Source: Bacteroidota bacterium
GTDB lineage: Bacteria > Bacteroidota > Bacteroidia > CAILMK01 > JACPUW01
Direction: 5' to 3'
DNA length: 64,000 bases
Assembly (NCBI GenBank): GCA_016192035.1
Contig: JACPUW010000041.1
Span: 81,235-145,234, forward strand
Shown here: piece by piece, positions 1-64,000 of the stretch
Position numbering within the stretch: position 1 is the stretch's first letter
Layout of the letters: each line of letters starts with the position of its first letter
The notes under the pieces: generated by a model
Database searches by the model: none
What the model was told of the DNA's origin: nothing
The model's input: the letters and a program-made list of their open reading frames with translations, nothing else
Position numbers and translations under genes: made by a program

Positions 1-500
1 AAACCCTGCCCTATGTTTGTCAAGTGAATCAAATTTTGCTCTATGTTAAGCGCTTTGTCTGTATTTCATGCAATTGGCTTGCTGGGCTTTAGGTGGTTCT
101 TGCGCAGATGCCGAGCTCTGCGTGATTTTATTGCCGATACGCGCCGCATCCCTTCAGCATTGGGGTATAAGCGCAGCAAGGCCACCGAAGTACGCACCGG
201 GGTAAACCCATCCACATCAAAACATGGTGGAGTCCTGTGGATAGTTGGTATGGTGCGGCGGCACCTGCGAATGACTGACTCAAACCCCGCGCATAGTCAA
301 TATATACTCAATGGATTGGGTGGGGGGTATGCGGATGTAGTGGGTCAGTGTAAAAAGACAGCCGACCCGCAAATGGTACATTTGGTTTTCGCCCAATGCA
401 CGGACAAGACTGTTGAAAATTTTTTTGATTACTTGATATCTTACAAAATGAGATACTAAGTATTTTAAAACTATATTTGCGACTTGAATCATTTAAACAA

Positions 501-710
501 ATGAACAGAATAAAAGAAGTGTTGGACGAAAAAGGCATCAAGCAGACTTGGCTTGCCGAGCAATTAGGCAAAAGCTACAATATGGTAAATGCTTATGTGC
601 AAAACAGACAACAACCACGAATTGAAGTGCTTTATGAAATCGCTGAAATTCTTGGCGTAAACGTAAAGGAACTATTGATTGACAACGAAATTAAAAAGGA
701 CAAGAAATGA
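501..710 (+). CDS. Small XRE/HTH-type transcriptional regulator upstream of type III R-M
   Basis: ORF 477..710; internal start MNRIKEVLDEKGIKQTWLAEQLGKSYNMVNAYVQNRQQPRIEVLYEIAEILGV has the HTH_3 pattern; stop overlaps the mod start (707). Confidence 0.85.
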   Translation: MNRIKEVLDEKGIKQTWLAEQLGKSYNMVNAYVQNRQQPRIEVLYEIAEILGVNVKELLIDNEIKKDKK

Positions 711-2746
711 GCAACGAGCAAAAAATAACAACCGACATAAAAGTGCCAAACAAGGATTTGGAAGCATTGAGAATAAATTTTCCTCATTGCTTTGACAAAG
801 ACGGAAATTTTCAACTTGAGAAATTCAAAAACAATCTGACTGAGAAGGAAATTAACTTTTCTACTGAGAGTTACGGTTTAGAATGGTTAGGCAAAAGCTA
901 CGCAAGACTTTTGGCAAGCGACCCTGCAACCACTTTGCTAAAAGCAGACGAAACACACAACGCAAAACCCGAAAATGCCAATTCTGAAAACTTGCTCATT
1001 AAAGGCGACAATCTGGAAGTATTAAAGCACCTTGCCAATGCCTACTACGAACAAGTAAAAATGATTTACATAGACCCGCCTTACAACACAGGCAGTGATG
1101 GGTTTGTATATGAAGATGATAGAAAATTTACCGTAAAAGAACTACAGCAACTGATTGGCATTGATGCAGAAAAAGCGAAACGTATTCTGGACTTTACAAA
1201 GCAAGAGAGTAACAGCCATTCTGCTTGGCTTACTTTTATCTATCCACGACTTTATATTGCTAAACAATTAATAAAGAATGATGGGGTAATATTTGTTTCT
1301 ATTGATGATAACGAAGTGGCTCAACTGCGTTTGTTGATGGATGAAGTTTTTGGGGAAGAAAATTTTGTGGCAATTTTTCCTTGGAAAAAAAGAACTGCTA
1401 AAAGTGATGTTCCTTATGGAATATCCCAGGATTATGAATGGATTATTTGTTATTGTAAAAATTATTTTAATGCAGGCTTTGACGTAGAACGAAAATACTA
1501 CAAAACAGATGATTATCCAAATAACAGATGGCGTTTGTCAGATTTAACAACACAAAAAGTAGAACATGATCGCCCTAATTCAGCATTTGACTTGATTGAT
1601 CCTAAATCAAAAAAAATATATAAATATAACCCGAAAAGACTTTGGGGCATAACAAAAGACACATTTGATGAGTATTACAGAAAAGGCAAAATTGTATTTC
1701 CCGACGATTATGACTTTCTGAATATTACAATTCCAGCTTTTAGAGTTTTTGAAAGTGAAGATAAGGCGAAGGCTTTGAAGAAGTATGGTTCAGACAATGC
1801 TAAAAAATCAGCATCAACATATTTACCTAAAGAAGTAGGAATGAGTGAGGATGGAAACAGGGAAAATTTTGAAATATTTAAACAAAAAACCTTCTCGTTT
1901 CCAAAGCCATCAAGTTTAATTAAGCACTTGTTAAGAACTATATACGAAACTGATTTTATAATTCTCGACTTCTTTGCAGGTTCCGGCACAACAGGTGATG
2001 CAGTTATGCAGTTAAATGCCGAAGATGGTGGCAAACGTAACTTTATCTTAGTCCAGCTCCCCGAACCAATTGACCCAAAGAAAAATAAAGCGGCTTTTGA
2101 TTTTGTAAAAACCGAACTCAAAGCCGAGCCAACCATTTTTGAAATTACCAAAGAGCGTTTGATTCGTGCTTCTAAAAAAATCAAAACCGAAACTATTGAT
2201 AAACAGATTGCCGAAAAACAAAAAGAAATTAGAGATTTATCAAGCAAACTGGATTTAGAGAATAAGAATGAAAAAATCAAACAACTCAAATCAGAAATAA
2301 AAGCATTGGAACAACAAGACCTTGGTTTCAAAATTTTTGAAACCATCCCTATTTGGGAAGATTACAATTTTGAAGCGGAACTGTTTGACAGCTCCCAAAA
2401 CTTGTTTGATGCTGGAAAATTAACAGAAGACGACATCAAAGCCATACTGACTACTTGGAAAACGTATGATGGCATAGCCTTAACTCAAGAGTTGGAAAGT
2501 ATTGATTTAAGCGGTTACACCGCTTATTACGGCAATGGTAGATTGTATTTGATGCTCAAAAGTTTTACCACAGACAGCCTAAAAGCATTGTTAGAAAAGA
2601 TAGACACAGACAAGCATTTTGAACCTAAAAGCATCATTGCCTTTGGGTATCACTTGGAGAGCAAGAGTTTGCGAGAAATTTCGGAAAACGTAAAAACTTA
2701 CAACAACAAGAAGAAAAGCGACATTGACTTTATAACAAGGTATTAA
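707..2746 (+). CDS. mod: Type III restriction-modification system DNA methyltransferase (Mod), beta-class N6-adenine MTase
   Basis: MIYIDPPYNTGSDGFVYEDD (motif IV) precedes LDFFAGSGTTGDAVMQLN (motif I); coupled to a Res-like helicase/nuclease downstream. Confidence 0.93.
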   Translation: MSNEQKITTDIKVPNKDLEALRINFPHCFDKDGNFQLEKFKNNLTEKEINFSTESYGLEWLGKSYARLLASDPATTLLKADETHNAKPENANSENLLIKGDNLEVLKHLANAYYEQVKMIYIDPPYNTGSDGFVYEDDRKFTVKELQQLIGIDAEKAKRILDFTKQESNSHSAWLTFIYPRLYIAKQLIKNDGVIFVSIDDNEVAQLRLLMDEVFGEENFVAIFPWKKRTAKSDVPYGISQDYEWIICYCKNYFNAGFDVERKYYKTDDYPNNRWRLSDLTTQKVEHDRPNSAFDLIDPKSKKIYKYNPKRLWGITKDTFDEYYRKGKIVFPDDYDFLNITIPAFRVFESEDKAKALKKYGSDNAKKSASTYLPKEVGMSEDGNRENFEIFKQKTFSFPKPSSLIKHLLRTIYETDFIILDFFAGSGTTGDAVMQLNAEDGGKRNFILVQLPEPIDPKKNKAAFDFVKTELKAEPTIFEITKERLIRASKKIKTETIDKQIAEKQKEIRDLSSKLDLENKNEKIKQLKSEIKALEQQDLGFKIFETIPIWEDYNFEAELFDSSQNLFDAGKLTEDDIKAILTTWKTYDGIALTQELESIDLSGYTAYYGNGRLYLMLKSFTTDSLKALLEKIDTDKHFEPKSIIAFGYHLESKSLREISENVKTYNNKKKSDIDFITRY

Positions 2747-2747
2747 T

Positions 2748-5672
2748 ATGAAGGGATTTAATTTTGAGAAGAACCTGAACCATCAATCACACGCAGTAGA
2801 TAGCACTATTGCGGTGTTTGAGAACATTAGCCTTGTTCAACCTATTGAAGCGGATAAGAACTACATCAATCCAGCTTTTGATTTTTTAAGTGATTGGGCT
2901 TACCCAAAAAACCTTAGAAAGGTAATGGATGCCAACGGTGTAAAAGAATCAATAAACCGTAACAGCAATATCATCGATATAATGATGGAAACGGGAACTG
3001 GTAAAACATATACTTATACCAAAACCATTTTTGAACTCAATAAAAACTACGGCATTTTCAAATTCATAGTCGTTGTTCCAACGCTTTCCATTAAAGCAGG
3101 AACGATTGACTTTTTGAAATCGAACAGTAGCCGTGAGCATTTCAAGGAACAATACGGCAAAACACTTCATTTACACATTGTAGAAAGTCAGAAAAACAGC
3201 AAGAGCAAAAAATCATTCATACCACCGGCGGTAACCAGTTTTGCAAATGCCGGAACTTTTGAGAAAAACAGCATTCAGGTTATGATTATCAACGCAGGTA
3301 TGATTAACTCTGAAACAATGCAAAAAAGTTTTGACAAAGGTTTGTTTGACAAATACACCGTTCCGTTTGATGCCGTTGGTGCAACAAAACCTTTTATGAT
3401 TATTGACGAGCCACACAAATTTGGGCAAGGCAATAAGACTTGGGAGAACATTCAGAAAATGAAGCCCCAATTTATTTTGCGTTATGGTGCTACTTTTCCT
3501 GATAAGGAAGTAAAACAAAAAGACCTGTTAACAAATAAAACAGTAACTACTTATGTAAAAGATTATCACAATTTAATCTACCAACTTACAGCCGTAGATG
3601 CTTTTAATAATAATTTGGTAAAAGGTATTATTGGGCATATTACCGAGTTTGATAGTGGTAAAAATGCAGTAGTTAAGTTTATTGATTCGGACGGAACGGA
3701 AGCTACATTTCAACTCAACAATGAAAAGCCTATTTCCTTAACTAAAAAAGAAAGCTTGGCGAAAGTTCACCCCGAAATGACCGACCTGGGAATTGAAAAC
3801 TTGAACAAAAGCACAGTTGTTTTAACCAATGGTTTAGAAATGAAAAAGGGCGATAAAATCAACCCTTATTCTTATGCTGAAAAGTTGCAGGAAACAATGA
3901 TTCAAAAGGCAATCAAGCACCATTTTGAAATTGAAAAACAGCTATTGACAAGAGAAGTAAAGATTAAACCTTTAACGCTTTTCTTCATTGACAATATAGA
4001 CGAATACCGAAACAAAGAAGGATATATCCGAAAAACAGTTGAGCAATACATCAAAGCAGAAATTGAAGAATTGCTAAAAACAGAAATGGATGCTTTTTAT
4101 AAAGCCTATCTAGAAAAAACATTGCTTGACCTTTCGGCTACACACGCTGGTTATTTTTCAAAAGACAATACCGAAAAAGACGAAGCCATTGAAAAAGAGA
4201 TAAACGAAATTTTGCACGACAAGCAAGCAATGCTTGATTTAGAAAATCCAAGAAGATTTATTTTTTCAAAATGGACTTTGCGTGAAGGTTGGGACAATCC
4301 AAACGTATTTCAGATTTGCAAACTCCGAAGCAGTGGCAGTGAAATTTCAAAACTGCAAGAAGTTGGACGTGGTTTGCGTTTACCAGTGAATGAATTTGGC
4401 AATCGAGAAAAGGACGAGCAATTTTATTTGAACTACTTTGTTGACTTTACCGAAAGCGACTTTGTAGATAAATTGGTTAGTGAAATCAATCAGAAATCTG
4501 GAGCTATTTCTATTGAACAAATCCCTGACAAACTTTCTGGGCAAATGATTAAAAAGATTTGCGAGTTATACGAAACAACCGAAGATGAACTTTTGGAAGT
4601 TTTGGACACTAACAGCGTCATCACAAGAACAAATTCATTTAAGACAGGCGGTTTTGACTATATCAAACAAAACTATCCAAGAATATTTGAAGGTGTAAAC
4701 TCTAACAAGGTTCGCAAAGCAACCGACCCGAAAAAGAAAGTTGTTGTAAGAACAGAGAAATATCAAGAACTAAAAGATCTTTGGGAAAAACTGAATGAGA
4801 AAGTAATCCTTGAATATAAGTTTGACAACGAAGCAAATTTCAAAACTCTGTTTACAGAGTTTTTAAAAGCACAAAAAGACAATTTCACTTCGGACGGAAT
4901 TAGCGAGAGAATTTCAAAAGTTGAAATCAAAGACAATAAAGCAGTTGTAAACGAACCTGAATCGGTTTACAATCGAAAGACAACAACAATTTCCATTATA
5001 AAATACAGCGATTTTTTGAAAGAGCTTTCTAAGATGCTGAACATAAACATTGCAACTTTGCATCAATCAATCATTGACGCAGAAACCGACATCAACAAAT
5101 ATCTTAACCAAACAACATTGAGAATCATCAAACAGAATTTTGACTTTTTCTTAATGACACAAGCCTTTGACAAGTACTCGATTGAATACAAAAAGGTTTC
5201 AAACAGCATTCATCCAACCAAGCTGACAGACGAAAAAGGAAATGTGTTGAAAGAAATTTCCGCATCTGATGTTGGTGTTTTGTTCTCAGACGAAGATGTT
5301 GCAAACTCTTACTTCTTTGAAGAATTGTATTACGATTCTGAATTAGAGAAATCAAACATCAAGACAGAAGTAAAAGAAGTTATTGTGTTTACAAAAATAC
5401 CGAAGAATTCAATTAAAATTCCAGTAGCAGGTGGCAAATCATATTCACCTGACTTTGCCTATGTTTTGAAATTCAAAAACGGAGAGCAAAAACTAAACTT
5501 CATTGTTGAAACAAAAGACGTAAACAGCAAAGACGGACTTCGTGACGAAGAAAAATATAAAATCAAACACGCTGAAAAATTCTTTGACGGCAAAGTAAAA
5601 ATTGAGTTCAAGACACAATTCAGCAACAACAAAATAGTTGACTTAATAAAAGAACTTTCAGTTGATGTATAA
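2748..5672 (+). CDS. res: Type III restriction-modification system endonuclease/helicase subunit (Res)
   Basis: Walker A ETGTGKTYT, DEPH box (IIDEPHKFGQG), SF2 motif (EVGRGLRLP), C-terminal SPDFAYVLKF...NFIVETKD resembling a PD-(D/E)XK nuclease core. Confidence 0.93.
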   Translation: MKGFNFEKNLNHQSHAVDSTIAVFENISLVQPIEADKNYINPAFDFLSDWAYPKNLRKVMDANGVKESINRNSNIIDIMMETGTGKTYTYTKTIFELNKNYGIFKFIVVVPTLSIKAGTIDFLKSNSSREHFKEQYGKTLHLHIVESQKNSKSKKSFIPPAVTSFANAGTFEKNSIQVMIINAGMINSETMQKSFDKGLFDKYTVPFDAVGATKPFMIIDEPHKFGQGNKTWENIQKMKPQFILRYGATFPDKEVKQKDLLTNKTVTTYVKDYHNLIYQLTAVDAFNNNLVKGIIGHITEFDSGKNAVVKFIDSDGTEATFQLNNEKPISLTKKESLAKVHPEMTDLGIENLNKSTVVLTNGLEMKKGDKINPYSYAEKLQETMIQKAIKHHFEIEKQLLTREVKIKPLTLFFIDNIDEYRNKEGYIRKTVEQYIKAEIEELLKTEMDAFYKAYLEKTLLDLSATHAGYFSKDNTEKDEAIEKEINEILHDKQAMLDLENPRRFIFSKWTLREGWDNPNVFQICKLRSSGSEISKLQEVGRGLRLPVNEFGNREKDEQFYLNYFVDFTESDFVDKLVSEINQKSGAISIEQIPDKLSGQMIKKICELYETTEDELLEVLDTNSVITRTNSFKTGGFDYIKQNYPRIFEGVNSNKVRKATDPKKKVVVRTEKYQELKDLWEKLNEKVILEYKFDNEANFKTLFTEFLKAQKDNFTSDGISERISKVEIKDNKAVVNEPESVYNRKTTTISIIKYSDFLKELSKMLNINIATLHQSIIDAETDINKYLNQTTLRIIKQNFDFFLMTQAFDKYSIEYKKVSNSIHPTKLTDEKGNVLKEISASDVGVLFSDEDVANSYFFEELYYDSELEKSNIKTEVKEVIVFTKIPKNSIKIPVAGGKSYSPDFAYVLKFKNGEQKLNFIVETKDVNSKDGLRDEEKYKIKHAEKFFDGKVKIEFKTQFSNNKIVDLIKELSVDV

Positions 5673-5808
5673 AGTAACAACTATAACCCGACCCATTGGT
5701 GTTGCCACTTATACCCTCACCAACCAACTTCCTCAAAAATATTGGAATTTGCTGCCGAACGGCAAGGAAATCAGCGATAAAATCAATAAATATTTTGGCG
5801 AAAAATGA
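5665..5808 (+). pseudogene. Remnant resembling the C-terminus of a YhcG/DUF1016-type PDDEXK nuclease
   Basis: 47-codon frame MYKVTTITRPIGVATYTLTNQLPQKYWNLLPNGKEISDKINKYFGEK overlapping the res stop; the 'RPIGVA-Y-L---LP---LP' pattern matches the DUF1016 C-terminus from memory. Confidence 0.5.
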
Positions 5809-5948
5809 CTCAAGAACAAATTCACCAACTGTTTAAACAAAGCTACAATCAAGCCAATTGGAAACAATTTTTGGGCAAAACTCATCCACGTGACTCGATT
5901 GGGCCCAAGCATAAAAAGACCTTCGGCATATACAAAAGAGCCGTATAA
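5805..5948 (+). pseudogene. Truncated N-terminus resembling an Eco57I-like DNA methyltransferase/endonuclease
   Basis: MTQEQIHQLFKQSYNQANWKQFLGKT... resembles the N-terminus of Eco57I-type MTases, then changes character and stops at 47 aa. Confidence 0.4.
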
Positions 5949-6089
5949 CACCCAATGCTGTGTGGCTAAGCACCAAACCCATGCCCGCAGGGGTAAAGGG
6001 GACTTCCCAAAAAAAGCCGCAAACACATGCAAATAATTTTATGTCAAGTATATGGGTATTTTATTTCTGTTTATTTTAGGTGCTTATTC

Positions 6090-9000
6090 TCACCTCGCCA
6101 ATATCAATTTTAGCATGGACGATTGATTGCCCATTTCCACCTGCACAAAATACATTCCTGCCCTTAGGGTCTCAGCATTGTCTATCAATGGTATATCATG
6201 CGTTCCTGCCAATAGGTTGCCTTCCCAGGCCGTCCCTACTTGTTGGCCCAGTTCATTGAATACGGTCATGCGCACCCGCCCTTCCTGGGCCATCACTAGG
6301 GCCGCGCGTACCGCACGGTCAAATGGATTGGGGTAGAGGCTTATCATATTTTCGGCACCAGCCGTTTGGCCCAGGCTGGTATATACGTTCACCGATACCG
6401 AGCGCTCATGCACGCTGGCGCAAAAATTCTCGCTGAGTACCGTGAGCTTTACTAAGTAAGTGCCATTGGATGAGTAGGTGTGCCTGGGCTCCTGCAGCAC
6501 AGATGTGTTGCCGTCACCAAAGTCCCAATAATAGCTGGCATCGCCTAAATGCTTGGGTATAAACCTAAACTTGGCACCGGCCTGCTGTATAAACCCAAAA
6601 CTGCTGTCAGGATATGGGTAAATCTCAATAACCTTGTAGGCTGAATCCACACAGTCGCCCTCCCAGGCTATAAATCCTATGGGGAATTTCCCTGCCTTGC
6701 CATAGTATTTCACGGGTTCGCGCAGGTTGGAGCTACTTCCATCAAAGAACAACCACTTGTACGACAAGTTGCCATTGCTGGTAAGGTTTATAAACTGCAC
6801 TTTCTCCCGTGCGCAGGAATTGGCAAACTCAAAGTCCAGGTTTTTGGGGCCCACGGCCAGGTCAATGGTCTTGGCCGCACTGTCGGCGCAGTTGTCATTC
6901 CATGTGGTGTACACCACCTCATATATCCCAGTGCTGGCATACAGATGCTTGGTTCCCAATAAGCTATTGTTGGTATTACCGTCACCCAAGCGCCACTTGG
7001 CGCCCTTTAGCGCGCCTGGGCCGCTGGTGGCTTCAAAGTAGGTAGTATCGCCTAGGCAGCCACCGGTAAACTCAAAGGCCGGCTCTGGTTTGTCCAGAAG
7101 GGTAATGGTCTGCGTGAGAGAATCCATGCACCCGGCGTTGGATGTGGCCACCAGGGTTACATCATAGGCCCCGGCACTGTCAAAGGCGTATTTGCCTTGC
7201 ATGTCTGTTGATGTCAGTTCGCTGCCAAAGCGCCATAGGTAGGTAGCCGTGCCCTGTTTTAGGGTAGTTTGGTTTGTAAATACCACCGAGTCGCGCTGGC
7301 AACTTATGCTGGGCCAGCTAAAGGAAGCCACCGGTACCGACTCGAATTGTATCACTTTTTTGGCCGTATCCCAGCAATTATTTGAGGTGCTTACCTTGAG
7401 CCACCCGGTGGCAGTGCCACTGTTGCCATAGGTATGGCTGGGGTTGTTGGCCGTGCTGGTGTTGCCTAAACCAAAATCCCATAGCACGGTGGCAATACTG
7501 CCTGAGGGTGTGCTTTTATGGGTGAATGATACGGCTTGGTCAGGGCAGCTGGCCGTGTAACCAATTGCAGCTATGGGGTTTTCAAATATGGTGGCCAATA
7601 AAGTTGAGGAATCAGCACATCCTTTGTCGCTTATGGAAACAAGCTTTACCCAGTACGTGCCTGGAGCGGCATAGCCATGTTTGGGTTTTGCGCCTATTTG
7701 CTTGGTGCCGTCGCCCAGGTCCCAAAAGTGGGTCATGCTGCCGCTAGAAATGGTGCTCAAGTTATTGACCCTTAATTGGCTGGTGGCACAGGTGTCATAT
7801 ATGGCATAGGAGGCATTCGGCATGTCAAGCACCCTTATGGCATGAACGGCCAGGTCTGCACACCCTTTGTCGCTGGTGGCTTTAAGTTGGACACTGTAGT
7901 TGCCGGCCTGTGCATAAAGGTAGCTGGGGCTTGTTTGGGTGCTGCTAAAACCATCGCCAAAAGACCATAAGTAACTTATAGTACCACTGGCTATGGTGGT
8001 GGAGTTGGTAAATGTTACGGCAGTTCCCTCACAAACCGTATCGGCTACAAAGGCTGCCACGGGCATGGCGTACTGAGCCAGGTTTTTGGTGGTGGAGTCC
8101 ACGCATCCCTTGTCGCTGGTAGCCTGGAGTACCACGCGGTATGTGGCCGGTGCCCCGTAGGTATATATCGGCGAACTGCTGGTGGTTTTGTAGCCATTGC
8201 CCATAGACCATACGTAGTTCATCGGGCCGCCTCCACTTATGCTTGAATTGTTGGTAAACGAAACTGCGGTGCCCTGGCACCCGTCGGTAGCCGAAAATCC
8301 TGTAACAGGCTTTGGATACACCACCAGGCCTTGTTCAAAGGTGTCGCGGTTGCCTCCCTGCTGCAAAACGATAAGCCGTACCGTATATGTTCCGGCTGTT
8401 TTGTACTTGTATGTTGGATGCTGGCCCGTACTGGTCCCTCCATCGCCAAAATCCCAAACATAGCCCGTCACCGTACCGCAACTGGTGCTGCTTGTATTGG
8501 TAAACCGGGCAGTATCGCCAAGGCAAACATTGGAAACCGCAAAACCAGCCCGTATCACATTGTCAACCAAAATGCTCTTTGAAGACGAGTCGGCGCATGA
8601 TTTGTCGCTGGTAGCCACCAGTTTCACTGCATAGCTTCCTTTGGCCAGGTAGGTATGGGTGGGTGACTTTACCGTTGACTGGTTTCCATCACCAAAATCC
8701 CATTTCCATCCCGTAATACTGCCGGTTGAAATGGCGCTTCGGTTGGTAGGGGTAAAGTCATCACCAAGGCATATGTTGCTCACATCAAAATCAATAGTTG
8801 GTCGTGGCCACACGCCGGCACTGGTATAGGCTGTGTCGCGGCAGCCAGAATCTGACACGGTGATCAATGTTGCCTTGTAAAATCCGGCTATGTTGTATGT
8901 GTGTGTTGGTTGTGCTTGGGTGGCCGTGAAACCATCTCCAAAAGCCCAATCATAGCTGGCAATACTTCCGCTCGCCAAGCTTGTCAAGTTGGTGAATTGG

Positions 9001-12000
9001 TTTTCCAGGCCCTGGCATACGCTGTCGGCCAAGGCTTTGGCTATGGGGGCGGGGGAAACCCACAGGCCTCGGCTGATAGTGGCCACACACCCCAAGTTAG
9101 AAGTGGCCGTAAGCCGTACGGTATAGTTGCCAGCCGGATACGAATGTGTAGGGGCTTTTGAAGTACTGGTGGTCATATCTCCCAAGTCCCACGCATATGC
9201 CAAGGTGCCCGCCGTAATGGCACTGCCATTGGTGAACTGGACTGAATTGTATTCGCAATCAGCTATATAAGAGAATTTTACTTGCGGTAAATAATGAATA
9301 TCCAATCCGGTATATTCTAAGGAATCTGTACAGCCATGGTTGCTGGTAGCCACCAATTTTATAGTGTAGGGCCCTGGCGACGTATAGGCATGGCTGGGCA
9401 CTAGGCCACTGTACTTATTGCCATCCCCCATATGCCAGGTATAGTTTCCTATGCTCCCGCTGGTTATCGTGGACTTGTTTTTTACGCGCACCGCCGATTG
9501 GGCACAGGTATCATGGGCCGCAAAGGCTACCTGAGGGTTTGGGTAAATAACCACCGTTTTTATTAGGGTGTCTTTCCTGCCCGATTTTTCGGTTACCACC
9601 AGTTGCACATTATAGCTGCCGGCCTTGGTATATAGGTGGCTGGGGCTCAGTTGACTGGAGATGTTGCCATCGCCAAAGCTCCACTGATAGCTGCTTACCT
9701 TGCCGCATGAGGCATTGGTAGTGTTGGTAAATGAAACCTGGCTGCCTACACATACATTGCTAAAGGTAAATCCTGGAACCACCACGTTGTCAACCGTTAT
9801 GCTTGTTGTGGCCGTATCGCGACAGCCTTTATCACTGGTGGCCACCAGTGATATGTCATACTTGCCCTTGGCCATATAGTAGTGGAAAGGTGATGTGGCC
9901 GTGGAGCTATTTCCGTCCCCAAAATCCCAGGCATAACCACCTATGCTCCCGGTAGCTATAGAGCTTGTATTCAATGGGTACAAGGTGTCGCCAAAGCACA
10001 CGTTGCCGGCAGTAAACCCTGCTTGCGGCATGGGATATACCTGTATGTTCATAGTGGCAGTGTCCGTACAACCTGAATCGGTGCGCACTATTTGGCTTAT
10101 TAAATAAGTGCCAAAATTCTGGTACAGATGTTTGGGATTCATGGTGTTGTGTCCAAATCCATCGCCAAATTGCCATATATGGCCCATTACCTTGCCCGCA
10201 GCCACGCTTGACTGATCTACGAAAGACGCGCTATCGGCCAAACAGGTATTGGCCGAGGTGAATCCGGCGGTTGGCTTGTGGTGTACCACCCGCACCACTT
10301 TGTATTTTGACACGCACCCACTGTCGGTGGTGGTGGTGAGCACCACGGTATATGAACCGGGATTAATGTACCGGTGGATAGGGTCAGTAGCCACCGAAGT
10401 ATTTCCATCGCCCAATTTCCAAGTGCTTACGTAACTGCCAGAAGATAAAGTTGTTTTGTTGTCAAAGGCCATTGGCTGTCCCTCACAGGTATTATCGGCT
10501 ACAAACCGTGTGTTTGATACAGGGTTGATATACAGTTTTTTCGATTCGGTATCGGAGCAGCCCTGGGCTGAGGTGGCCGTGAGGCTTATGTTGTAGGTGC
10601 CGGTGGCCGAGTAGGTATTGCTTGGGTTGTTTGATGATGTTTTATTGCCATCACCAAAATCCCAGAGGTATGAAAGTGTGCCGCTGGCAATGGTTGAACT
10701 GTTCAGGAATACCGTCGTATCGCCCAGGCAGGTTTTGGCATGGGTAAAGCCCGCTACTGGGTTGGGGTGTACTTCCACGGTCTTTGTTAACCTTTCTTCG
10801 CAACCGTTGTTTGAGGTTGCTATCAAAAGCACGTCATAACTACCCGTAGTGGCATAGGTGTGGGTAGGCGAGGCAAGGGTGCTGGCCGATCCGTTGTCAA
10901 AATCCCACAAATAGCTAAGGCTGCCTGACGGTATGGACGAAGTATTGGAAAATGTAATTCCCTGGCCCAGACAGGCATCGGGAGCACTAAAGGCGGCACT
11001 TGGCGAATAGTACACCGATACGGATTGGGTGCTGCTGTCATTGCAGCCGCCGCTGCTGTAGGCCACCAATTTTACAGGGTATGTGCCAATTGCTGAGTAT
11101 AAGTGGCTGATTTGCTTACGGGTACTGGTGCTGCCATCGCCCAGGCTCCATTTATAGGTGAGCAAGCCAGAGGCTATGCTGGAATTATTTGTAAATAATA
11201 TACTGTCGTTCAGGCATTTGCCGCTTACGGTAAAGCTCGCCGTGGGCAGGTCATATACTTTTACCGTCTTCTCCACCGAGTCCTTGCAGCCGCTGGATGC
11301 CGTACTCACCAGTTTCACAGTGTAAGTACCTGTGCTGGAGTATATATGAGTAGGGCTGGTTAGGGTGCTTGTTTTGCCATCGCCAAAATACCAAAGGTGG
11401 GTCATAGAGCCTGAGGGTACCGATGAGCCATTGGCGTAATTGACAGTGGTGCCTCCACAAGCTGATGGCACGGTAAAGTTGGCAATGGGGGTGGGAAGCG
11501 CGCTCACCGATTTCTTTGCGGAGTCCACACAGCCTTTGTTGGAAGTGGCCACCAGGGTAACCGAATACGAACCAGGACTGGCATACAGGTGATTGGGGTT
11601 CACGGCGGTACTATTGGTTTTGTCGCCAAATCGCCATAGGTAGGAGAGGGTGCCGCTGCTTATGGTTGAGCTGTTGTTAAAAGATATGGCCACATTGGCA
11701 CACTGGTTGGCGGCGCTGAACCCCGGGACTGGCCGGGGGTGAATGGTTACCTGTTTGCTTGAAATACTGCTACATCCGCTGCCTGAGGTGGCTGTAAGCG
11801 TTACGGTGTAGGTGCCTGCCGAAGCATAGGTATAATTGGGGCTTGTTTGGGTGCTGCTAAATCCGTCGCCAAAAGACCAGGCGTAGCTCAGGCTGCCGCT
11901 TGATATGCTTGAATTGTTGCTAAAGGAAACGGAAGACCCCAAGCAAGCGTTGGAAACGCTAAAGCTCGATTTGGGCAACTCATAGATATCCAAACGTTTG

Positions 12001-15000
12001 GTGAGGGTGTCCTTACAACCAAAATTGGAAGTGGACACCAGGCGCACATCATAGGCCCCATGGGTGGCATAGGTATGGCTAGGAGCACTTTGTGAACTTT
12101 TGTTGCCATCGCCAAAATCCCATTGATAGGATGAAATAGACCCCGAACCAATTGAAGAGTTGTTGGTAAAGCTCATTTGCTTACCGGCGCAGGTATTGCT
12201 GGCGGTAAAATTTGATGAGGGATAGGGGTGGGCCACCACCTGCTTGGTAATGCTGTCTTTAACCCCACCTTGCTGATATACAACCAGTTTTACGTTGTAT
12301 GTACCAGCACTTGCGTATTTGTGCCGGGGATTTTCCCTGGCTGAATTGTTGCCGTCACCAAAATCCCAATAATACGATGTAACAGAGCCACAACTTATAT
12401 TGGTGGTATTCTGGAAAAGGGTAGAATCGCCCAGGCACTTTTCGGTAACAATATAATTGGGTGCCAGTTTGCTGTCCACTATCACAGGAATGGTCATGGA
12501 GTCCTTGCATCCCAAATTGCTGGTGGCGATAAGCCGTACATCAAAAGTGTCTTTTGTTAAATACTTGTGGAATGGGTGTTGTGCCGACGAGGTATTCCCG
12601 TCACCAAAGTGCCATGAGTAGCTGCTTATGCTGCCCGATTTGATGGAAGAATTGTTGACCGGATATAGGGTGCTGCCAAAACATACATTGCTTACATCAA
12701 AATCCACTTCAGGATTCACGTTTACCACTGCATTGGCCAGGGCGGTATCAGTACACCCATTGTTGGAGTACACCACAAAGCTTACGGGGTATGTATTGGC
12801 CGTATCATACAGGTGGGTAGGCGATTGGGCAGAGCTGGTAAAGCCATCGCCAAACACCCAGGCATAGGCCGTGAGGCTACCACTTGCTATACTGGTGCTG
12901 TGGTCAAACGTGGTAACAACACCTTCACAAACAGTGCTTACCGATATAGAAGTGGCAGGCTTGTCATAGACCTCCACCGTTTTGCCCAGGCTGTCGCGGC
13001 AACCTTTCACCGATTCAATCACCAGTTTCACCTGGAATGTGCCGCTAGTGGCGTACAGGTATTTGGGTTGTGCCTGGCTTGAACCATTTCCGTCACCAAA
13101 AGTCCAGGTATAGGTATCAATGGTATCAAGCTGGATAACACTGCTATTGGTAAATACTGCCGAGTCGCCCAAACACACATTGGCGGTGGCAAAGGCTGGC
13201 TGGGGTTTGCTAAACACGCCCTGGGGCCTGGTGGCCTGGCTGCTGCATCCATTGGTAAGTGAAGCGGTTAGCATCACGGTGTAGTTTCCTATGGCCCCAT
13301 AGAGGTAGGCTGGATTTGTAGATGTAGAGGTATTTCCATCGCCAAAGGACCAGGCATAACTTGGGGTAAATCCTAGTGGAATGGTAGAAGTGTTGGTAAA
13401 GTGCGTGCTGTCGCCCTTGCAGGTAAATACAGAAGAGAAGGAGGCCGTTGGTTGCGCTGAGATGACCACTGCTGAGGTGGCAGTGTCAGCGCAGCCCTCG
13501 CTGCTGGTAGATACCAGCACTACATCATAAGTCCCTGTGATGGCGAATGTATGTTTTGGATGCCTGCGGGTGGACGTGCTGCCGTTGTCAAAATCCCAGA
13601 GGAAACTGGCTCCGGTGGCCGTGGCTATGCTCGAAGTATTGGTGAAGGTGGTAGAATCACCATGACAAAGCTTGGACACCGTCAATGATGCCAATGGCTT
13701 GGTGTTTAAGGTGATAGATGTGGTTGTGGAGTCTTTGCACCCGCTTGCCGCCGTTACCACAAGTTTCACGCTATACACCCCACTGGTGGAGTATTGGGTC
13801 TTGGGATTGGTGAGGGTAGATGTTTTTCCATTGCCAAAAGTCCATTTCCAGTTACTTATGGTAGAGCTTGTTATGGTTGAACCATCGGTAAAAGTGATGT
13901 CTTCGCCGGTGCAGGCGCCACTGACCGAAAAGGCCGCTTGGGGAAACTCATAGGAATGGATGGTGGCGTATGCCGTGTCGTTGTTGCGGGTAGAATCGTT
14001 CGGCAGGTCGGTCCAGGTTTTCAATTGGTAAGCCGTATAGGCCGTCAAATTGGCCCTGGTAGCGAAAGTGAATGCTATAGTGGCATTTGACAACAGTGCC
14101 GAGGAGAGTATAAAAGTGTCATTTACCTCGGTTCCGCTGCCAATTATGTAGCTTACTGGTATGAGTTCGCCCGTAGGCACTGTTTTGTTTCCCAGGTTTT
14201 TAACTAGAATTTGAACCTGCTCAACCGATGTGCGCTCGCAGCCCGTGCTGGGTGAGAGTATGGCGCTTACGCCCAGGTCGTATAGATCGGAGTATTCGTC
14301 GGCTCCCACGTCAGGGGTTAGTGGGTTGCGTATGTCGCCCTCATAGTCGGTGGTGATGCCAGTGGTTGCGGCACCCCAATTGGACAATTGCTTGGATGTG
14401 GGGGCTATGGTGAGGTCGGTGGCCGAACGATAACCGGGATCACCTTCCTTCGAATCCCTGTTTATGCCGTTCATTCCAGATTTCCAACTGCTCAGACTGC
14501 CGTAAGTTGTGCCGTTATATACCACAAAGTTGTTGCTCGTGCCCTTGTAGTAATTGTTGAAATCCAATGCCGTAAACGAGGCGGTTAGGGAATTGAACAG
14601 GTCGGCAGAGGTGGATTTGGCCAGTGAATTATTGCGAAAATCATATCCGTTGCCATACCTGAACCGTACTACCGATCCACTATTGCCTTTGTTCATATTC
14701 AGGCTGTTGTGTAGTACTTTTATGTTGTAACTATAATAAATATCCAAACCATAATTGTCCGATGAGGTCATTTGGTCGCTTATCAGGTTATTGGCTATGG
14801 TGGACGACTCTTCTTCAAAATAATAGTTTTCATACAGCATGTACACGCCTTCCATACCAGATTTTATGACATTTGAAACCAAATTGGTTTGGCTGGAGAG
14901 GTATATGAAAAGTTGATAATACTCAAGTCTAAGGGAATCAAATTGGCATTGCTCTATGCGCAGGCCGCCCTGGTAAATGGCATATATGCCATATACCCGT

Positions 15001-18000
15001 CCTTGGTAGAATTGGCAGCCCACAAAGGCATTGTTATAAATGAGGGAGGAAGCGCCAATTCCGTCGAGCCTGGCGCAGTAATAACCGCCGCGCATAAGGC
15101 AATTTTCAAACAAGTTGTTGTTCCCGGCATTCCCCACCGTGGGCAGTCCGTCATCACTTATATACACCGGAATACAATAACCATTGAGCGCATCAAGCGG
15201 CAGCTGGAATTGACAATTGGTAAACGTATTGTAATCAGCCTGTTCTGATAATCTTGCGCACCGGCCATAGGTGTTGCTGAAGTTTTTTACTATGATGTTT
15301 TTAAAAGAGATATGGTCAGCTCCGCGCAAACGGATAACCGACATGCTGTCGGCGCGGCCGGTATAGTGAATACGTACATTGCCCTGTGATTCGCCAATAA
15401 AAGAAATGGTATTGATGCTGGAGGCACCTGTGATTTCGCTTATGGATACGCGCTCGTTGTAGGTGCCATTCTTTACCAGGAAAGTCACTGGGCCGCTCAC
15501 GCCGCAACCCAGGGAACGAAGGGCTCCCCTAAACGATTTGAAATCACCATTTCCTTTTTTATCAATGACATAGGTTCCTTTGGCCCCAGGGCACATACTC
15601 TTGCACTTGCGTTGCTTGGTCAGTGAGTCGGGGTCGGGTTTATAGAAAGTATCAAGCTGAGCGCAAAGTTGATAGGTTTTGCCCACGCTTATGGTCCAGG
15701 GCTTGCTGAATGTATGTAAGTAGGTTTGGCCGGGCAACAAGCTTACGATAACAATGGTATCGCGCACGGCCAAGGTACCATCTATGTGGTAGCTCAGCAC
15801 GGCCGTATCGTTGATTAGGGATTTGATTCCGGCATTTTTTAACACCGTCCTTACCTCGTTGCTGCCAATCAATGGAACAATGGGGGAGTCAAGTGCAATC
15901 AGGTCAAGGTCATACGGGCTTACATAATACTCATCCGCACCTATGTCCACTTTTTTATCGGGGGCAAACGGTCGGGCCTGTCCGTCAAAATCCCAATTGA
16001 TATTGATGCTTTTCACCCCCGCATTGTTGAGCTGGGCACCAGAGGCATGCAGGTCATCAATGGCATTGAAATTAGGGTCGCCTTCCTTGGAGCTTTGGTT
16101 GAATTGGGTCTTTACCGTTTTCCAGGTAGCCACATCGGTAAAAGTCAGGCCGTCGTGATAATACTTGGCAGCTCCTGAAGCCTGGTAGTTGTTATGGTCT
16201 ATGGCACCCGCGCTGATGTTTCCATAGTATTTTGAAAAACAAACCCCTTCACCTGACAAAAAGGCGTTGTTCTTGGCTTGGCTGTTGTTGCAGTAGTATA
16301 GGTTGCAGGTTGCATAATAGGGGTTTGAGTAGGAGTTGGTGGTATATACAGAGTTGTGGAAAATATTCACGTTATACCCGGCGTAGGCATAAATACCAAT
16401 TTGATAATTTGGATCCAACATGTTGGTTATCATATTATTGGATAAAAGACTAAAACTGTTTTGGTAATAGTAGTTTTCCAAGTATAGGTATATGCCGTAC
16501 CTGCCGCCTTCAATATAGTTGGCGTCAAAGGTGTCTTTAGAACAGTAGTACGCAGCTAGTCCAAAGGCCGTATAGTCCCTAGGCGATGACACCCGGTTGT
16601 TGGCCAGTTTAGATTCGGTGAGATAGGCTATATCCAGCCCCACGTAGTAATACTTCCTTACCGTATTGCCCTTGACCAAAATGTTGGCAGAAGGGGTATT
16701 GGTTCCCGCGCCACTAATCCTAATGCCGTGGCTGCCACCTACTATGATGTTGTTTTTAAATGAAAGGCCGTAGGATGTGTTGCCCGGAATGGTAGATGCG
16801 CTGGAAGATACCGAGTTGGCCACCAATATGCCCGTGGTGGCGTAGTTGGCCGTTACTGAGTCAAGGTATATGGCGCAGTTTTCTATGCGTACGTCATGGC
16901 AGTTTTCGCGCAGCCAGAAACCATTGGCTACTTGGTTGCCGTCGTTTTTAAGGCTTATGTTTTTGAATATGATGTAATCGGCATCATTCATAAGCACCAC
17001 CGAAGGAAGGGAGGAAGTGCCGGTATATTGCAACACTACCTGGTCGCGGTCTGTGCCTTCAAAAGTGATGGTATTGGTAGCCGAAGACCCCAAAACTTCC
17101 TTTATTTCAATACGTTCCTTATATACTCCTGGCTTTACCTCAAACTTGATAGGGCCGGCTATGCCACAATCGAGGGAGGACACGGCAGCCTTAAAGGTTT
17201 TGTAATCCCCGCTTCCGCTGGGGTCTATCACAAAAGTTCCCGTTCGGCCCACACATTTAGTGGCGCAAAACTTGTCCACGCTGGCCGAGTCGGGGTCGCC
17301 GCTAAGGCCGGGGCTGATTTCCACACATACACTAAAGGAGCCCGATGCACTCACAGCCCAAGCCTTGCTAAAGTAAAGAGTGGTGGAAGAACCAATGGTT
17401 AGGTTTGAAATTACCGCCGTATCACTTACCCAACTGCCATTGTCAATTTGGTACTTGACAAAAATGGTATCGTTAAATGTTTGACTGCCATTGTTTTTTA
17501 AGGAAATTCCCAAGAAATTATTGCCAATGGACGCGGTAACAGGGTAGGGTATGCCCTCTATGTCCATGTCCACCGGTGCCACATAGTATTCATATGCCCC
17601 AATATCCGGTTTCGTATCGGGTGCCTTGGGACGGCCATTGCCGGCCAGGTCGGTGCTGGCATAGCCTTTTCGGGCCCTATTGTTCAATCCGGGGGTTTTG
17701 GGCACCAAATTGCGCTTTCCCGCAAATCCCGGGTTGTCATTGGTAGAGTTCTGGTTCTGTCCGCTCACCGCGCTCTTCAACTGGGCTAGGTTGTTGTAAG
17801 TCGTTCCTTGCCAGCTAATAAGATTTCCATTGGTCCCTGCGTGATAATTATTGTTGTCAATGAGTGTATTGCCCAATGATCCGGCACCCAGGTAAAAGAC
17901 ATTGTTGTTGCCGCTGGCCTTCAAGTTGTTATTGACTACAATATGGTTGCTGGGCTCAGAAAAGTACATGCATGAATAGGCAAAGTCCGAAACCGTGCCG

Positions 18001-18983
18001 TTGGTGTGTACGGCATTGTGATAAACCCTAAGGTTGTAACAAGCACTGGCCAGTATGCCGGCTTGGTAACTGGCATCGGCAAAGTCGCTGATTTCATTGT
18101 TCACGATCATTAAAGAGTCGGACCGGTTGTAGTAGTTGTGCAGGTATAGGTACATGCCAAACCTGCCCATATATAGTTTGGAATTGGTAATGGCGCCACC
18201 TGCACACTGATTGGTATAAATGCCATAGGCATAGTACAATATGGGGTCTTGAAACCTACAGTTGTTCAATCGGATATTTGAGGCATACACCGCGTAAAGC
18301 CCATACACATATTGGCCGGTGAACAATACGTTGTCGAAAGTGAAATTCTTGGAAAGCAAGCTGTTGTTGGTGCCATAAATGATGGTCCCAAAATAGCCGC
18401 CCTCAAGTATGCAGTTTCTTACCGTTACATCCTCACCATTGTCGCCCGCACTGTTATATACTGTTCCTGAAATGCTTATGGGTATGCAGTCGGCTCCAAC
18501 GCCCGAACGCGACGCCACCTCTACCACACAATTGAGCACTGAGATGTGGTGAGCCCCAGCGGTGATGTGTATGCCATAACCGTAGGTATTGTTCGTGCTC
18601 TGTATGGTCATTTCCTTAAACCCGAAATAGGCAGCGGCATTCACTTTCACCACTGATTCATACTGTGAACAGTTGTAATTCAGCAATACCTTGCTGGAAT
18701 CCTTGCCTTGGAAAGTAATCGTATTGGTGGCTGATGAACCCGATACATAGTTCAGGGTTATTTGTTCGGTGTAGGTGCCATTGGCCACATTGAATACCAC
18801 AGCACCGCTCACCCCCACGGAGTTGAGCTGGTTTACTGCTGCGGTGAATGTCTTGAAATTGGTGGTGCCACTGCCGTTGGGGTTAATGGTATAGTTGCCA
18901 GATAACTGGCCCAGGGCTGGAAGTGCAAGCAAGCTAAGAAGGGATAGGAGGCTAATGGGGGCAATTCGGGATTTCATGTTCAT
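6090..18983 (-). CDS. Giant secreted PKD-repeat protein with three N-terminal parallel beta-helix modules and T9SS type A C-terminal sorting domain
   Basis: Signal peptide MNMKSRIAPISLLSLLSLLALPALGQ; three repeated modules (NYTINPNGSG.., TFVIDPSGSG.., TYVIDKKGNG..); about 31 copies of an ~81-aa PKD unit (W-FGDG-...Y...G.Y.V.L); C-terminal LYPNPFDRAVRAALV...LRAGMYFVQVEMGNQSSMLKLILAR. Confidence 0.93.
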   Translation of the reverse strand: MNMKSRIAPISLLSLLSLLALPALGQLSGNYTINPNGSGTTNFKTFTAAVNQLNSVGVSGAVVFNVANGTYTEQITLNYVSGSSATNTITFQGKDSSKVLLNYNCSQYESVVKVNAAAYFGFKEMTIQSTNNTYGYGIHITAGAHHISVLNCVVEVASRSGVGADCIPISISGTVYNSAGDNGEDVTVRNCILEGGYFGTIIYGTNNSLLSKNFTFDNVLFTGQYVYGLYAVYASNIRLNNCRFQDPILYYAYGIYTNQCAGGAITNSKLYMGRFGMYLYLHNYYNRSDSLMIVNNEISDFADASYQAGILASACYNLRVYHNAVHTNGTVSDFAYSCMYFSEPSNHIVVNNNLKASGNNNVFYLGAGSLGNTLIDNNNYHAGTNGNLISWQGTTYNNLAQLKSAVSGQNQNSTNDNPGFAGKRNLVPKTPGLNNRARKGYASTDLAGNGRPKAPDTKPDIGAYEYYVAPVDMDIEGIPYPVTASIGNNFLGISLKNNGSQTFNDTIFVKYQIDNGSWVSDTAVISNLTIGSSTTLYFSKAWAVSASGSFSVCVEISPGLSGDPDSASVDKFCATKCVGRTGTFVIDPSGSGDYKTFKAAVSSLDCGIAGPIKFEVKPGVYKERIEIKEVLGSSATNTITFEGTDRDQVVLQYTGTSSLPSVVLMNDADYIIFKNISLKNDGNQVANGFWLRENCHDVRIENCAIYLDSVTANYATTGILVANSVSSSASTIPGNTSYGLSFKNNIIVGGSHGIRISGAGTNTPSANILVKGNTVRKYYYVGLDIAYLTESKLANNRVSSPRDYTAFGLAAYYCSKDTFDANYIEGGRYGIYLYLENYYYQNSFSLLSNNMITNMLDPNYQIGIYAYAGYNVNIFHNSVYTTNSYSNPYYATCNLYYCNNSQAKNNAFLSGEGVCFSKYYGNISAGAIDHNNYQASGAAKYYHDGLTFTDVATWKTVKTQFNQSSKEGDPNFNAIDDLHASGAQLNNAGVKSININWDFDGQARPFAPDKKVDIGADEYYVSPYDLDLIALDSPIVPLIGSNEVRTVLKNAGIKSLINDTAVLSYHIDGTLAVRDTIVIVSLLPGQTYLHTFSKPWTISVGKTYQLCAQLDTFYKPDPDSLTKQRKCKSMCPGAKGTYVIDKKGNGDFKSFRGALRSLGCGVSGPVTFLVKNGTYNERVSISEITGASSINTISFIGESQGNVRIHYTGRADSMSVIRLRGADHISFKNIIVKNFSNTYGRCARLSEQADYNTFTNCQFQLPLDALNGYCIPVYISDDGLPTVGNAGNNNLFENCLMRGGYYCARLDGIGASSLIYNNAFVGCQFYQGRVYGIYAIYQGGLRIEQCQFDSLRLEYYQLFIYLSSQTNLVSNVIKSGMEGVYMLYENYYFEEESSTIANNLISDQMTSSDNYGLDIYYSYNIKVLHNSLNMNKGNSGSVVRFRYGNGYDFRNNSLAKSTSADLFNSLTASFTALDFNNYYKGTSNNFVVYNGTTYGSLSSWKSGMNGINRDSKEGDPGYRSATDLTIAPTSKQLSNWGAATTGITTDYEGDIRNPLTPDVGADEYSDLYDLGVSAILSPSTGCERTSVEQVQILVKNLGNKTVPTGELIPVSYIIGSGTEVNDTFILSSALLSNATIAFTFATRANLTAYTAYQLKTWTDLPNDSTRNNDTAYATIHSYEFPQAAFSVSGACTGEDITFTDGSTITSSTISNWKWTFGNGKTSTLTNPKTQYSTSGVYSVKLVVTAASGCKDSTTTSITLNTKPLASLTVSKLCHGDSTTFTNTSSIATATGASFLWDFDNGSTSTRRHPKHTFAITGTYDVVLVSTSSEGCADTATSAVVISAQPTASFSSVFTCKGDSTHFTNTSTIPLGFTPSYAWSFGDGNTSTSTNPAYLYGAIGNYTVMLTASLTNGCSSQATRPQGVFSKPQPAFATANVCLGDSAVFTNSSVIQLDTIDTYTWTFGDGNGSSQAQPKYLYATSGTFQVKLVIESVKGCRDSLGKTVEVYDKPATSISVSTVCEGVVTTFDHSTSIASGSLTAYAWVFGDGFTSSAQSPTHLYDTANTYPVSFVVYSNNGCTDTALANAVVNVNPEVDFDVSNVCFGSTLYPVNNSSIKSGSISSYSWHFGDGNTSSAQHPFHKYLTKDTFDVRLIATSNLGCKDSMTIPVIVDSKLAPNYIVTEKCLGDSTLFQNTTNISCGSVTSYYWDFGDGNNSARENPRHKYASAGTYNVKLVVYQQGGVKDSITKQVVAHPYPSSNFTASNTCAGKQMSFTNNSSIGSGSISSYQWDFGDGNKSSQSAPSHTYATHGAYDVRLVSTSNFGCKDTLTKRLDIYELPKSSFSVSNACLGSSVSFSNNSSISSGSLSYAWSFGDGFSSTQTSPNYTYASAGTYTVTLTATSGSGCSSISSKQVTIHPRPVPGFSAANQCANVAISFNNSSTISSGTLSYLWRFGDKTNSTAVNPNHLYASPGSYSVTLVATSNKGCVDSAKKSVSALPTPIANFTVPSACGGTTVNYANGSSVPSGSMTHLWYFGDGKTSTLTSPTHIYSSTGTYTVKLVSTASSGCKDSVEKTVKVYDLPTASFTVSGKCLNDSILFTNNSSIASGLLTYKWSLGDGSTSTRKQISHLYSAIGTYPVKLVAYSSGGCNDSSTQSVSVYYSPSAAFSAPDACLGQGITFSNTSSIPSGSLSYLWDFDNGSASTLASPTHTYATTGSYDVLLIATSNNGCEERLTKTVEVHPNPVAGFTHAKTCLGDTTVFLNSSTIASGTLSYLWDFGDGNKTSSNNPSNTYSATGTYNISLTATSAQGCSDTESKKLYINPVSNTRFVADNTCEGQPMAFDNKTTLSSGSYVSTWKLGDGNTSVATDPIHRYINPGSYTVVLTTTTDSGCVSKYKVVRVVHHKPTAGFTSANTCLADSASFVDQSSVAAGKVMGHIWQFGDGFGHNTMNPKHLYQNFGTYLISQIVRTDSGCTDTATMNIQVYPMPQAGFTAGNVCFGDTLYPLNTSSIATGSIGGYAWDFGDGNSSTATSPFHYYMAKGKYDISLVATSDKGCRDTATTSITVDNVVVPGFTFSNVCVGSQVSFTNTTNASCGKVSSYQWSFGDGNISSQLSPSHLYTKAGSYNVQLVVTEKSGRKDTLIKTVVIYPNPQVAFAAHDTCAQSAVRVKNKSTITSGSIGNYTWHMGDGNKYSGLVPSHAYTSPGPYTIKLVATSNHGCTDSLEYTGLDIHYLPQVKFSYIADCEYNSVQFTNGSAITAGTLAYAWDLGDMTTSTSKAPTHSYPAGNYTVRLTATSNLGCVATISRGLWVSPAPIAKALADSVCQGLENQFTNLTSLASGSIASYDWAFGDGFTATQAQPTHTYNIAGFYKATLITVSDSGCRDTAYTSAGVWPRPTIDFDVSNICLGDDFTPTNRSAISTGSITGWKWDFGDGNQSTVKSPTHTYLAKGSYAVKLVATSDKSCADSSSKSILVDNVIRAGFAVSNVCLGDTARFTNTSSTSCGTVTGYVWDFGDGGTSTGQHPTYKYKTAGTYTVRLIVLQQGGNRDTFEQGLVVYPKPVTGFSATDGCQGTAVSFTNNSSISGGGPMNYVWSMGNGYKTTSSSPIYTYGAPATYRVVLQATSDKGCVDSTTKNLAQYAMPVAAFVADTVCEGTAVTFTNSTTIASGTISYLWSFGDGFSSTQTSPSYLYAQAGNYSVQLKATSDKGCADLAVHAIRVLDMPNASYAIYDTCATSQLRVNNLSTISSGSMTHFWDLGDGTKQIGAKPKHGYAAPGTYWVKLVSISDKGCADSSTLLATIFENPIAAIGYTASCPDQAVSFTHKSTPSGSIATVLWDFGLGNTSTANNPSHTYGNSGTATGWLKVSTSNNCWDTAKKVIQFESVPVASFSWPSISCQRDSVVFTNQTTLKQGTATYLWRFGSELTSTDMQGKYAFDSAGAYDVTLVATSNAGCMDSLTQTITLLDKPEPAFEFTGGCLGDTTYFEATSGPGALKGAKWRLGDGNTNNSLLGTKHLYASTGIYEVVYTTWNDNCADSAAKTIDLAVGPKNLDFEFANSCAREKVQFINLTSNGNLSYKWLFFDGSSSNLREPVKYYGKAGKFPIGFIAWEGDCVDSAYKVIEIYPYPDSSFGFIQQAGAKFRFIPKHLGDASYYWDFGDGNTSVLQEPRHTYSSNGTYLVKLTVLSENFCASVHERSVSVNVYTSLGQTAGAENMISLYPNPFDRAVRAALVMAQEGRVRMTVFNELGQQVGTAWEGNLLAGTHDIPLIDNAETLRAGMYFVQVEMGNQSSMLKLILAR
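6375..13960 (-). repeat. PKD domain array, about 31 units of ~245 bp (approximate boundaries)
   Basis: Hand partition of the translation into units starting ~xxxFxxxxxCxG and ending ~PxP; 7.6 kb / 31 is about 245 bp. Confidence 0.88.
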
Positions 18984-18999
18984 GGGGTCTGTACCTGAG

Positions 19000-19027
19000 C
19001 AAAAGTAGCCAATTTGTTTGGGTACAA
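19000..19027 (-). promoter_or_regulatory. Putative Bacteroidetes-type promoter for the giant PKD gene
   Basis: On the minus strand: TTG-(17 nt)-TACTTTTG, matching TTG...TAnnTTTG, ending about 17 nt upstream of the start at 18983. Confidence 0.45.
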
Positions 19028-19192
19028 CTTGATGTACATCAAAGGCGCAGAAGCGCATGGTGTGATAATCAACCTATTGAATGATTGGCATTTATTGATT
19101 CTTTTAGGACAAGGGGTGTTCTTTTTGACAGGCCAAGTGCAGTTATTGGGCAAACCTTCACATGGCCGGGTAGATATATTTGCCCATCTCAT

Positions 19193-20560
19193 ATGGGCAA
19201 TACCTTTTGTGTAGTAGATATTGAGGCCACCGGGGGCAACCAAAAGCAGGGCCGAATCATGGAGGTGGGCATAGTGAAGGTGCGCCATGGGCAGATAGTG
19301 GATGAAATGTCCACATTGATCAATCCGGGCAAGCCCATAGACAAATTTGTGTCAAAGCTCACAGGTATCACCGACCATGAGGTACGACAGGCACCCGTTT
19401 TTGCCGAAGCGGCACCAAGGATTTTGGAGTTTTTGGGCGATGGCACCTTTGTGGGCCACAACGCCGCATTTGACTACAGCTATTTGCGCTTGGAATTGCA
19501 CCGGGCCGGGTTTGAATACCAGGCCGACCAAATTTGTACCATTGACCTGAGCAAAAAGCTGTTTCCCAACGAACTGTCATACAGTTTGGGAAAGCTGTGC
19601 AGGTCATTGGGGCTTGACGTATCGCTGCGCCACCGAGCCCTGGGCGATGCGCGGTGTACTTCATTGCTTTTTTTGAGGCTACTCGATCAAGTAGATGCCG
19701 GGACTGCCATTCAATCGGTCATAAGGCGTAGGCATGCCAAGGGAATAGTGGGGGCAACAATCATTTCAGCTCAAAATGGAGAATCGACAGATGAATTGCC
19801 CGATGACCCAGGGATACTACGGGTAATGAACGACCAACAACAAGTGCTCTATGCCGGGCGTGGGGACTCTATCCGGATCACGGCCAATAGATTTAGGGCC
19901 TTGATGTCCAAAAGTCCCCGATTTGAGCCTTACCGCAACCAATTGGCGACTTTCAACTATGAACTTACCGGGAATGCGCTCTTGGCCGAATTGAAATTCT
20001 ATGATTTGGTGTATAACCAAAGGCCCGTACTCAACCTGCATTTGTCGCAGCTCGAATACAGGTACTGCCTGGGCATCTATTTTAGAGATGACCAACCCCT
20101 ACTGGCCATTGGCCGAGGTACAGTGAAACCGGCGGTGGCTATTGCGTATTTTAAGGATTTCAAATCAGGTGAAAGGCTGCTCAATAAACTGATAACCAAG
20201 TATAAGCTAGGTGCTCATGAGGTGATTGCCACACTGTATAGGCCCAGGTGGGGGGGCAATCGTTCCGGAAAGCACCTGCGTGACTTGCTACACGAGGGGC
20301 TTTGGCATGACGTAGCCCAAGAAGCAGACACCCACCAACCCAAGGGTTGCTATATGGGGCTTGGGCCCAAGCCAAATGAACGCGTGTTGTTCATGCTGTC
20401 AAACAAAACCCTTGATGGTATAGCAATGGTGGACAAGGATATGCCACAAGACCTGGAGGAGGCAATGAGTGGAAAATTGCAGGCAACCCACCTGGCCGAC
20501 GCAGCTAAGATTTGTTGGTATTTTATAGCCAATACCAACCACTACCAAAAACTGGTGTAA
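19193..20560 (+). CDS. DEDDh 3'-5' exonuclease (DnaQ/PolC-epsilon-like) fused to a GIY-YIG/UvrC-N-like domain
   Basis: FCVVDIEATGG, TFVGHNAAFDYSYL, HRALGDARCT; then PGILRVMNDQQQVLYAGRGDSIRITANRF...NALLAELKFYDLVYNQRPVLN. Confidence 0.85.
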   Translation: MGNTFCVVDIEATGGNQKQGRIMEVGIVKVRHGQIVDEMSTLINPGKPIDKFVSKLTGITDHEVRQAPVFAEAAPRILEFLGDGTFVGHNAAFDYSYLRLELHRAGFEYQADQICTIDLSKKLFPNELSYSLGKLCRSLGLDVSLRHRALGDARCTSLLFLRLLDQVDAGTAIQSVIRRRHAKGIVGATIISAQNGESTDELPDDPGILRVMNDQQQVLYAGRGDSIRITANRFRALMSKSPRFEPYRNQLATFNYELTGNALLAELKFYDLVYNQRPVLNLHLSQLEYRYCLGIYFRDDQPLLAIGRGTVKPAVAIAYFKDFKSGERLLNKLITKYKLGAHEVIATLYRPRWGGNRSGKHLRDLLHEGLWHDVAQEADTHQPKGCYMGLGPKPNERVLFMLSNKTLDGIAMVDKDMPQDLEEAMSGKLQATHLADAAKICWYFIANTNHYQKLV

Positions 20561-20618
20561 CATTGAAAAGATCCGAATGGCATAAACAATTGCCCGATTT
20601 GCGGGTTTTAAGCCGTTC

Positions 20619-21263
20619 ATGATAGCAATAAACCATATAGACCCCTGGGTGAAAAGGGTATTCTTTGTGGTACAGGCAGTGGGATTTGTAGGCATACTTT
20701 CTACCGGGTGGCATGGGCTAACCTTGTCGCTCACGCCTGTCAATCTATTGTTTGTGAGCGTGGTACTGCTTTGGTTTCACAGGGGCTGGCACCTGGGTGA
20801 AGCTGTATGGATGTTGGCCACCTTTGCGCTGGGCTACTTGGTAGAGGTACTCGGCGTACACACAGGTTGGGTATTTGGCCAATATGATTATGGCCAAACC
20901 CTAGGGCCACAGATAGCCAAAGTGCCACTGGCCATGGGGCTCAACTGGTTTATTATGTGTTATGTATCCACCCGTTTTGCCGCTCATTTGGGCTTAAACG
21001 CCTGGAAGGGTGCTGTGTTGTCGGCAGCCATGATGGTAGCAATAGACATACTAATGGAGCCAGTGGCCATGGCATTGGATTTTTGGCATTGGGAAAACGG
21101 CCAAATTCCTTATCAAAACTACCTGGCGTGGTTTGTAGTGTCGTTCGGTATCAACTATTGGTGGTTTGGGTTATCAAACAAGGGATTAAACAATTTTTCC
21201 CATTGGGTGTTGGGTTACCTGGCCTTGTTTTTCGCGGTTATGCACATGGCCTTTGCGGCCTGA
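20619..21263 (+). CDS. Carotenoid biosynthesis family membrane protein (DUF422/CruF-like)
   Basis: Multi-TM protein with GWVFGQYDYGQTLGPQIAKVPLAMGLNWFIM and ILMEPVAMALDFWHWENGQIPYQNYLAWF, characteristic of DUF422. Confidence 0.85.
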   Translation: MIAINHIDPWVKRVFFVVQAVGFVGILSTGWHGLTLSLTPVNLLFVSVVLLWFHRGWHLGEAVWMLATFALGYLVEVLGVHTGWVFGQYDYGQTLGPQIAKVPLAMGLNWFIMCYVSTRFAAHLGLNAWKGAVLSAAMMVAIDILMEPVAMALDFWHWENGQIPYQNYLAWFVVSFGINYWWFGLSNKGLNNFSHWVLGYLALFFAVMHMAFAA

Positions 21264-21292
21264 CAAGCCAAAGTATCTAACCTTTAGCAAAC

Positions 21293-22237
21293 GTGAGCAA
21301 AGACAAACAAAACGGTATTTTTTCAATTAAGGACCTAGAACGCCTAACCGGTATCAAAGCGCACACACTCAGGATATGGGAGCAGCGGTACCACATCATA
21401 GAACCCAAGCGTACCGATACCAATATCAGGTTTTATGACGACCAAGACCTGAGGTATGTGCTGAATATAGCCATGCTCAACGGCCATGGCATGCGCATAT
21501 CAAAAATTGCGGAGCTGAGCAGGCAAGAAATCAATACACGGGTACTCACTGTGGCCGAACGGTCGCAAGTGGATAGCGATATGCTTAACGCGCTCACTAT
21601 CACTATGCTTGACCTTGATGAAGATCGATTTGAGCGCATACTGAGCAATGTGGTGATTAAGTTGGGATTTGCCCATGCTGTGACCAAGGTGATATATCCG
21701 TTTATGTACCGGGTGGGCATACTCTGGCAAACGGGCAGCATAGTACCGGCGCAGGAGCACTTTATTTCAAATTTGGTACGGCATAAACTTATAGTGGCGT
21801 CTGATAGCATGATGCCCAAAAAGATAGCCAACCCAAAAAAGTTTGTGCTTTTCTTGCCCGAAGGCGAACTTCACGAAATAGGCTTGCTATTTGCCAACTA
21901 CTTGTTTAAGGTGAACGGACACAAGACCATATATCTGGGGCAAACAGTGCCGTTTGAAGATCTCGATATCATTTCAGATGTATATCATCCTGATTTTCTG
22001 TTTACCGTGCTAACCTATGAAACAGGCTTGGATGAGGTGAAGGCATATATTGAAGCACTCAGCAAGCGGTTTTCTTCCAAAACCATATTAATTGCAGGCA
22101 CCAGGGTAGAAGAGTCGCAAGTAAAAGCCACCTGGGGCAATGTGGTTTTTGTAAACGATTTAGCTGATATGGAGCGGTTTATAGGGCATTTGCAAAAAGT
22201 GGAGGTCCCTTTAATTCCTGCTGATATACCCCAATGA
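21293..22237 (+). CDS. MerR-family regulator with B12-binding domain (CarH/LitR-like)
   Basis: N-terminal MerR helix-turn-helix (YSIKDLERLTGIKAHTLRIWEQRY-type), W-x9-EH (WQTGSIVPAQEH) and E-x-H-x-x-G (ELHEIG); GTG start. Confidence 0.85.
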   Translation: MSKDKQNGIFSIKDLERLTGIKAHTLRIWEQRYHIIEPKRTDTNIRFYDDQDLRYVLNIAMLNGHGMRISKIAELSRQEINTRVLTVAERSQVDSDMLNALTITMLDLDEDRFERILSNVVIKLGFAHAVTKVIYPFMYRVGILWQTGSIVPAQEHFISNLVRHKLIVASDSMMPKKIANPKKFVLFLPEGELHEIGLLFANYLFKVNGHKTIYLGQTVPFEDLDIISDVYHPDFLFTVLTYETGLDEVKAYIEALSKRFSSKTILIAGTRVEESQVKATWGNVVFVNDLADMERFIGHLQKVEVPLIPADIPQ

Positions 22238-22382
22238 GCCGGCTGGCATACCTCACCATGGAGAAGGCCGGTGCCATTTTTTTGGTACAACTATTAAGGA
22301 TTGGGGGCAGGTGTAGCCTTTTGTTAAACCGAACCGCAATTTGGGTGACCTACCTACTTTTGGCCAAAATATCGGGCCACTT

Positions 22383-23537
22383 ATGACCTTTAGCGGCAAC
22401 ATAGCCTCCAAACTTCCCGCCACGGAAACCACCATTTTCACCATAATGAGCCGCCTGGCCGCCGAGCACCAGGCCATCAACCTTTCACAGGGCTTTCCTG
22501 ATTTTTCTTGCCAACCGGCACTTAGTGCACTGGTGGCGCACTTCATGTCACTGGGGTATAACCAGTATGCCCCCATGCCAGGGGTAGCCTACCTGAGAGA
22601 GCAGGTGTCTGCCATGCGCAAGGAAATACATGGGGTAGAGTACAATCCTGAAACGGAAATCACCATCACAGCAGGGGCAACCCAAGGCATTTATATAGCG
22701 CTGTCGGCTTTTCTACATGAAAATGACGAGGTCATCATCATAGAACCGGCCTATGATTCCTATTTGCCTGGTATATTGATCAATAAGGCAAAGCCGGTGT
22801 ATTACCAAATGCTGGCACCTGACTATACCATAGACTGGAAACAGGTGATGAAACTCATAACCCAGCGCACCCGGATGATCATTATCAACACCCCGCACAA
22901 TCCCACAGGAACCCTGCTTACTTCAGGTGATATGCAGCAGCTGGAGCGCATGCTCAAGGATACCGATATACTGGTGCTCAGCGACGAAGTGTATGAGCAC
23001 ATTACCTATGATGGACAGGTACACGAATCGGCCAGCCGCTACACCGATTTGCGAAGCCGCAGCATAGTGGTTTCATCATTTGGCAAGACCCTGCACACTA
23101 CAGGGTGGAAGGTGGGCTACGTACTGGCTCCTGAAAATCTTAGCAATGAGTTCAGAAAGGTATTTCAGTATGCCCAGTTTAGTGTGTCAACACCCATGCA
23201 GTGGGCCATTGCCCAGTTTCTTGAAGACCCGGCCCAATATAAAGGGCTGAGTGCCTTCTATGAAGCGAAAAGGGATTTGTTCAACAGTTATTTGACCCGC
23301 TCCAGGTTTAAGCCCATCCCTTCACGCGGTACCTATTTTGTGTGTGCCGATTATTCCGGCATTTCCCGCATGAGCGACAGAAAGTTCGTGGAAAGGCTCA
23401 CCAAGGACCACAAGGTAGCAGCTATACCCGTTTCGGCATTTTACAAGAACAAGCACGACCAAAAGGTTATCCGTTTTTGTTTTGCCAAGAGTGAGGAAAC
23501 GCTACATAAAGCGGGAGAAATACTATGCGCGATATAA
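22383..23537 (+). CDS. Pyridoxal phosphate-dependent class I/II aminotransferase (methionine/glutamine aminotransferase-like)
   Basis: INLSQGFPDF, NTPHNPTG, SDEVYEHITYDG, SSFGKTLHTTGWKVGY; overlaps the downstream omega-amidase-like gene. Confidence 0.9.
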   Translation: MTFSGNIASKLPATETTIFTIMSRLAAEHQAINLSQGFPDFSCQPALSALVAHFMSLGYNQYAPMPGVAYLREQVSAMRKEIHGVEYNPETEITITAGATQGIYIALSAFLHENDEVIIIEPAYDSYLPGILINKAKPVYYQMLAPDYTIDWKQVMKLITQRTRMIIINTPHNPTGTLLTSGDMQQLERMLKDTDILVLSDEVYEHITYDGQVHESASRYTDLRSRSIVVSSFGKTLHTTGWKVGYVLAPENLSNEFRKVFQYAQFSVSTPMQWAIAQFLEDPAQYKGLSAFYEAKRDLFNSYLTRSRFKPIPSRGTYFVCADYSGISRMSDRKFVERLTKDHKVAAIPVSAFYKNKHDQKVIRFCFAKSEETLHKAGEILCAI

Positions 23538-24301
23538 AGATTGCTGCCGTTCAGTACGATATTGCTTGGAAGGACAAGGTGTTCAATAAGAGCTACCTCC
23601 AGGATATTTTCCAGTCTTTGGAACACAAAGGGTACCATCTGGTAATCCTTCCCGAGATGTTTGCTACAGGCTTTTGTTTTGATTTGTCGCTGGCAGAGGA
23701 TTTTAGCGACAGCCCCACCATAGCATGGATGAAAGAGTGGGCAGGCAAAATTGGTGCGCACCTGGTTGGAAGCGTTATGGTGAGGCAGGATGGGGCTTTT
23801 TACAACCGTTTGGTTTGGGTGGACGAAAAAGGGGGGGTACAATACTATGATAAGCGCCATCTTTTTAGCTTGTCGGCCGAGCCTGAACATTTTACCCCTG
23901 GCAAAGAGAAACTGGTTGTGCAGCTCAATGATTGGCGCATCTGCCCTATGATTTGCTATGACTTGCGGTTTCCGGTATGGATACGAAATAGGGAAAACTA
24001 TGATCTACTGATTTTTATAGCCAATTGGCCTGAGCGGCGCATCAATCACTGGGAATGCCTGCTAAAAGCCAGGGCTATAGAAAACCAGTGCTATGTGGTG
24101 GGGGCCAATCGAGTAGGCTTTGATGGTGAGGGGGTATATCACGATGGGCGGAGCGCAGTAATCGACCCCTGGGGCAATACGCTGGTCCAGGCCGCCCACA
24201 GTGCCCACGTGCTGGAACAAACCTTAGACCTGGGAATAGTAGAGAGGGCCAGGGCACAACTGCCTTTTTTGCGCGATATGGACAGGTTTGAGATGGAATA
24301 A
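23525..24301 (+). CDS. Nitrilase-superfamily amidohydrolase (omega-amidase-like)
   Basis: Catalytic E (VILPEMFATGF), K (YYDKRHLF), C (PMICYDLRFPVW). Confidence 0.9.
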   Translation: MRDIKIAAVQYDIAWKDKVFNKSYLQDIFQSLEHKGYHLVILPEMFATGFCFDLSLAEDFSDSPTIAWMKEWAGKIGAHLVGSVMVRQDGAFYNRLVWVDEKGGVQYYDKRHLFSLSAEPEHFTPGKEKLVVQLNDWRICPMICYDLRFPVWIRNRENYDLLIFIANWPERRINHWECLLKARAIENQCYVVGANRVGFDGEGVYHDGRSAVIDPWGNTLVQAAHSAHVLEQTLDLGIVERARAQLPFLRDMDRFEME

Positions 24302-24673
24302 TTCAAACAAAGGCAAGGAAGGGCTGGGTTTCGCCCGGTGTTTGACAGTATTTCTCCCCATTAGATAAAATAGTCCTGTGCGCCGCGCAATGGATTGATG
24401 GCCTGTTGTCAATCTAGGGCGCATGTTTTTACCCTCGAAGCATATATTTGTTGTCAATTCAATACTGGAAATGGTATATTATGAGCCATATATGGCAGGA
24501 AAGCAGCAATGCCTAGTAATGGGCAAACGGAGAAACTTTAGTGCCATGTTATTTCTGGGCCAAGCCAAGATTCAATGTTATTTTATAATTGAATTAAATG
24601 AAGTAGCAGGAAGGGTTTTGCCTGTATTTCAAGGAAAAAGTCAGTTTTATGTAAGGAGATAAATATAGTTAAA

Positions 24674-25894
24674 ATGAGCAGGTTGTACATTAAGAATTTT
24701 GGCCCTATCAAAGAGGGTTACAAAGAAGGAATTGAGATTAAGAAGGTAAGTGTATTTATTGGAAATCAAGGGTCTGGTAAAAGCACTCTTGCTAAGGTAA
24801 TTTCATCTCTGATGTGGTTAGAAAAAGCAATAAATAGAGGGGATGTGGATAAGGGGGATATAACATTTAGGAAATTTCATGATATTTTTGATTATCAAAG
24901 AATTAGTAATTACTTTAAAAAGGACACGGAAATTGAGTATATAGGCAAAAGGGTTAGAATTATGTACAATAGAAAGACCCAAGAATATCCCATAATCGAG
25001 CTAATAGATGGCCATGACTACCAAGTACCCAAGATTATGTATATGCCTTCAGAAAGAAATTTACTGAGTACCATTGAAAATGCATTTGGGCTTAAGAATC
25101 TTCCAGATAACCTCCATGATTTTGCAGAGGAAATGCGCAGGGGACAGTTAGAACTCAAGGAAAATTTGCTTGAATTGCCTATAGGAAATGTTCGGTATAG
25201 GTTTGACAAAGAAACAGGATCGTCGTTTATAGTAGGAAATGACTTTGAATTAGACCTTTTGGAATCATCGAGTGGTTTTCAATCATTGGTGCCGATGTAC
25301 CTTGTAGCTAAATTTCTTACAAATGAACTTGGAAAGGATGCCGATATACTGCGGGAGCAACTAAATGTAGAACAATCTGTTAGGAGAAATCGGGAGATCG
25401 CCGCAATTATGTTTAGTAGTTTGTTGACTTCAGATGAAAAAAATATAAAAGTTGAAGAGATTGATAAGAGATACTTGAACACATCTTTTGTTAACATAGT
25501 AGAGGAACCTGAACAAAATTTGTATCCCACTTCACAGCAACAAGTTCTTTATCGTCTGTTGGAGTTAAATAACATGAACATAAACAATAAGTTGCTTATA
25601 ACAACCCACAGTCCGTACATGATAAATTTCTTGACTTTGGCTGTAGAAGCCAATGGGGTAAAGGCTAAACCGCTTAATGACAAACAAAAGGGTAAACTGA
25701 ATGCCATAGTTCCACTGAATGTAACCATTGATCCAAAAGAATTGGTGGTTTATGAGTTAGATGAAAGAAATGGCTCCATTTCAAAACTGGATGACTACCA
25801 CGGTTTACCATCAGATGGCAATAAGTTAAATCATGAACTTTCAGCAGGTAATGATGCATTTATTGAGCTTCTAGAATTACAGAGAGGGCTATGA
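24674..25894 (+). CDS. AAA/ABC-type ATPase (OLD/RecF-like, no TOPRIM evident)
   Basis: Walker A FIGNQGSGKSTLAKV, signature-like LESSSGFQSL, Walker B FVNIVEEPEQNLYP, H-loop LLITTHSPYMINFL. Confidence 0.9.
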   Translation: MSRLYIKNFGPIKEGYKEGIEIKKVSVFIGNQGSGKSTLAKVISSLMWLEKAINRGDVDKGDITFRKFHDIFDYQRISNYFKKDTEIEYIGKRVRIMYNRKTQEYPIIELIDGHDYQVPKIMYMPSERNLLSTIENAFGLKNLPDNLHDFAEEMRRGQLELKENLLELPIGNVRYRFDKETGSSFIVGNDFELDLLESSSGFQSLVPMYLVAKFLTNELGKDADILREQLNVEQSVRRNREIAAIMFSSLLTSDEKNIKVEEIDKRYLNTSFVNIVEEPEQNLYPTSQQQVLYRLLELNNMNINNKLLITTHSPYMINFLTLAVEANGVKAKPLNDKQKGKLNAIVPLNVTIDPKELVVYELDERNGSISKLDDYHGLPSDGNKLNHELSAGNDAFIELLELQRGL

Positions 25895-26394
25895 ATATCG
25901 ATTTTAATGTAAGTCAATGTCAATGCCAAACAGATAAGGCGAGGTTTGGCCTATGTGATACCCCATCACATGCGAAAACCCCAGCATACCTTGATGAAGT
26001 AGATGCTTCTAATTGGATTGCCATTGTGGATAACAAGATGAAATACCTTGTAACTTTTACAGCGATAGATCACTGCATTGACATGAAAAGGCAGAATGGT
26101 AAAATGCTTGAACGGTGCGATTGCATGTTGACATACTGCTCAACAGTAATTCTCGTGGAGCTAAAAAAACAAAGGAAAAAGGGGAATGCTTGGGTGAAAA
26201 AAGCTGATTCTCAACTTAGGAATACGATAAAATATTTTGAACGAAGTCAATCGAATTTATATACGGAGAAACGGGCTTATATTGCTAACAGCGAGAAACC
26301 TATGTTTAAGGATAGTCAAATGGAGCGGATGAAGAGATTTTATGAAGAAACTGGTTATATACTAAAAATAAAAGCTGAAATAGAGCTTTCTTGA
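25891..26394 (+). CDS. Small PD-(D/E)XK-like protein coupled to the upstream ATPase
   Basis: ATGA overlap with the ATPase stop; core ERCDCMLTYCSTVILVELKKQRKKGNAWVKKADSQLRNTIKYF fits D-x(12)-E-x-K...Q. Confidence 0.6.
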   Translation: MNIDFNVSQCQCQTDKARFGLCDTPSHAKTPAYLDEVDASNWIAIVDNKMKYLVTFTAIDHCIDMKRQNGKMLERCDCMLTYCSTVILVELKKQRKKGNAWVKKADSQLRNTIKYFERSQSNLYTEKRAYIANSEKPMFKDSQMERMKRFYEETGYILKIKAEIELS

Positions 26395-26462
26395 CCAAAT
26401 TCCGTTGCAGGCTGATTTTGGGGTAAATCTTACCATTAGATTCGCAATGGAATAAAAATCAA

Positions 26463-27320
26463 TTAGATACTAAGGCCAAGCCTGCCAAGCACCTCGGCTA
26501 TAAATGAGTCCATCCTTGAGAACGCAAACCATTTTTTGCCCAGGTCTTTGAGTGATGCCCCCAAGTGGTAAAGCTCCTTTTGGTCAATGATCAAAAAGCG
26601 GTCGTGGCTGTGGGCAAAGGCCTTGGCAACTATGGGCGGGTATTGGCCGTGGTGCCGGTCCAGGTCTAGCTGGACTTGTCTGGAAATGGACTTTGTGAAG
26701 ATGGTGGCGGTAACCTCACTGTTTCGCTTGGCGAGCAGGGTTAGCACGGTTTCGTCCACATAGTTGTCTATGAGTATAATGTCATGCTTAGCCCGTTTAA
26801 CAATTTCTGCCGCAAACACGTAGGCATCAAATACCTGTCCTTCAAAGAAAACCCCCTGGTTGGGCAGCGCTTGTGTGTTGAGTTGCAACGAAATCTCTTT
26901 CACTTCTTTGCTCAGGTTTTCAACGTGGTTTTCCATCCTGTCCATCCGTTGGTTTAGGGCGTATCCCTTGAGCAGATAGTCGCGCAGCACCTGGGTAGCC
27001 CATATGCGGAACTGTGTGCCTTGCTTGGAGTTTACTCGGTAACCTACTGAAATAATGGCATCTAGGTTATAGTATTCAATTTCTCTATTAACTGTCCTAC
27101 CTGCTTCCATTTGAACTGTTGCATTTTTTGCAACTGTTGCTTCTTGGCTGAGTTCGCCTTCAGTGTAAATATTTCTTAAGTGCCTTGATATTACCGATTT
27201 ATCCCTATTGAATAATTGAGATATCTGCTTTAGTGTAAGCCAAACGGTTTCGTCTTCAAGCCTTACCTCTATGTGTTGGGCTACTTCATCGGGCTTGTAG
27301 AGAATGATTTCGTTTTTCAT
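26463..27320 (-). CDS. RhuM-like DNA-binding protein fused to a C-terminal PLD-like domain
   Basis: VWLTLKQISQLFNRDKSVISRHLRNIYTEGEL...REIEYYNLDAIISVGYRVNSKQGTQFRIWATQVLRDYLLKGYALNQ is RhuM-like; C-terminal HDIILIDNYVDETVLTLL...SHDRFLIIDQKELYHLGASLKDLGKKWFAF is PLD-like. Confidence 0.85.
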   Translation of the reverse strand: MKNEIILYKPDEVAQHIEVRLEDETVWLTLKQISQLFNRDKSVISRHLRNIYTEGELSQEATVAKNATVQMEAGRTVNREIEYYNLDAIISVGYRVNSKQGTQFRIWATQVLRDYLLKGYALNQRMDRMENHVENLSKEVKEISLQLNTQALPNQGVFFEGQVFDAYVFAAEIVKRAKHDIILIDNYVDETVLTLLAKRNSEVTATIFTKSISRQVQLDLDRHHGQYPPIVAKAFAHSHDRFLIIDQKELYHLGASLKDLGKKWFAFSRMDSFIAEVLGRLGLSI

Positions 27321-27561
27321 GGGGCATTGGTTTTTGTATTGTCACTATCAGGTATATAGAGAAATGGGTATTGGTATTGCCACGGGTTTATCTGTGTGGT
27401 GTTTTAACAAAAGTACACAACATGCACCATAGGCCGCAGGGAAGTGCTTGGGGGCTACAGTAAATATTGATATATAAATCAATTTTACCTAGCTTGAAAT
27501 CAATAAATTGAATCCGAAATATTTCACGCCTTCACAGGTCGTTTTATAGTAAAAAAATCAA

Positions 27562-28014
27562 TTAACCCATCACCTGTATGTGGTGTGTTTTTGCCTTCAC
27601 CGAGTCTATTACCTTGGATATTATCCCGTTTTCATCAATCACAAAAGTTGTCCTTTTGGTGTCCATGTACTTGCGCCCGTACATGCTCTTCTCGCCCCAA
27701 ACCCCGTATGACTCGTGCATGGCCCGGTCAGTGTCCACCAACAATTTATAGGGCAGTTGGTGTTTTAAAGCAAAACCACCGTGTGACTTGGCTGAATCCG
27801 TGCTAACCCCCAGTACTGCATATCCTGCCTGGCGCAGTTCGTCATAGTGATCGCGCAGGTTGCAGGCCTCGGCAGTACAGGTGGGGGTGTTGTCTTTTGG
27901 GTAAAAGAACAAAACAAGTTTTCTTCCTTTATAGTCGTTCAGTTTGTGCGTTTTGCCGTCTTGGTCTAACGAGGAAAAGGCGGGTGCGGCTTGGCCACTA
28001 ATGGGCATGGTCAT
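27562..28014 (-). CDS. bcp: Thioredoxin-dependent thiol peroxidase / Bcp peroxiredoxin
   Basis: KLVLFFYPKDNTPTCTAEACNLRDHYDEL...GVSTDSAKSHGGFALKHQLPYKLLVDTD. Confidence 0.95.
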   Translation of the reverse strand: MTMPISGQAAPAFSSLDQDGKTHKLNDYKGRKLVLFFYPKDNTPTCTAEACNLRDHYDELRQAGYAVLGVSTDSAKSHGGFALKHQLPYKLLVDTDRAMHESYGVWGEKSMYGRKYMDTKRTTFVIDENGIISKVIDSVKAKTHHIQVMG

Positions 28015-28015
28015 A

Positions 28016-29803
28016 CTACTTATTGAATTTTACGGTTTTGCGGGCCTCATTGCCCACCTTATCCTTAACCACTATTTCCAGCACATGTTCACCGCTCCCT
28101 AAATTTTCATCAAAATACCAGGTGATCAGGCCGGTTTTATAGTCGTGCTGCATAGGGACAAAAACACCGTCCATATACGCCCTGTAATGGTGAATGCCGC
28201 TTAAGTTGTCGCCTATTTTTACCTGTATGCTCTTATACCTAGCCATATTCTTCCCATTATACACATTGTAAAGTGAAATCATGGGGGATATGGTGTCTAT
28301 GTCCACATAGAACCTGCCGAAATAACGTGCCCTGGTCCGCATCCATCCATCTTCAAATACACCGCCCTCACTAATTCCCGAGCGGCAAATCACGGCCTTG
28401 CCCTCATACTTGGGTGCAATATTTTGGGTGCGAATGGCAACGCCATAAAATTTATGTATTGGTGTGTTGCTGTGGTGTACCAGGTGTACATCAGAGTACC
28501 CCTTACTGCTTGTCCCGGTGTTTTCATATTGTAATTCAAACGGTTCATAAAAGCAATCTTTTGGAAAATCCAAGACGATATATGGGGTTTCATACGTGCT
28601 GTGGCGGTCATGGGGAATTGATGCGACACCGGCCGCACCCAGTTTTGACTCGCTAAAGTGATACCCATCCTGGCCCCTTACATCAAACTGAAGCACCGAC
28701 TGGTTGCCGGTCCGGTCTGCAACATGTATTTCCACGTGATATATAGAATCGGGGGCCAATTGCAGGATCCCATTGTTTACCGCTGATGAGTAAACGCCCA
28801 GTTTATTGCCAGGCAGCAACAGGGCGCGGTAGTAGTACTTGCCTTTTTGCTTTAGTGCCTCATAGTCTATCATGGCGTTTAAGTAGCGCGTTTTTGTAAA
28901 GGGCACCCTATCAATGTCTTGACTAAAAAATGTCTTTCCATTTACTAGTACCTCTATGATAGCCACGCCCAGCCTATTGTATGACCCATTGTGAAAATCG
29001 TTGGCTTCCAGGCCAAAGGCTATCTTGTTCTGACCTTGTATTTCCTTGACGTAGTTAAGCCTATAGCGGTTATCCTTGCCCACTACCACCACTTCTGCCG
29101 GCGCACTTACCTTGGAAATCGATTTGCCATTGCTATATACCACCCTTGCCATGCTTTCATCACCAATGGGATACACCAACAATTTATACATACGGGGGGC
29201 AATTTCGTCGTGTACGGGTATGCCAAGCATAAGGGGGTCCACAGGTACCTGATTTTTGGTTTCCCTAAGTTCAAAGTGCAGGTGAGGGGCCCTTGATGCG
29301 CCCGAATTGCCCGATATGGCTACCACATCCCCTTTTTTTACATTGATTTCGTTTTTTCCCAGGTACACCTCTATCTCCCATGATTCTTTTTCTTTTTGAA
29401 TTGACCTTACAAAACGTTCTATATCATCGTTAAAGCTAAGCAGGTGGGCATACACGGAGGTATAGCCATTGGGGTGGTCTATATATAGGGTAGTACCATA
29501 GTCGTAGGTAGAGACTTTTAGCCTGGATACATATCCGTCGGCCACTGCATGTAGGGGCATGCCCACCACGCCTTTGGTTTTTAAGTCAAGCCCTCCATGG
29601 AAATGATTGGATCTCAGTTCTCCAAAGTTTCCTGCCAATATAAGAGGCTCGCCAGGGGGTAGCGGTGAGCCAAAGCCCATGTCAACTGGCAATGGGCTTG
29701 ACGCTGTGAGCACTACACAGATTATGGCTATTGCCAGGCTAGGTATGGAGGTATTCAAAGGAGGGAGGCTATTTGATGGCACAACGCAAAGATGGGCGGC
29801 CAT
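28016..29803 (-). CDS. M23 family metallopeptidase
   Basis: NHFHGGLDLKT...YTSVYAHLLSF...GNSGASRAPHLHFELRET. Confidence 0.9.
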   Translation of the reverse strand: MAAHLCVVPSNSLPPLNTSIPSLAIAIICVVLTASSPLPVDMGFGSPLPPGEPLILAGNFGELRSNHFHGGLDLKTKGVVGMPLHAVADGYVSRLKVSTYDYGTTLYIDHPNGYTSVYAHLLSFNDDIERFVRSIQKEKESWEIEVYLGKNEINVKKGDVVAISGNSGASRAPHLHFELRETKNQVPVDPLMLGIPVHDEIAPRMYKLLVYPIGDESMARVVYSNGKSISKVSAPAEVVVVGKDNRYRLNYVKEIQGQNKIAFGLEANDFHNGSYNRLGVAIIEVLVNGKTFFSQDIDRVPFTKTRYLNAMIDYEALKQKGKYYYRALLLPGNKLGVYSSAVNNGILQLAPDSIYHVEIHVADRTGNQSVLQFDVRGQDGYHFSESKLGAAGVASIPHDRHSTYETPYIVLDFPKDCFYEPFELQYENTGTSSKGYSDVHLVHHSNTPIHKFYGVAIRTQNIAPKYEGKAVICRSGISEGGVFEDGWMRTRARYFGRFYVDIDTISPMISLYNVYNGKNMARYKSIQVKIGDNLSGIHHYRAYMDGVFVPMQHDYKTGLITWYFDENLGSGEHVLEIVVKDKVGNEARKTVKFNK

Positions 29804-30380
29804 CTATATGCCCTTGGAACAAATCGCCCACAGCTATGGGGCCTACCCCGCTCGGGGTACCGGTAAAGAGCATGTCGCCTTGGCGCAACATAAAATACTG
29901 GGATACAAAGGAGATGATGCGGTCTATGGGGTAAATCATCTGTGAGGTATTGCCCTGCTGCACTGGCACCCCATTTTTGTGCAAATCAAAGGGTAGCTGG
30001 GTCAGGGGCGGCAGCTCTTCTAGGGGTATGAAACTGCCTACTACTGCCGAGCCATCAAACGCTTTGGAGAGTTCCCAGGGCAAACCTTTTAATTTGAGTT
30101 TATCTTGGGTGTCGCGCGCGGTCAGGTCTATGCCAAGTGCCACCTCTTGGTAGTAAGTATGGGCAAATCGCTCTTCTATGTGTTTTCCGTTTTTTGCTAT
30201 CTTCACCACTATCTCAGCTTCATAATGAATGTTTTGTGAGTGTTCGGGGTAAAAAAACGGCTTGCCATCCAAGAGTATGGAAGAATCCGGTTTCAAAAAG
30301 ATGACGGGTTCGGTGGGCACCTCGTTCTTGAGCTCTTCTATGTGTTTCACATAGTTGCGCCCTACACAGATAATTTTCAT
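29769..30380 (-). CDS. Fumarylacetoacetate hydrolase family protein
   Basis: KIICVGRNYVKHIEELKNEVPTEPVIFLKPDSS...ALGIDLTARDTQ...LFTGTPSGVGPI. Confidence 0.92.
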   Translation of the reverse strand: MKIICVGRNYVKHIEELKNEVPTEPVIFLKPDSSILLDGKPFFYPEHSQNIHYEAEIVVKIAKNGKHIEERFAHTYYQEVALGIDLTARDTQDKLKLKGLPWELSKAFDGSAVVGSFIPLEELPPLTQLPFDLHKNGVPVQQGNTSQMIYPIDRIISFVSQYFMLRQGDMLFTGTPSGVGPIAVGDLFQGHIDGRPSLRCAIK

Positions 30381-32128
30381 GAAGGTACCGTGTCGCTTAC
30401 CAGTTGTTGGTAGGCCTGGTTAAGCCGCTCCAGTTCAGACCACACAAAATCGAGTAACCCTTTCACATAGTCGGGTGAAAAGTCAAAGGAAATACCCGCT
30501 GCCTTATATATATCGGGAATGGATTTGGTATATCCAAGTGATAAGGCTTCCTTGTATCGCTTAAGTCCTTTTATCGGGTCGTCCTTATAGTTCCTCCAAA
30601 CAGCTATGGCCCCTAATTGGGCAATACCGTACTCAATGTAATAAAAGGGTACTTCAATAATGTGCAGTTGTTTCTGCCACATATTGCGCTTATACTTGTC
30701 AAAGTCTTTAAAATCAACCAGTGGTGAGTTAAATCGGTCATAAATGTCCACCCAGGCATCGTCCCTTTCCTGGCGTCCGTGGGCAGGATGGGTATATAGC
30801 CAGTGCTGGAAACAGTCCACCGTGGCAATCCAGGGCAACACGTCAAGGGTGCTTTCCAATTGCTCTATTTTAGCCCTAAGTAAATCACTTTCATCTGAAA
30901 AGTAGGTATCCCAGCCGTCCATCGAAATAAGTTCCATGCTCATGGATGCCAGTTCGGCAACTTCACTTGGGCAGTGCTTCAATTGGTTTACGCCCAGATT
31001 GCGGCAAAGAATGCTGTGTACCGCATGGCCACCTTCATGTACCATGGTTGTCACATCGCGCATATTGCCCGTGGCGTTCATGAAAATGAAAGGAACGCCG
31101 TGTTCGTCCAGCGGATAATTGTAGCCACCGGGTGCCTTTCCTTTTCGTGAATCTAAATCAAGGAACCCAAGACCTGCCATGGATTCAAGGGTTTCCTTAA
31201 AAAGCGGGTCTATCTTTTCAAAACAGGCAATGGATTTGGCTAGCAATTCATCTCCCAGATCAAACGGCTTTAGGGGTTTGTTGCTATGGGTGTTAACCTG
31301 TAAGTCGTACGGATGTAGGGTACTCAGGCCAAGTTTTTCCTTGCGCAGGGCCAAGAGTTTCTCCTGTACGGGTAGGGCAATCTCTTCTACCGTTTGGTGA
31401 AAGGTTTTCACGTCGGCAACGGTGTAATCAAACCGGCCTAGGGCCCGGTGCTTGTAGTCGCGATAATTATCGAAACCCGCGTTGATGGCCTGCTGGTGCC
31501 GAAGGGCTATCTGCTTGTCAAGTATGTCGTCTATTTTCCCTTTTACCCCATGCCGCTCTTCACTTATCTTTAGGTAGATCTCCCGGCGCAGGTCGCGGTC
31601 AGGGTTCCGCAAATAGGCACTTGCTTGCTGCACAGTAAGTTCTTTCCCTTGGTGCTGAACCACCAAACCGCCCACGATGGAAGCATATGCCTGGCTCAAA
31701 TTGGTTTGCTCCACTTCAAGAGGGATATTTTCATCCCTATGCAATTCCAAGGTCAACAGTGATTTGCGCTTGAAATTCAAGTAAGGAACGTCAGGCAGTT
31801 TTGAAAAGTACGGAAGGGAGGTTATGTGCTGTGTGAGCCGGTGTTCTTCTTTTACCAATTCGGGTTGTATCTCTTTGATAAAAAAGCTGTAAGCATCTGA
31901 ACGCGCTTGATCATCGGTCTGCCGGGTGTAGTTTATGTACCGCCAGGCCAGGTCTTCATTTAGAAAAGCATCCAACTCGGAGTGCTTTGCTATCAGTTCC
32001 TCCAAATTAGATACCTCTGTGATTTCCCCTTGTTTCAGCGCATCATAGAACGGCCTTATTTCATCAAAGTTTCTAAGAATGAACTCTTTGGGTAAGAAAT
32101 TGCGGGCTTTTTTTTCAAACTTTCTCAT
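30377..32128 (-). CDS. M3 family oligoendopeptidase
   Basis: TTMVHEGGHAVHSIL (HExxH) and the long M3 fold pattern (PFIFMNATGNMRDV). Confidence 0.92.
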   Translation of the reverse strand: MRKFEKKARNFLPKEFILRNFDEIRPFYDALKQGEITEVSNLEELIAKHSELDAFLNEDLAWRYINYTRQTDDQARSDAYSFFIKEIQPELVKEEHRLTQHITSLPYFSKLPDVPYLNFKRKSLLTLELHRDENIPLEVEQTNLSQAYASIVGGLVVQHQGKELTVQQASAYLRNPDRDLRREIYLKISEERHGVKGKIDDILDKQIALRHQQAINAGFDNYRDYKHRALGRFDYTVADVKTFHQTVEEIALPVQEKLLALRKEKLGLSTLHPYDLQVNTHSNKPLKPFDLGDELLAKSIACFEKIDPLFKETLESMAGLGFLDLDSRKGKAPGGYNYPLDEHGVPFIFMNATGNMRDVTTMVHEGGHAVHSILCRNLGVNQLKHCPSEVAELASMSMELISMDGWDTYFSDESDLLRAKIEQLESTLDVLPWIATVDCFQHWLYTHPAHGRQERDDAWVDIYDRFNSPLVDFKDFDKYKRNMWQKQLHIIEVPFYYIEYGIAQLGAIAVWRNYKDDPIKGLKRYKEALSLGYTKSIPDIYKAAGISFDFSPDYVKGLLDFVWSELERLNQAYQQLVSDTVPS

Positions 32129-32501
32129 TTTCCCCTGTTTGATTCAGTATAGTAAACCACTTAAGTATTTTCTTTAGGTCGCTCATAAACACTTTGGCTT
32201 CGTTATGGTTGGGCGCTGTGGCTTTAAAGTACTCGCGTATGCCAGCCGGCGAATCTTGGACACTAGGCAATGGCAATTCGCTTTTTTCCATTAAATCAAA
32301 TACTTGACCTAAGAAAAGGTCTGAATTGTCAGAAGTGAAAATGGTTATCTTGTCCAAAAGCGAAATCTGGAAATTACTGCTCACCGGAAAACGCTTTCGT
32401 CTGTCTTCCAAGCTTTCCACAATGATTTGCTTTGGGGTTTCGGCCAATACGCGGTACAATCCCGGTTTTCCAGTAATGGATACAATCTTATCGATTTTCA
32501 T
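32115..32501 (-). CDS. DUF5606-like small protein
   Basis: MKIDKIVSITGKPGLYRVLAETPKQIIVESLEDRRKRFPV...SDLKKILKWFTIL. Confidence 0.75.
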   Translation of the reverse strand: MKIDKIVSITGKPGLYRVLAETPKQIIVESLEDRRKRFPVSSNFQISLLDKITIFTSDNSDLFLGQVFDLMEKSELPLPSVQDSPAGIREYFKATAPNHNEAKVFMSDLKKILKWFTILNQTGENEKV

Positions 32502-32681
32502 GTAAAGTGCTAAAAGCGGGCAAAAATAAATCTGCCTAACCATTGCAGCAGGCATTTGTGTTAATCAACAATAAACACGTCCTTAACCCAACCTTTTTCT
32601 ACACCGTCTGTTTCAACAGCCAATGTTTCAATTTTTATCACATCTTTGCCGCCCAACGCAATTTATCTGGATCATTTGCTT

Positions 32682-34757
32682 ATGAGAATCTTGTCATTGA
32701 CCTTACTGGTTATTACCTTGTACAGTGGTGTTGCTTTTGCCCAGTTGCGCCCTAACTTGAACAATTGGTTTTTGGCGGGCAACATAGGCACCACGGTAGG
32801 CCATACCGATGTGAGGCCCAAATCGGGTATGGACTATATCAACCACCCCGGACAGTACATTGGCTACATTATCAGCCCTGAGGCCTCTTATCACTTCACT
32901 CATGGTTTTGGATTGGTGCTGAGCTATAGCTACGCCAAGATCTTGGGCAACGAAAGGAGCAAAATGCCGGCGTGGCCAGCCAGGGAATTCAACACAAACC
33001 TGAGCGAGATCAAATTCATGGGCCATCTTAACCTAGGCCGGGCGCTGAGTTTTAACCTCAGAAAAAACATCATCAGTCCATATGTAAATGCAGGGGTGGG
33101 CTCTACTTGGGGCCGCTTTCATGCCCCTTTATCCAGGGTTTCCGGCGATGCCATTCGCGATTACCTGAACAGCGACCGATTTGACACCGCTGGTTTCCAG
33201 ACCTGGAACAAAAACCTTCAAGTGGGTTTCTATGTGTATGCCGGCCGCTATTTTGACTTGGACATACGGTACAACTACACTTTCTACAACGAAGACTACG
33301 TGGACGGCTCTTGGATGTATATCATAGGCAACCGTGAATGGGACAAATACTCGGCGGTATCAGTAGGCTTTCGATTCAAGTTTGGGGCAAACAACCGCCG
33401 TACCTATGAGCACACGTCTTGGGCGCGAGAACCACTTGAAGAAGATACCTCCTTGTTCAACACGTTTGTGGACATTGAAGAATATGACGATGGCACTGGC
33501 ACACCGGTGTTTAAGGTTCGGACAAGGCCAACCAATGTGAGCGAAGAAAACCTCACCAAGATTGACGCCAGCAACAAGACCGACGACGACATGTACCAAT
33601 CCATCTACAACACGCTGATGGAGAATCCTGATTTGCGCGATAGCCTATTGGCCGCCCTGGCTAAAGACCTTCAGAATAATCCCGCCTTTATTACCAATGT
33701 ACAGAATGGGGTGTGCATAGAGTGCCCCGATGCCGGTGAGGGCGGAGGACTTACCGAAAAGGATGTTGAACGAATTGTGGAGCGCATAGTGGAACGGGTA
33801 ATAGTGCGTGAGGGTACTACGGTGGTAATCAAGGATGATAATACCTACACGGACAGCCCTGCCGATACTACAGGTGCAGGGTCTTCTAAAACCGGCACTA
33901 CCAAGCCTGGTTCAGGTGTGGCAAATGCAGGTAAGGATAAACCTAAAGATACCAACCCCATCACCAAAATTGATGAGTTTGAGCTCCGCGACATATACTA
34001 TGACCTTGATGAGGCCTTTATTAGGAACGATGCATCTAGTTCACTGGATGAATTGGCCAAGTTGCTCAAGAAGTATCCCAACCTCAAAATCGAATTGGGT
34101 TCACATACCGATTGTCGCAACTCTAAGAATTACAACCTCGCGCTATCTCAAAAGAGGGCCTTGGCGGCTGTTAACTACTTGGTTTGCCAAGGTATAGACC
34201 GATGCAGGTTGGTGGCAAAAGCCTATGGTGAATCACAGTTGGTGAACATGTGCGATTGCGAAGGTGAAGACACCGGCGGGGACTGTACCGATGCCGAGCA
34301 CCAAAGGAACCGTAGAACAACCGTTAAAATACTGGATTACAACTACCAAAAGGGAAGTGGATGCCAAGAGGCCGTAGAAGTGGATGTGGCTGCCGCTGAA
34401 GATGCACGCCTGAATTCAAAGGAATTGCCCGTGGCTGATCCAAAATCCATAGTAGTTACCGAAGACGACATAAAAAATGCCGGTATTTCCACCGATCCTG
34501 CCGCTGGGTATTATGTGGTTATTGGCACTTCCTATGTGCCTAAGTATGCATCGGCGCTGGCCGCCCTAGCTCAGGATAAAGAAAGTTTTGATGGGTCTGG
34601 TGTGCTTTATTTGGGTAATACCAAGTACTTTGTCTATGCCGATATGTCAACTGACTATGACGCTGCCATGGCCAAACTCAAGGCCGTAAGGTGCTGTACC
34701 CGGTTCCCCGATGCCTGGATTTATGCCTACAAAATGGACAATACAAAGGGCAAATAG
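32682..34757 (+). CDS. OmpA-family outer-membrane protein with C-terminal SPOR-like segment
   Basis: Signal peptide MRILSLTLLVITLYSGVAFAQ; OmpA core LKIELGSHTDCRNSKNYNLALSQKRALAAVNYL...NRRTTVKIL; then YYVVIGTSYVPKYASALAAL...FPDAWIYAYK. Confidence 0.85.
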   Translation: MRILSLTLLVITLYSGVAFAQLRPNLNNWFLAGNIGTTVGHTDVRPKSGMDYINHPGQYIGYIISPEASYHFTHGFGLVLSYSYAKILGNERSKMPAWPAREFNTNLSEIKFMGHLNLGRALSFNLRKNIISPYVNAGVGSTWGRFHAPLSRVSGDAIRDYLNSDRFDTAGFQTWNKNLQVGFYVYAGRYFDLDIRYNYTFYNEDYVDGSWMYIIGNREWDKYSAVSVGFRFKFGANNRRTYEHTSWAREPLEEDTSLFNTFVDIEEYDDGTGTPVFKVRTRPTNVSEENLTKIDASNKTDDDMYQSIYNTLMENPDLRDSLLAALAKDLQNNPAFITNVQNGVCIECPDAGEGGGLTEKDVERIVERIVERVIVREGTTVVIKDDNTYTDSPADTTGAGSSKTGTTKPGSGVANAGKDKPKDTNPITKIDEFELRDIYYDLDEAFIRNDASSSLDELAKLLKKYPNLKIELGSHTDCRNSKNYNLALSQKRALAAVNYLVCQGIDRCRLVAKAYGESQLVNMCDCEGEDTGGDCTDAEHQRNRRTTVKILDYNYQKGSGCQEAVEVDVAAAEDARLNSKELPVADPKSIVVTEDDIKNAGISTDPAAGYYVVIGTSYVPKYASALAALAQDKESFDGSGVLYLGNTKYFVYADMSTDYDAAMAKLKAVRCCTRFPDAWIYAYKMDNTKGK

Positions 34758-34846
34758 GCCCAAGGCACCTATCCTTATTACATTCTGCTGCTTTACCGCC
34801 CCGCTGGGCCTAGTGGCTATTTTTGCCTTCATTTAGCTGTCATTTC

Positions 34847-37800
34847 ATGATGTTACAAGAAAAGTATGTGCCTAAGAACCACATTAGAATGGTTACTGCG
34901 GCATCCTTATTTGACGGACATGACGCCGCCATTAACGTGATGCGGCGCATCATCCAATCAACCGGGGTGGAGGTCATTCATTTGGGACATGACCGAAGCG
35001 TGGATGAGGTGGTTTCTTGCGCTATTCAAGAGGATGTGCAAGCCATAGCCATGACCTCATATCAAGGCGGCCACATGGAGTATTTCACCTATATGTTTGA
35101 TTTGCTCAAGGAAAGGGGAGCAGGGCACATCAAAATTTTCGGTGGTGGAGGTGGAGTAATCCTACCTTCTGAAATTGAACAGCTTATGAATTACGGTATC
35201 GCCAGGATATACTCCCCTGACGATGGCCGCGAAATGGGCTTGCAGGGCATGATCAACGATATGGTGCGCCAGTGCGATTTTCCCATTGGCGATCAATTGA
35301 ATGGACAACTTGAGAAGGTAGGTGAGAAATCGGCCCTGGCTATTGGCCGCCTCATTTCTGCCGCCGAGAATTTCCCAAGCCTGCACGCCGACATGCTTTC
35401 AGGAATTGAGCAAAAGGCACTACAGGCGCAAGTGCCCGTGCTGGGCATTACAGGCACGGGAGGGGCTGGCAAATCCTCGTTGGTTGATGAACTTGTCCGG
35501 AGGTTCTTGCTCGATTTTACCGACAAATCCATTGCAATACTTTCCGTGGATCCATCCAAAAGGAAAACAGGTGGTGCCCTACTGGGTGACCGTATCAGGA
35601 TGAATGCCATTAGGTCATCTAGGGTATATATGCGTTCACTGGCTACCAGGCAGTCTAATTTGGCCCTGTCGGCACATGTGCGCCAGGCACTCAACATAGT
35701 GAAAGCTGCAGGCTTTGACTTGGTCATTTTGGAAACCTCTGGTATAGGTCAGTCTGATACCGAGATTGTGGACCACTCTGATGTGTCTCTCTATGTGATG
35801 ACTCCTGAATACGGCGCAGCAACCCAGTTGGAAAAAATTGATATGCTTGATTTTGCCGACGTGATTGCCATAAATAAATTTGACAAAAGGGGGGCTCTGG
35901 ATGCCCAGCGGGATGTGGTAAAGCAATACAAGCGAAACCACCAGGTTTTTCACCTGCCCGACGGGAAAGTCCCCGTGTTTGGCACCATCGCATCGCAGTT
36001 CAATGACCCCGGCACCAATCGTTTGTACCGGCATACCATAGATTTGGTACAGGCTAAAACCGGTGCGCCATTGCACTCAAACTATGCGGTAGAAGTCGGT
36101 ATGTCAGAAAAGATCTACATAATACCGGCCACCCGTACCCGCTACCTTTCTGAAATAGCCGAAAACAACCGTCAGTACGATGTTTGGGTTGATAAACAAG
36201 CCAATATAGCCGAAACGCTTTATGCCCTCCACACTTCTATGGAAGTGATCAAGGCCAGTGGGCCAAACGTGGCAATTGATGAAGTGCAAAAAGTTTACGA
36301 GCAGACAAGCATGGAGCTTGACCCCAAGAACAAAAAATTGATAGAAAACTGGCCTAGCACACGCCAACGCTATCGCAGTGAGGAGTTTATTTTCAGTGTG
36401 AGGGGCAAGGAATTGCGATTGAAAACACATACGGAATCACTCTCACATACCAAAGTGCCAAAAGTGAGTACTCCCCGATACCGGGGTTGGGGTGATGTGC
36501 TCAAGTGGCAACTTCAAGAGAATGTGCCAGGGGAATTTCCTTATACATCGGGTTTGTTTCCGTTCAAAAGGGAAGGGGAAGACCCTACCCGCATGTTTGC
36601 CGGGGAGGGTGGCCCTGAACGCACAAATAAGCGCTTTCACTATGTGAGCCAAGATATGCCGGCCAAACGGCTAAGTACCGCATTTGATTCGGTAACCCTA
36701 TATGGCGCAGACCCCGATTATAGGCCCGATATCTATGGTAAGATTGGGAATTCGGGCGTAAGTGTGTGCTGTTTGGACGATGCCAAGAAGCTATACTCCG
36801 GGTTTAACCTTTCTGACCCCAAGACATCTGTTTCCATGACCATAAATGGGCCAGCCCCCATGTTGCTTGGGTTTTTCCTCAATGCGGCCATTGATCAGCA
36901 GTGCGAACGCCATATCAAGGAACATGGCATGGAACAAGCCGTGCGCCAACAAATTGAATCCATGTACGCAGCGCGGGGCGCATCGGTGCCCACATACCAG
37001 GGTGCATTGCCAATGGGTAATGATGGACTGGGGCTTATGTTGCTGGGCACATCGGGCGACAAGGTGCTAGACCCTGAGGTATATCAGCGCATAAAAACGG
37101 AGACCCTACAGCAGGTGCGCGGTACGGTCCAAGCCGATATTCTCAAGGAAGACCAGGCGCAAAACACCTGTATCTTTAGCACAGAGTTCGCACTTAGGCT
37201 CATGGGCGATGTGCAGGCCTACTTTATTGATCACAAGGTCAGGAATTTCTATTCCGTTTCCATATCAGGTTACCACATTGCCGAAGCAGGCGCCAACCCT
37301 ATTACCCAGCTGGCTTTTACCCTGGCCAATGGATTTACCTATGTAGAATACTACTTGAGCAGGGGTATGGATATCAATGACTTTGGGCCTAACCTTTCTT
37401 TTTTCTTTTCCAATGGTATAGACCCTGAGTACGCGGTGATAGGCCGGGTGGCGCGCAGGATTTGGGCTAAGGCCATGCGCCTAAAGTATGGGGCCAACGA
37501 AAGGGCCCAGATGCTCAAGTACCACATTCAAACTTCTGGAAGGTCACTCCACGCCCAGGAAATTGATTTCAACGATATACGCACCACCCTTCAGGCCCTG
37601 TATGCCATATACGACAATTGCAATTCACTGCATACCAATGCATATGATGAAGCCATTACCACTCCTACCGAAGAATCGGTGCGCCGGGCCATGGCCATTC
37701 AATTGATCATAAACCGGGAGTTGGGCTTGGCCAAAAATGAAAACCCTTTGCAGGGTTCGTTTATCATTGAAGAGCTCACCGACTTGGTGGAGGAAGCCGT

Positions 37801-38218
37801 ACTGGCCGAATTTGACCGAATAACAGAAAGGGGTGGGGTACTGGGCGCCATGGAAACCATGTACCAGCGCAGCAAGATACAAGAAGAGAGCCTGTACTAC
37901 GAAACCCTAAAACACAGCGGTGAAATGCCCATCATTGGGGTAAATACTTTCCTAAGCTCCAAGGGTTCGCCCACCGTGGTGCCGGGGGAGGTGATAAGGG
38001 CTACTACCGAAGAAAAGGAAACTCAAATAAACACCCTTACCCGCCAACATGCCTTTTACCACAAGGAAGCCAAAAACTGGCTTGGAGTGCTTACTCAGTC
38101 TGCCCTTTCTGGTGCAAACATGTTTGATACCCTGATGGAAGTGACCAAGTATTGCACCCTGGGCCAAATAACCCAGTCCCTTTTCCAAGTAGGTGGACAA
38201 TACCGCCGCAACATGTAA
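34847..38218 (+). CDS. icmF: Fused isobutyryl-CoA-type mutase (B12-binding domain + MeaB-like G-protein + mutase)
   Basis: N-terminal B12 domain [31 protein letters not shown]-loop [17 protein letters not shown]; mutase [53 protein letters not shown]. Confidence 0.93.
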
Positions 38219-38240
38219 GATATTTCGGTATATTGCACAG

Positions 38241-39098
38241 ATGCCCGTATTGATTATTTGCTTGTTGTTCACCTCGTTTGCGGCTAAAGCCCAGTCCGTG
38301 TACCATGTGGTTTCACCCAGCGCCGAGCTTATGAGCCTGCCAAATCCAGGATCATCCAGGCTGGCCCTACTTAGTAAGGGCGACGAGGTGAACTATCTCA
38401 AAACCATGGAATCAGGGTCATGGGCCAAGGTAAGCTTTGAAGGCCAAATAGGGTATATGGAAGTGGCCCACATCAAGGAAGGAAAAATGGAAGTGAAAGC
38501 CACCGTGGCCGAAGTAAAAAAGTACCACGTTGTAGTATTTCAATCAGCCATTTATGCAAGTCCTGACTTTTCGGCCAATAAGTTAAAAACCTTGGTGCGC
38601 GATGAAATTTTGGAAGTGTTTGTGGGTGACGATATAGAGTGGCTTAAGGTTAAAACCAAAACAGGGGTAGGATATGTATTTGGTGCACATATGGAAGAAG
38701 GCTTACCAAAAAAGGAGGAAAAAGCAGAAGAGGAAGTGATTGAAATCTATACCGTAAGGGTTGATGTGCCTGCCTTTGCCGGTAAAGACAAGAAATCTAA
38801 GGTTATGGCCAAGTTTGAACGGGGCGATTTAGTGGATGTGGTTTTGGCTGAAGATGGATGGGCTAGGGTAAAACTGCCCCAGGGATATGGATATATTGAA
38901 TTGTCGGCCCTTGACAAACCTGAAACGCCTACCGGTGGCGCAAGCAAGGGTAAAGTCAATCCAGGCGATATAGGCAAGTCAAAGGATCCCATTAAGTTTG
39001 GTGCCATTTGCCGCGATGGCAGCACCGACTACACCGTAGGCCCCCACACCTGCTCCAAGGGCAACGGAGTGCAAATGTGGATCTATAAAAAACCGTAA
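38241..39098 (+). CDS. Secreted protein with about three SH3-like repeats and a Cys-containing C-terminal motif
   Basis: Signal peptide MPVLIICLLFTSFAAKAQ; repeats ending in SWAKVSFEGQIGYMEVAHI, EWLKVKTKTGVGYVFGAHM, GWARVKLPQGYGYIELSAL. Confidence 0.75.
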   Translation: MPVLIICLLFTSFAAKAQSVYHVVSPSAELMSLPNPGSSRLALLSKGDEVNYLKTMESGSWAKVSFEGQIGYMEVAHIKEGKMEVKATVAEVKKYHVVVFQSAIYASPDFSANKLKTLVRDEILEVFVGDDIEWLKVKTKTGVGYVFGAHMEEGLPKKEEKAEEEVIEIYTVRVDVPAFAGKDKKSKVMAKFERGDLVDVVLAEDGWARVKLPQGYGYIELSALDKPETPTGGASKGKVNPGDIGKSKDPIKFGAICRDGSTDYTVGPHTCSKGNGVQMWIYKKP

Positions 39099-39166
39099 CA
39101 AGGACTTACCAAATGGAAAACATACAAACGCTTAGAAATGCCATACTTTTGCCCCAAACGGGTAGT

Positions 39167-40012
39167 ATGCGAGCCTTCATTATAGCCACCATTCTTCTAC
39201 TGGGATTAGCCGGTCAAGGGTTAGCCCAACGAAAGGTCAACAAAATGAACGGCCTTACCGAGGCCAGTGTCACCAAGAGAAAATATAACAAGCAGTGGAT
39301 CAAGATGCGGCAACATGGTTTGCCATCATTTGCCACATCGGTTGGAGTAAATGGGGGCATTGCAAACTTTATGTATGACGACCCCGCCATTGCTTCATTT
39401 GGTAGATATACCCTGATACATGCCCCGCAGCTTACCTTTCACATAAACCCAAGCAAATTCGCCGGGTTTAACCTGGGGTTGGGGTACCGCAGCACCATGT
39501 TTAGCTACTCCACCAGCGGTTCTTTTTCCAATGATTCCATTATGGCAATAGCCAATGGCGAATGGCAACAAAAGTTTGGCAACATTGGCATTTCACTCGG
39601 CGGGGTGTATTACGTAAACATAGCCAAGCAAATGTCCAACTGCACGGGTTTCGGTATAAGCAATGCCACCACCGCGCACTTGTTTATTGACATGGGGATT
39701 ACCCTGGCGCCATCACTTTTTAACGAAGTTTATTTCGTTGGAAATTTCAATGAGTTCGTGAACGGAGAACTCAAGAACTCTGGCGAGTATGACAAATACA
39801 CCATTATGTACAACGAGAAACCCCGGCGCGAAGCCATGTTTTTCTACTATGCCAAACTGGGTATCCGTGTCCAAAACGAATCCTTTTCTACTCGTATAGG
39901 CCCTGTGTTTGAATATCAGCTAAATACCAACAGGGGAATCGCCAATGATTTCACTGCCACCACCACTTCCATCATGATGTACGGACTCTGCCTGGCCTTT
40001 GAGTTTTATTGA
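39167..40012 (+). CDS. Putative outer-membrane beta-barrel protein
   Basis: Signal peptide MRAFIIATILLLGLAGQGLAQ; alternating beta-strand-like sequence ending in aromatic AFEFY. Confidence 0.55.
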   Translation: MRAFIIATILLLGLAGQGLAQRKVNKMNGLTEASVTKRKYNKQWIKMRQHGLPSFATSVGVNGGIANFMYDDPAIASFGRYTLIHAPQLTFHINPSKFAGFNLGLGYRSTMFSYSTSGSFSNDSIMAIANGEWQQKFGNIGISLGGVYYVNIAKQMSNCTGFGISNATTAHLFIDMGITLAPSLFNEVYFVGNFNEFVNGELKNSGEYDKYTIMYNEKPRREAMFFYYAKLGIRVQNESFSTRIGPVFEYQLNTNRGIANDFTATTTSIMMYGLCLAFEFY

Positions 40013-40184
40013 TCAGGTCTTTCCTGCCAGGTCCTTCCAATTTCCCCCTTTTTTCTCATCCTTTTTCAAGGGTAGAACCTTATGGTCTGCCCAAGCCGTT
40101 TGGGCATTATTGGCACTATAAACGCCCTTTCAGATGCCAAACGCCCGTGGAACTGTGCCTACATTTGAACCACAGCAACCGCAC

Positions 40185-41558
40185 ATGAAGTACTTTCATA
40201 ATGTATTGGAAACCATTGGAAACACACCCTTGGTTAAACTCAATAAGGTGCTGGGCCCCCAGTGGCCCTGCCTGGTACTCGCCAAAGTAGAAACCACCAA
40301 TCCAGGTAACTCCATCAAAGACCGCATGGCGGTGAAAATGATAGACGATGCACTGGCCAGTGGTCGGCTTAAGCCTGGAGGCACCATCATAGAAGGCACC
40401 TCTGGAAATACCGGCATGGGCTTGGCCATTGTGGCCGCCGTCAAAGGCTATAAATGTATTTTCACCACCAACGACAAGCAATCCAAAGAAAAAGTGGACC
40501 TGCTTAAGGCCGTGGGTGCAGAGGTAATCGTATGTCCTACCAATGTGGCGCCTACCGACCCCAGGTCTTACTACTCCGTGGCCAAACGGCTGAGCGAGCA
40601 AATCCCCAACTCTGTGTACCTTAACCAGTACGATAACCTGTCAAACCGCCAAGCCCACTACGAACAAACCGGGCCTGAGATATGGAGCCAAACCGAAGGT
40701 AAAATAACCCACTTGGTGGTAGGCGTGGGAACTGGCGGCACCATTTCGGGGGTGGGTAAATACCTAAAGGAGCGAAACCCCAATATACAGGTCTATGGCA
40801 TAGACACCTATGGATCGGTGTTTAAGAAATACCACGAAACCGGCATTTTTGATGAAAAGGAAATCTATTCCTATGTGACCGAAGGGATAGGAGAAGATAT
40901 CCTGCCTGAGAATGTTGATTTTGATGTAATAGACCTGTTTGAAAAGGTAAGTGATAAGGATGGCTTGCTGTACCAGCGCAGGCTGGCCCGTGAGGAGGGA
41001 ATCTTGGTGGGAAATAGCGCAGGGTCGGCCGTGGCGGGCCTGGTGCAATTGGCCAGCCGGTTCAAGCCTGGCGATGTGGTGGTGGTGATTTTCCATGACC
41101 ACGGCAGCCGATATGTGGGAAAGGCGTACAACGACGACTGGATGAGGGAACGCGGTTTTCTGGACGACAACCTCTTGAGCCTGGCCGATATAATAAAGTA
41201 TAAACCCAACACCGATCTGATAACCATAGGGCCCAGCGCCTCGGTGGCCGATGCGCTCAAACTCATTGGCTCGCTCAATATCTCCCAAATACCCGTGGTA
41301 CAAGGCCTTGAATTTGTGGGATCGGTGTCTGAATCCAAATTGTTCCGTGAACTCATGGGCAACCCTGACCTAAAATTCCTCTCCGTGGAGAATGTCATGG
41401 ATAAACCCCTGCCAATTCTCCGTGAAGATTCAGCTTATGGCCAACTAACCCAGTTACTTGACCAAGGCCACGGAGCCGCACTCATTGCCCTGCGCCAGGG
41501 CGGGTACGGCATTATCACCAAACATGATGTTATCTATGCTTTAACTAAAATGAAATGA
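40185..41558 (+). CDS. PLP-dependent cystathionine beta-synthase-like enzyme with CBS domain pair
   Basis: IGNTPLVKLNK, NPGNSIKDRMAVKMI, EGTSGNTGMGLA, GVGTGGTISGVGKYL, C-terminal CBS-pair region. Confidence 0.92.
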   Translation: MKYFHNVLETIGNTPLVKLNKVLGPQWPCLVLAKVETTNPGNSIKDRMAVKMIDDALASGRLKPGGTIIEGTSGNTGMGLAIVAAVKGYKCIFTTNDKQSKEKVDLLKAVGAEVIVCPTNVAPTDPRSYYSVAKRLSEQIPNSVYLNQYDNLSNRQAHYEQTGPEIWSQTEGKITHLVVGVGTGGTISGVGKYLKERNPNIQVYGIDTYGSVFKKYHETGIFDEKEIYSYVTEGIGEDILPENVDFDVIDLFEKVSDKDGLLYQRRLAREEGILVGNSAGSAVAGLVQLASRFKPGDVVVVIFHDHGSRYVGKAYNDDWMRERGFLDDNLLSLADIIKYKPNTDLITIGPSASVADALKLIGSLNISQIPVVQGLEFVGSVSESKLFRELMGNPDLKFLSVENVMDKPLPILREDSAYGQLTQLLDQGHGAALIALRQGGYGIITKHDVIYALTKMK

Positions 41559-42562
41559 GTAAGTTGAAACTTGCCGTTAATGGTTTTGGGCGAATTGGCC
41601 GCGTATTTTTTAGGCGTGCCTGGCAGCATCCATCTATTGAAGTAGTGGCCATCAATGATTTGACCGATGCGGCTACCTTGGCGCATTTGCTCAAGTATGA
41701 CAGCGTGCACGGCGTGTGGCAGGAAGACATAAGGGCAGGCGACTCCTACATTGACATTGGTCAAAAGCGCGTGGAGGTTAGCGCACTGGCCCTGCCCGAT
41801 GCCCTGCCCTGGGCCTCCCTGGGGGTCGATGTGGTCCTGGAGTCCACGGGTAAACTGCGCAGCTTGGTGCAGGCCCAGGGCCACCTACGGGCAGGTGCCA
41901 AAACGGTATTGCTCTCTGCACCCCCTAAGGGGCCTGGCATTGGCACCTATGTAATGGGCATAAACGAGCACCTGATTGAAGCACATGAAACCGTGCTGTC
42001 AAACGCCAGCTGTACCACCAACTCTTGTGCCCACATAGTGAAATACATAGACCAGCATTGGGGCATAGTAGATGGCTACCTCAGCACCGTACATGCCTAT
42101 ACCGGCGACCAACGGCTGCACGATGCACCCCACGCTGACTTGCGACGGGCCAGGGCAGCCGCCCGATCCATGATTCCTACAAGCACCGGCGCCGCTCAGG
42201 CCTTGATTACCGTTTTTCCGCATCTTGATGGCCATTTGGTGGGCAGCGCCATAAGGGTCCCCACCGAGAGTGGATCAATTACCGAGCTTACTTTCCAATT
42301 GCAAAAACCCGCAGAAGCCCAGCAAGTGAACGAGTTGTTTCGGTCATTATCTGCCCATCAATTAAAAGGTATTCTGGCCTACAACGAAGACCCAATCGTG
42401 TCCATTGACATAGTGGGCAATCCGCACTCAGGAATCTTTGACGGCACGCTCACCCATGCCATGGGCCACTTGCTCAAGGTAAGTGCCTGGTATGACAACG
42501 AAACAGGCTACGCCAGTAGGTGTGTGGACATGATGGCTTATCTGGGTTCCCGGTTTTTTTAG
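41555..42562 (+). CDS. gap: Glyceraldehyde-3-phosphate dehydrogenase
   Basis: LAVNGFGRIGRVFFRRA, VLSNASCTTNS, STVHAYTGDQRLHDAPH, SAWYDNETGYASR. Confidence 0.95.
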   Translation: MSKLKLAVNGFGRIGRVFFRRAWQHPSIEVVAINDLTDAATLAHLLKYDSVHGVWQEDIRAGDSYIDIGQKRVEVSALALPDALPWASLGVDVVLESTGKLRSLVQAQGHLRAGAKTVLLSAPPKGPGIGTYVMGINEHLIEAHETVLSNASCTTNSCAHIVKYIDQHWGIVDGYLSTVHAYTGDQRLHDAPHADLRRARAAARSMIPTSTGAAQALITVFPHLDGHLVGSAIRVPTESGSITELTFQLQKPAEAQQVNELFRSLSAHQLKGILAYNEDPIVSIDIVGNPHSGIFDGTLTHAMGHLLKVSAWYDNETGYASRCVDMMAYLGSRFF

Positions 42563-42572
42563 TGACTTACAG

Positions 42573-43349
42573 GTGGGATGGATAGAATATACAGGAAATG
42601 GGCCAAATGCCCTCACGGGGCCCCAGAGGCTGGTGAGCCTGGTCCCATCGCTCACCGAACTCTTGTTTTACCTGGGTTTGGGGCCGCAGGTAGTGGGCAG
42701 GACCCATTTTTGTGTACACCCCATGCCTGAGGTACGAAAGGTAGCCTCAGTAGGTGGCACCAAGAATGTGCACCTAGAACAGGTATTGGCACTAAACCCC
42801 ACCCTGGTGCTGGCCAGCAAGGAAGAAAACCAGCGAAGCCAGGTAAGCGCCATAGCAGGGCATTGCCCTGTGTATGTTACTGATGTGGACTGCCCAAGTG
42901 CTGCGTATGACATGATACGGCAAATAGGTGCCCTCACGGGCAAAGAAGGCCCTGCGGCGGCCCTTGCAGGGCTCATAGATGCCCAATTTGAGCAGCTTGC
43001 CAAGATTTCCACCGAGGCGGTTTACCTTATCTGGAAAGACCCCTGGATGGCAGCGGGCGGGGGTACCTACATACATAGTCTTATGGCCATGCTGGGCATG
43101 GCCAACCGTTTTGGCCACCTGCCTCGGTACCCACAGATAGACTTGGCCCAATTGGAACAACTGGCACCTGTCTGGGTGCTGCTTTCATCTGAACCGTACC
43201 CATTTGGGCAGGCGCATAGGCTGGAGCTACAGGCACGCCTACCCTATAGCCGGGTAATGCTTGTGGACGGCGAGATGTTTTCTTGGTACGGCAGCCGAAT
43301 GCTGCTGGCAGCCACATATTTCGAACAATTGGTACATGCAATGGCATGA
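42573..43349 (+). CDS. Helical-backbone metal/cobalamin-binding (BtuF-like) protein lacking an obvious signal peptide
   Basis: RLVSLVPSLTELLFYLGLGPQVVGRTHFCVHP...LEQVLALNPTLVLASKEEN. Confidence 0.8.
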   Translation: MGWIEYTGNGPNALTGPQRLVSLVPSLTELLFYLGLGPQVVGRTHFCVHPMPEVRKVASVGGTKNVHLEQVLALNPTLVLASKEENQRSQVSAIAGHCPVYVTDVDCPSAAYDMIRQIGALTGKEGPAAALAGLIDAQFEQLAKISTEAVYLIWKDPWMAAGGGTYIHSLMAMLGMANRFGHLPRYPQIDLAQLEQLAPVWVLLSSEPYPFGQAHRLELQARLPYSRVMLVDGEMFSWYGSRMLLAATYFEQLVHAMA

Positions 43350-44152
43350 AGTGGTGGCATGCGGTGATGGGGGCCTTTCTGGCAACAATGGGGGCGACAA
43401 TGGCACAAAACCACCTGCGCGATGCCGTCTATGCCCCTGAATATAGACCTTTTAAAGCCGGTGAATTCCTTAGGTACAACATACACTATGGGCTGGTGAA
43501 TGCCGGGGAGGCATCATTTAGGCTGGCCGATACGCTGAGGAACATGGCCAACCGACCACATTATGTGGTAGAGGTAACCGGCAGGTCGTACAGGGCGTGG
43601 GACGTGTTTTTTAAGGTACGCGACTACTATTATTCTTATATTGATACGGCTTCCATGTTGCCTTTGGTTTATAGCCGCAACGTGCAGGAGGGTGATTTTT
43701 CCTACAAGGAAAGCTTCTTGTTTGACCGCGTGAAAATGGAAGCCAGGGGTAAAAACCCCCAAGGCCCACAGGCAATAGACATACCGGCCAGGGTGCAAGA
43801 CCTGGCATCTATGATGTATTTTGCCCGTAGCGTGCGCTTCTACAACAAACCCAAGGGCTTTGTGCTGCCTATTGACGTGTTTTTTGAATCGGAATGGTTT
43901 GCCAGCGGTGCCAAACTTGATGGTATGGCCGAAGTGCAAACAGCCCTGGGCACGTTTAGGTGCATGCGCATCATACCCCAACTGGTGGAAGGCCGCGTGT
44001 TTAAGGGCCAGGACGACATGGTGGTGTACGTGAGCGCCGACAAGAACCAAGTACCCATCCGTATTGAGTCCGCAATTTTTGTGGGTAGCATCAAAGTGGA
44101 CCTGGTAGAGTACCGAAACCTTCGCCACAGGTTCACCTCTCAGGTTCGCTAA
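43346..44152 (+). CDS. DUF3108 domain-containing protein
   Basis: FKAGEFLRYNIHYGLVNAGEASFRL...FFKVRDYYYSYIDTASMLPLVYSRNVQEGDFSY; ATGA overlap with the upstream gene. Confidence 0.8.
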   Translation: MKWWHAVMGAFLATMGATMAQNHLRDAVYAPEYRPFKAGEFLRYNIHYGLVNAGEASFRLADTLRNMANRPHYVVEVTGRSYRAWDVFFKVRDYYYSYIDTASMLPLVYSRNVQEGDFSYKESFLFDRVKMEARGKNPQGPQAIDIPARVQDLASMMYFARSVRFYNKPKGFVLPIDVFFESEWFASGAKLDGMAEVQTALGTFRCMRIIPQLVEGRVFKGQDDMVVYVSADKNQVPIRIESAIFVGSIKVDLVEYRNLRHRFTSQVR

Positions 44153-44339
44153 GCATGTGCCGTTCCTTTGGCCTGTAGGCATGTAGGATGTAGGCCTATC
44201 ATTGAAAAAAAATCATGCGATAAACCTGGTGACAAAGGGAGGAGGCCTGCACTTTTAACAAGGAGCAGGGACTGGGTAAGCCTTGTTTTTATGTCTAGCT
44301 TTGCAGCTCAATACCCAGCAAAACCCTAGAAAAGTAGAA

Positions 44340-45644
44340 ATGGACAAGCAGCGAAGTGCAGCCTTGGTAGAACGCCGAAAGAACGTGGTTCCCAATGGTA
44401 TAAGTTTGAATTTTGATGCCACCGCAGCACATGCCAAAGGTGCGTTGTTGGTGGACATGGACGGCAATGAATACATAGATTTTGTGGGCGGTATAGGCGT
44501 GAACAATTCGGGCCACTGCCCCGCCCCGGTAATAGAAGCCATAGTGGAACAATCCAACAAATTGATACACGGGTGTTTTCAAGTGGTAACCTATGAACCC
44601 TATGTGGCACTGGCAGAGAAACTGGCCATCATGTTCCCACATGGCGATGCTACCAAGGTGATGATAACCGGAAGCGGGGCGGAGAGCGTGGAGAATGCCA
44701 TAAAAATAGCCCGTCAAGCTACCAAAAGGCGGGCAGTACTGTGCTATACCGGCGCTTTTCATGGGCGCACCAACCTGACCATGGCGCTCACTTCCAAGAT
44801 AGCCTACAAGAAAGGTTGCGGGCCGTTTGCACCTGAGGTATATAGAATTCAGTACCCCAACTACTACCGCTATGGCGACGGCCTGAGCCCAGAACAGTTT
44901 GCCGACAGGGAAATAGCGCGTCTGCGCGAGGCCATGCTCAACGTGGTGAACGAGGAAAACCTGGCTGCCATAATCATAGAACTGGTGCAGGGCGAAGGCG
45001 GATTCTATGTGGCACCCCAGCGCTATGTGGAAGAACTGCGCAAACTCTGCGACGAAAAAGGCATATGCCTGATTTTTGACGAGGTACAAACGGGTTTTGG
45101 CCGCACCTCAAAATGGGGCGCTTACCAGCACTATGGCGTGGTGCCCGACATAAGCACCTGGGCCAAATCGCTGGGGGCGGGTATGCCCATAGGTTGTGTG
45201 ATAGGCAAGGCCCACGTGATGGATGCCGCCGCACCGGGCACCATAGGGGGCACGTATCCGGGCAACCCAGTGGCATGTGCCGCTGCCTTGGCCAACCTGA
45301 AGTACATGGAAGACATAGATATAAACGGCAAGGCCGCCCATGTGGCATCCATAATATGGCGTCGGTTTACCGACTTGCAGCGCCGGTGCCCCGCCATAGG
45401 CGACGTGCGCGGGCTGGGCGCCATGATAGCCTTTGAATTGGTAGAAGACAAGAACCCCCGCAAACCGGCGGCAGACCTTACCAGCCGTTTGGTAAAGGCG
45501 TGTTATGACAGGGGCTTGCTAATACTCAAGGCAGGAACCCATGCCAATATCATACGGGTCCTGTCGCCACTGGTGATAGACGATGCCCTGCTGAACCGTG
45601 GACTGGATATAATTGAAGAGGAAATGCTGCGCCTAACCGCGTAG
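44340..45644 (+). CDS. Class III (4-aminobutyrate-type) aminotransferase
   Basis: YIDFVGGIGVNNSGHCP, YTGAFHGRTNLTMALT, IFDEVQTGFGRTSKWGAYQHYGVVPDISTWAKSLGAGMPIG. Confidence 0.93.
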   Translation: MDKQRSAALVERRKNVVPNGISLNFDATAAHAKGALLVDMDGNEYIDFVGGIGVNNSGHCPAPVIEAIVEQSNKLIHGCFQVVTYEPYVALAEKLAIMFPHGDATKVMITGSGAESVENAIKIARQATKRRAVLCYTGAFHGRTNLTMALTSKIAYKKGCGPFAPEVYRIQYPNYYRYGDGLSPEQFADREIARLREAMLNVVNEENLAAIIIELVQGEGGFYVAPQRYVEELRKLCDEKGICLIFDEVQTGFGRTSKWGAYQHYGVVPDISTWAKSLGAGMPIGCVIGKAHVMDAAAPGTIGGTYPGNPVACAAALANLKYMEDIDINGKAAHVASIIWRRFTDLQRRCPAIGDVRGLGAMIAFELVEDKNPRKPAADLTSRLVKACYDRGLLILKAGTHANIIRVLSPLVIDDALLNRGLDIIEEEMLRLTA

Positions 45645-45648
45645 CGGT

Positions 45649-46605
45649 ATGCATATGGACCAAGGAATGCGCAATTTCTCTATAGCCGGTGTGCAGATGC
45701 TGGTGTCGGCGGGCCACAGCAATGTGGAGATGATGAAGTTTAAGCTTGATGTGCTCATGTCCATTTACCCCTGGGTACAGATGGTGGTTTTTAGTGAGTT
45801 GTGCGCCCATGGCCCCCTTACCCAATTTGCCCGCGAGTTTCCCAACAAGGATATAGGCGATTTTCAGCAAATGGCGTCCAAGTATGGTATTTGGCTGTTG
45901 CCGGGCTCTATGTTTGAGCGGGTAGGCGCTACGGTATATAACACGGCAGTGGTGATCAATCCCGATGGGGAATTGGTGGGCCAGTACCGAAAGATGTTTC
46001 CGTTCTTTCCCTACGAGGAAGGGGTGCAGCCCGGCGCGGAGTTCTGCGTGTTTGATGTGCCGGAGGTAGGACGCTTTGGGGTGAGCATTTGCTATGATAT
46101 GTGGTTTCCCGAAACCTCGCGGACGCTGGCCACCATGGGGGCAGAGGTGATCTTACACCCCACGCTCACCGGCACCATAGACCGTGACATAGAGCTGAGC
46201 ATAGCCAGGGCCACGGCTGCCATCAACCAGTGTTACTTCTTTGATGTGAACGGGTTGGGCGCTGGCGGCAACGGCAAGTCGGTGGTGTGCGGGCCTGATG
46301 GGCGCATTCTATACCAAGCAGGCCAGATAGAAGAGTTTATACCCATGGAGATAGACCTGGAAGCGGTGAAAAGGAGCCGCGAACGCGGGGTGCTTCGCCT
46401 TGGACAGCCACTTAAGAGTTTCAGGGACCACCTTTCGGAGTTTACCATATACCAAAAAGGGGCCACCCACCCGTACCTTGATTCACTGGGGCCGCTTATT
46501 AAGCCCAGTAAAATAAAAAAGAAGGAAGGCAACCTGGGGGTGATAAGCCAACCCCCACCTGCCCAGGGTAATAGGGAGCTGTGGGACTTGAATGAAAAGT
46601 ACTAG
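45649..46605 (+). CDS. Carbon-nitrogen hydrolase (nitrilase superfamily)
   Basis: Catalytic E (VVFSELCAHG), K (GQYRKMFPFFP), C (GVSICYDMWFPE). Confidence 0.9.
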   Translation: MHMDQGMRNFSIAGVQMLVSAGHSNVEMMKFKLDVLMSIYPWVQMVVFSELCAHGPLTQFAREFPNKDIGDFQQMASKYGIWLLPGSMFERVGATVYNTAVVINPDGELVGQYRKMFPFFPYEEGVQPGAEFCVFDVPEVGRFGVSICYDMWFPETSRTLATMGAEVILHPTLTGTIDRDIELSIARATAAINQCYFFDVNGLGAGGNGKSVVCGPDGRILYQAGQIEEFIPMEIDLEAVKRSRERGVLRLGQPLKSFRDHLSEFTIYQKGATHPYLDSLGPLIKPSKIKKKEGNLGVISQPPPAQGNRELWDLNEKY

Positions 46606-46661
46606 GGATAGGGTAAGAGGGGGAGGTTAAGGCCTACGGACAAGGTGTGGGTTTATGTGGT

Positions 46662-46690
46662 TTGATGCTTTGGCTAATCCGGTATATTTG
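46662..46690 (+). promoter_or_regulatory. Putative Bacteroidetes-type promoter
   Basis: TTG-(18 nt)-TATATTTG, ending 13 nt before the ATG of ORF 46704..46940. Confidence 0.45.
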
Positions 46691-46703
46691 ACCAATAAAT
46701 GAT

Positions 46704-46940
46704 ATGGCTCAAAGTGTAACCGTGCGCAAGGTGTTGATAGATAATAAAATTGACCTACTGCCATTTAAGGCCAACCGCCAGCCGGTTTATGGCCTGAATG
46801 AACCACCTGTGCCACGTAAACGCAAGGTTTGGAGGCAGGATGTGGGTTGGATAACGAGATTGGTGGGCATACGCTCAGGGAAGGCAAGGACAGGGCTTAA
46901 CCGAGCGTGCGCAGATAATTATTTGTTGGTAACCAAATAG
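46704..46940 (+). CDS. Hypothetical small basic protein (78 aa)
   Basis: Intergenic ORF with a well-placed TTG/TAnnTTTG promoter; no family recognised. Confidence 0.4.
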   Translation: MAQSVTVRKVLIDNKIDLLPFKANRQPVYGLNEPPVPRKRKVWRQDVGWITRLVGIRSGKARTGLNRACADNYLLVTK

Positions 46941-46954
46941 CTAACACCATAATC

Positions 46955-47377
46955 ATGGCCAAATCCGACTACATAGCATCATTGATCAAAGCGCACTACA
47001 ACAGCGAAGCCGAGAGGTTTACCACAGTTGCACTACAGATAGCTGCCCATGAGGCCAAGTTGGGCCATACCCTAGTGGTCAATGAGATGGAAGAATCAAA
47101 ACTTATAAAAACCAGGCTTCTGGGCAATGCCTTGTTTTGTGGGAACGGACTATTGGGTATTGAATTTTTGGGGATGATTCGCAGATTGCTGGCTATCAAC
47201 TATTTTATTCAGTACTTTAACATCAACAACAATGGTCAAGTTGACCGCTTGGTAAAAAACAGGCCTGTATCCGGCCACGAAAGCCAATTGATTATTTTAG
47301 TAAATCCGCCTTATGGTGTATCTCATGGCCAATCGAATTATCGTGATGTTTGGGGCGTTGGATTTGTGGGGGAGTAG
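46955..47377 (+). pseudogene. Truncated IetA-like ATPase: N-terminal segment only, no P-loop
   Basis: MAKSDYIASLIKAHYNSEAERFTTVALQIAAHEAKLGHTLVVNEMEE resembles the N-terminus of AAA ATPases paired with S8 peptidases; the frame then degenerates and overlaps the S8 ORF out of frame. Confidence 0.55.
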
Positions 47378-49320
47378 AAAAAGAAATAAAGGACCAAGAA
47401 CAAATTGCACAGTTTCTTGAAACGCTTGACAATATTGGTATAGAATATAAACACAACCGCATTATTTTCCCCGAAAGAGCCGTTTTGTTGGTAAATGCCA
47501 ACCGTGAACAGTTGGTTGAATTGATGCTGCAAAGCGATTTGTTGGCAGAGTTCCGTGCAGGACAAGAACCAGCTGGGTTTTGGGTAAACGAAAGCAGTGT
47601 TGAACAACAGGCGTGGGTTGATGATTTGTTGAACAGAATTGAATTGATTGAAAGTAACATAAAAGTTTGTTTGTTGGATAGCGGAGTAAATAACGGACAT
47701 CAATTATTACAACCGTTACTTGACAATGCAGATACTCTTACTGTTGATAACGCTTGGGGAACAGACGACCACGAGCCAAGAGCAGGACACGGAACACTAA
47801 TGGCAGGCATTGCAGGCTATGGACAAATGGAACAAGTGGTTGTTTCTTCAAATTCAGTTCCACTTACACATAAACTTTGTTCTGTAAAAATTCTTCCACG
47901 CCCCAGTCAGGTACAAACACCACGAGAATTGTGGGGCGATGTAACCGCACAAGCTATTGCAAGGGCTGAAATTCAAAACCCGCAAATAATGTTGGTTTAT
48001 TGTATGTCTGTTACTTCAACCGAAGATGTTAATATGGGCAGACCTTCTTCTTGGTCAGGTGCTGTGGACAATTTGGCTTTTGGCGAAGGCGAAAACCAAC
48101 GATTGATAATTGTTTCCGCAGGAAATATCAGCGATGAAGAATTGTGGCGAAATTATCCTAACTCCAATTTGGCATCATCGGTTCAAAATCCTGCACAAGC
48201 GTGGAATGCCCTTGTTGCAGGAGCATATACCGAAAAATTTCAGGTAAATGACCCAGATTTTCAAAATCATAAACCTGTTGCTAATGAAGGACAACTTTCA
48301 CCTTTTAGTTCAACTTCATTAGTCTGGGAACAAAGAAAATGGCCTATTAAACCCGATGTAGTTTTTGAAGGCGGAAATCTTTTACAAGCACCTGACAACA
48401 GCGTAACACCACACGAAAATTTGGATTTGCTGTCTACTTCAAGGTCATTCAACATAAAACCTTTTGACACAATAAATGCCACAAGTGCTGCGGCAGCCCA
48501 AGCTTCGTGGTTTGCTGCAAAGATTGCCTATGAATACCTAGGCAGTTGGGCAGAAACTATTAGGGGCTTAGTAGTTCATTCAGCAAATTGGAATGCTGCA
48601 ATGCTCAATCAATCTCAGGTTCAACAAGGCAACCGCGCTAGTTTTAGAAATTTATTGAGAACCTTTGGTTTTGGCGTTCCCGATTTAGATCGCGCATTAT
48701 ATAGTCGAGAAAGTGCATTGACATACATAGCACAAGAAATCATTCAGCCTTTTAATTTTAAAGAAGGAAGCAGCACCCCTGAAACAAACGAAATTCACTT
48801 TTTCAATCTTCCTTGGGCAAGCGATTTGTTGCTGCAAATGGGGGAAACACCCGTGAAACTAAAAATTACACTTTCCTATTTCATTGAACCCGGAGCAGGT
48901 GAAATCGGTTGGAAAGACAAATACCGCTATCAATCACACGGGTTACGTTTTGATGTCAATAATGTAGATGAAGGAGAAGAAATTTTTAGAAAGCGAATAA
49001 ACATCGCAGCAAGAGAAGAAGATGAAGATTTCCAAGGAAATTCGGGTGCTGAACGTTGGAAAGTTGGAAAAGATAATCGCAGTAATGGTTCAATTCATTC
49101 AGATTATATGGAAATGACAGCAGCAGAACTTTCTGAATGTAATCTCATTGCTGTTTATCCTGTTATTGGTTGGTGGCGTGAACGCAAGCATTTGGGTAAA
49201 GTGGAAAATCAAACACGTTATTCTTTGATTATTTCTCTTGAGACTCCCGCACAAGATGTTGAGCTATACACAACCGTTCGAAATATCATAGAAGCCCCCA
49301 TCCAAATCCCCTATTTGTAG
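47350..49320 (+). CDS. S8 (subtilisin-like) serine peptidase, IetS-like, probably 5'-truncated
   Basis: Triad D (IKVCLLDSGVN), H (EPRAGHGTLMAGIAG), S (INATSAAAAQASW); ORF opens right after an in-frame TGA at 47344 with no convincing start. Confidence 0.85.
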   Translation: MGRWICGGVEKEIKDQEQIAQFLETLDNIGIEYKHNRIIFPERAVLLVNANREQLVELMLQSDLLAEFRAGQEPAGFWVNESSVEQQAWVDDLLNRIELIESNIKVCLLDSGVNNGHQLLQPLLDNADTLTVDNAWGTDDHEPRAGHGTLMAGIAGYGQMEQVVVSSNSVPLTHKLCSVKILPRPSQVQTPRELWGDVTAQAIARAEIQNPQIMLVYCMSVTSTEDVNMGRPSSWSGAVDNLAFGEGENQRLIIVSAGNISDEELWRNYPNSNLASSVQNPAQAWNALVAGAYTEKFQVNDPDFQNHKPVANEGQLSPFSSTSLVWEQRKWPIKPDVVFEGGNLLQAPDNSVTPHENLDLLSTSRSFNIKPFDTINATSAAAAQASWFAAKIAYEYLGSWAETIRGLVVHSANWNAAMLNQSQVQQGNRASFRNLLRTFGFGVPDLDRALYSRESALTYIAQEIIQPFNFKEGSSTPETNEIHFFNLPWASDLLLQMGETPVKLKITLSYFIEPGAGEIGWKDKYRYQSHGLRFDVNNVDEGEEIFRKRINIAAREEDEDFQGNSGAERWKVGKDNRSNGSIHSDYMEMTAAELSECNLIAVYPVIGWWRERKHLGKVENQTRYSLIISLETPAQDVELYTTVRNIIEAPIQIPYL

Positions 49321-49431
49321 TGCTTCTGAAAAGCCATCTCCACATGCCCCTTTCATCCGGCCAATTCCTATGCCTGTCTCCCGCCACAGGTTCCCATTTA
49401 AGAATGCAGTATCTATAAAACACAGATATAC

Positions 49432-49830
49432 ATGGGTATAACCTATTCCGCCGAGGCCATTCCCAGCATTGGCCACATCATAGAAGTATATGAAAGCTCG
49501 GGCATCAATCGGCCCACTGGCAACTTGGCAAGGATGGAAAAAATGTATGCCAACGCCAATTTGGTGGTCACTGCTTGGCACAATGACCTCCTAGTGGGCA
49601 TTGCCCGGTCTCTTACCGACTTTTGCCACAGCTGTTACCTGGCTGACCTGGCTGTGCGAAAAGAGTACCAGTCCAAGGGCGTAGGAAAACAGCTTATAGC
49701 GCTCACCCGCGAACAAATTGGCCATCAAACGTCCCTGATCTTGTTGGCCGCACCCGCCGCCATCAATTACTATCCAAAACTGGGTTTCCATAAGATTGAC
49801 AATGGCTACATCATACCTAGGGAAGGGTAG
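49432..49830 (+). CDS. GNAT family N-acetyltransferase
   Basis: CYLADLAVRKEYQSKGVGKQLIALTREQIG...AAINYYPKLGFHKI. Confidence 0.92.
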   Translation: MGITYSAEAIPSIGHIIEVYESSGINRPTGNLARMEKMYANANLVVTAWHNDLLVGIARSLTDFCHSCYLADLAVRKEYQSKGVGKQLIALTREQIGHQTSLILLAAPAAINYYPKLGFHKIDNGYIIPREG

Positions 49831-49946
49831 ATAGGGCCCTACATGGATAGGCCATGAAAAATGCCTGATTTTTTATATTATGGAAAGGGGCCTATGCCCT
49901 TTGTGTACCAATGCCTACCAATATGCCCATCCTGTATCATTGCACC

Positions 49947-50756
49947 ATGAAAGCCCAAGCCGTATTGCTCCTCGCTATCTGCCTGTTTTCTGCGGCATCT
50001 TTTCCCAAACCTGCTCACCTTGTGCACAATAAGCGGTACGCCTTACTGGTGGTAGGCCACCAAGAAGACGGTACCGCAAAGGCCATGAGCGAAATGGACA
50101 GCATAGCCAAGCTGTTTGAAAAGAATGGAATAGGCGTTTTTACCTTTTATGATGCTACTGCTACTTGGGAAAAGATAGTGAAAGCGGCACCCAAATGCCA
50201 TTTTTTTGTGTACTCAGGCCATGGCACCAGGCTGGGCAGCGATGGCAGCCCCGGGGGATTGTGCATTACCTCCCGAATTTCATCTAGCTATATTCAAGAA
50301 AACCTGCGTCTTAAAGAGAACGCGCTGGTATTGTTCAAATCAGTATGTATGGGTGCAGGTTCCTCGGCAGGCGATACCGCCGACATAGGCCTGACCGAAG
50401 CCAAAAACCGCGTGGCCCATTACGCACAGCCTTTTATGGCCATTGGCGCAGCAGGGTACTATGCCAACAACTACTCAGGCGGGGTACATGGTTTTATAGT
50501 TGATTTCTTGGGTGGCATGACCATGGGGGATGCTTTTGCCCAAAGCGTGTATGCTTCACTCTCCATAGAACTGGATGAACCATACGAATTTGACAAGGCC
50601 AAGCGCATTTGCCTGAGCAGTAGCCCAGGTGGCAATAAGTACGTCCTTACCACCTACGCAAACGGTAAGAAAACCACCAAAGAGGGCATTTCGCCTAAGG
50701 GGTATGACATTGCCTATGTGGGCAATCCCAACTTTTCGGTGAGCGATATGGAATAG
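49947..50756 (+). CDS. Secreted caspase-like (C14-type) protein
   Basis: Signal peptide MKAQAVLLLAICLFSAASFP; His motif CHFFVYSGHGTRLGSDGSPGGLCI; Cys motif ALVLFKSVCMGAGSSAGDTADIG. Confidence 0.75.
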   Translation: MKAQAVLLLAICLFSAASFPKPAHLVHNKRYALLVVGHQEDGTAKAMSEMDSIAKLFEKNGIGVFTFYDATATWEKIVKAAPKCHFFVYSGHGTRLGSDGSPGGLCITSRISSSYIQENLRLKENALVLFKSVCMGAGSSAGDTADIGLTEAKNRVAHYAQPFMAIGAAGYYANNYSGGVHGFIVDFLGGMTMGDAFAQSVYASLSIELDEPYEFDKAKRICLSSSPGGNKYVLTTYANGKKTTKEGISPKGYDIAYVGNPNFSVSDME

Positions 50757-50866
50757 GATGCCCTGCCTATGGGTAAATACTGGTTCTTCGACATTTGGAT
50801 CGCGGATTTGTTGCTCTTTTCCACTTCTTCTGTCACAATTTAATTTACATTTGTTTACAATAATGT

Positions 50867-52960
50867 GTGATGGGAGTTCTTCGCAAACACATGAAAATGG
50901 GAGCGGCTGGCCCGGGTGACTACCTGCCTAATGGCAGGCCCTATGGGTGCATAAGCCTTACTGGCACAAGAAATCCGCTTCCCGTATATCATCCTTTATT
51001 GTTGTTATTCAGTGTGTTGTTCTGTAGTTTGGTCTTTAGTCAACCGGTACAGGCCCAGCCTGATACACAAGACATTTTCAATCTTGGGCTCGAAGCCCTG
51101 TCCAAGCTCACTGTTACCTCCGCCGCCAAAGTGCCCCAAGCCGTTAAGGAGTTGCCCACCAGCGTGCACGTAGTTTCTAAGGAGCAACTCTTGCTCTATG
51201 GATACACATCCCTAGAATCCATCCTGTCCGACCTGCCCGGTTTTCAGTTTAGAAATATTCAGGGTATGAACAGTTATGTGTTTCAGCGTGGGGTGCCTAA
51301 CCAAAATAACCTTACCCTGGTGCTCATAGATGGTGTGCAGGTCAACGAACTCAATTCTGGCGGGTTTTATGGTGGAGGGCAATTCAATATCAACAACATA
51401 GAGCGAATAGAAATCATTTATGGCCCGGCATCTGAAACCTATGGCACCAATGCCCTTACCGGTATCATCAATATCATCACCCGGTCAGCCTTGGCCCCTC
51501 GGGTGGCTGCCAACCTTTCGGCGGGTTCATTCCGCAGCCGGCACGCCGACTTGAGCGTGTGCCAAACCAACAAAGAAGGGAATAAGGGAATCTTGGTCTC
51601 GGCCATGTGGCGCACAACCCAGAAAACCCCCATGGGCGGCGATATTGGCGACAACAACTGGACTGAAGGAATAGAAAATTTTGAACACGACCTGGCCCTT
51701 GATATAAAGTATGAAACCCCTAATTGGATAGTGGCAACCAATATACAGGATAAACAAGCGTCCAGGGCCACCACCGAAAAATCCATCGGCACCCACTATC
51801 TGGATCATGGCAGCCTTTGGCATATTTGGTTTGCCAACCAATACGCGAAATACACCAAGGTTTGGCCAAAAAAAGGCTCCATTAGAGCTATGGCCTACTA
51901 TAGGAACACCACCGTAGCCAAAAACTCCATCTATGCAGTGACTGACACGGCACAGATTGGCTGCTACCGCCCGGGCAACCTCATGGGAATTGAAGCCATA
52001 GGCGAGCTTTTCAGCGACCTGAAGTGCCAACTCTCGGGGGGCGCGCTCTTGGAGTATGCCAGGTTTTCACAAGATTTCTCTTTTTCATCAAGCCATTCTG
52101 CCGGGACCGCTCCCCCCAAGCCCAACACTCCCGTGGCCGTGCCTCAGTACATGGCCAGCCTGTTTTTTCAGCCTCGCTTGGCCATCACTTCCAGTTGCTT
52201 TCTTACCGCTGCCATCAGGGCTGAGTATTCGTCGGCCTATCATTTGGTGTTCACGCCCAAGCTTGGGCTTTCATACGTGTGGCCGCGACTGACCCTTAGG
52301 GGCACCTGGGCCAACGGCTTTAGGGGACCCCGGCCTTGGGACTATACCCATGGATTGGGAAACACTGACTTGCAGCCCGAAAAAATGCGATCACTTGAAG
52401 TTGGTGCCCTGTGGAGCCCATCCCATCATTTCACCTGCGACATACGCGCGTATAGAAATTTCTTGACCAATCTGCTCACCCTAGACCAAACTGACGCCGG
52501 GCCCCGAATGGCCAATCTAGGCCAGGTGTACACCAATGGACTCTGTGTATCAGGTAGCTATAAATCAAACCCTTTCACCTGTTTTGGTTGGTATGCCTTT
52601 ACACAACACCCTAATCAGTTGCACGCCACCCTACCTGAAATAAGTGCCCATACTGCCCAAGCTGGGGTGTCTGTTGGATTGCCCAAACACTTTACGGGCT
52701 TGATACGCGCCCAGTATGTGGGTCCAAGGCACAATCCCGGCACCATTCCCGCCACCGGCTCTACCCTCATTGAGCCTTACCTTTTGTTCCATGCAGCCTT
52801 GTTGTCCACCCAGTTCAAGGGTGTTTTTCTTCAAGTAACGGTAGAAAACATCTTCAATGCCCAATACTTCCATCCTTCCAACCGGTCGCCGAGCCGGTAC
52901 AAACAGGCCGACAGGAACATACAATTGACCGCCCGATATTCAATCAAGCCTAAACCATGA
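50867..52960 (+). CDS. TonB-dependent receptor
   Basis: Plug domain SVHVVSKEQLLLYGYTSLESILSDLPGF...VFQRGVPNQNNLTLVLIDGVQVNE...IERIEIIYGPASETYGTNALTGIINIITR. Confidence 0.9.
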   Translation: MMGVLRKHMKMGAAGPGDYLPNGRPYGCISLTGTRNPLPVYHPLLLLFSVLFCSLVFSQPVQAQPDTQDIFNLGLEALSKLTVTSAAKVPQAVKELPTSVHVVSKEQLLLYGYTSLESILSDLPGFQFRNIQGMNSYVFQRGVPNQNNLTLVLIDGVQVNELNSGGFYGGGQFNINNIERIEIIYGPASETYGTNALTGIINIITRSALAPRVAANLSAGSFRSRHADLSVCQTNKEGNKGILVSAMWRTTQKTPMGGDIGDNNWTEGIENFEHDLALDIKYETPNWIVATNIQDKQASRATTEKSIGTHYLDHGSLWHIWFANQYAKYTKVWPKKGSIRAMAYYRNTTVAKNSIYAVTDTAQIGCYRPGNLMGIEAIGELFSDLKCQLSGGALLEYARFSQDFSFSSSHSAGTAPPKPNTPVAVPQYMASLFFQPRLAITSSCFLTAAIRAEYSSAYHLVFTPKLGLSYVWPRLTLRGTWANGFRGPRPWDYTHGLGNTDLQPEKMRSLEVGALWSPSHHFTCDIRAYRNFLTNLLTLDQTDAGPRMANLGQVYTNGLCVSGSYKSNPFTCFGWYAFTQHPNQLHATLPEISAHTAQAGVSVGLPKHFTGLIRAQYVGPRHNPGTIPATGSTLIEPYLLFHAALLSTQFKGVFLQVTVENIFNAQYFHPSNRSPSRYKQADRNIQLTARYSIKPKP

Positions 52961-55900
52961 CTGCGCCACACACCTATGGCAGCGCAGTGAAACGCCCGTA
53001 TGGGTGGTGGGCCATGGCATTTCTTTTTTTCTTGCACCTATGTTCCCCACTTGATATCGGTGCCCAGGCCAATGACCGCAACCAGGTGGTAGCCGCCTAT
53101 TTATACAACTTTGCCAAAGAAGTGCCCTGGCCAAATGAATCACAGTGGGACAAATTCAACATCTTGGTCATTGGCGAAAACACAGGTGCATTGCAACAAT
53201 CATTGAAAGGACTGGCCGCCACGCACAGCATCAATGACAAGCCCATAGTCATCAATGTTTCTGCTCAATTGTCTGATTGGAAGGGTGCGCAACTTATTTA
53301 TTTGCAAAAGGATAGAGAGTATCTCCTGCCACATTTGTTTGAACTTGTGGTTGGTAAGCCCATATTGCTGGTTACCGACAACTGCAACGAAAAGCGCCTG
53401 GTGATGCTCAACCTATATGACACCCCTGACAAACGGGTGTTGTTTGAACTGAACCGCGCCAATATGATCATTCAGCGGCTTGGGGTAACGGATGAATTGG
53501 TACTACTGGGCGGCACGGAGCTTGACGTGGCCCAATTGTACCGTGAAGGACAAAAAGCCCAGCACCAAATGCAGCGCCAGGGCGACTCGCTGAAACGGAA
53601 CCTTGACCTGCTGCAAATGGCCCTGGACGAAAGCCGAAAGACGCTCCAGTTTCAGGGCGATAGCATAGCCCAGCAGGCCAACAGAATAGTAAGGCAACAG
53701 GCCAACTTGGCAGGGCAGATTGAAAAAATACGTCAGCAAAAACTGTTGATAGAAAATCAATTGGCCAACCTAAACGCCCAGAAGGCCGCCCTAGATGAGC
53801 TTTTTGCCCGGGTGGGCCAGCAAGAAACCAAACTGGCCGAAGGCCAAATGGAAATAGATAGGCAAGAAACCACCATTGCGGCACAAAGGGAACAAATGGC
53901 CGTACAGAAAGATGTACTGGCCCAACGAAATCAAATTATCAGAAAACAGCAACAAATCAACCTTTTGCTCGGATTGGTCTTCGTCATGTTGGCCGTGCTT
54001 GCCATACTGGTGTATAGGGGGTATAGGCGTGAAGGACGGGCCAACCGACTACTGGAACAACGGGTAGGGCAGCGCACCCAGGCCCTAATGGAAGCTAAAG
54101 ACCTGCTCGAAAAGGAACTAATGGAAAGGCAAGTGCTTGAAAAACAATTGACCCGCACCAACGCGCACCTAACCAATGTGCTGGGAAGCATGACCGATGC
54201 CTTTATTACCCTTGACCGGGAATACCAAATCACGTACATGAATGCCGAAGCGGTACGCATCAACAACAAACCCGCCGGAGAGGCAATAGGAAAAACCCAC
54301 TGGGAGGAATGGCCCGGCTCGGTGGGCACTCCCGTAGAAGCCGCCTACCGCAAGGCCATGACCGAAAGGGTGGCCCTACACCTAGAGCACCACTATGAGT
54401 ACGAAAACCTGTATGATGTGTGGCTTGACATTCATGTTTACCCCACCGACGAAGGTTTGGGTATTTATTACCACGACATCACACAGCGTAAAAAAGCCGA
54501 ACAAAAACTGTTGCATTCGCAGGCTGCCCTGGCCGAAGCCGAGTCCATAGCCCGAATGGGGAGTTGGGAACTCGACATGGCCACCGGCCAAACTTCTTGG
54601 TCAGCCCAGATGTACCGTTTGATGGGTGTTGACCCGGGCGGGCCCGTGCCGCCCAAGGAATGGTTCTTGGAGCGGGTGCATGTGCAAGATAGGCCTGATT
54701 TGGAGAGAAATATGGAAGCCGCACTGGAATTTGGCCAACCTTTTTCCCAAGTCTTTAGGCTATGGGTAGCAAGCGCACAGTGGGCATGGGTGGAAGCACG
54801 CGTGCGGCCTGAGCCAGGCCCCAATGGAATGGTGCATTCCCTGGCGGGCATCCTTATTGATATTTCCGAATTGCAAGAATCGGCCTTACAGCTCAGGCGC
54901 CATTTGAGCGAATTGGACGCGCTCAATGCCGTGGGCAGGAGGGTGAGTGCCAGCCTTTCACTCAGTGAAGTGGTTATGTGGGCACTGGAGGCCATACTTG
55001 AAGAGACAAAACCCGATGCGGCTTTTTTGTTCCTGCGCCAAGGCGACCGATTGGTGCTGCAAGGGTTTGCCCCTGAAAAGGCCAAGGAGAGCTACGGCGA
55101 CATGCCCGAGCACCACCTGGGCAAATGCCTTTGCGGCATGGCGGTGAGCCAGGGTAGGGCCATATATTCACTAGACATACACCGCGATAGCCGGTGTACC
55201 TGGCAGGAGTGCAAAGAGGCACAGATGCAATCATTTGCCGCTCTGCCCCTGCGCAGCGGTGAGGATTTTTTTGGGGTCATCGGACTCTCATCTAAGCTGG
55301 AACGAAATTTTGAAGCCCAGGCCAAGTTTCTCGAAACCCTTGCCAGCCAAGTGGCTACCGGTATCAGCAATGCCATGCTGCATGATTCGGTGTTGCAGAA
55401 CCAAACACAACTTGAAATGCGGGTGGCAGAACGCACCCACGAACTGGCCCAGGCCCGCGATCGGGCCGAAGCTGCCGATAGGGTAAAATCTGCCTTCCTG
55501 GCCACCATGTCGCATGAGCTGCGCACCCCATTAAATTCTATCATCGGGTTCACGGGCATTATGTTGCAGGGCCATCCTGGCCCTCTTAACCTCGAACAGA
55601 AAAAACAACTTGGCATGGTGCAGCACAGTGCCCGCCACTTGCTAGAGCTTATCAATGATGTGCTTGATATTTCAAAAATTGAAGCCGGCGAATTGGAGCT
55701 TTTTTACTCAAATACAAACCTGATGGAACTCATGCAAGATGTGCTTGGCTTGGTGGCGCCTATGGCCAAAGCCAAGGGCCTGGAACTTGATTTTGAGTCT
55801 AACCAGGGTTTTTTGGAAATGAGTATGGATAGCAGAAGGCTCAAACAAGTGGTCCTCAATATAGTGAACAATGCCGTCAAGTTTACCGAGATGGGAGGCG

Positions 55901-56175
55901 TACGCGTGGGCTGCCACAGGCACAATGGCCAGGTTTCCATTTCAGTTGCCGATACGGGGATAGGCATCGATCCCCAAAAAATTGCCACTATTTTCCAGCC
56001 GTTTAGTCAGATAGACAATGGATTGACACGGTCACACGAGGGCACTGGCCTGGGCCTCTCCATCAGCCTTAAGCTAGCCCAGCTTATGGGTGGCCATATT
56101 TCCGTGGCGTCCATTCCTGGGGAGGGTAGCACCTTTACCATACACCTGCCCATATCAAAACACACAGAAACATGA
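52957..56175 (+). CDS. Sensor histidine kinase with periplasmic YfiR/DUF4154 domain, coiled coil, PAS, GAF, HisKA and HATPase
   Basis: VVAAYLYNFAKEVPWPNESQWDKFNILVIGENTG (YfiR-like), TM LLGLVFVMLAVLAILVYRG, H-box FLATMSHELRTPLNSIIGF, G-box VADTGIGIDPQKIATIFQPFSQIDNGLTRSHEGTGLGLSI. Confidence 0.9.
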   Translation: MTAPHTYGSAVKRPYGWWAMAFLFFLHLCSPLDIGAQANDRNQVVAAYLYNFAKEVPWPNESQWDKFNILVIGENTGALQQSLKGLAATHSINDKPIVINVSAQLSDWKGAQLIYLQKDREYLLPHLFELVVGKPILLVTDNCNEKRLVMLNLYDTPDKRVLFELNRANMIIQRLGVTDELVLLGGTELDVAQLYREGQKAQHQMQRQGDSLKRNLDLLQMALDESRKTLQFQGDSIAQQANRIVRQQANLAGQIEKIRQQKLLIENQLANLNAQKAALDELFARVGQQETKLAEGQMEIDRQETTIAAQREQMAVQKDVLAQRNQIIRKQQQINLLLGLVFVMLAVLAILVYRGYRREGRANRLLEQRVGQRTQALMEAKDLLEKELMERQVLEKQLTRTNAHLTNVLGSMTDAFITLDREYQITYMNAEAVRINNKPAGEAIGKTHWEEWPGSVGTPVEAAYRKAMTERVALHLEHHYEYENLYDVWLDIHVYPTDEGLGIYYHDITQRKKAEQKLLHSQAALAEAESIARMGSWELDMATGQTSWSAQMYRLMGVDPGGPVPPKEWFLERVHVQDRPDLERNMEAALEFGQPFSQVFRLWVASAQWAWVEARVRPEPGPNGMVHSLAGILIDISELQESALQLRRHLSELDALNAVGRRVSASLSLSEVVMWALEAILEETKPDAAFLFLRQGDRLVLQGFAPEKAKESYGDMPEHHLGKCLCGMAVSQGRAIYSLDIHRDSRCTWQECKEAQMQSFAALPLRSGEDFFGVIGLSSKLERNFEAQAKFLETLASQVATGISNAMLHDSVLQNQTQLEMRVAERTHELAQARDRAEAADRVKSAFLATMSHELRTPLNSIIGFTGIMLQGHPGPLNLEQKKQLGMVQHSARHLLELINDVLDISKIEAGELELFYSNTNLMELMQDVLGLVAPMAKAKGLELDFESNQGFLEMSMDSRRLKQVVLNIVNNAVKFTEMGGVRVGCHRHNGQVSISVADTGIGIDPQKIATIFQPFSQIDNGLTRSHEGTGLGLSISLKLAQLMGGHISVASIPGEGSTFTIHLPISKHTET

Positions 56176-56549
56176 AAACAGCGCTCATCATAGAAGACAA
56201 CGCCCAAAACATGTACCTGCTCACGTATTTGCTGGAGTGCGCTGGTTACCGGGTACTCCAGGCTTTTGATGGACAAAGGGGTATTGAAATGTCGCTTGGG
56301 CATACGCCGGATATTATTCTTCTTGACATTCAATTGCCTAAGATGGACGGTTATGAGGTGGCAAGGGAACTTATTGGTATCCACGGTACCAAGAGTATCC
56401 CCATAGTAGCCGTTACCTCATATGCCATGCCCGGCGATAGGGAAAAAGCACTGGCATCAGGTGCTACGGGATACATAGAAAAACCTATTGACCCCGACAA
56501 TTTCGTGGCTCAATTGGAAAAGATAATACCCCCTTTACACCCTAAATAA
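56172..56549 (+). CDS. Single-domain response regulator
   Basis: LIIEDNAQN, DIILLDIQLPKMDGYEV, VAVTSYAM, GYIEKPID. Confidence 0.93.
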   Translation: MKTALIIEDNAQNMYLLTYLLECAGYRVLQAFDGQRGIEMSLGHTPDIILLDIQLPKMDGYEVARELIGIHGTKSIPIVAVTSYAMPGDREKALASGATGYIEKPIDPDNFVAQLEKIIPPLHPK

Positions 56550-56556
56550 TGCATCT

Positions 56557-58203
56557 ATGAAACATGTACTGATAGTGGACGACAAAGAAGAAAACCTGTA
56601 CCTGCTGCGTGCGGTGCTTGAAGCTAGTGGCAAAACGGTAACCGCTGCACCCAACGGGGCAGAGGCACTCAAAGAGCTGCGAAACAAGATGGTGGACGTG
56701 ATAGTGAGCGATATACTCATGCCGGTGATGGATGGGTTTTCACTCTGCATTGCCTGTAAGAAAGATCCCATCATCAACCGAATCCCATTCATTTTCTACA
56801 CAGCTACCTATACCGATGCATCTGATGAGGCATTTGCCCTGGGTTTGGGCGCCGATAGGTTTCTTACCAAGCCGCTACAGCCGGAGGATATCGTGCGGGA
56901 GGTGGACAAGGCATTGTGCCGCAGTGATCTGGGACAGGCCCAGGCAATCCCCCCTTTGGATGACGAAAAAGTGGTGCTCAAGCTCTACAACCAAACCCTG
57001 GTGCGAAAACTTGAAAAAAAAATGGCCGACCTTGAGGCTGCCAACAAACAACTGTCACTAGAAATTGAAGGGCATAAAAAGGCACAGGCTGCCCTGGAAA
57101 AAAATGAACGGCTACTGCGCGACATTGCTTCTTCCATTCCAGGGGTAGTATATCAGTTTGTCCTTGATCCTAAGGGCTATATGTCTTTCTCTTATGTGAG
57201 CGATGGGGCCAGCGCAATACTTGGGGTACCTCCTCCTGACATTTATGGCGATGCCATTAAAGCCTTTTCAAGGGTGCATCCTGAAGATTTTGATATGGTC
57301 ATGGCATCTATCAGTGAATCGGCCCAGGGGCTAAAGCCCTGGACCATGGTATTTAGGGCCATGCATCAAGAAGGTTTTTACCGCTGGGTAAAGGGAAACT
57401 CCATTCCCCGAAAACAGGATGGTGGCGGCGTGCTTTGGAACGGTACTTTTTTCGACTATACCCAGATAAAGGACTACCAGCATAACCTGGAATCGAAAAA
57501 TGCCGAACTCACCAAGGCAAATACCGAACTGGACCGTTTTGTTTATAGCGCATCACATGACATGCGTGCACCGCTCACCTCAATTATGGGGCTCATAGAC
57601 ATAACCCTGGCCGATACCACAGATGCCACGGCCAAGGCCAGGCTGAACATGATGCACAAATCGGTGGAGAAGCTGGACATGTTTATCAGGAAAATACTGG
57701 AATACTCCCGCAACACCCGGCTTGACCTGGCCCACGACTTGATACAATGGGATAAGTTGATATCAGAGTGTTTTGACGATCTGAGGTTTATGCACCAAGA
57801 CTCATCTATAGCACTGCTCGGAGAGGTAAGCCAAGAAACTAAATTTGCCACCGACCAATACCGCTTGCTTGTGGTACTCAACAATATACTATCAAACGCC
57901 ATAAAGTACAGCGATCCTCATAAGGACAAACGGGAGGTGAAAGTGCATGTGAAGTCTGACCACAACAAGGCGATAATTCAGGTGATGGACAACGGTATAG
58001 GTATTCAAACAGAACATGTGACGCGCATTTTCGAAATGTTTTACCGCGCTACGTCCACCTCTACGGGTTCTGGCCTAGGACTGTACATAGCCATGGAGAC
58101 CATTCACAAACTAAGGGGGAGTATAGAGGTAGTGTCTGAACTGGGTAAGGGCACTACCATGACCATAGAAATACCGAACCTGTATGCCAATGAAGAAATT
58201 TGA
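56557..58203 (+). CDS. Response regulator receiver + PAS + histidine kinase
   Basis: LIVDDKEEN, DVIVSDILMPVMDGFSL, H-box FVYSASHDMRAPLTSIMGL, MDNGIGIQTEHVTRIFEMFYRATSTSTGSGLGLYI. Confidence 0.92.
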   Translation: MKHVLIVDDKEENLYLLRAVLEASGKTVTAAPNGAEALKELRNKMVDVIVSDILMPVMDGFSLCIACKKDPIINRIPFIFYTATYTDASDEAFALGLGADRFLTKPLQPEDIVREVDKALCRSDLGQAQAIPPLDDEKVVLKLYNQTLVRKLEKKMADLEAANKQLSLEIEGHKKAQAALEKNERLLRDIASSIPGVVYQFVLDPKGYMSFSYVSDGASAILGVPPPDIYGDAIKAFSRVHPEDFDMVMASISESAQGLKPWTMVFRAMHQEGFYRWVKGNSIPRKQDGGGVLWNGTFFDYTQIKDYQHNLESKNAELTKANTELDRFVYSASHDMRAPLTSIMGLIDITLADTTDATAKARLNMMHKSVEKLDMFIRKILEYSRNTRLDLAHDLIQWDKLISECFDDLRFMHQDSSIALLGEVSQETKFATDQYRLLVVLNNILSNAIKYSDPHKDKREVKVHVKSDHNKAIIQVMDNGIGIQTEHVTRIFEMFYRATSTSTGSGLGLYIAMETIHKLRGSIEVVSELGKGTTMTIEIPNLYANEEI

Positions 58204-58570
58204 CCACATACTGTTGATAGACGACAGTGACATAGATAATTACATAAACCGCGAAGTACTGGAGGATGCCGGTATCTGCGCACAGATCACCGTGCAGGTG
58301 GGTGCCCGCCAAGCCATTGACTACCTTAAATCCCTCACCGGGGCATTCCCCAATGTCATTTTCCTCGACATCCGCATGCCCATGATGGATGGCTTTGACT
58401 TTCTTGAGGAATTTGAGCACCTGCCAGCTGCGCAAACCATTGATTGTGATGTATTCATGCTCTCGTCTTCTATCAACCCCGCTGATTTGGCCCGGGCCCG
58501 CTCTTTTGCCAGGGTCAAAGACTACCTAAACAAGCCGCTCAACAATCACCAACTGGAGGCAATTTTTTGA
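58184..58570 (+). CDS. Single-domain response regulator
   Basis: ILLIDDSDIDNYINREVL, NVIFLDIRMPMMDGFDFLEEF, VKDYLNKPL. Confidence 0.92.
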   Translation: MPMKKFDHILLIDDSDIDNYINREVLEDAGICAQITVQVGARQAIDYLKSLTGAFPNVIFLDIRMPMMDGFDFLEEFEHLPAAQTIDCDVFMLSSSINPADLARARSFARVKDYLNKPLNNHQLEAIF

Positions 58571-58818
58571 CTCAGGCATGCCATTTCTGAATGGATGTCA
58601 ATGTCCCAGCCGCCGTCCACAAAATTCCAATACGAGGCCTTGGTGGCCATATAACAGTACAGCAAGCACTGGGTGAGGGCAAAAGCCTTCCGCCATAGGG
58701 TTTTTGGTACTTTCATGCGTTCCGCCTGTCCATTTTGCGCATCAGCCTTCATCCCAATCCCGTTTCTTTGCAGTCTTTAAGTTGCAGGTAAAAGAAATTA
58801 GCCAACAATAGGTAGTGT

Positions 58819-59649
58819 ATGCCAATCATGGGTCTGATATTGCTAAGTAGCGCCACCTCCCAACTGCTTTCCACCGAGGGCCTTTACCTAAGTCCTGATG
58901 AAAAACGCCTGGTTTTTCCCCTGGCATTGGCCCTGGTTTCCTTCTATGGCTATTGGTTTATAGCCAATTCAAAAAAAATCAAGGAGGGGTTTTTTCGGCG
59001 CCATGAACATGATGAGGCATCGCTTCGCCATGTGCGCTTTGGCAAGATTTCCGGCTTCTTTTTTATGGGTATTTTCCCGCTATTGGCCATGGGCCTGCTC
59101 TTGCCTGAATACTTGCCTGCCGACCTGGGCATTGGGTTCAACCCCGATACACAATACTTTACCGGGGCTTGGATACTGGGATTGGGCCTGGTGACGGTGC
59201 CACTGGCCTATATAAATGGCCGCAAGGAAAAAAACTGGCAACTATACCCCCAAATCCGCGCAAAAAATTGGACCGAACGCACGGTCTTTTGGGCTGCAAT
59301 TGGCTGGGCTATATACCTATTTGGGTATGAGGTGCTTTTTAGGGGGGTGCTGCTTTTTCCCCTGGTCCATGCCCTGGGACTCTGGCCCGCCGTGTTCATC
59401 AATATGGCTGTGTACTCCCTGAGCCACCTACCCAAGGGTATGGACGAAACCCTGGGTGCCCTGCCCATTGGACTGGTATTGTGCCTGCTCACCCTGGCTT
59501 CTGGCACCATTTGGATAGCTTTTGCGGTACATGTGGTCATGGCATGGACCGTGTGTTTTACCGCCCTAAGGTTCAACCCAGAAACCAATTTTGTAGGCTC
59601 CACCAAGTTAGTAATGGCACTTAGGCGGATTAGAAAACAGGGCCATTAG
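58819..59649 (+). CDS. CPBP-type (CAAX) intramembrane metalloprotease
   Basis: Multi-TM; GYEVLFRGVLLFPLVHALG and SLSHLPKGMDETLGALPIGLVLCLLTLASGTIWIAFAVHVVMAW. Confidence 0.8.
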   Translation: MPIMGLILLSSATSQLLSTEGLYLSPDEKRLVFPLALALVSFYGYWFIANSKKIKEGFFRRHEHDEASLRHVRFGKISGFFFMGIFPLLAMGLLLPEYLPADLGIGFNPDTQYFTGAWILGLGLVTVPLAYINGRKEKNWQLYPQIRAKNWTERTVFWAAIGWAIYLFGYEVLFRGVLLFPLVHALGLWPAVFINMAVYSLSHLPKGMDETLGALPIGLVLCLLTLASGTIWIAFAVHVVMAWTVCFTALRFNPETNFVGSTKLVMALRRIRKQGH

Positions 59650-59791
59650 GACAGGGATACATGGATAGCCCCCCAACCATCAACACAGGGTGTTTCTGCC
59701 ATGCCCGCCTTAGCCAGGCATACATCAATTGTACGCACATTGGCGTTTGGCCTTGGGCCATCCAAGGCTACCAAGCATATAGCACATCAAT

Positions 59792-60778
59792 ATGAACAAA
59801 CGGATCTTTATATCGGGTGCCAGCGGCTATATAGGTGCACCACTCACGCAGCGGCTTGTGTCGCAGGGGCATACGGTACATGTGCTGCTTAGGGGCACCA
59901 AGGCATTGCCCTGGGCTTCCCATGAGCGCATCAAGGTATTTTACGGCGACATCTGCAATTACGATGATGTGGCCAGGGCCATGCATTTATGTCAAGAAGC
60001 CTATCACCTGGCGGCATTTGCCAGGGTATGGGCCAGGGACACAACCGAGTATTTCAAACAAAATGTCCACGCCACCGAGCAGGTGCTGCGGGCGGCCCGT
60101 GAAGTAGGGCTTGGGCGCACGGTATGCACCTCTACTGGGGGCATCTTTGGGCCATCTTTTCAAGGTGCCATTGCCGAAGGATATGCACGCAAGGTAGATT
60201 TTTTTAACGAGTATGAAAGCTCCAAGTGTGTGGCCGAATTGCTGATAAAGAACTGGGCCATACAGGGACAGGATATTGTATCGGTAGCCCCAACCAGGGT
60301 ATATGGCCCCTCCGCAGGCGGTAAGCTCCAGTCGGTGAACCTGATGATAGACATGTACCTGCGAGGTAAATGGAGGTTCATACCCGGCGACGGTTCAAAG
60401 GTGGGCAACTATGTGTTGGTGGACGATGTGGTGGAAGGACACCTACTGGCCATGGAAAAGGGCAGGTCTGGGCATACGTATTTATTGGCTGGCGAAAACC
60501 ACGACTATCTTTCCCTCTTTCGGCTTCTGGCACAGGTATCTGGCCGCCACCACCGCATGGTGTTCATGCCTCATTGGGTGCAGGGCCTTTTTGCCCACTG
60601 GCAATTGTGGAGGGGCTATCTGGGCATGGAACCCTCGGTTACACCCAAGTGGACGGCCAAGGGCAGGTATGATTTTGAGGTGTCAAACCAAAAGGCATGT
60701 GAGGAATTGGGCTTGAAAATCACTCCCTTGGCACAAGGCATTGAAAAAACGGTAGGCTGGCTAAAAGCGGATAGATAG
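59792..60778 (+). CDS. NAD-dependent epimerase/dehydratase family protein
   Basis: IFISGASGYIGAPLTQRLVSQGHTVHVLLRG, NEYESSKCVAELLIKNW (YxxxK), VAPTRVYGPSAGG. Confidence 0.93.
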   Translation: MNKRIFISGASGYIGAPLTQRLVSQGHTVHVLLRGTKALPWASHERIKVFYGDICNYDDVARAMHLCQEAYHLAAFARVWARDTTEYFKQNVHATEQVLRAAREVGLGRTVCTSTGGIFGPSFQGAIAEGYARKVDFFNEYESSKCVAELLIKNWAIQGQDIVSVAPTRVYGPSAGGKLQSVNLMIDMYLRGKWRFIPGDGSKVGNYVLVDDVVEGHLLAMEKGRSGHTYLLAGENHDYLSLFRLLAQVSGRHHRMVFMPHWVQGLFAHWQLWRGYLGMEPSVTPKWTAKGRYDFEVSNQKACEELGLKITPLAQGIEKTVGWLKADR

Positions 60779-60786
60779 GTTGTGGC

Positions 60787-63690
60787 TCAGGGCATAAAGT
60801 CTTTTCGCTTGAGCCGGTGTACCTCACCGTATTGCGCCAGGTCGTCCATGTCCACTTTGCGCAGGTCGCCCACCAGTGCAATGGATACCACGGTGTGTTT
60901 TAGGTGGTTTAGGTAGAAACCTTCAATTTCTGAAAACCTCATTTGCTCAAAGGATTCAAGCAGGGCCCGCCGGGGGTCTTCTCCCATGCCCCATGCCTGC
61001 CATTCTTCTATTTCACGGCTCAGCCCGCGCATGTCCGGACGGTCTATCGCCGTGGTATTTATTAGGTATTCCCGTATCATTTTCATTCGGTTGCGCTTGG
61101 GCGGCATATTTCGTATCAGGCCATGCATCACCTGCACGGCTTCATTGGTCTTATCTGACTGGGTGCCCACATAGCCCATAAATACGGCTTTTTCATTGGG
61201 GTGGCTTGGCAGGTACACGCTGGCGCCAGCGGAATAGGCCAGCGCGCGGTATTCCCGTATCTCTTGCAGCACAAGACCTGAGAAATCACCGCCAAAATAC
61301 AGGTTAAATGCTTGAACGGAAGCAAATTGATCATGTGTTATGTCAAAATCGTTGCTGCTGAAATACACCTTAGACTGCCTGGCGCTCCGCTTGTGGTAGG
61401 TATATACCTGTGCTTTTGACCGCACTATGGCTTTGGTGCTGCCGGGTTCGGTGGCAGGCAGGGGCGTTAGGTGCAGCAAACCCTGGTCATAGAGCATGGG
61501 CACCAATAGGTCATGCGGGGTGCGGCCCACAAAATGTGCCGATGCCGTGTAACTCAGGGCATCCATTATGGGTTTGCACAGGCTGGGCCCGTCCATGCGC
61601 TTAATGCTTTTGGCGCTGGGCCGCTGCAGGTAGGTGCTGGCCGGGCCGTAGCGTAGGTAAGCCGCCAGGGCATCGGCCAGGGCATCGGGCTGGCGGCGCT
61701 TGATCCTTCTTTCTATCCATAGGCCTTGACGCAGCGTGCGGAGCTGTTTTTCATCCAGTTGTGGTTTGTGCAGCAGCTTGCCCAGTAGTTCCAGGGCTTC
61801 GGTTAGGTGGGCTTCGTCGCCTTCCAGCAGTATGGTCAGTTCCGTGTCGCCCGACCACACCTGGTAGCTACAGTTCAGTTGGTCCAGTTGTTCCTTAAAT
61901 GCACCGGCAGCATATTCACCGCCTCCTGCCAGTGAAATGGCCTGCGAGGCTATGTCAAGCAATGGGTTTGTTTCATCGCCAATGCCATATACCAATCTAA
62001 GGCTAAATATTTCGTTTACAGGGTTTTCGGTATGATAAAAGGAATGTCCTTCAGGCAGGGGCAAATACTGCACGTCCACCATGGGGTCCACAAAAAGGGG
62101 TGAAGGCTTTCCCGTCTCCATCCTGCCAAACATGCGGGCATATTCGCTGGTGGTATCGCCCTGCGGCACTGCGGGTTTATATCCGGGTTTGGTTATTTTT
62201 TCCTTTTGGGTGCGCAGGTTTTGGGTAGAATAAAAGGCCAGGTAATCATGGCCAAAATAGCGTTTGGCTATGGCCGCTATGTGGTCCATATCCATTAGGG
62301 CCAGCGCTTCGCTCCGCTCAAATACCCTTAGGGGGTCTATGCCCATCACCTCGGCCTCCAGCAGTGACAACGCGGTTTCTTCGTTGTTTTCCAGTTCTTT
62401 GGCCAGTTCCAATTCCAGGCTTCTTTTGGCCGACTCCAATTTCCAGGGCTCCAGTTCACCCGCTTGTAGTTTGGCTATTTGGTCCAGTACAAGTTTTTCG
62501 GCTTCTTCCAGCTTTTGGCCCGCTACCTTGGGTATAAATATCACCGCTGCCCCGCCCAGGTCGTGGTAGGGCAGGGGCGTGAGCATGGCGGCCAGCAGGC
62601 TATTGTTGGTGGTAAGTGCGTCAAGCAGGCCACTACCGGCCTCGTTGTTGAGCAGCCGGTACACCACCTGGAGTGCCAGGTAGTCTTCGTGCCCTTTGGG
62701 CACTGTTCTATAGCCCAAAATGCCCAGTTTAATGGGGCTCAGGGCCTTTTCTACTTTCACCCTTCCAGAAAAAGGGGCCTCGGCACCCATGCGCTGGGTG
62801 GTAGCCAGGCCTTGCGGCAGACCGGAAAACCGCCGTTGGATCATCTCGCGGGCCTCGTCGGGATTGAAATTGCCCGCCAACACCAGCACCATATTGGCTG
62901 CCACATAGTGCTGGGTAAAGAAATCGTACATCTTGTTGAGTGAAGGGTTCTTAAGGTGCTCCACAGTGCCTATGGCGGTTTTGTAGCCATAGGGGTGGGT
63001 AGGGAACATGGCTTTTTGAAACTCTTGAAATACCTGGGTGACAAATACATCGCTGCCCATATTATACTCCTCATAGACCACTTCCAGTTCACTCTGGAAT
63101 CCCCTAAATACCGGGTTGCCAAAACGGTGGGCATAGAGCTCCAGCCATTTTTCCATTTGGTGTGCAGGGAAACTGTTGTGGTACACGGTCATGTCAGGTG
63201 AGGTAAAGGCATTGAGCCCTGTGCCGCCAATGGATTTGATAAGGTTGCTAAACTCGTTTGGCACCGCAAACTTTCCAGCCCTCACCGATACCCCATTGAT
63301 TTGTTGCTGTATGCCCGCTCGGTCATCCGGGTCGCTTGTCTTGCCCAGTTGTTCGTAGAGCATGAAAATACTGTCTATGAGTGGCTTTTCATGGTTCCAG
63401 TCTATGGTGCCTAGTTGTGTGGTTCCCTTAAACAGCATGTGTTCCTGGTAGTGTGCCATGCCGGTGGCCTCGTCTGGGTCGTGTTTGGAGCCCACTTTCA
63501 CGGCCACGGCACCAAACACCGAAGGGGCCTCGGGATTGGGGTATAGCAGCACGGTTAGGCCGTTGTCCAATTGGTAGCGCTGCACTAGGGGCAGGGCAGG
63601 GCCTTGTGCCCGGAGAGTGCCCACAAGTGCCGTAAAAAGTGCCATAAAAAAGGCTGCTGCGGGCCGCAGGGTGAAGATACCTTGGGTCAT
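60787..63690 (-). CDS. M16 family metallopeptidase (two-domain)
   Basis: MAHYQEHMLFKGTTQLGTIDWNHEK (HxxEH), EVVYEEYNMG; start at MTQGIFTLRPAAAFFMALFTALVGTLRAQG. Confidence 0.92.
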   Translation of the reverse strand: MTQGIFTLRPAAAFFMALFTALVGTLRAQGPALPLVQRYQLDNGLTVLLYPNPEAPSVFGAVAVKVGSKHDPDEATGMAHYQEHMLFKGTTQLGTIDWNHEKPLIDSIFMLYEQLGKTSDPDDRAGIQQQINGVSVRAGKFAVPNEFSNLIKSIGGTGLNAFTSPDMTVYHNSFPAHQMEKWLELYAHRFGNPVFRGFQSELEVVYEEYNMGSDVFVTQVFQEFQKAMFPTHPYGYKTAIGTVEHLKNPSLNKMYDFFTQHYVAANMVLVLAGNFNPDEAREMIQRRFSGLPQGLATTQRMGAEAPFSGRVKVEKALSPIKLGILGYRTVPKGHEDYLALQVVYRLLNNEAGSGLLDALTTNNSLLAAMLTPLPYHDLGGAAVIFIPKVAGQKLEEAEKLVLDQIAKLQAGELEPWKLESAKRSLELELAKELENNEETALSLLEAEVMGIDPLRVFERSEALALMDMDHIAAIAKRYFGHDYLAFYSTQNLRTQKEKITKPGYKPAVPQGDTTSEYARMFGRMETGKPSPLFVDPMVDVQYLPLPEGHSFYHTENPVNEIFSLRLVYGIGDETNPLLDIASQAISLAGGGEYAAGAFKEQLDQLNCSYQVWSGDTELTILLEGDEAHLTEALELLGKLLHKPQLDEKQLRTLRQGLWIERRIKRRQPDALADALAAYLRYGPASTYLQRPSAKSIKRMDGPSLCKPIMDALSYTASAHFVGRTPHDLLVPMLYDQGLLHLTPLPATEPGSTKAIVRSKAQVYTYHKRSARQSKVYFSSNDFDITHDQFASVQAFNLYFGGDFSGLVLQEIREYRALAYSAGASVYLPSHPNEKAVFMGYVGTQSDKTNEAVQVMHGLIRNMPPKRNRMKMIREYLINTTAIDRPDMRGLSREIEEWQAWGMGEDPRRALLESFEQMRFSEIEGFYLNHLKHTVVSIALVGDLRKVDMDDLAQYGEVHRLKRKDFMP

Positions 63691-63773
63691 AGGTGTGATT
63701 TGGCGGCGAAAATAGGGTAGGGGCACGGGGCGCGGGGTCTTGGGGGCGTATCGCTAAGGGATTAAGAAAAACA

Positions 63774-64000
63774 ACGGGCGCAACCCGGGGTGCATGGCCC
63801 ACCATTCGTTCCAAAACCCCGAAAGGGGTGGGCTTCGACAAGCTCAGCCACCGCTGTAAACATTTGAAAACCATACCCATAAACCCCGAAAGGGGTGACA
63901 TGATTATAGCCACGGGCGCAGCCCGTGGTACGTGGCCAGCCCTAAGTCCCAAAACCCCGAAAGGGGTGGGCTTCGGCAAGCTCAGCCACCGCTGCAAACA
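63774..64000. repeat. REP-like composite intergenic repeat, tandem spacing 138 bp
   Basis: 52-bp copies at 63811-63862 and 63949-64000 (2 mismatches), both containing CCCCGAAAGGGG (third copy 63884-63895); preceding acgggcgcaRcccg elements at 63774 and 63912. Confidence 0.85.

Follow-up and report, generated by a model that had tools for sequence, protein, structure and literature searches.

Septu and the retron-linked PtuAB combine an ATPase, PtuA, with a small nuclease, PtuB, which is of the HNH type. In Gabija, a single chain, GajA, combines the ABC ATPase with a TOPRIM domain. RloA-RloB, RloF, TgvAB and PrrC are encoded between hsdS and hsdR of type I restriction operons, TgvAB being GmrSD-like and PrrC a single protein. 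TgvAB, a two-gene defence system in such a slot, was tested in Vibrio (PMC11411939). PARIS consists of a small ABC ATPase without a long coiled coil, AriA, followed by a small effector, AriB, which is a TOPRIM/OLD nuclease (PMC11455837, PMC12409363); AriB is held by AriA and set free when AriA senses Ocr (PMC11455837).

The locus studied here lies in the window, by which is meant the whole 64,000-nucleotide stretch of Bacteroidota DNA that was analysed, and consists of two genes, A and B (Table 1). The preliminary description had reported two ORFs at 24674-26394 with an ATGA overlap, proposed as an undescribed defence system. The ORFs were recovered with the coordinates and lengths claimed, and the stop of A overlapped the start of B by 4 bp, but the pair was not undescribed: a PADLOC run matched both genes at full length to the phage-defence candidate PDC-M29 (models PDLC04562-04564), with identical gene order. 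A matched PDC-M29A (E 5.3e-145), its residues 1-404 aligning with positions 1-408 of a model of 410, and B matched PDC-M29B (E 9.7e-60), its residues 1-166 aligning with positions 1-163 of a model of 164. The A-B pair is a member of PDC-M29. The PADLOC entry is a computational candidate without mechanism or test, and a literature search under that name found no paper naming or characterising it; the pair is catalogued already, yet uncharacterised as far as could be found.

The next named ATPase models for A were far weaker (AriA, E 1e-17, PADLOC). With PARIS the pair shared a gene order in which a small effector comes after a small ABC ATPase lacking a long coiled coil, the matches of A to AriA models (E 1e-17, against 5e-145 for PDC-M29A) and a link to restriction; it differed in B, which has a PD-(D/E)XK motif and matched no AriB model. 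An AriB-type DUF4435/TOPRIM domain was absent from B (Pfam; PADLOC at E up to 1 gave PDC-M29B models only). With Septu and the retron-linked PtuAB it shared the combination of ATPase and small nuclease, PtuA being the top structural neighbour of A, but the motif of B is of another kind and B gave no PtuB or HNH match (Pfam, PADLOC). The type I restriction operon slot of RloA-RloB, RloF, TgvAB and PrrC was shared in 7 relatives, and the pair differed from RloAB in that Pfam, searched at E up to 1, gave B no RloB-like match. Gabija has the ABC ATPase head in common with the pair, but A (406 aa) ends after the ATPase and matched GajA models over the ATPase core only, and no UvrD-like GajB lay beside A at the window locus.

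Table 1. Features of the A-B locus and its insertion site (positions in the window)
Feature	Position	Strand	Basis
Gene A, 406-aa ABC/SMC-type ATPase, PDC-M29A, presumed sensor/regulator	24674..25894	+	PADLOC, Pfam, AF2, Foldseek
Walker A GNQGSGKS, residues 30-37	24761..24784	+	G30, G35, K36, S37 invariant in 17 and 64 aligned relatives
Variable middle of A, residues 51-270, presumed sensing module	24824..25483	+	Exchanged independently of B (distances, conflicting splits)
ABC signature-like SSGFQS, residues 199-204	25268..25285	+	S200, G201, S204 invariant (17 and 64 relatives)
Walker B/D-loop NIVEEPEQNL, residues 274-283	25493..25522	+	E277, E278, E280, N282, L283 invariant (17 and 64 relatives)
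H-loop TTHSPY, residues 310-315	25601..25618	+	H312, S313, P314 invariant (17 and 64 relatives)
C-terminal tail of A, residues 320-406, presumed B docking part	25631..25891	+	Correlates with B; tree largely agrees with B tree
Gene B, 167-aa PD-(D/E)XK-like protein, PDC-M29B, presumed nuclease effector	25891..26394	+	PADLOC, AF2
Predicted catalytic D77 and E90-x-K92 of B	26119..26166	+	D/E77, E90, K92 in 88/88; AF2 topology
Inserted stretch (A, B, RhuM) between nitrilase and bcp	24302..27561		Empty site in same-genus genome
ATGGAATAA at nitrilase stop; second copy after B	24293..24301; 26447-26455		Only two copies in 64 kb
ATGGAATAA joined to AAATCAATTA, between A-B unit and RhuM unit	26447..26465		Looks like former nitrilase-bcp junction

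Predicted ATPase and nuclease

A is by sequence an ABC-type ATPase. Across 64 relatives, Walker A, signature, Walker B, D-loop and H-loop varied little or not at all, the Pfam families matched were AAA_15/AAA_21, and no TOPRIM domain was detected by domain and motif searches; A had been described as having complete ABC motifs and no TOPRIM-like tail, and motif and domain inspection agreed. The AlphaFold2 model of A (pLDDT 90.4) was without a long coiled coil. Foldseek placed PtuA of Septu and retrons nearest to it (E 4e-9), followed by the heads of Rad50 and SMC.

In an alignment of 88 B proteins (<90% identity), C76, E90 and K92 were invariant (88/88), and position 77 was D in 72 and E in 16. 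D60 was slightly less strict (87/88), and Q108 was present in 77/88, with K in 10. The motif D-x12-ExK...Q, first noticed in the window copy, is accordingly real, with core residues conserved far from chance. In the AlphaFold2 model of B (pLDDT 92.9), D77 stood just ahead of strand 78-82 and E90 and K92 at the end of strand 85-92, followed by helix 100-117 with Q108 and by strand 126-133. Such placing of D, ExK and Q on strands and helix is usual for PD-(D/E)XK folds. The top Foldseek matches of B were Can2 (probability 0.75), BspD6I, Cdn1, Mus81/XPF, RecU, Hjc and other PD-(D/E)XK enzymes, at E 0.2 or worse; none had E <0.001, and clamp-loader subunits were also present. The earlier proposal of a PD-(D/E)XK-like protein was supported by the invariant motif, the confident model and the core topology, but not by any fold match reaching E 0.001, and the assignment is made from motif, topology and the make-up of the weak fold matches taken together. 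On these grounds B is very probably a metal-dependent PD-(D/E)XK nuclease.

No Pfam, NCBIfam or PHROGs family matched B above cut-off or noise, and a sequence search of solved structures with B gave no match. Identity of B as PIN_12 (E 0.12) was dropped, the conserved residues following the PD-(D/E)XK pattern. Three cysteines of B were nearly invariant (C10 and C62, each 85/88; C76, 88/88; window 25918-26118), possibly forming a metal or redox site.

Gene pairing, insertion and restriction operons

B was carried by 29/396 genomes of the phylum, with A directly upstream wherever readable, usually with a 4-bp overlap. A profile scan with A over 84,980 species genomes found 365 relatives; these were ranked by A match and the best 80 examined. 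Nearly all of these 80 were from Bacteroidota, some from Chlorobiota and one from Thermodesulfobacteriota. In 79 of these best 80 loci B, whole or as a remnant, came next after A, so that the adjacency for which a survey of homologues had been proposed was found to be kept, and the junction was mostly ATGA or a 10-bp overlap. By sequence, A and B are translationally coupled, and they stay together in the genomes compared. One locus had no trace of B (L089), and in another the contig edge lay just inside B (L104). B was present as pieces only in L046 and L108, and was broken by a frameshift or stop, with A intact, in L079, L064, L082 and L080. Breakage of B with A intact hints that B is costly, in a count biased by the ranking of loci by A. 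Natural A-B fusions were not found among the loci examined (best 80 of 365). Viral contigs and phage records held no close relative, and plasmid records held 3 matches in 72,556. Values of dN/dS were mostly about 0.04-0.25 in comparisons of A and of B, by which both genes are under purifying selection. Second, distant pairs of ATPase and small protein, matching PDC-M29 weakly, occurred in L111 (11992-13549), in tandem with a standard PDC-M29 pair, and in L089 (5826-7605), which suggests a wider family beyond PDC-M29.

The pair had been described as AT-richer than a flanking nitrilase and bcp. The contrast was confirmed (G+C 0.358 for A and 0.367 for B, about 36%, vs 0.494 for nitrilase, 0.492 for bcp and 0.478, or 48%, for the whole window), but the flanks were partly misplaced: the nearest neighbour of B is a RhuM-family gene (26463-27320, minus strand), and bcp begins only at 27562. 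In a same-genus genome (G396, locus L134), the nitrilase-bcp gap was about 30 bp, the remaining gene order was kept and the insert was absent; G396 (81% complete) gave no match to PDC-M29A. AAATCAATTA was found at the bcp stop (27555-27564) and had two copies in the 64 kb. These repeats are read most simply as the trace of two adjacent insertion events, 9-10 bp being duplicated in each. Neither a transposase nor inverted ends were seen at the inserted units, and the spacer behind B had no second copy elsewhere in the window genome. Two relatives (L049 and L053) matched each other over a stretch that begins about 100 nt ahead of A and ends at the stop of B, and were unrelated outside it; the mobile unit is therefore A, B and the promoter region only. 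The RhuM-family gene was itself a near full-length match to the PADLOC candidate PDC-S05 (E 2.6e-122). It was dropped as a third component, being present in the flanks of only 2/80 relatives, and appears to be a separate unit.

In 7 loci (L037, L047, L054, L077, L100, L103, L106) the order was hsdM, hsdS, extra genes where present, A, B, hsdR, with 0-3 nt between B and hsdR and a 1-nt overlap in one case; the R proteins had HSDR_N and helicase domains. These loci were scattered over the A tree, the 7 rows needing 6 changes, all forced by well-supported branches. Placement in a restriction operon was limited to 7/80 loci; the window copy lies outside any restriction operon, and a type I restriction R gene of its genome is on another contig. 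Other defence genes near PDC-M29 copies matched ShosA-like, MADS and Psyr models. The defence setting first assigned to the pair is thus borne out in relatives, by type I restriction operons and by nearby defence genes.

The hsd slot also housed other accessory genes in some operons. A conserved 151-153-aa protein stood just before A in three of them (L037 9505-9966, L047 9523-9978, L100 9521-9976); it has a PD-(D/E)XK-like motif, GVDI...VEVKG, and no Pfam match in the two copies scanned. It was considered as a relative of B and rejected, having no profile similarity to B. A 146-aa protein between hsdS and A (L077 9529-9969, L054 1996-2436) reads like a macro domain (FVKGNLFES...ALVNAVN). In L083, caspase and FGE-sulfatase-type proteins flanked the PDC-M29 pair on both sides (8330-9937 and 11758-13506).

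Module exchange within A

Distances of A and of B agreed poorly (r 0.37). B was 80% alike and A 46% alike between L100 and L075, and A was 72% alike and B 32% alike between L103 and L077. A block-by-block comparison placed a breakpoint inside A. Over 67 loci, B correlated at r about 0.12 with the middle of A (61-265) and at r 0.52 with the tail (341-406); between middle and tail r was 0.04. In the tree of the middle (51-270), 24/32 strong splits were contradicted by strong splits of the B tree, against 3/24 between the two halves of the middle and 4/16 between the two halves of B as controls; between the tail (320-406) and B, 3/17 strong splits were contradicted. For L049 compared with its recent relatives L050, L053 and L056, dS was 1.5-3.0 in the middle, whereas it was about 0.45-0.48 for the tail and 0.35-0.39 for B. 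Comparative sequence evidence thus has the middle of A swapped between systems and the tail of A staying with B, and from distances, conflicting splits and dS together the middle appears to be replaced via the conserved blocks on either side. The exchange makes the middle of A a probable sensor. Positive selection was not seen in this presumed sensor part; dN/dS was low, and diversity therefore seems to arise by exchange.

Proposed mechanism and alternatives

A defence role for A-B is highly likely, and control of B by A, by analogy with PARIS, is likely. The main reading, to which a probability of about 0.55 is given, is that A-B would be a two-gene, horizontally moving, PARIS/Septu-like sensor-effector defence unit of ABC ATPase and nuclease with a release mechanism. 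As an ATP-bound oligomer, A would use its C-terminal tail to keep B inactive, and an infection signal would be recognised by the swappable middle. ATP turnover or signal binding would then alter A so that B is released or activated, and B would cut nucleic acid and stop phage growth, probably by abortive infection. In some copies the signal might be interference with restriction, as in PARIS with Ocr. This last idea comes from the repeated placement of A-B inside type I restriction operons; in at least some copies the trigger may be an anti-restriction protein or an Hsd complex that has been disturbed, although this is less likely than not.

The holding and release of B by A is modelled on PARIS, and A could instead load B onto DNA. 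A would in that case be an SMC/Rad50-like DNA-sensing loader bringing the nuclease to phage or plasmid DNA, and not an antitoxin that releases a toxin; loader-type action has been proposed for Septu, Lamassu or Wadjet. PtuA, Rad50 and SMC heads as fold neighbours of A, the predominance of DNA nucleases and nickases among those of B, and the physical link to DNA-restriction genes all agree with direct DNA targeting, but the model of A has no long coiled coil, and the six loci with B broken and A intact (in a count biased by the choice of loci by A) fit a costly effector. Direct DNA targeting is considered unlikely.

A toxin-antitoxin or anti-plasmid maintenance module that has no phage-specific function, with A as antitoxin and B as addictive nuclease, would likewise account for the overlapping genes, the mobile unit in unrelated surroundings and the broken copies of B. 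Large ABC ATPases are, however, rare as antitoxins of such modules, the swappable middle of A and the restriction-operon placement point to recognition of changing foreign signals, and matches in plasmid records were few; this alternative is improbable. A housekeeping repair pair of a RecF/Rad50-like ATPase and a small nuclease, which would agree with the resemblance of A to Rad50 and of B to RecU/Hjc/Mus81, is very improbable given the patchy spread in the phylum, the horizontal insertion and the defence neighbours.

The sensor-effector unit with release of B may extend to a more specific picture, held at slightly below even odds. PDC-M29 would be a modular immune receptor in which an ATPase recognition cassette (about residues 51-270) is recombined through the conserved ATP-binding blocks, with tail and B as the matched effector half, and with the hsdS-hsdR slot as one niche, in which it would guard restriction.

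What is new here is the evidence on the effector, the genomic niche and the modular evolution of PDC-M29. A named but uncharacterised candidate gains a testable mechanism, with predicted catalytic residues, a candidate recognition part of A and a candidate nuclease-holding part, and type I restriction is where to look for its trigger. To our knowledge, which part of ABC-ATPase immune proteins determines specificity is still an open question for the whole class. If the middle of A is exchanged because it senses, chimeras of relatives would reveal the part of an ABC-ATPase immune protein that sets phage specificity.
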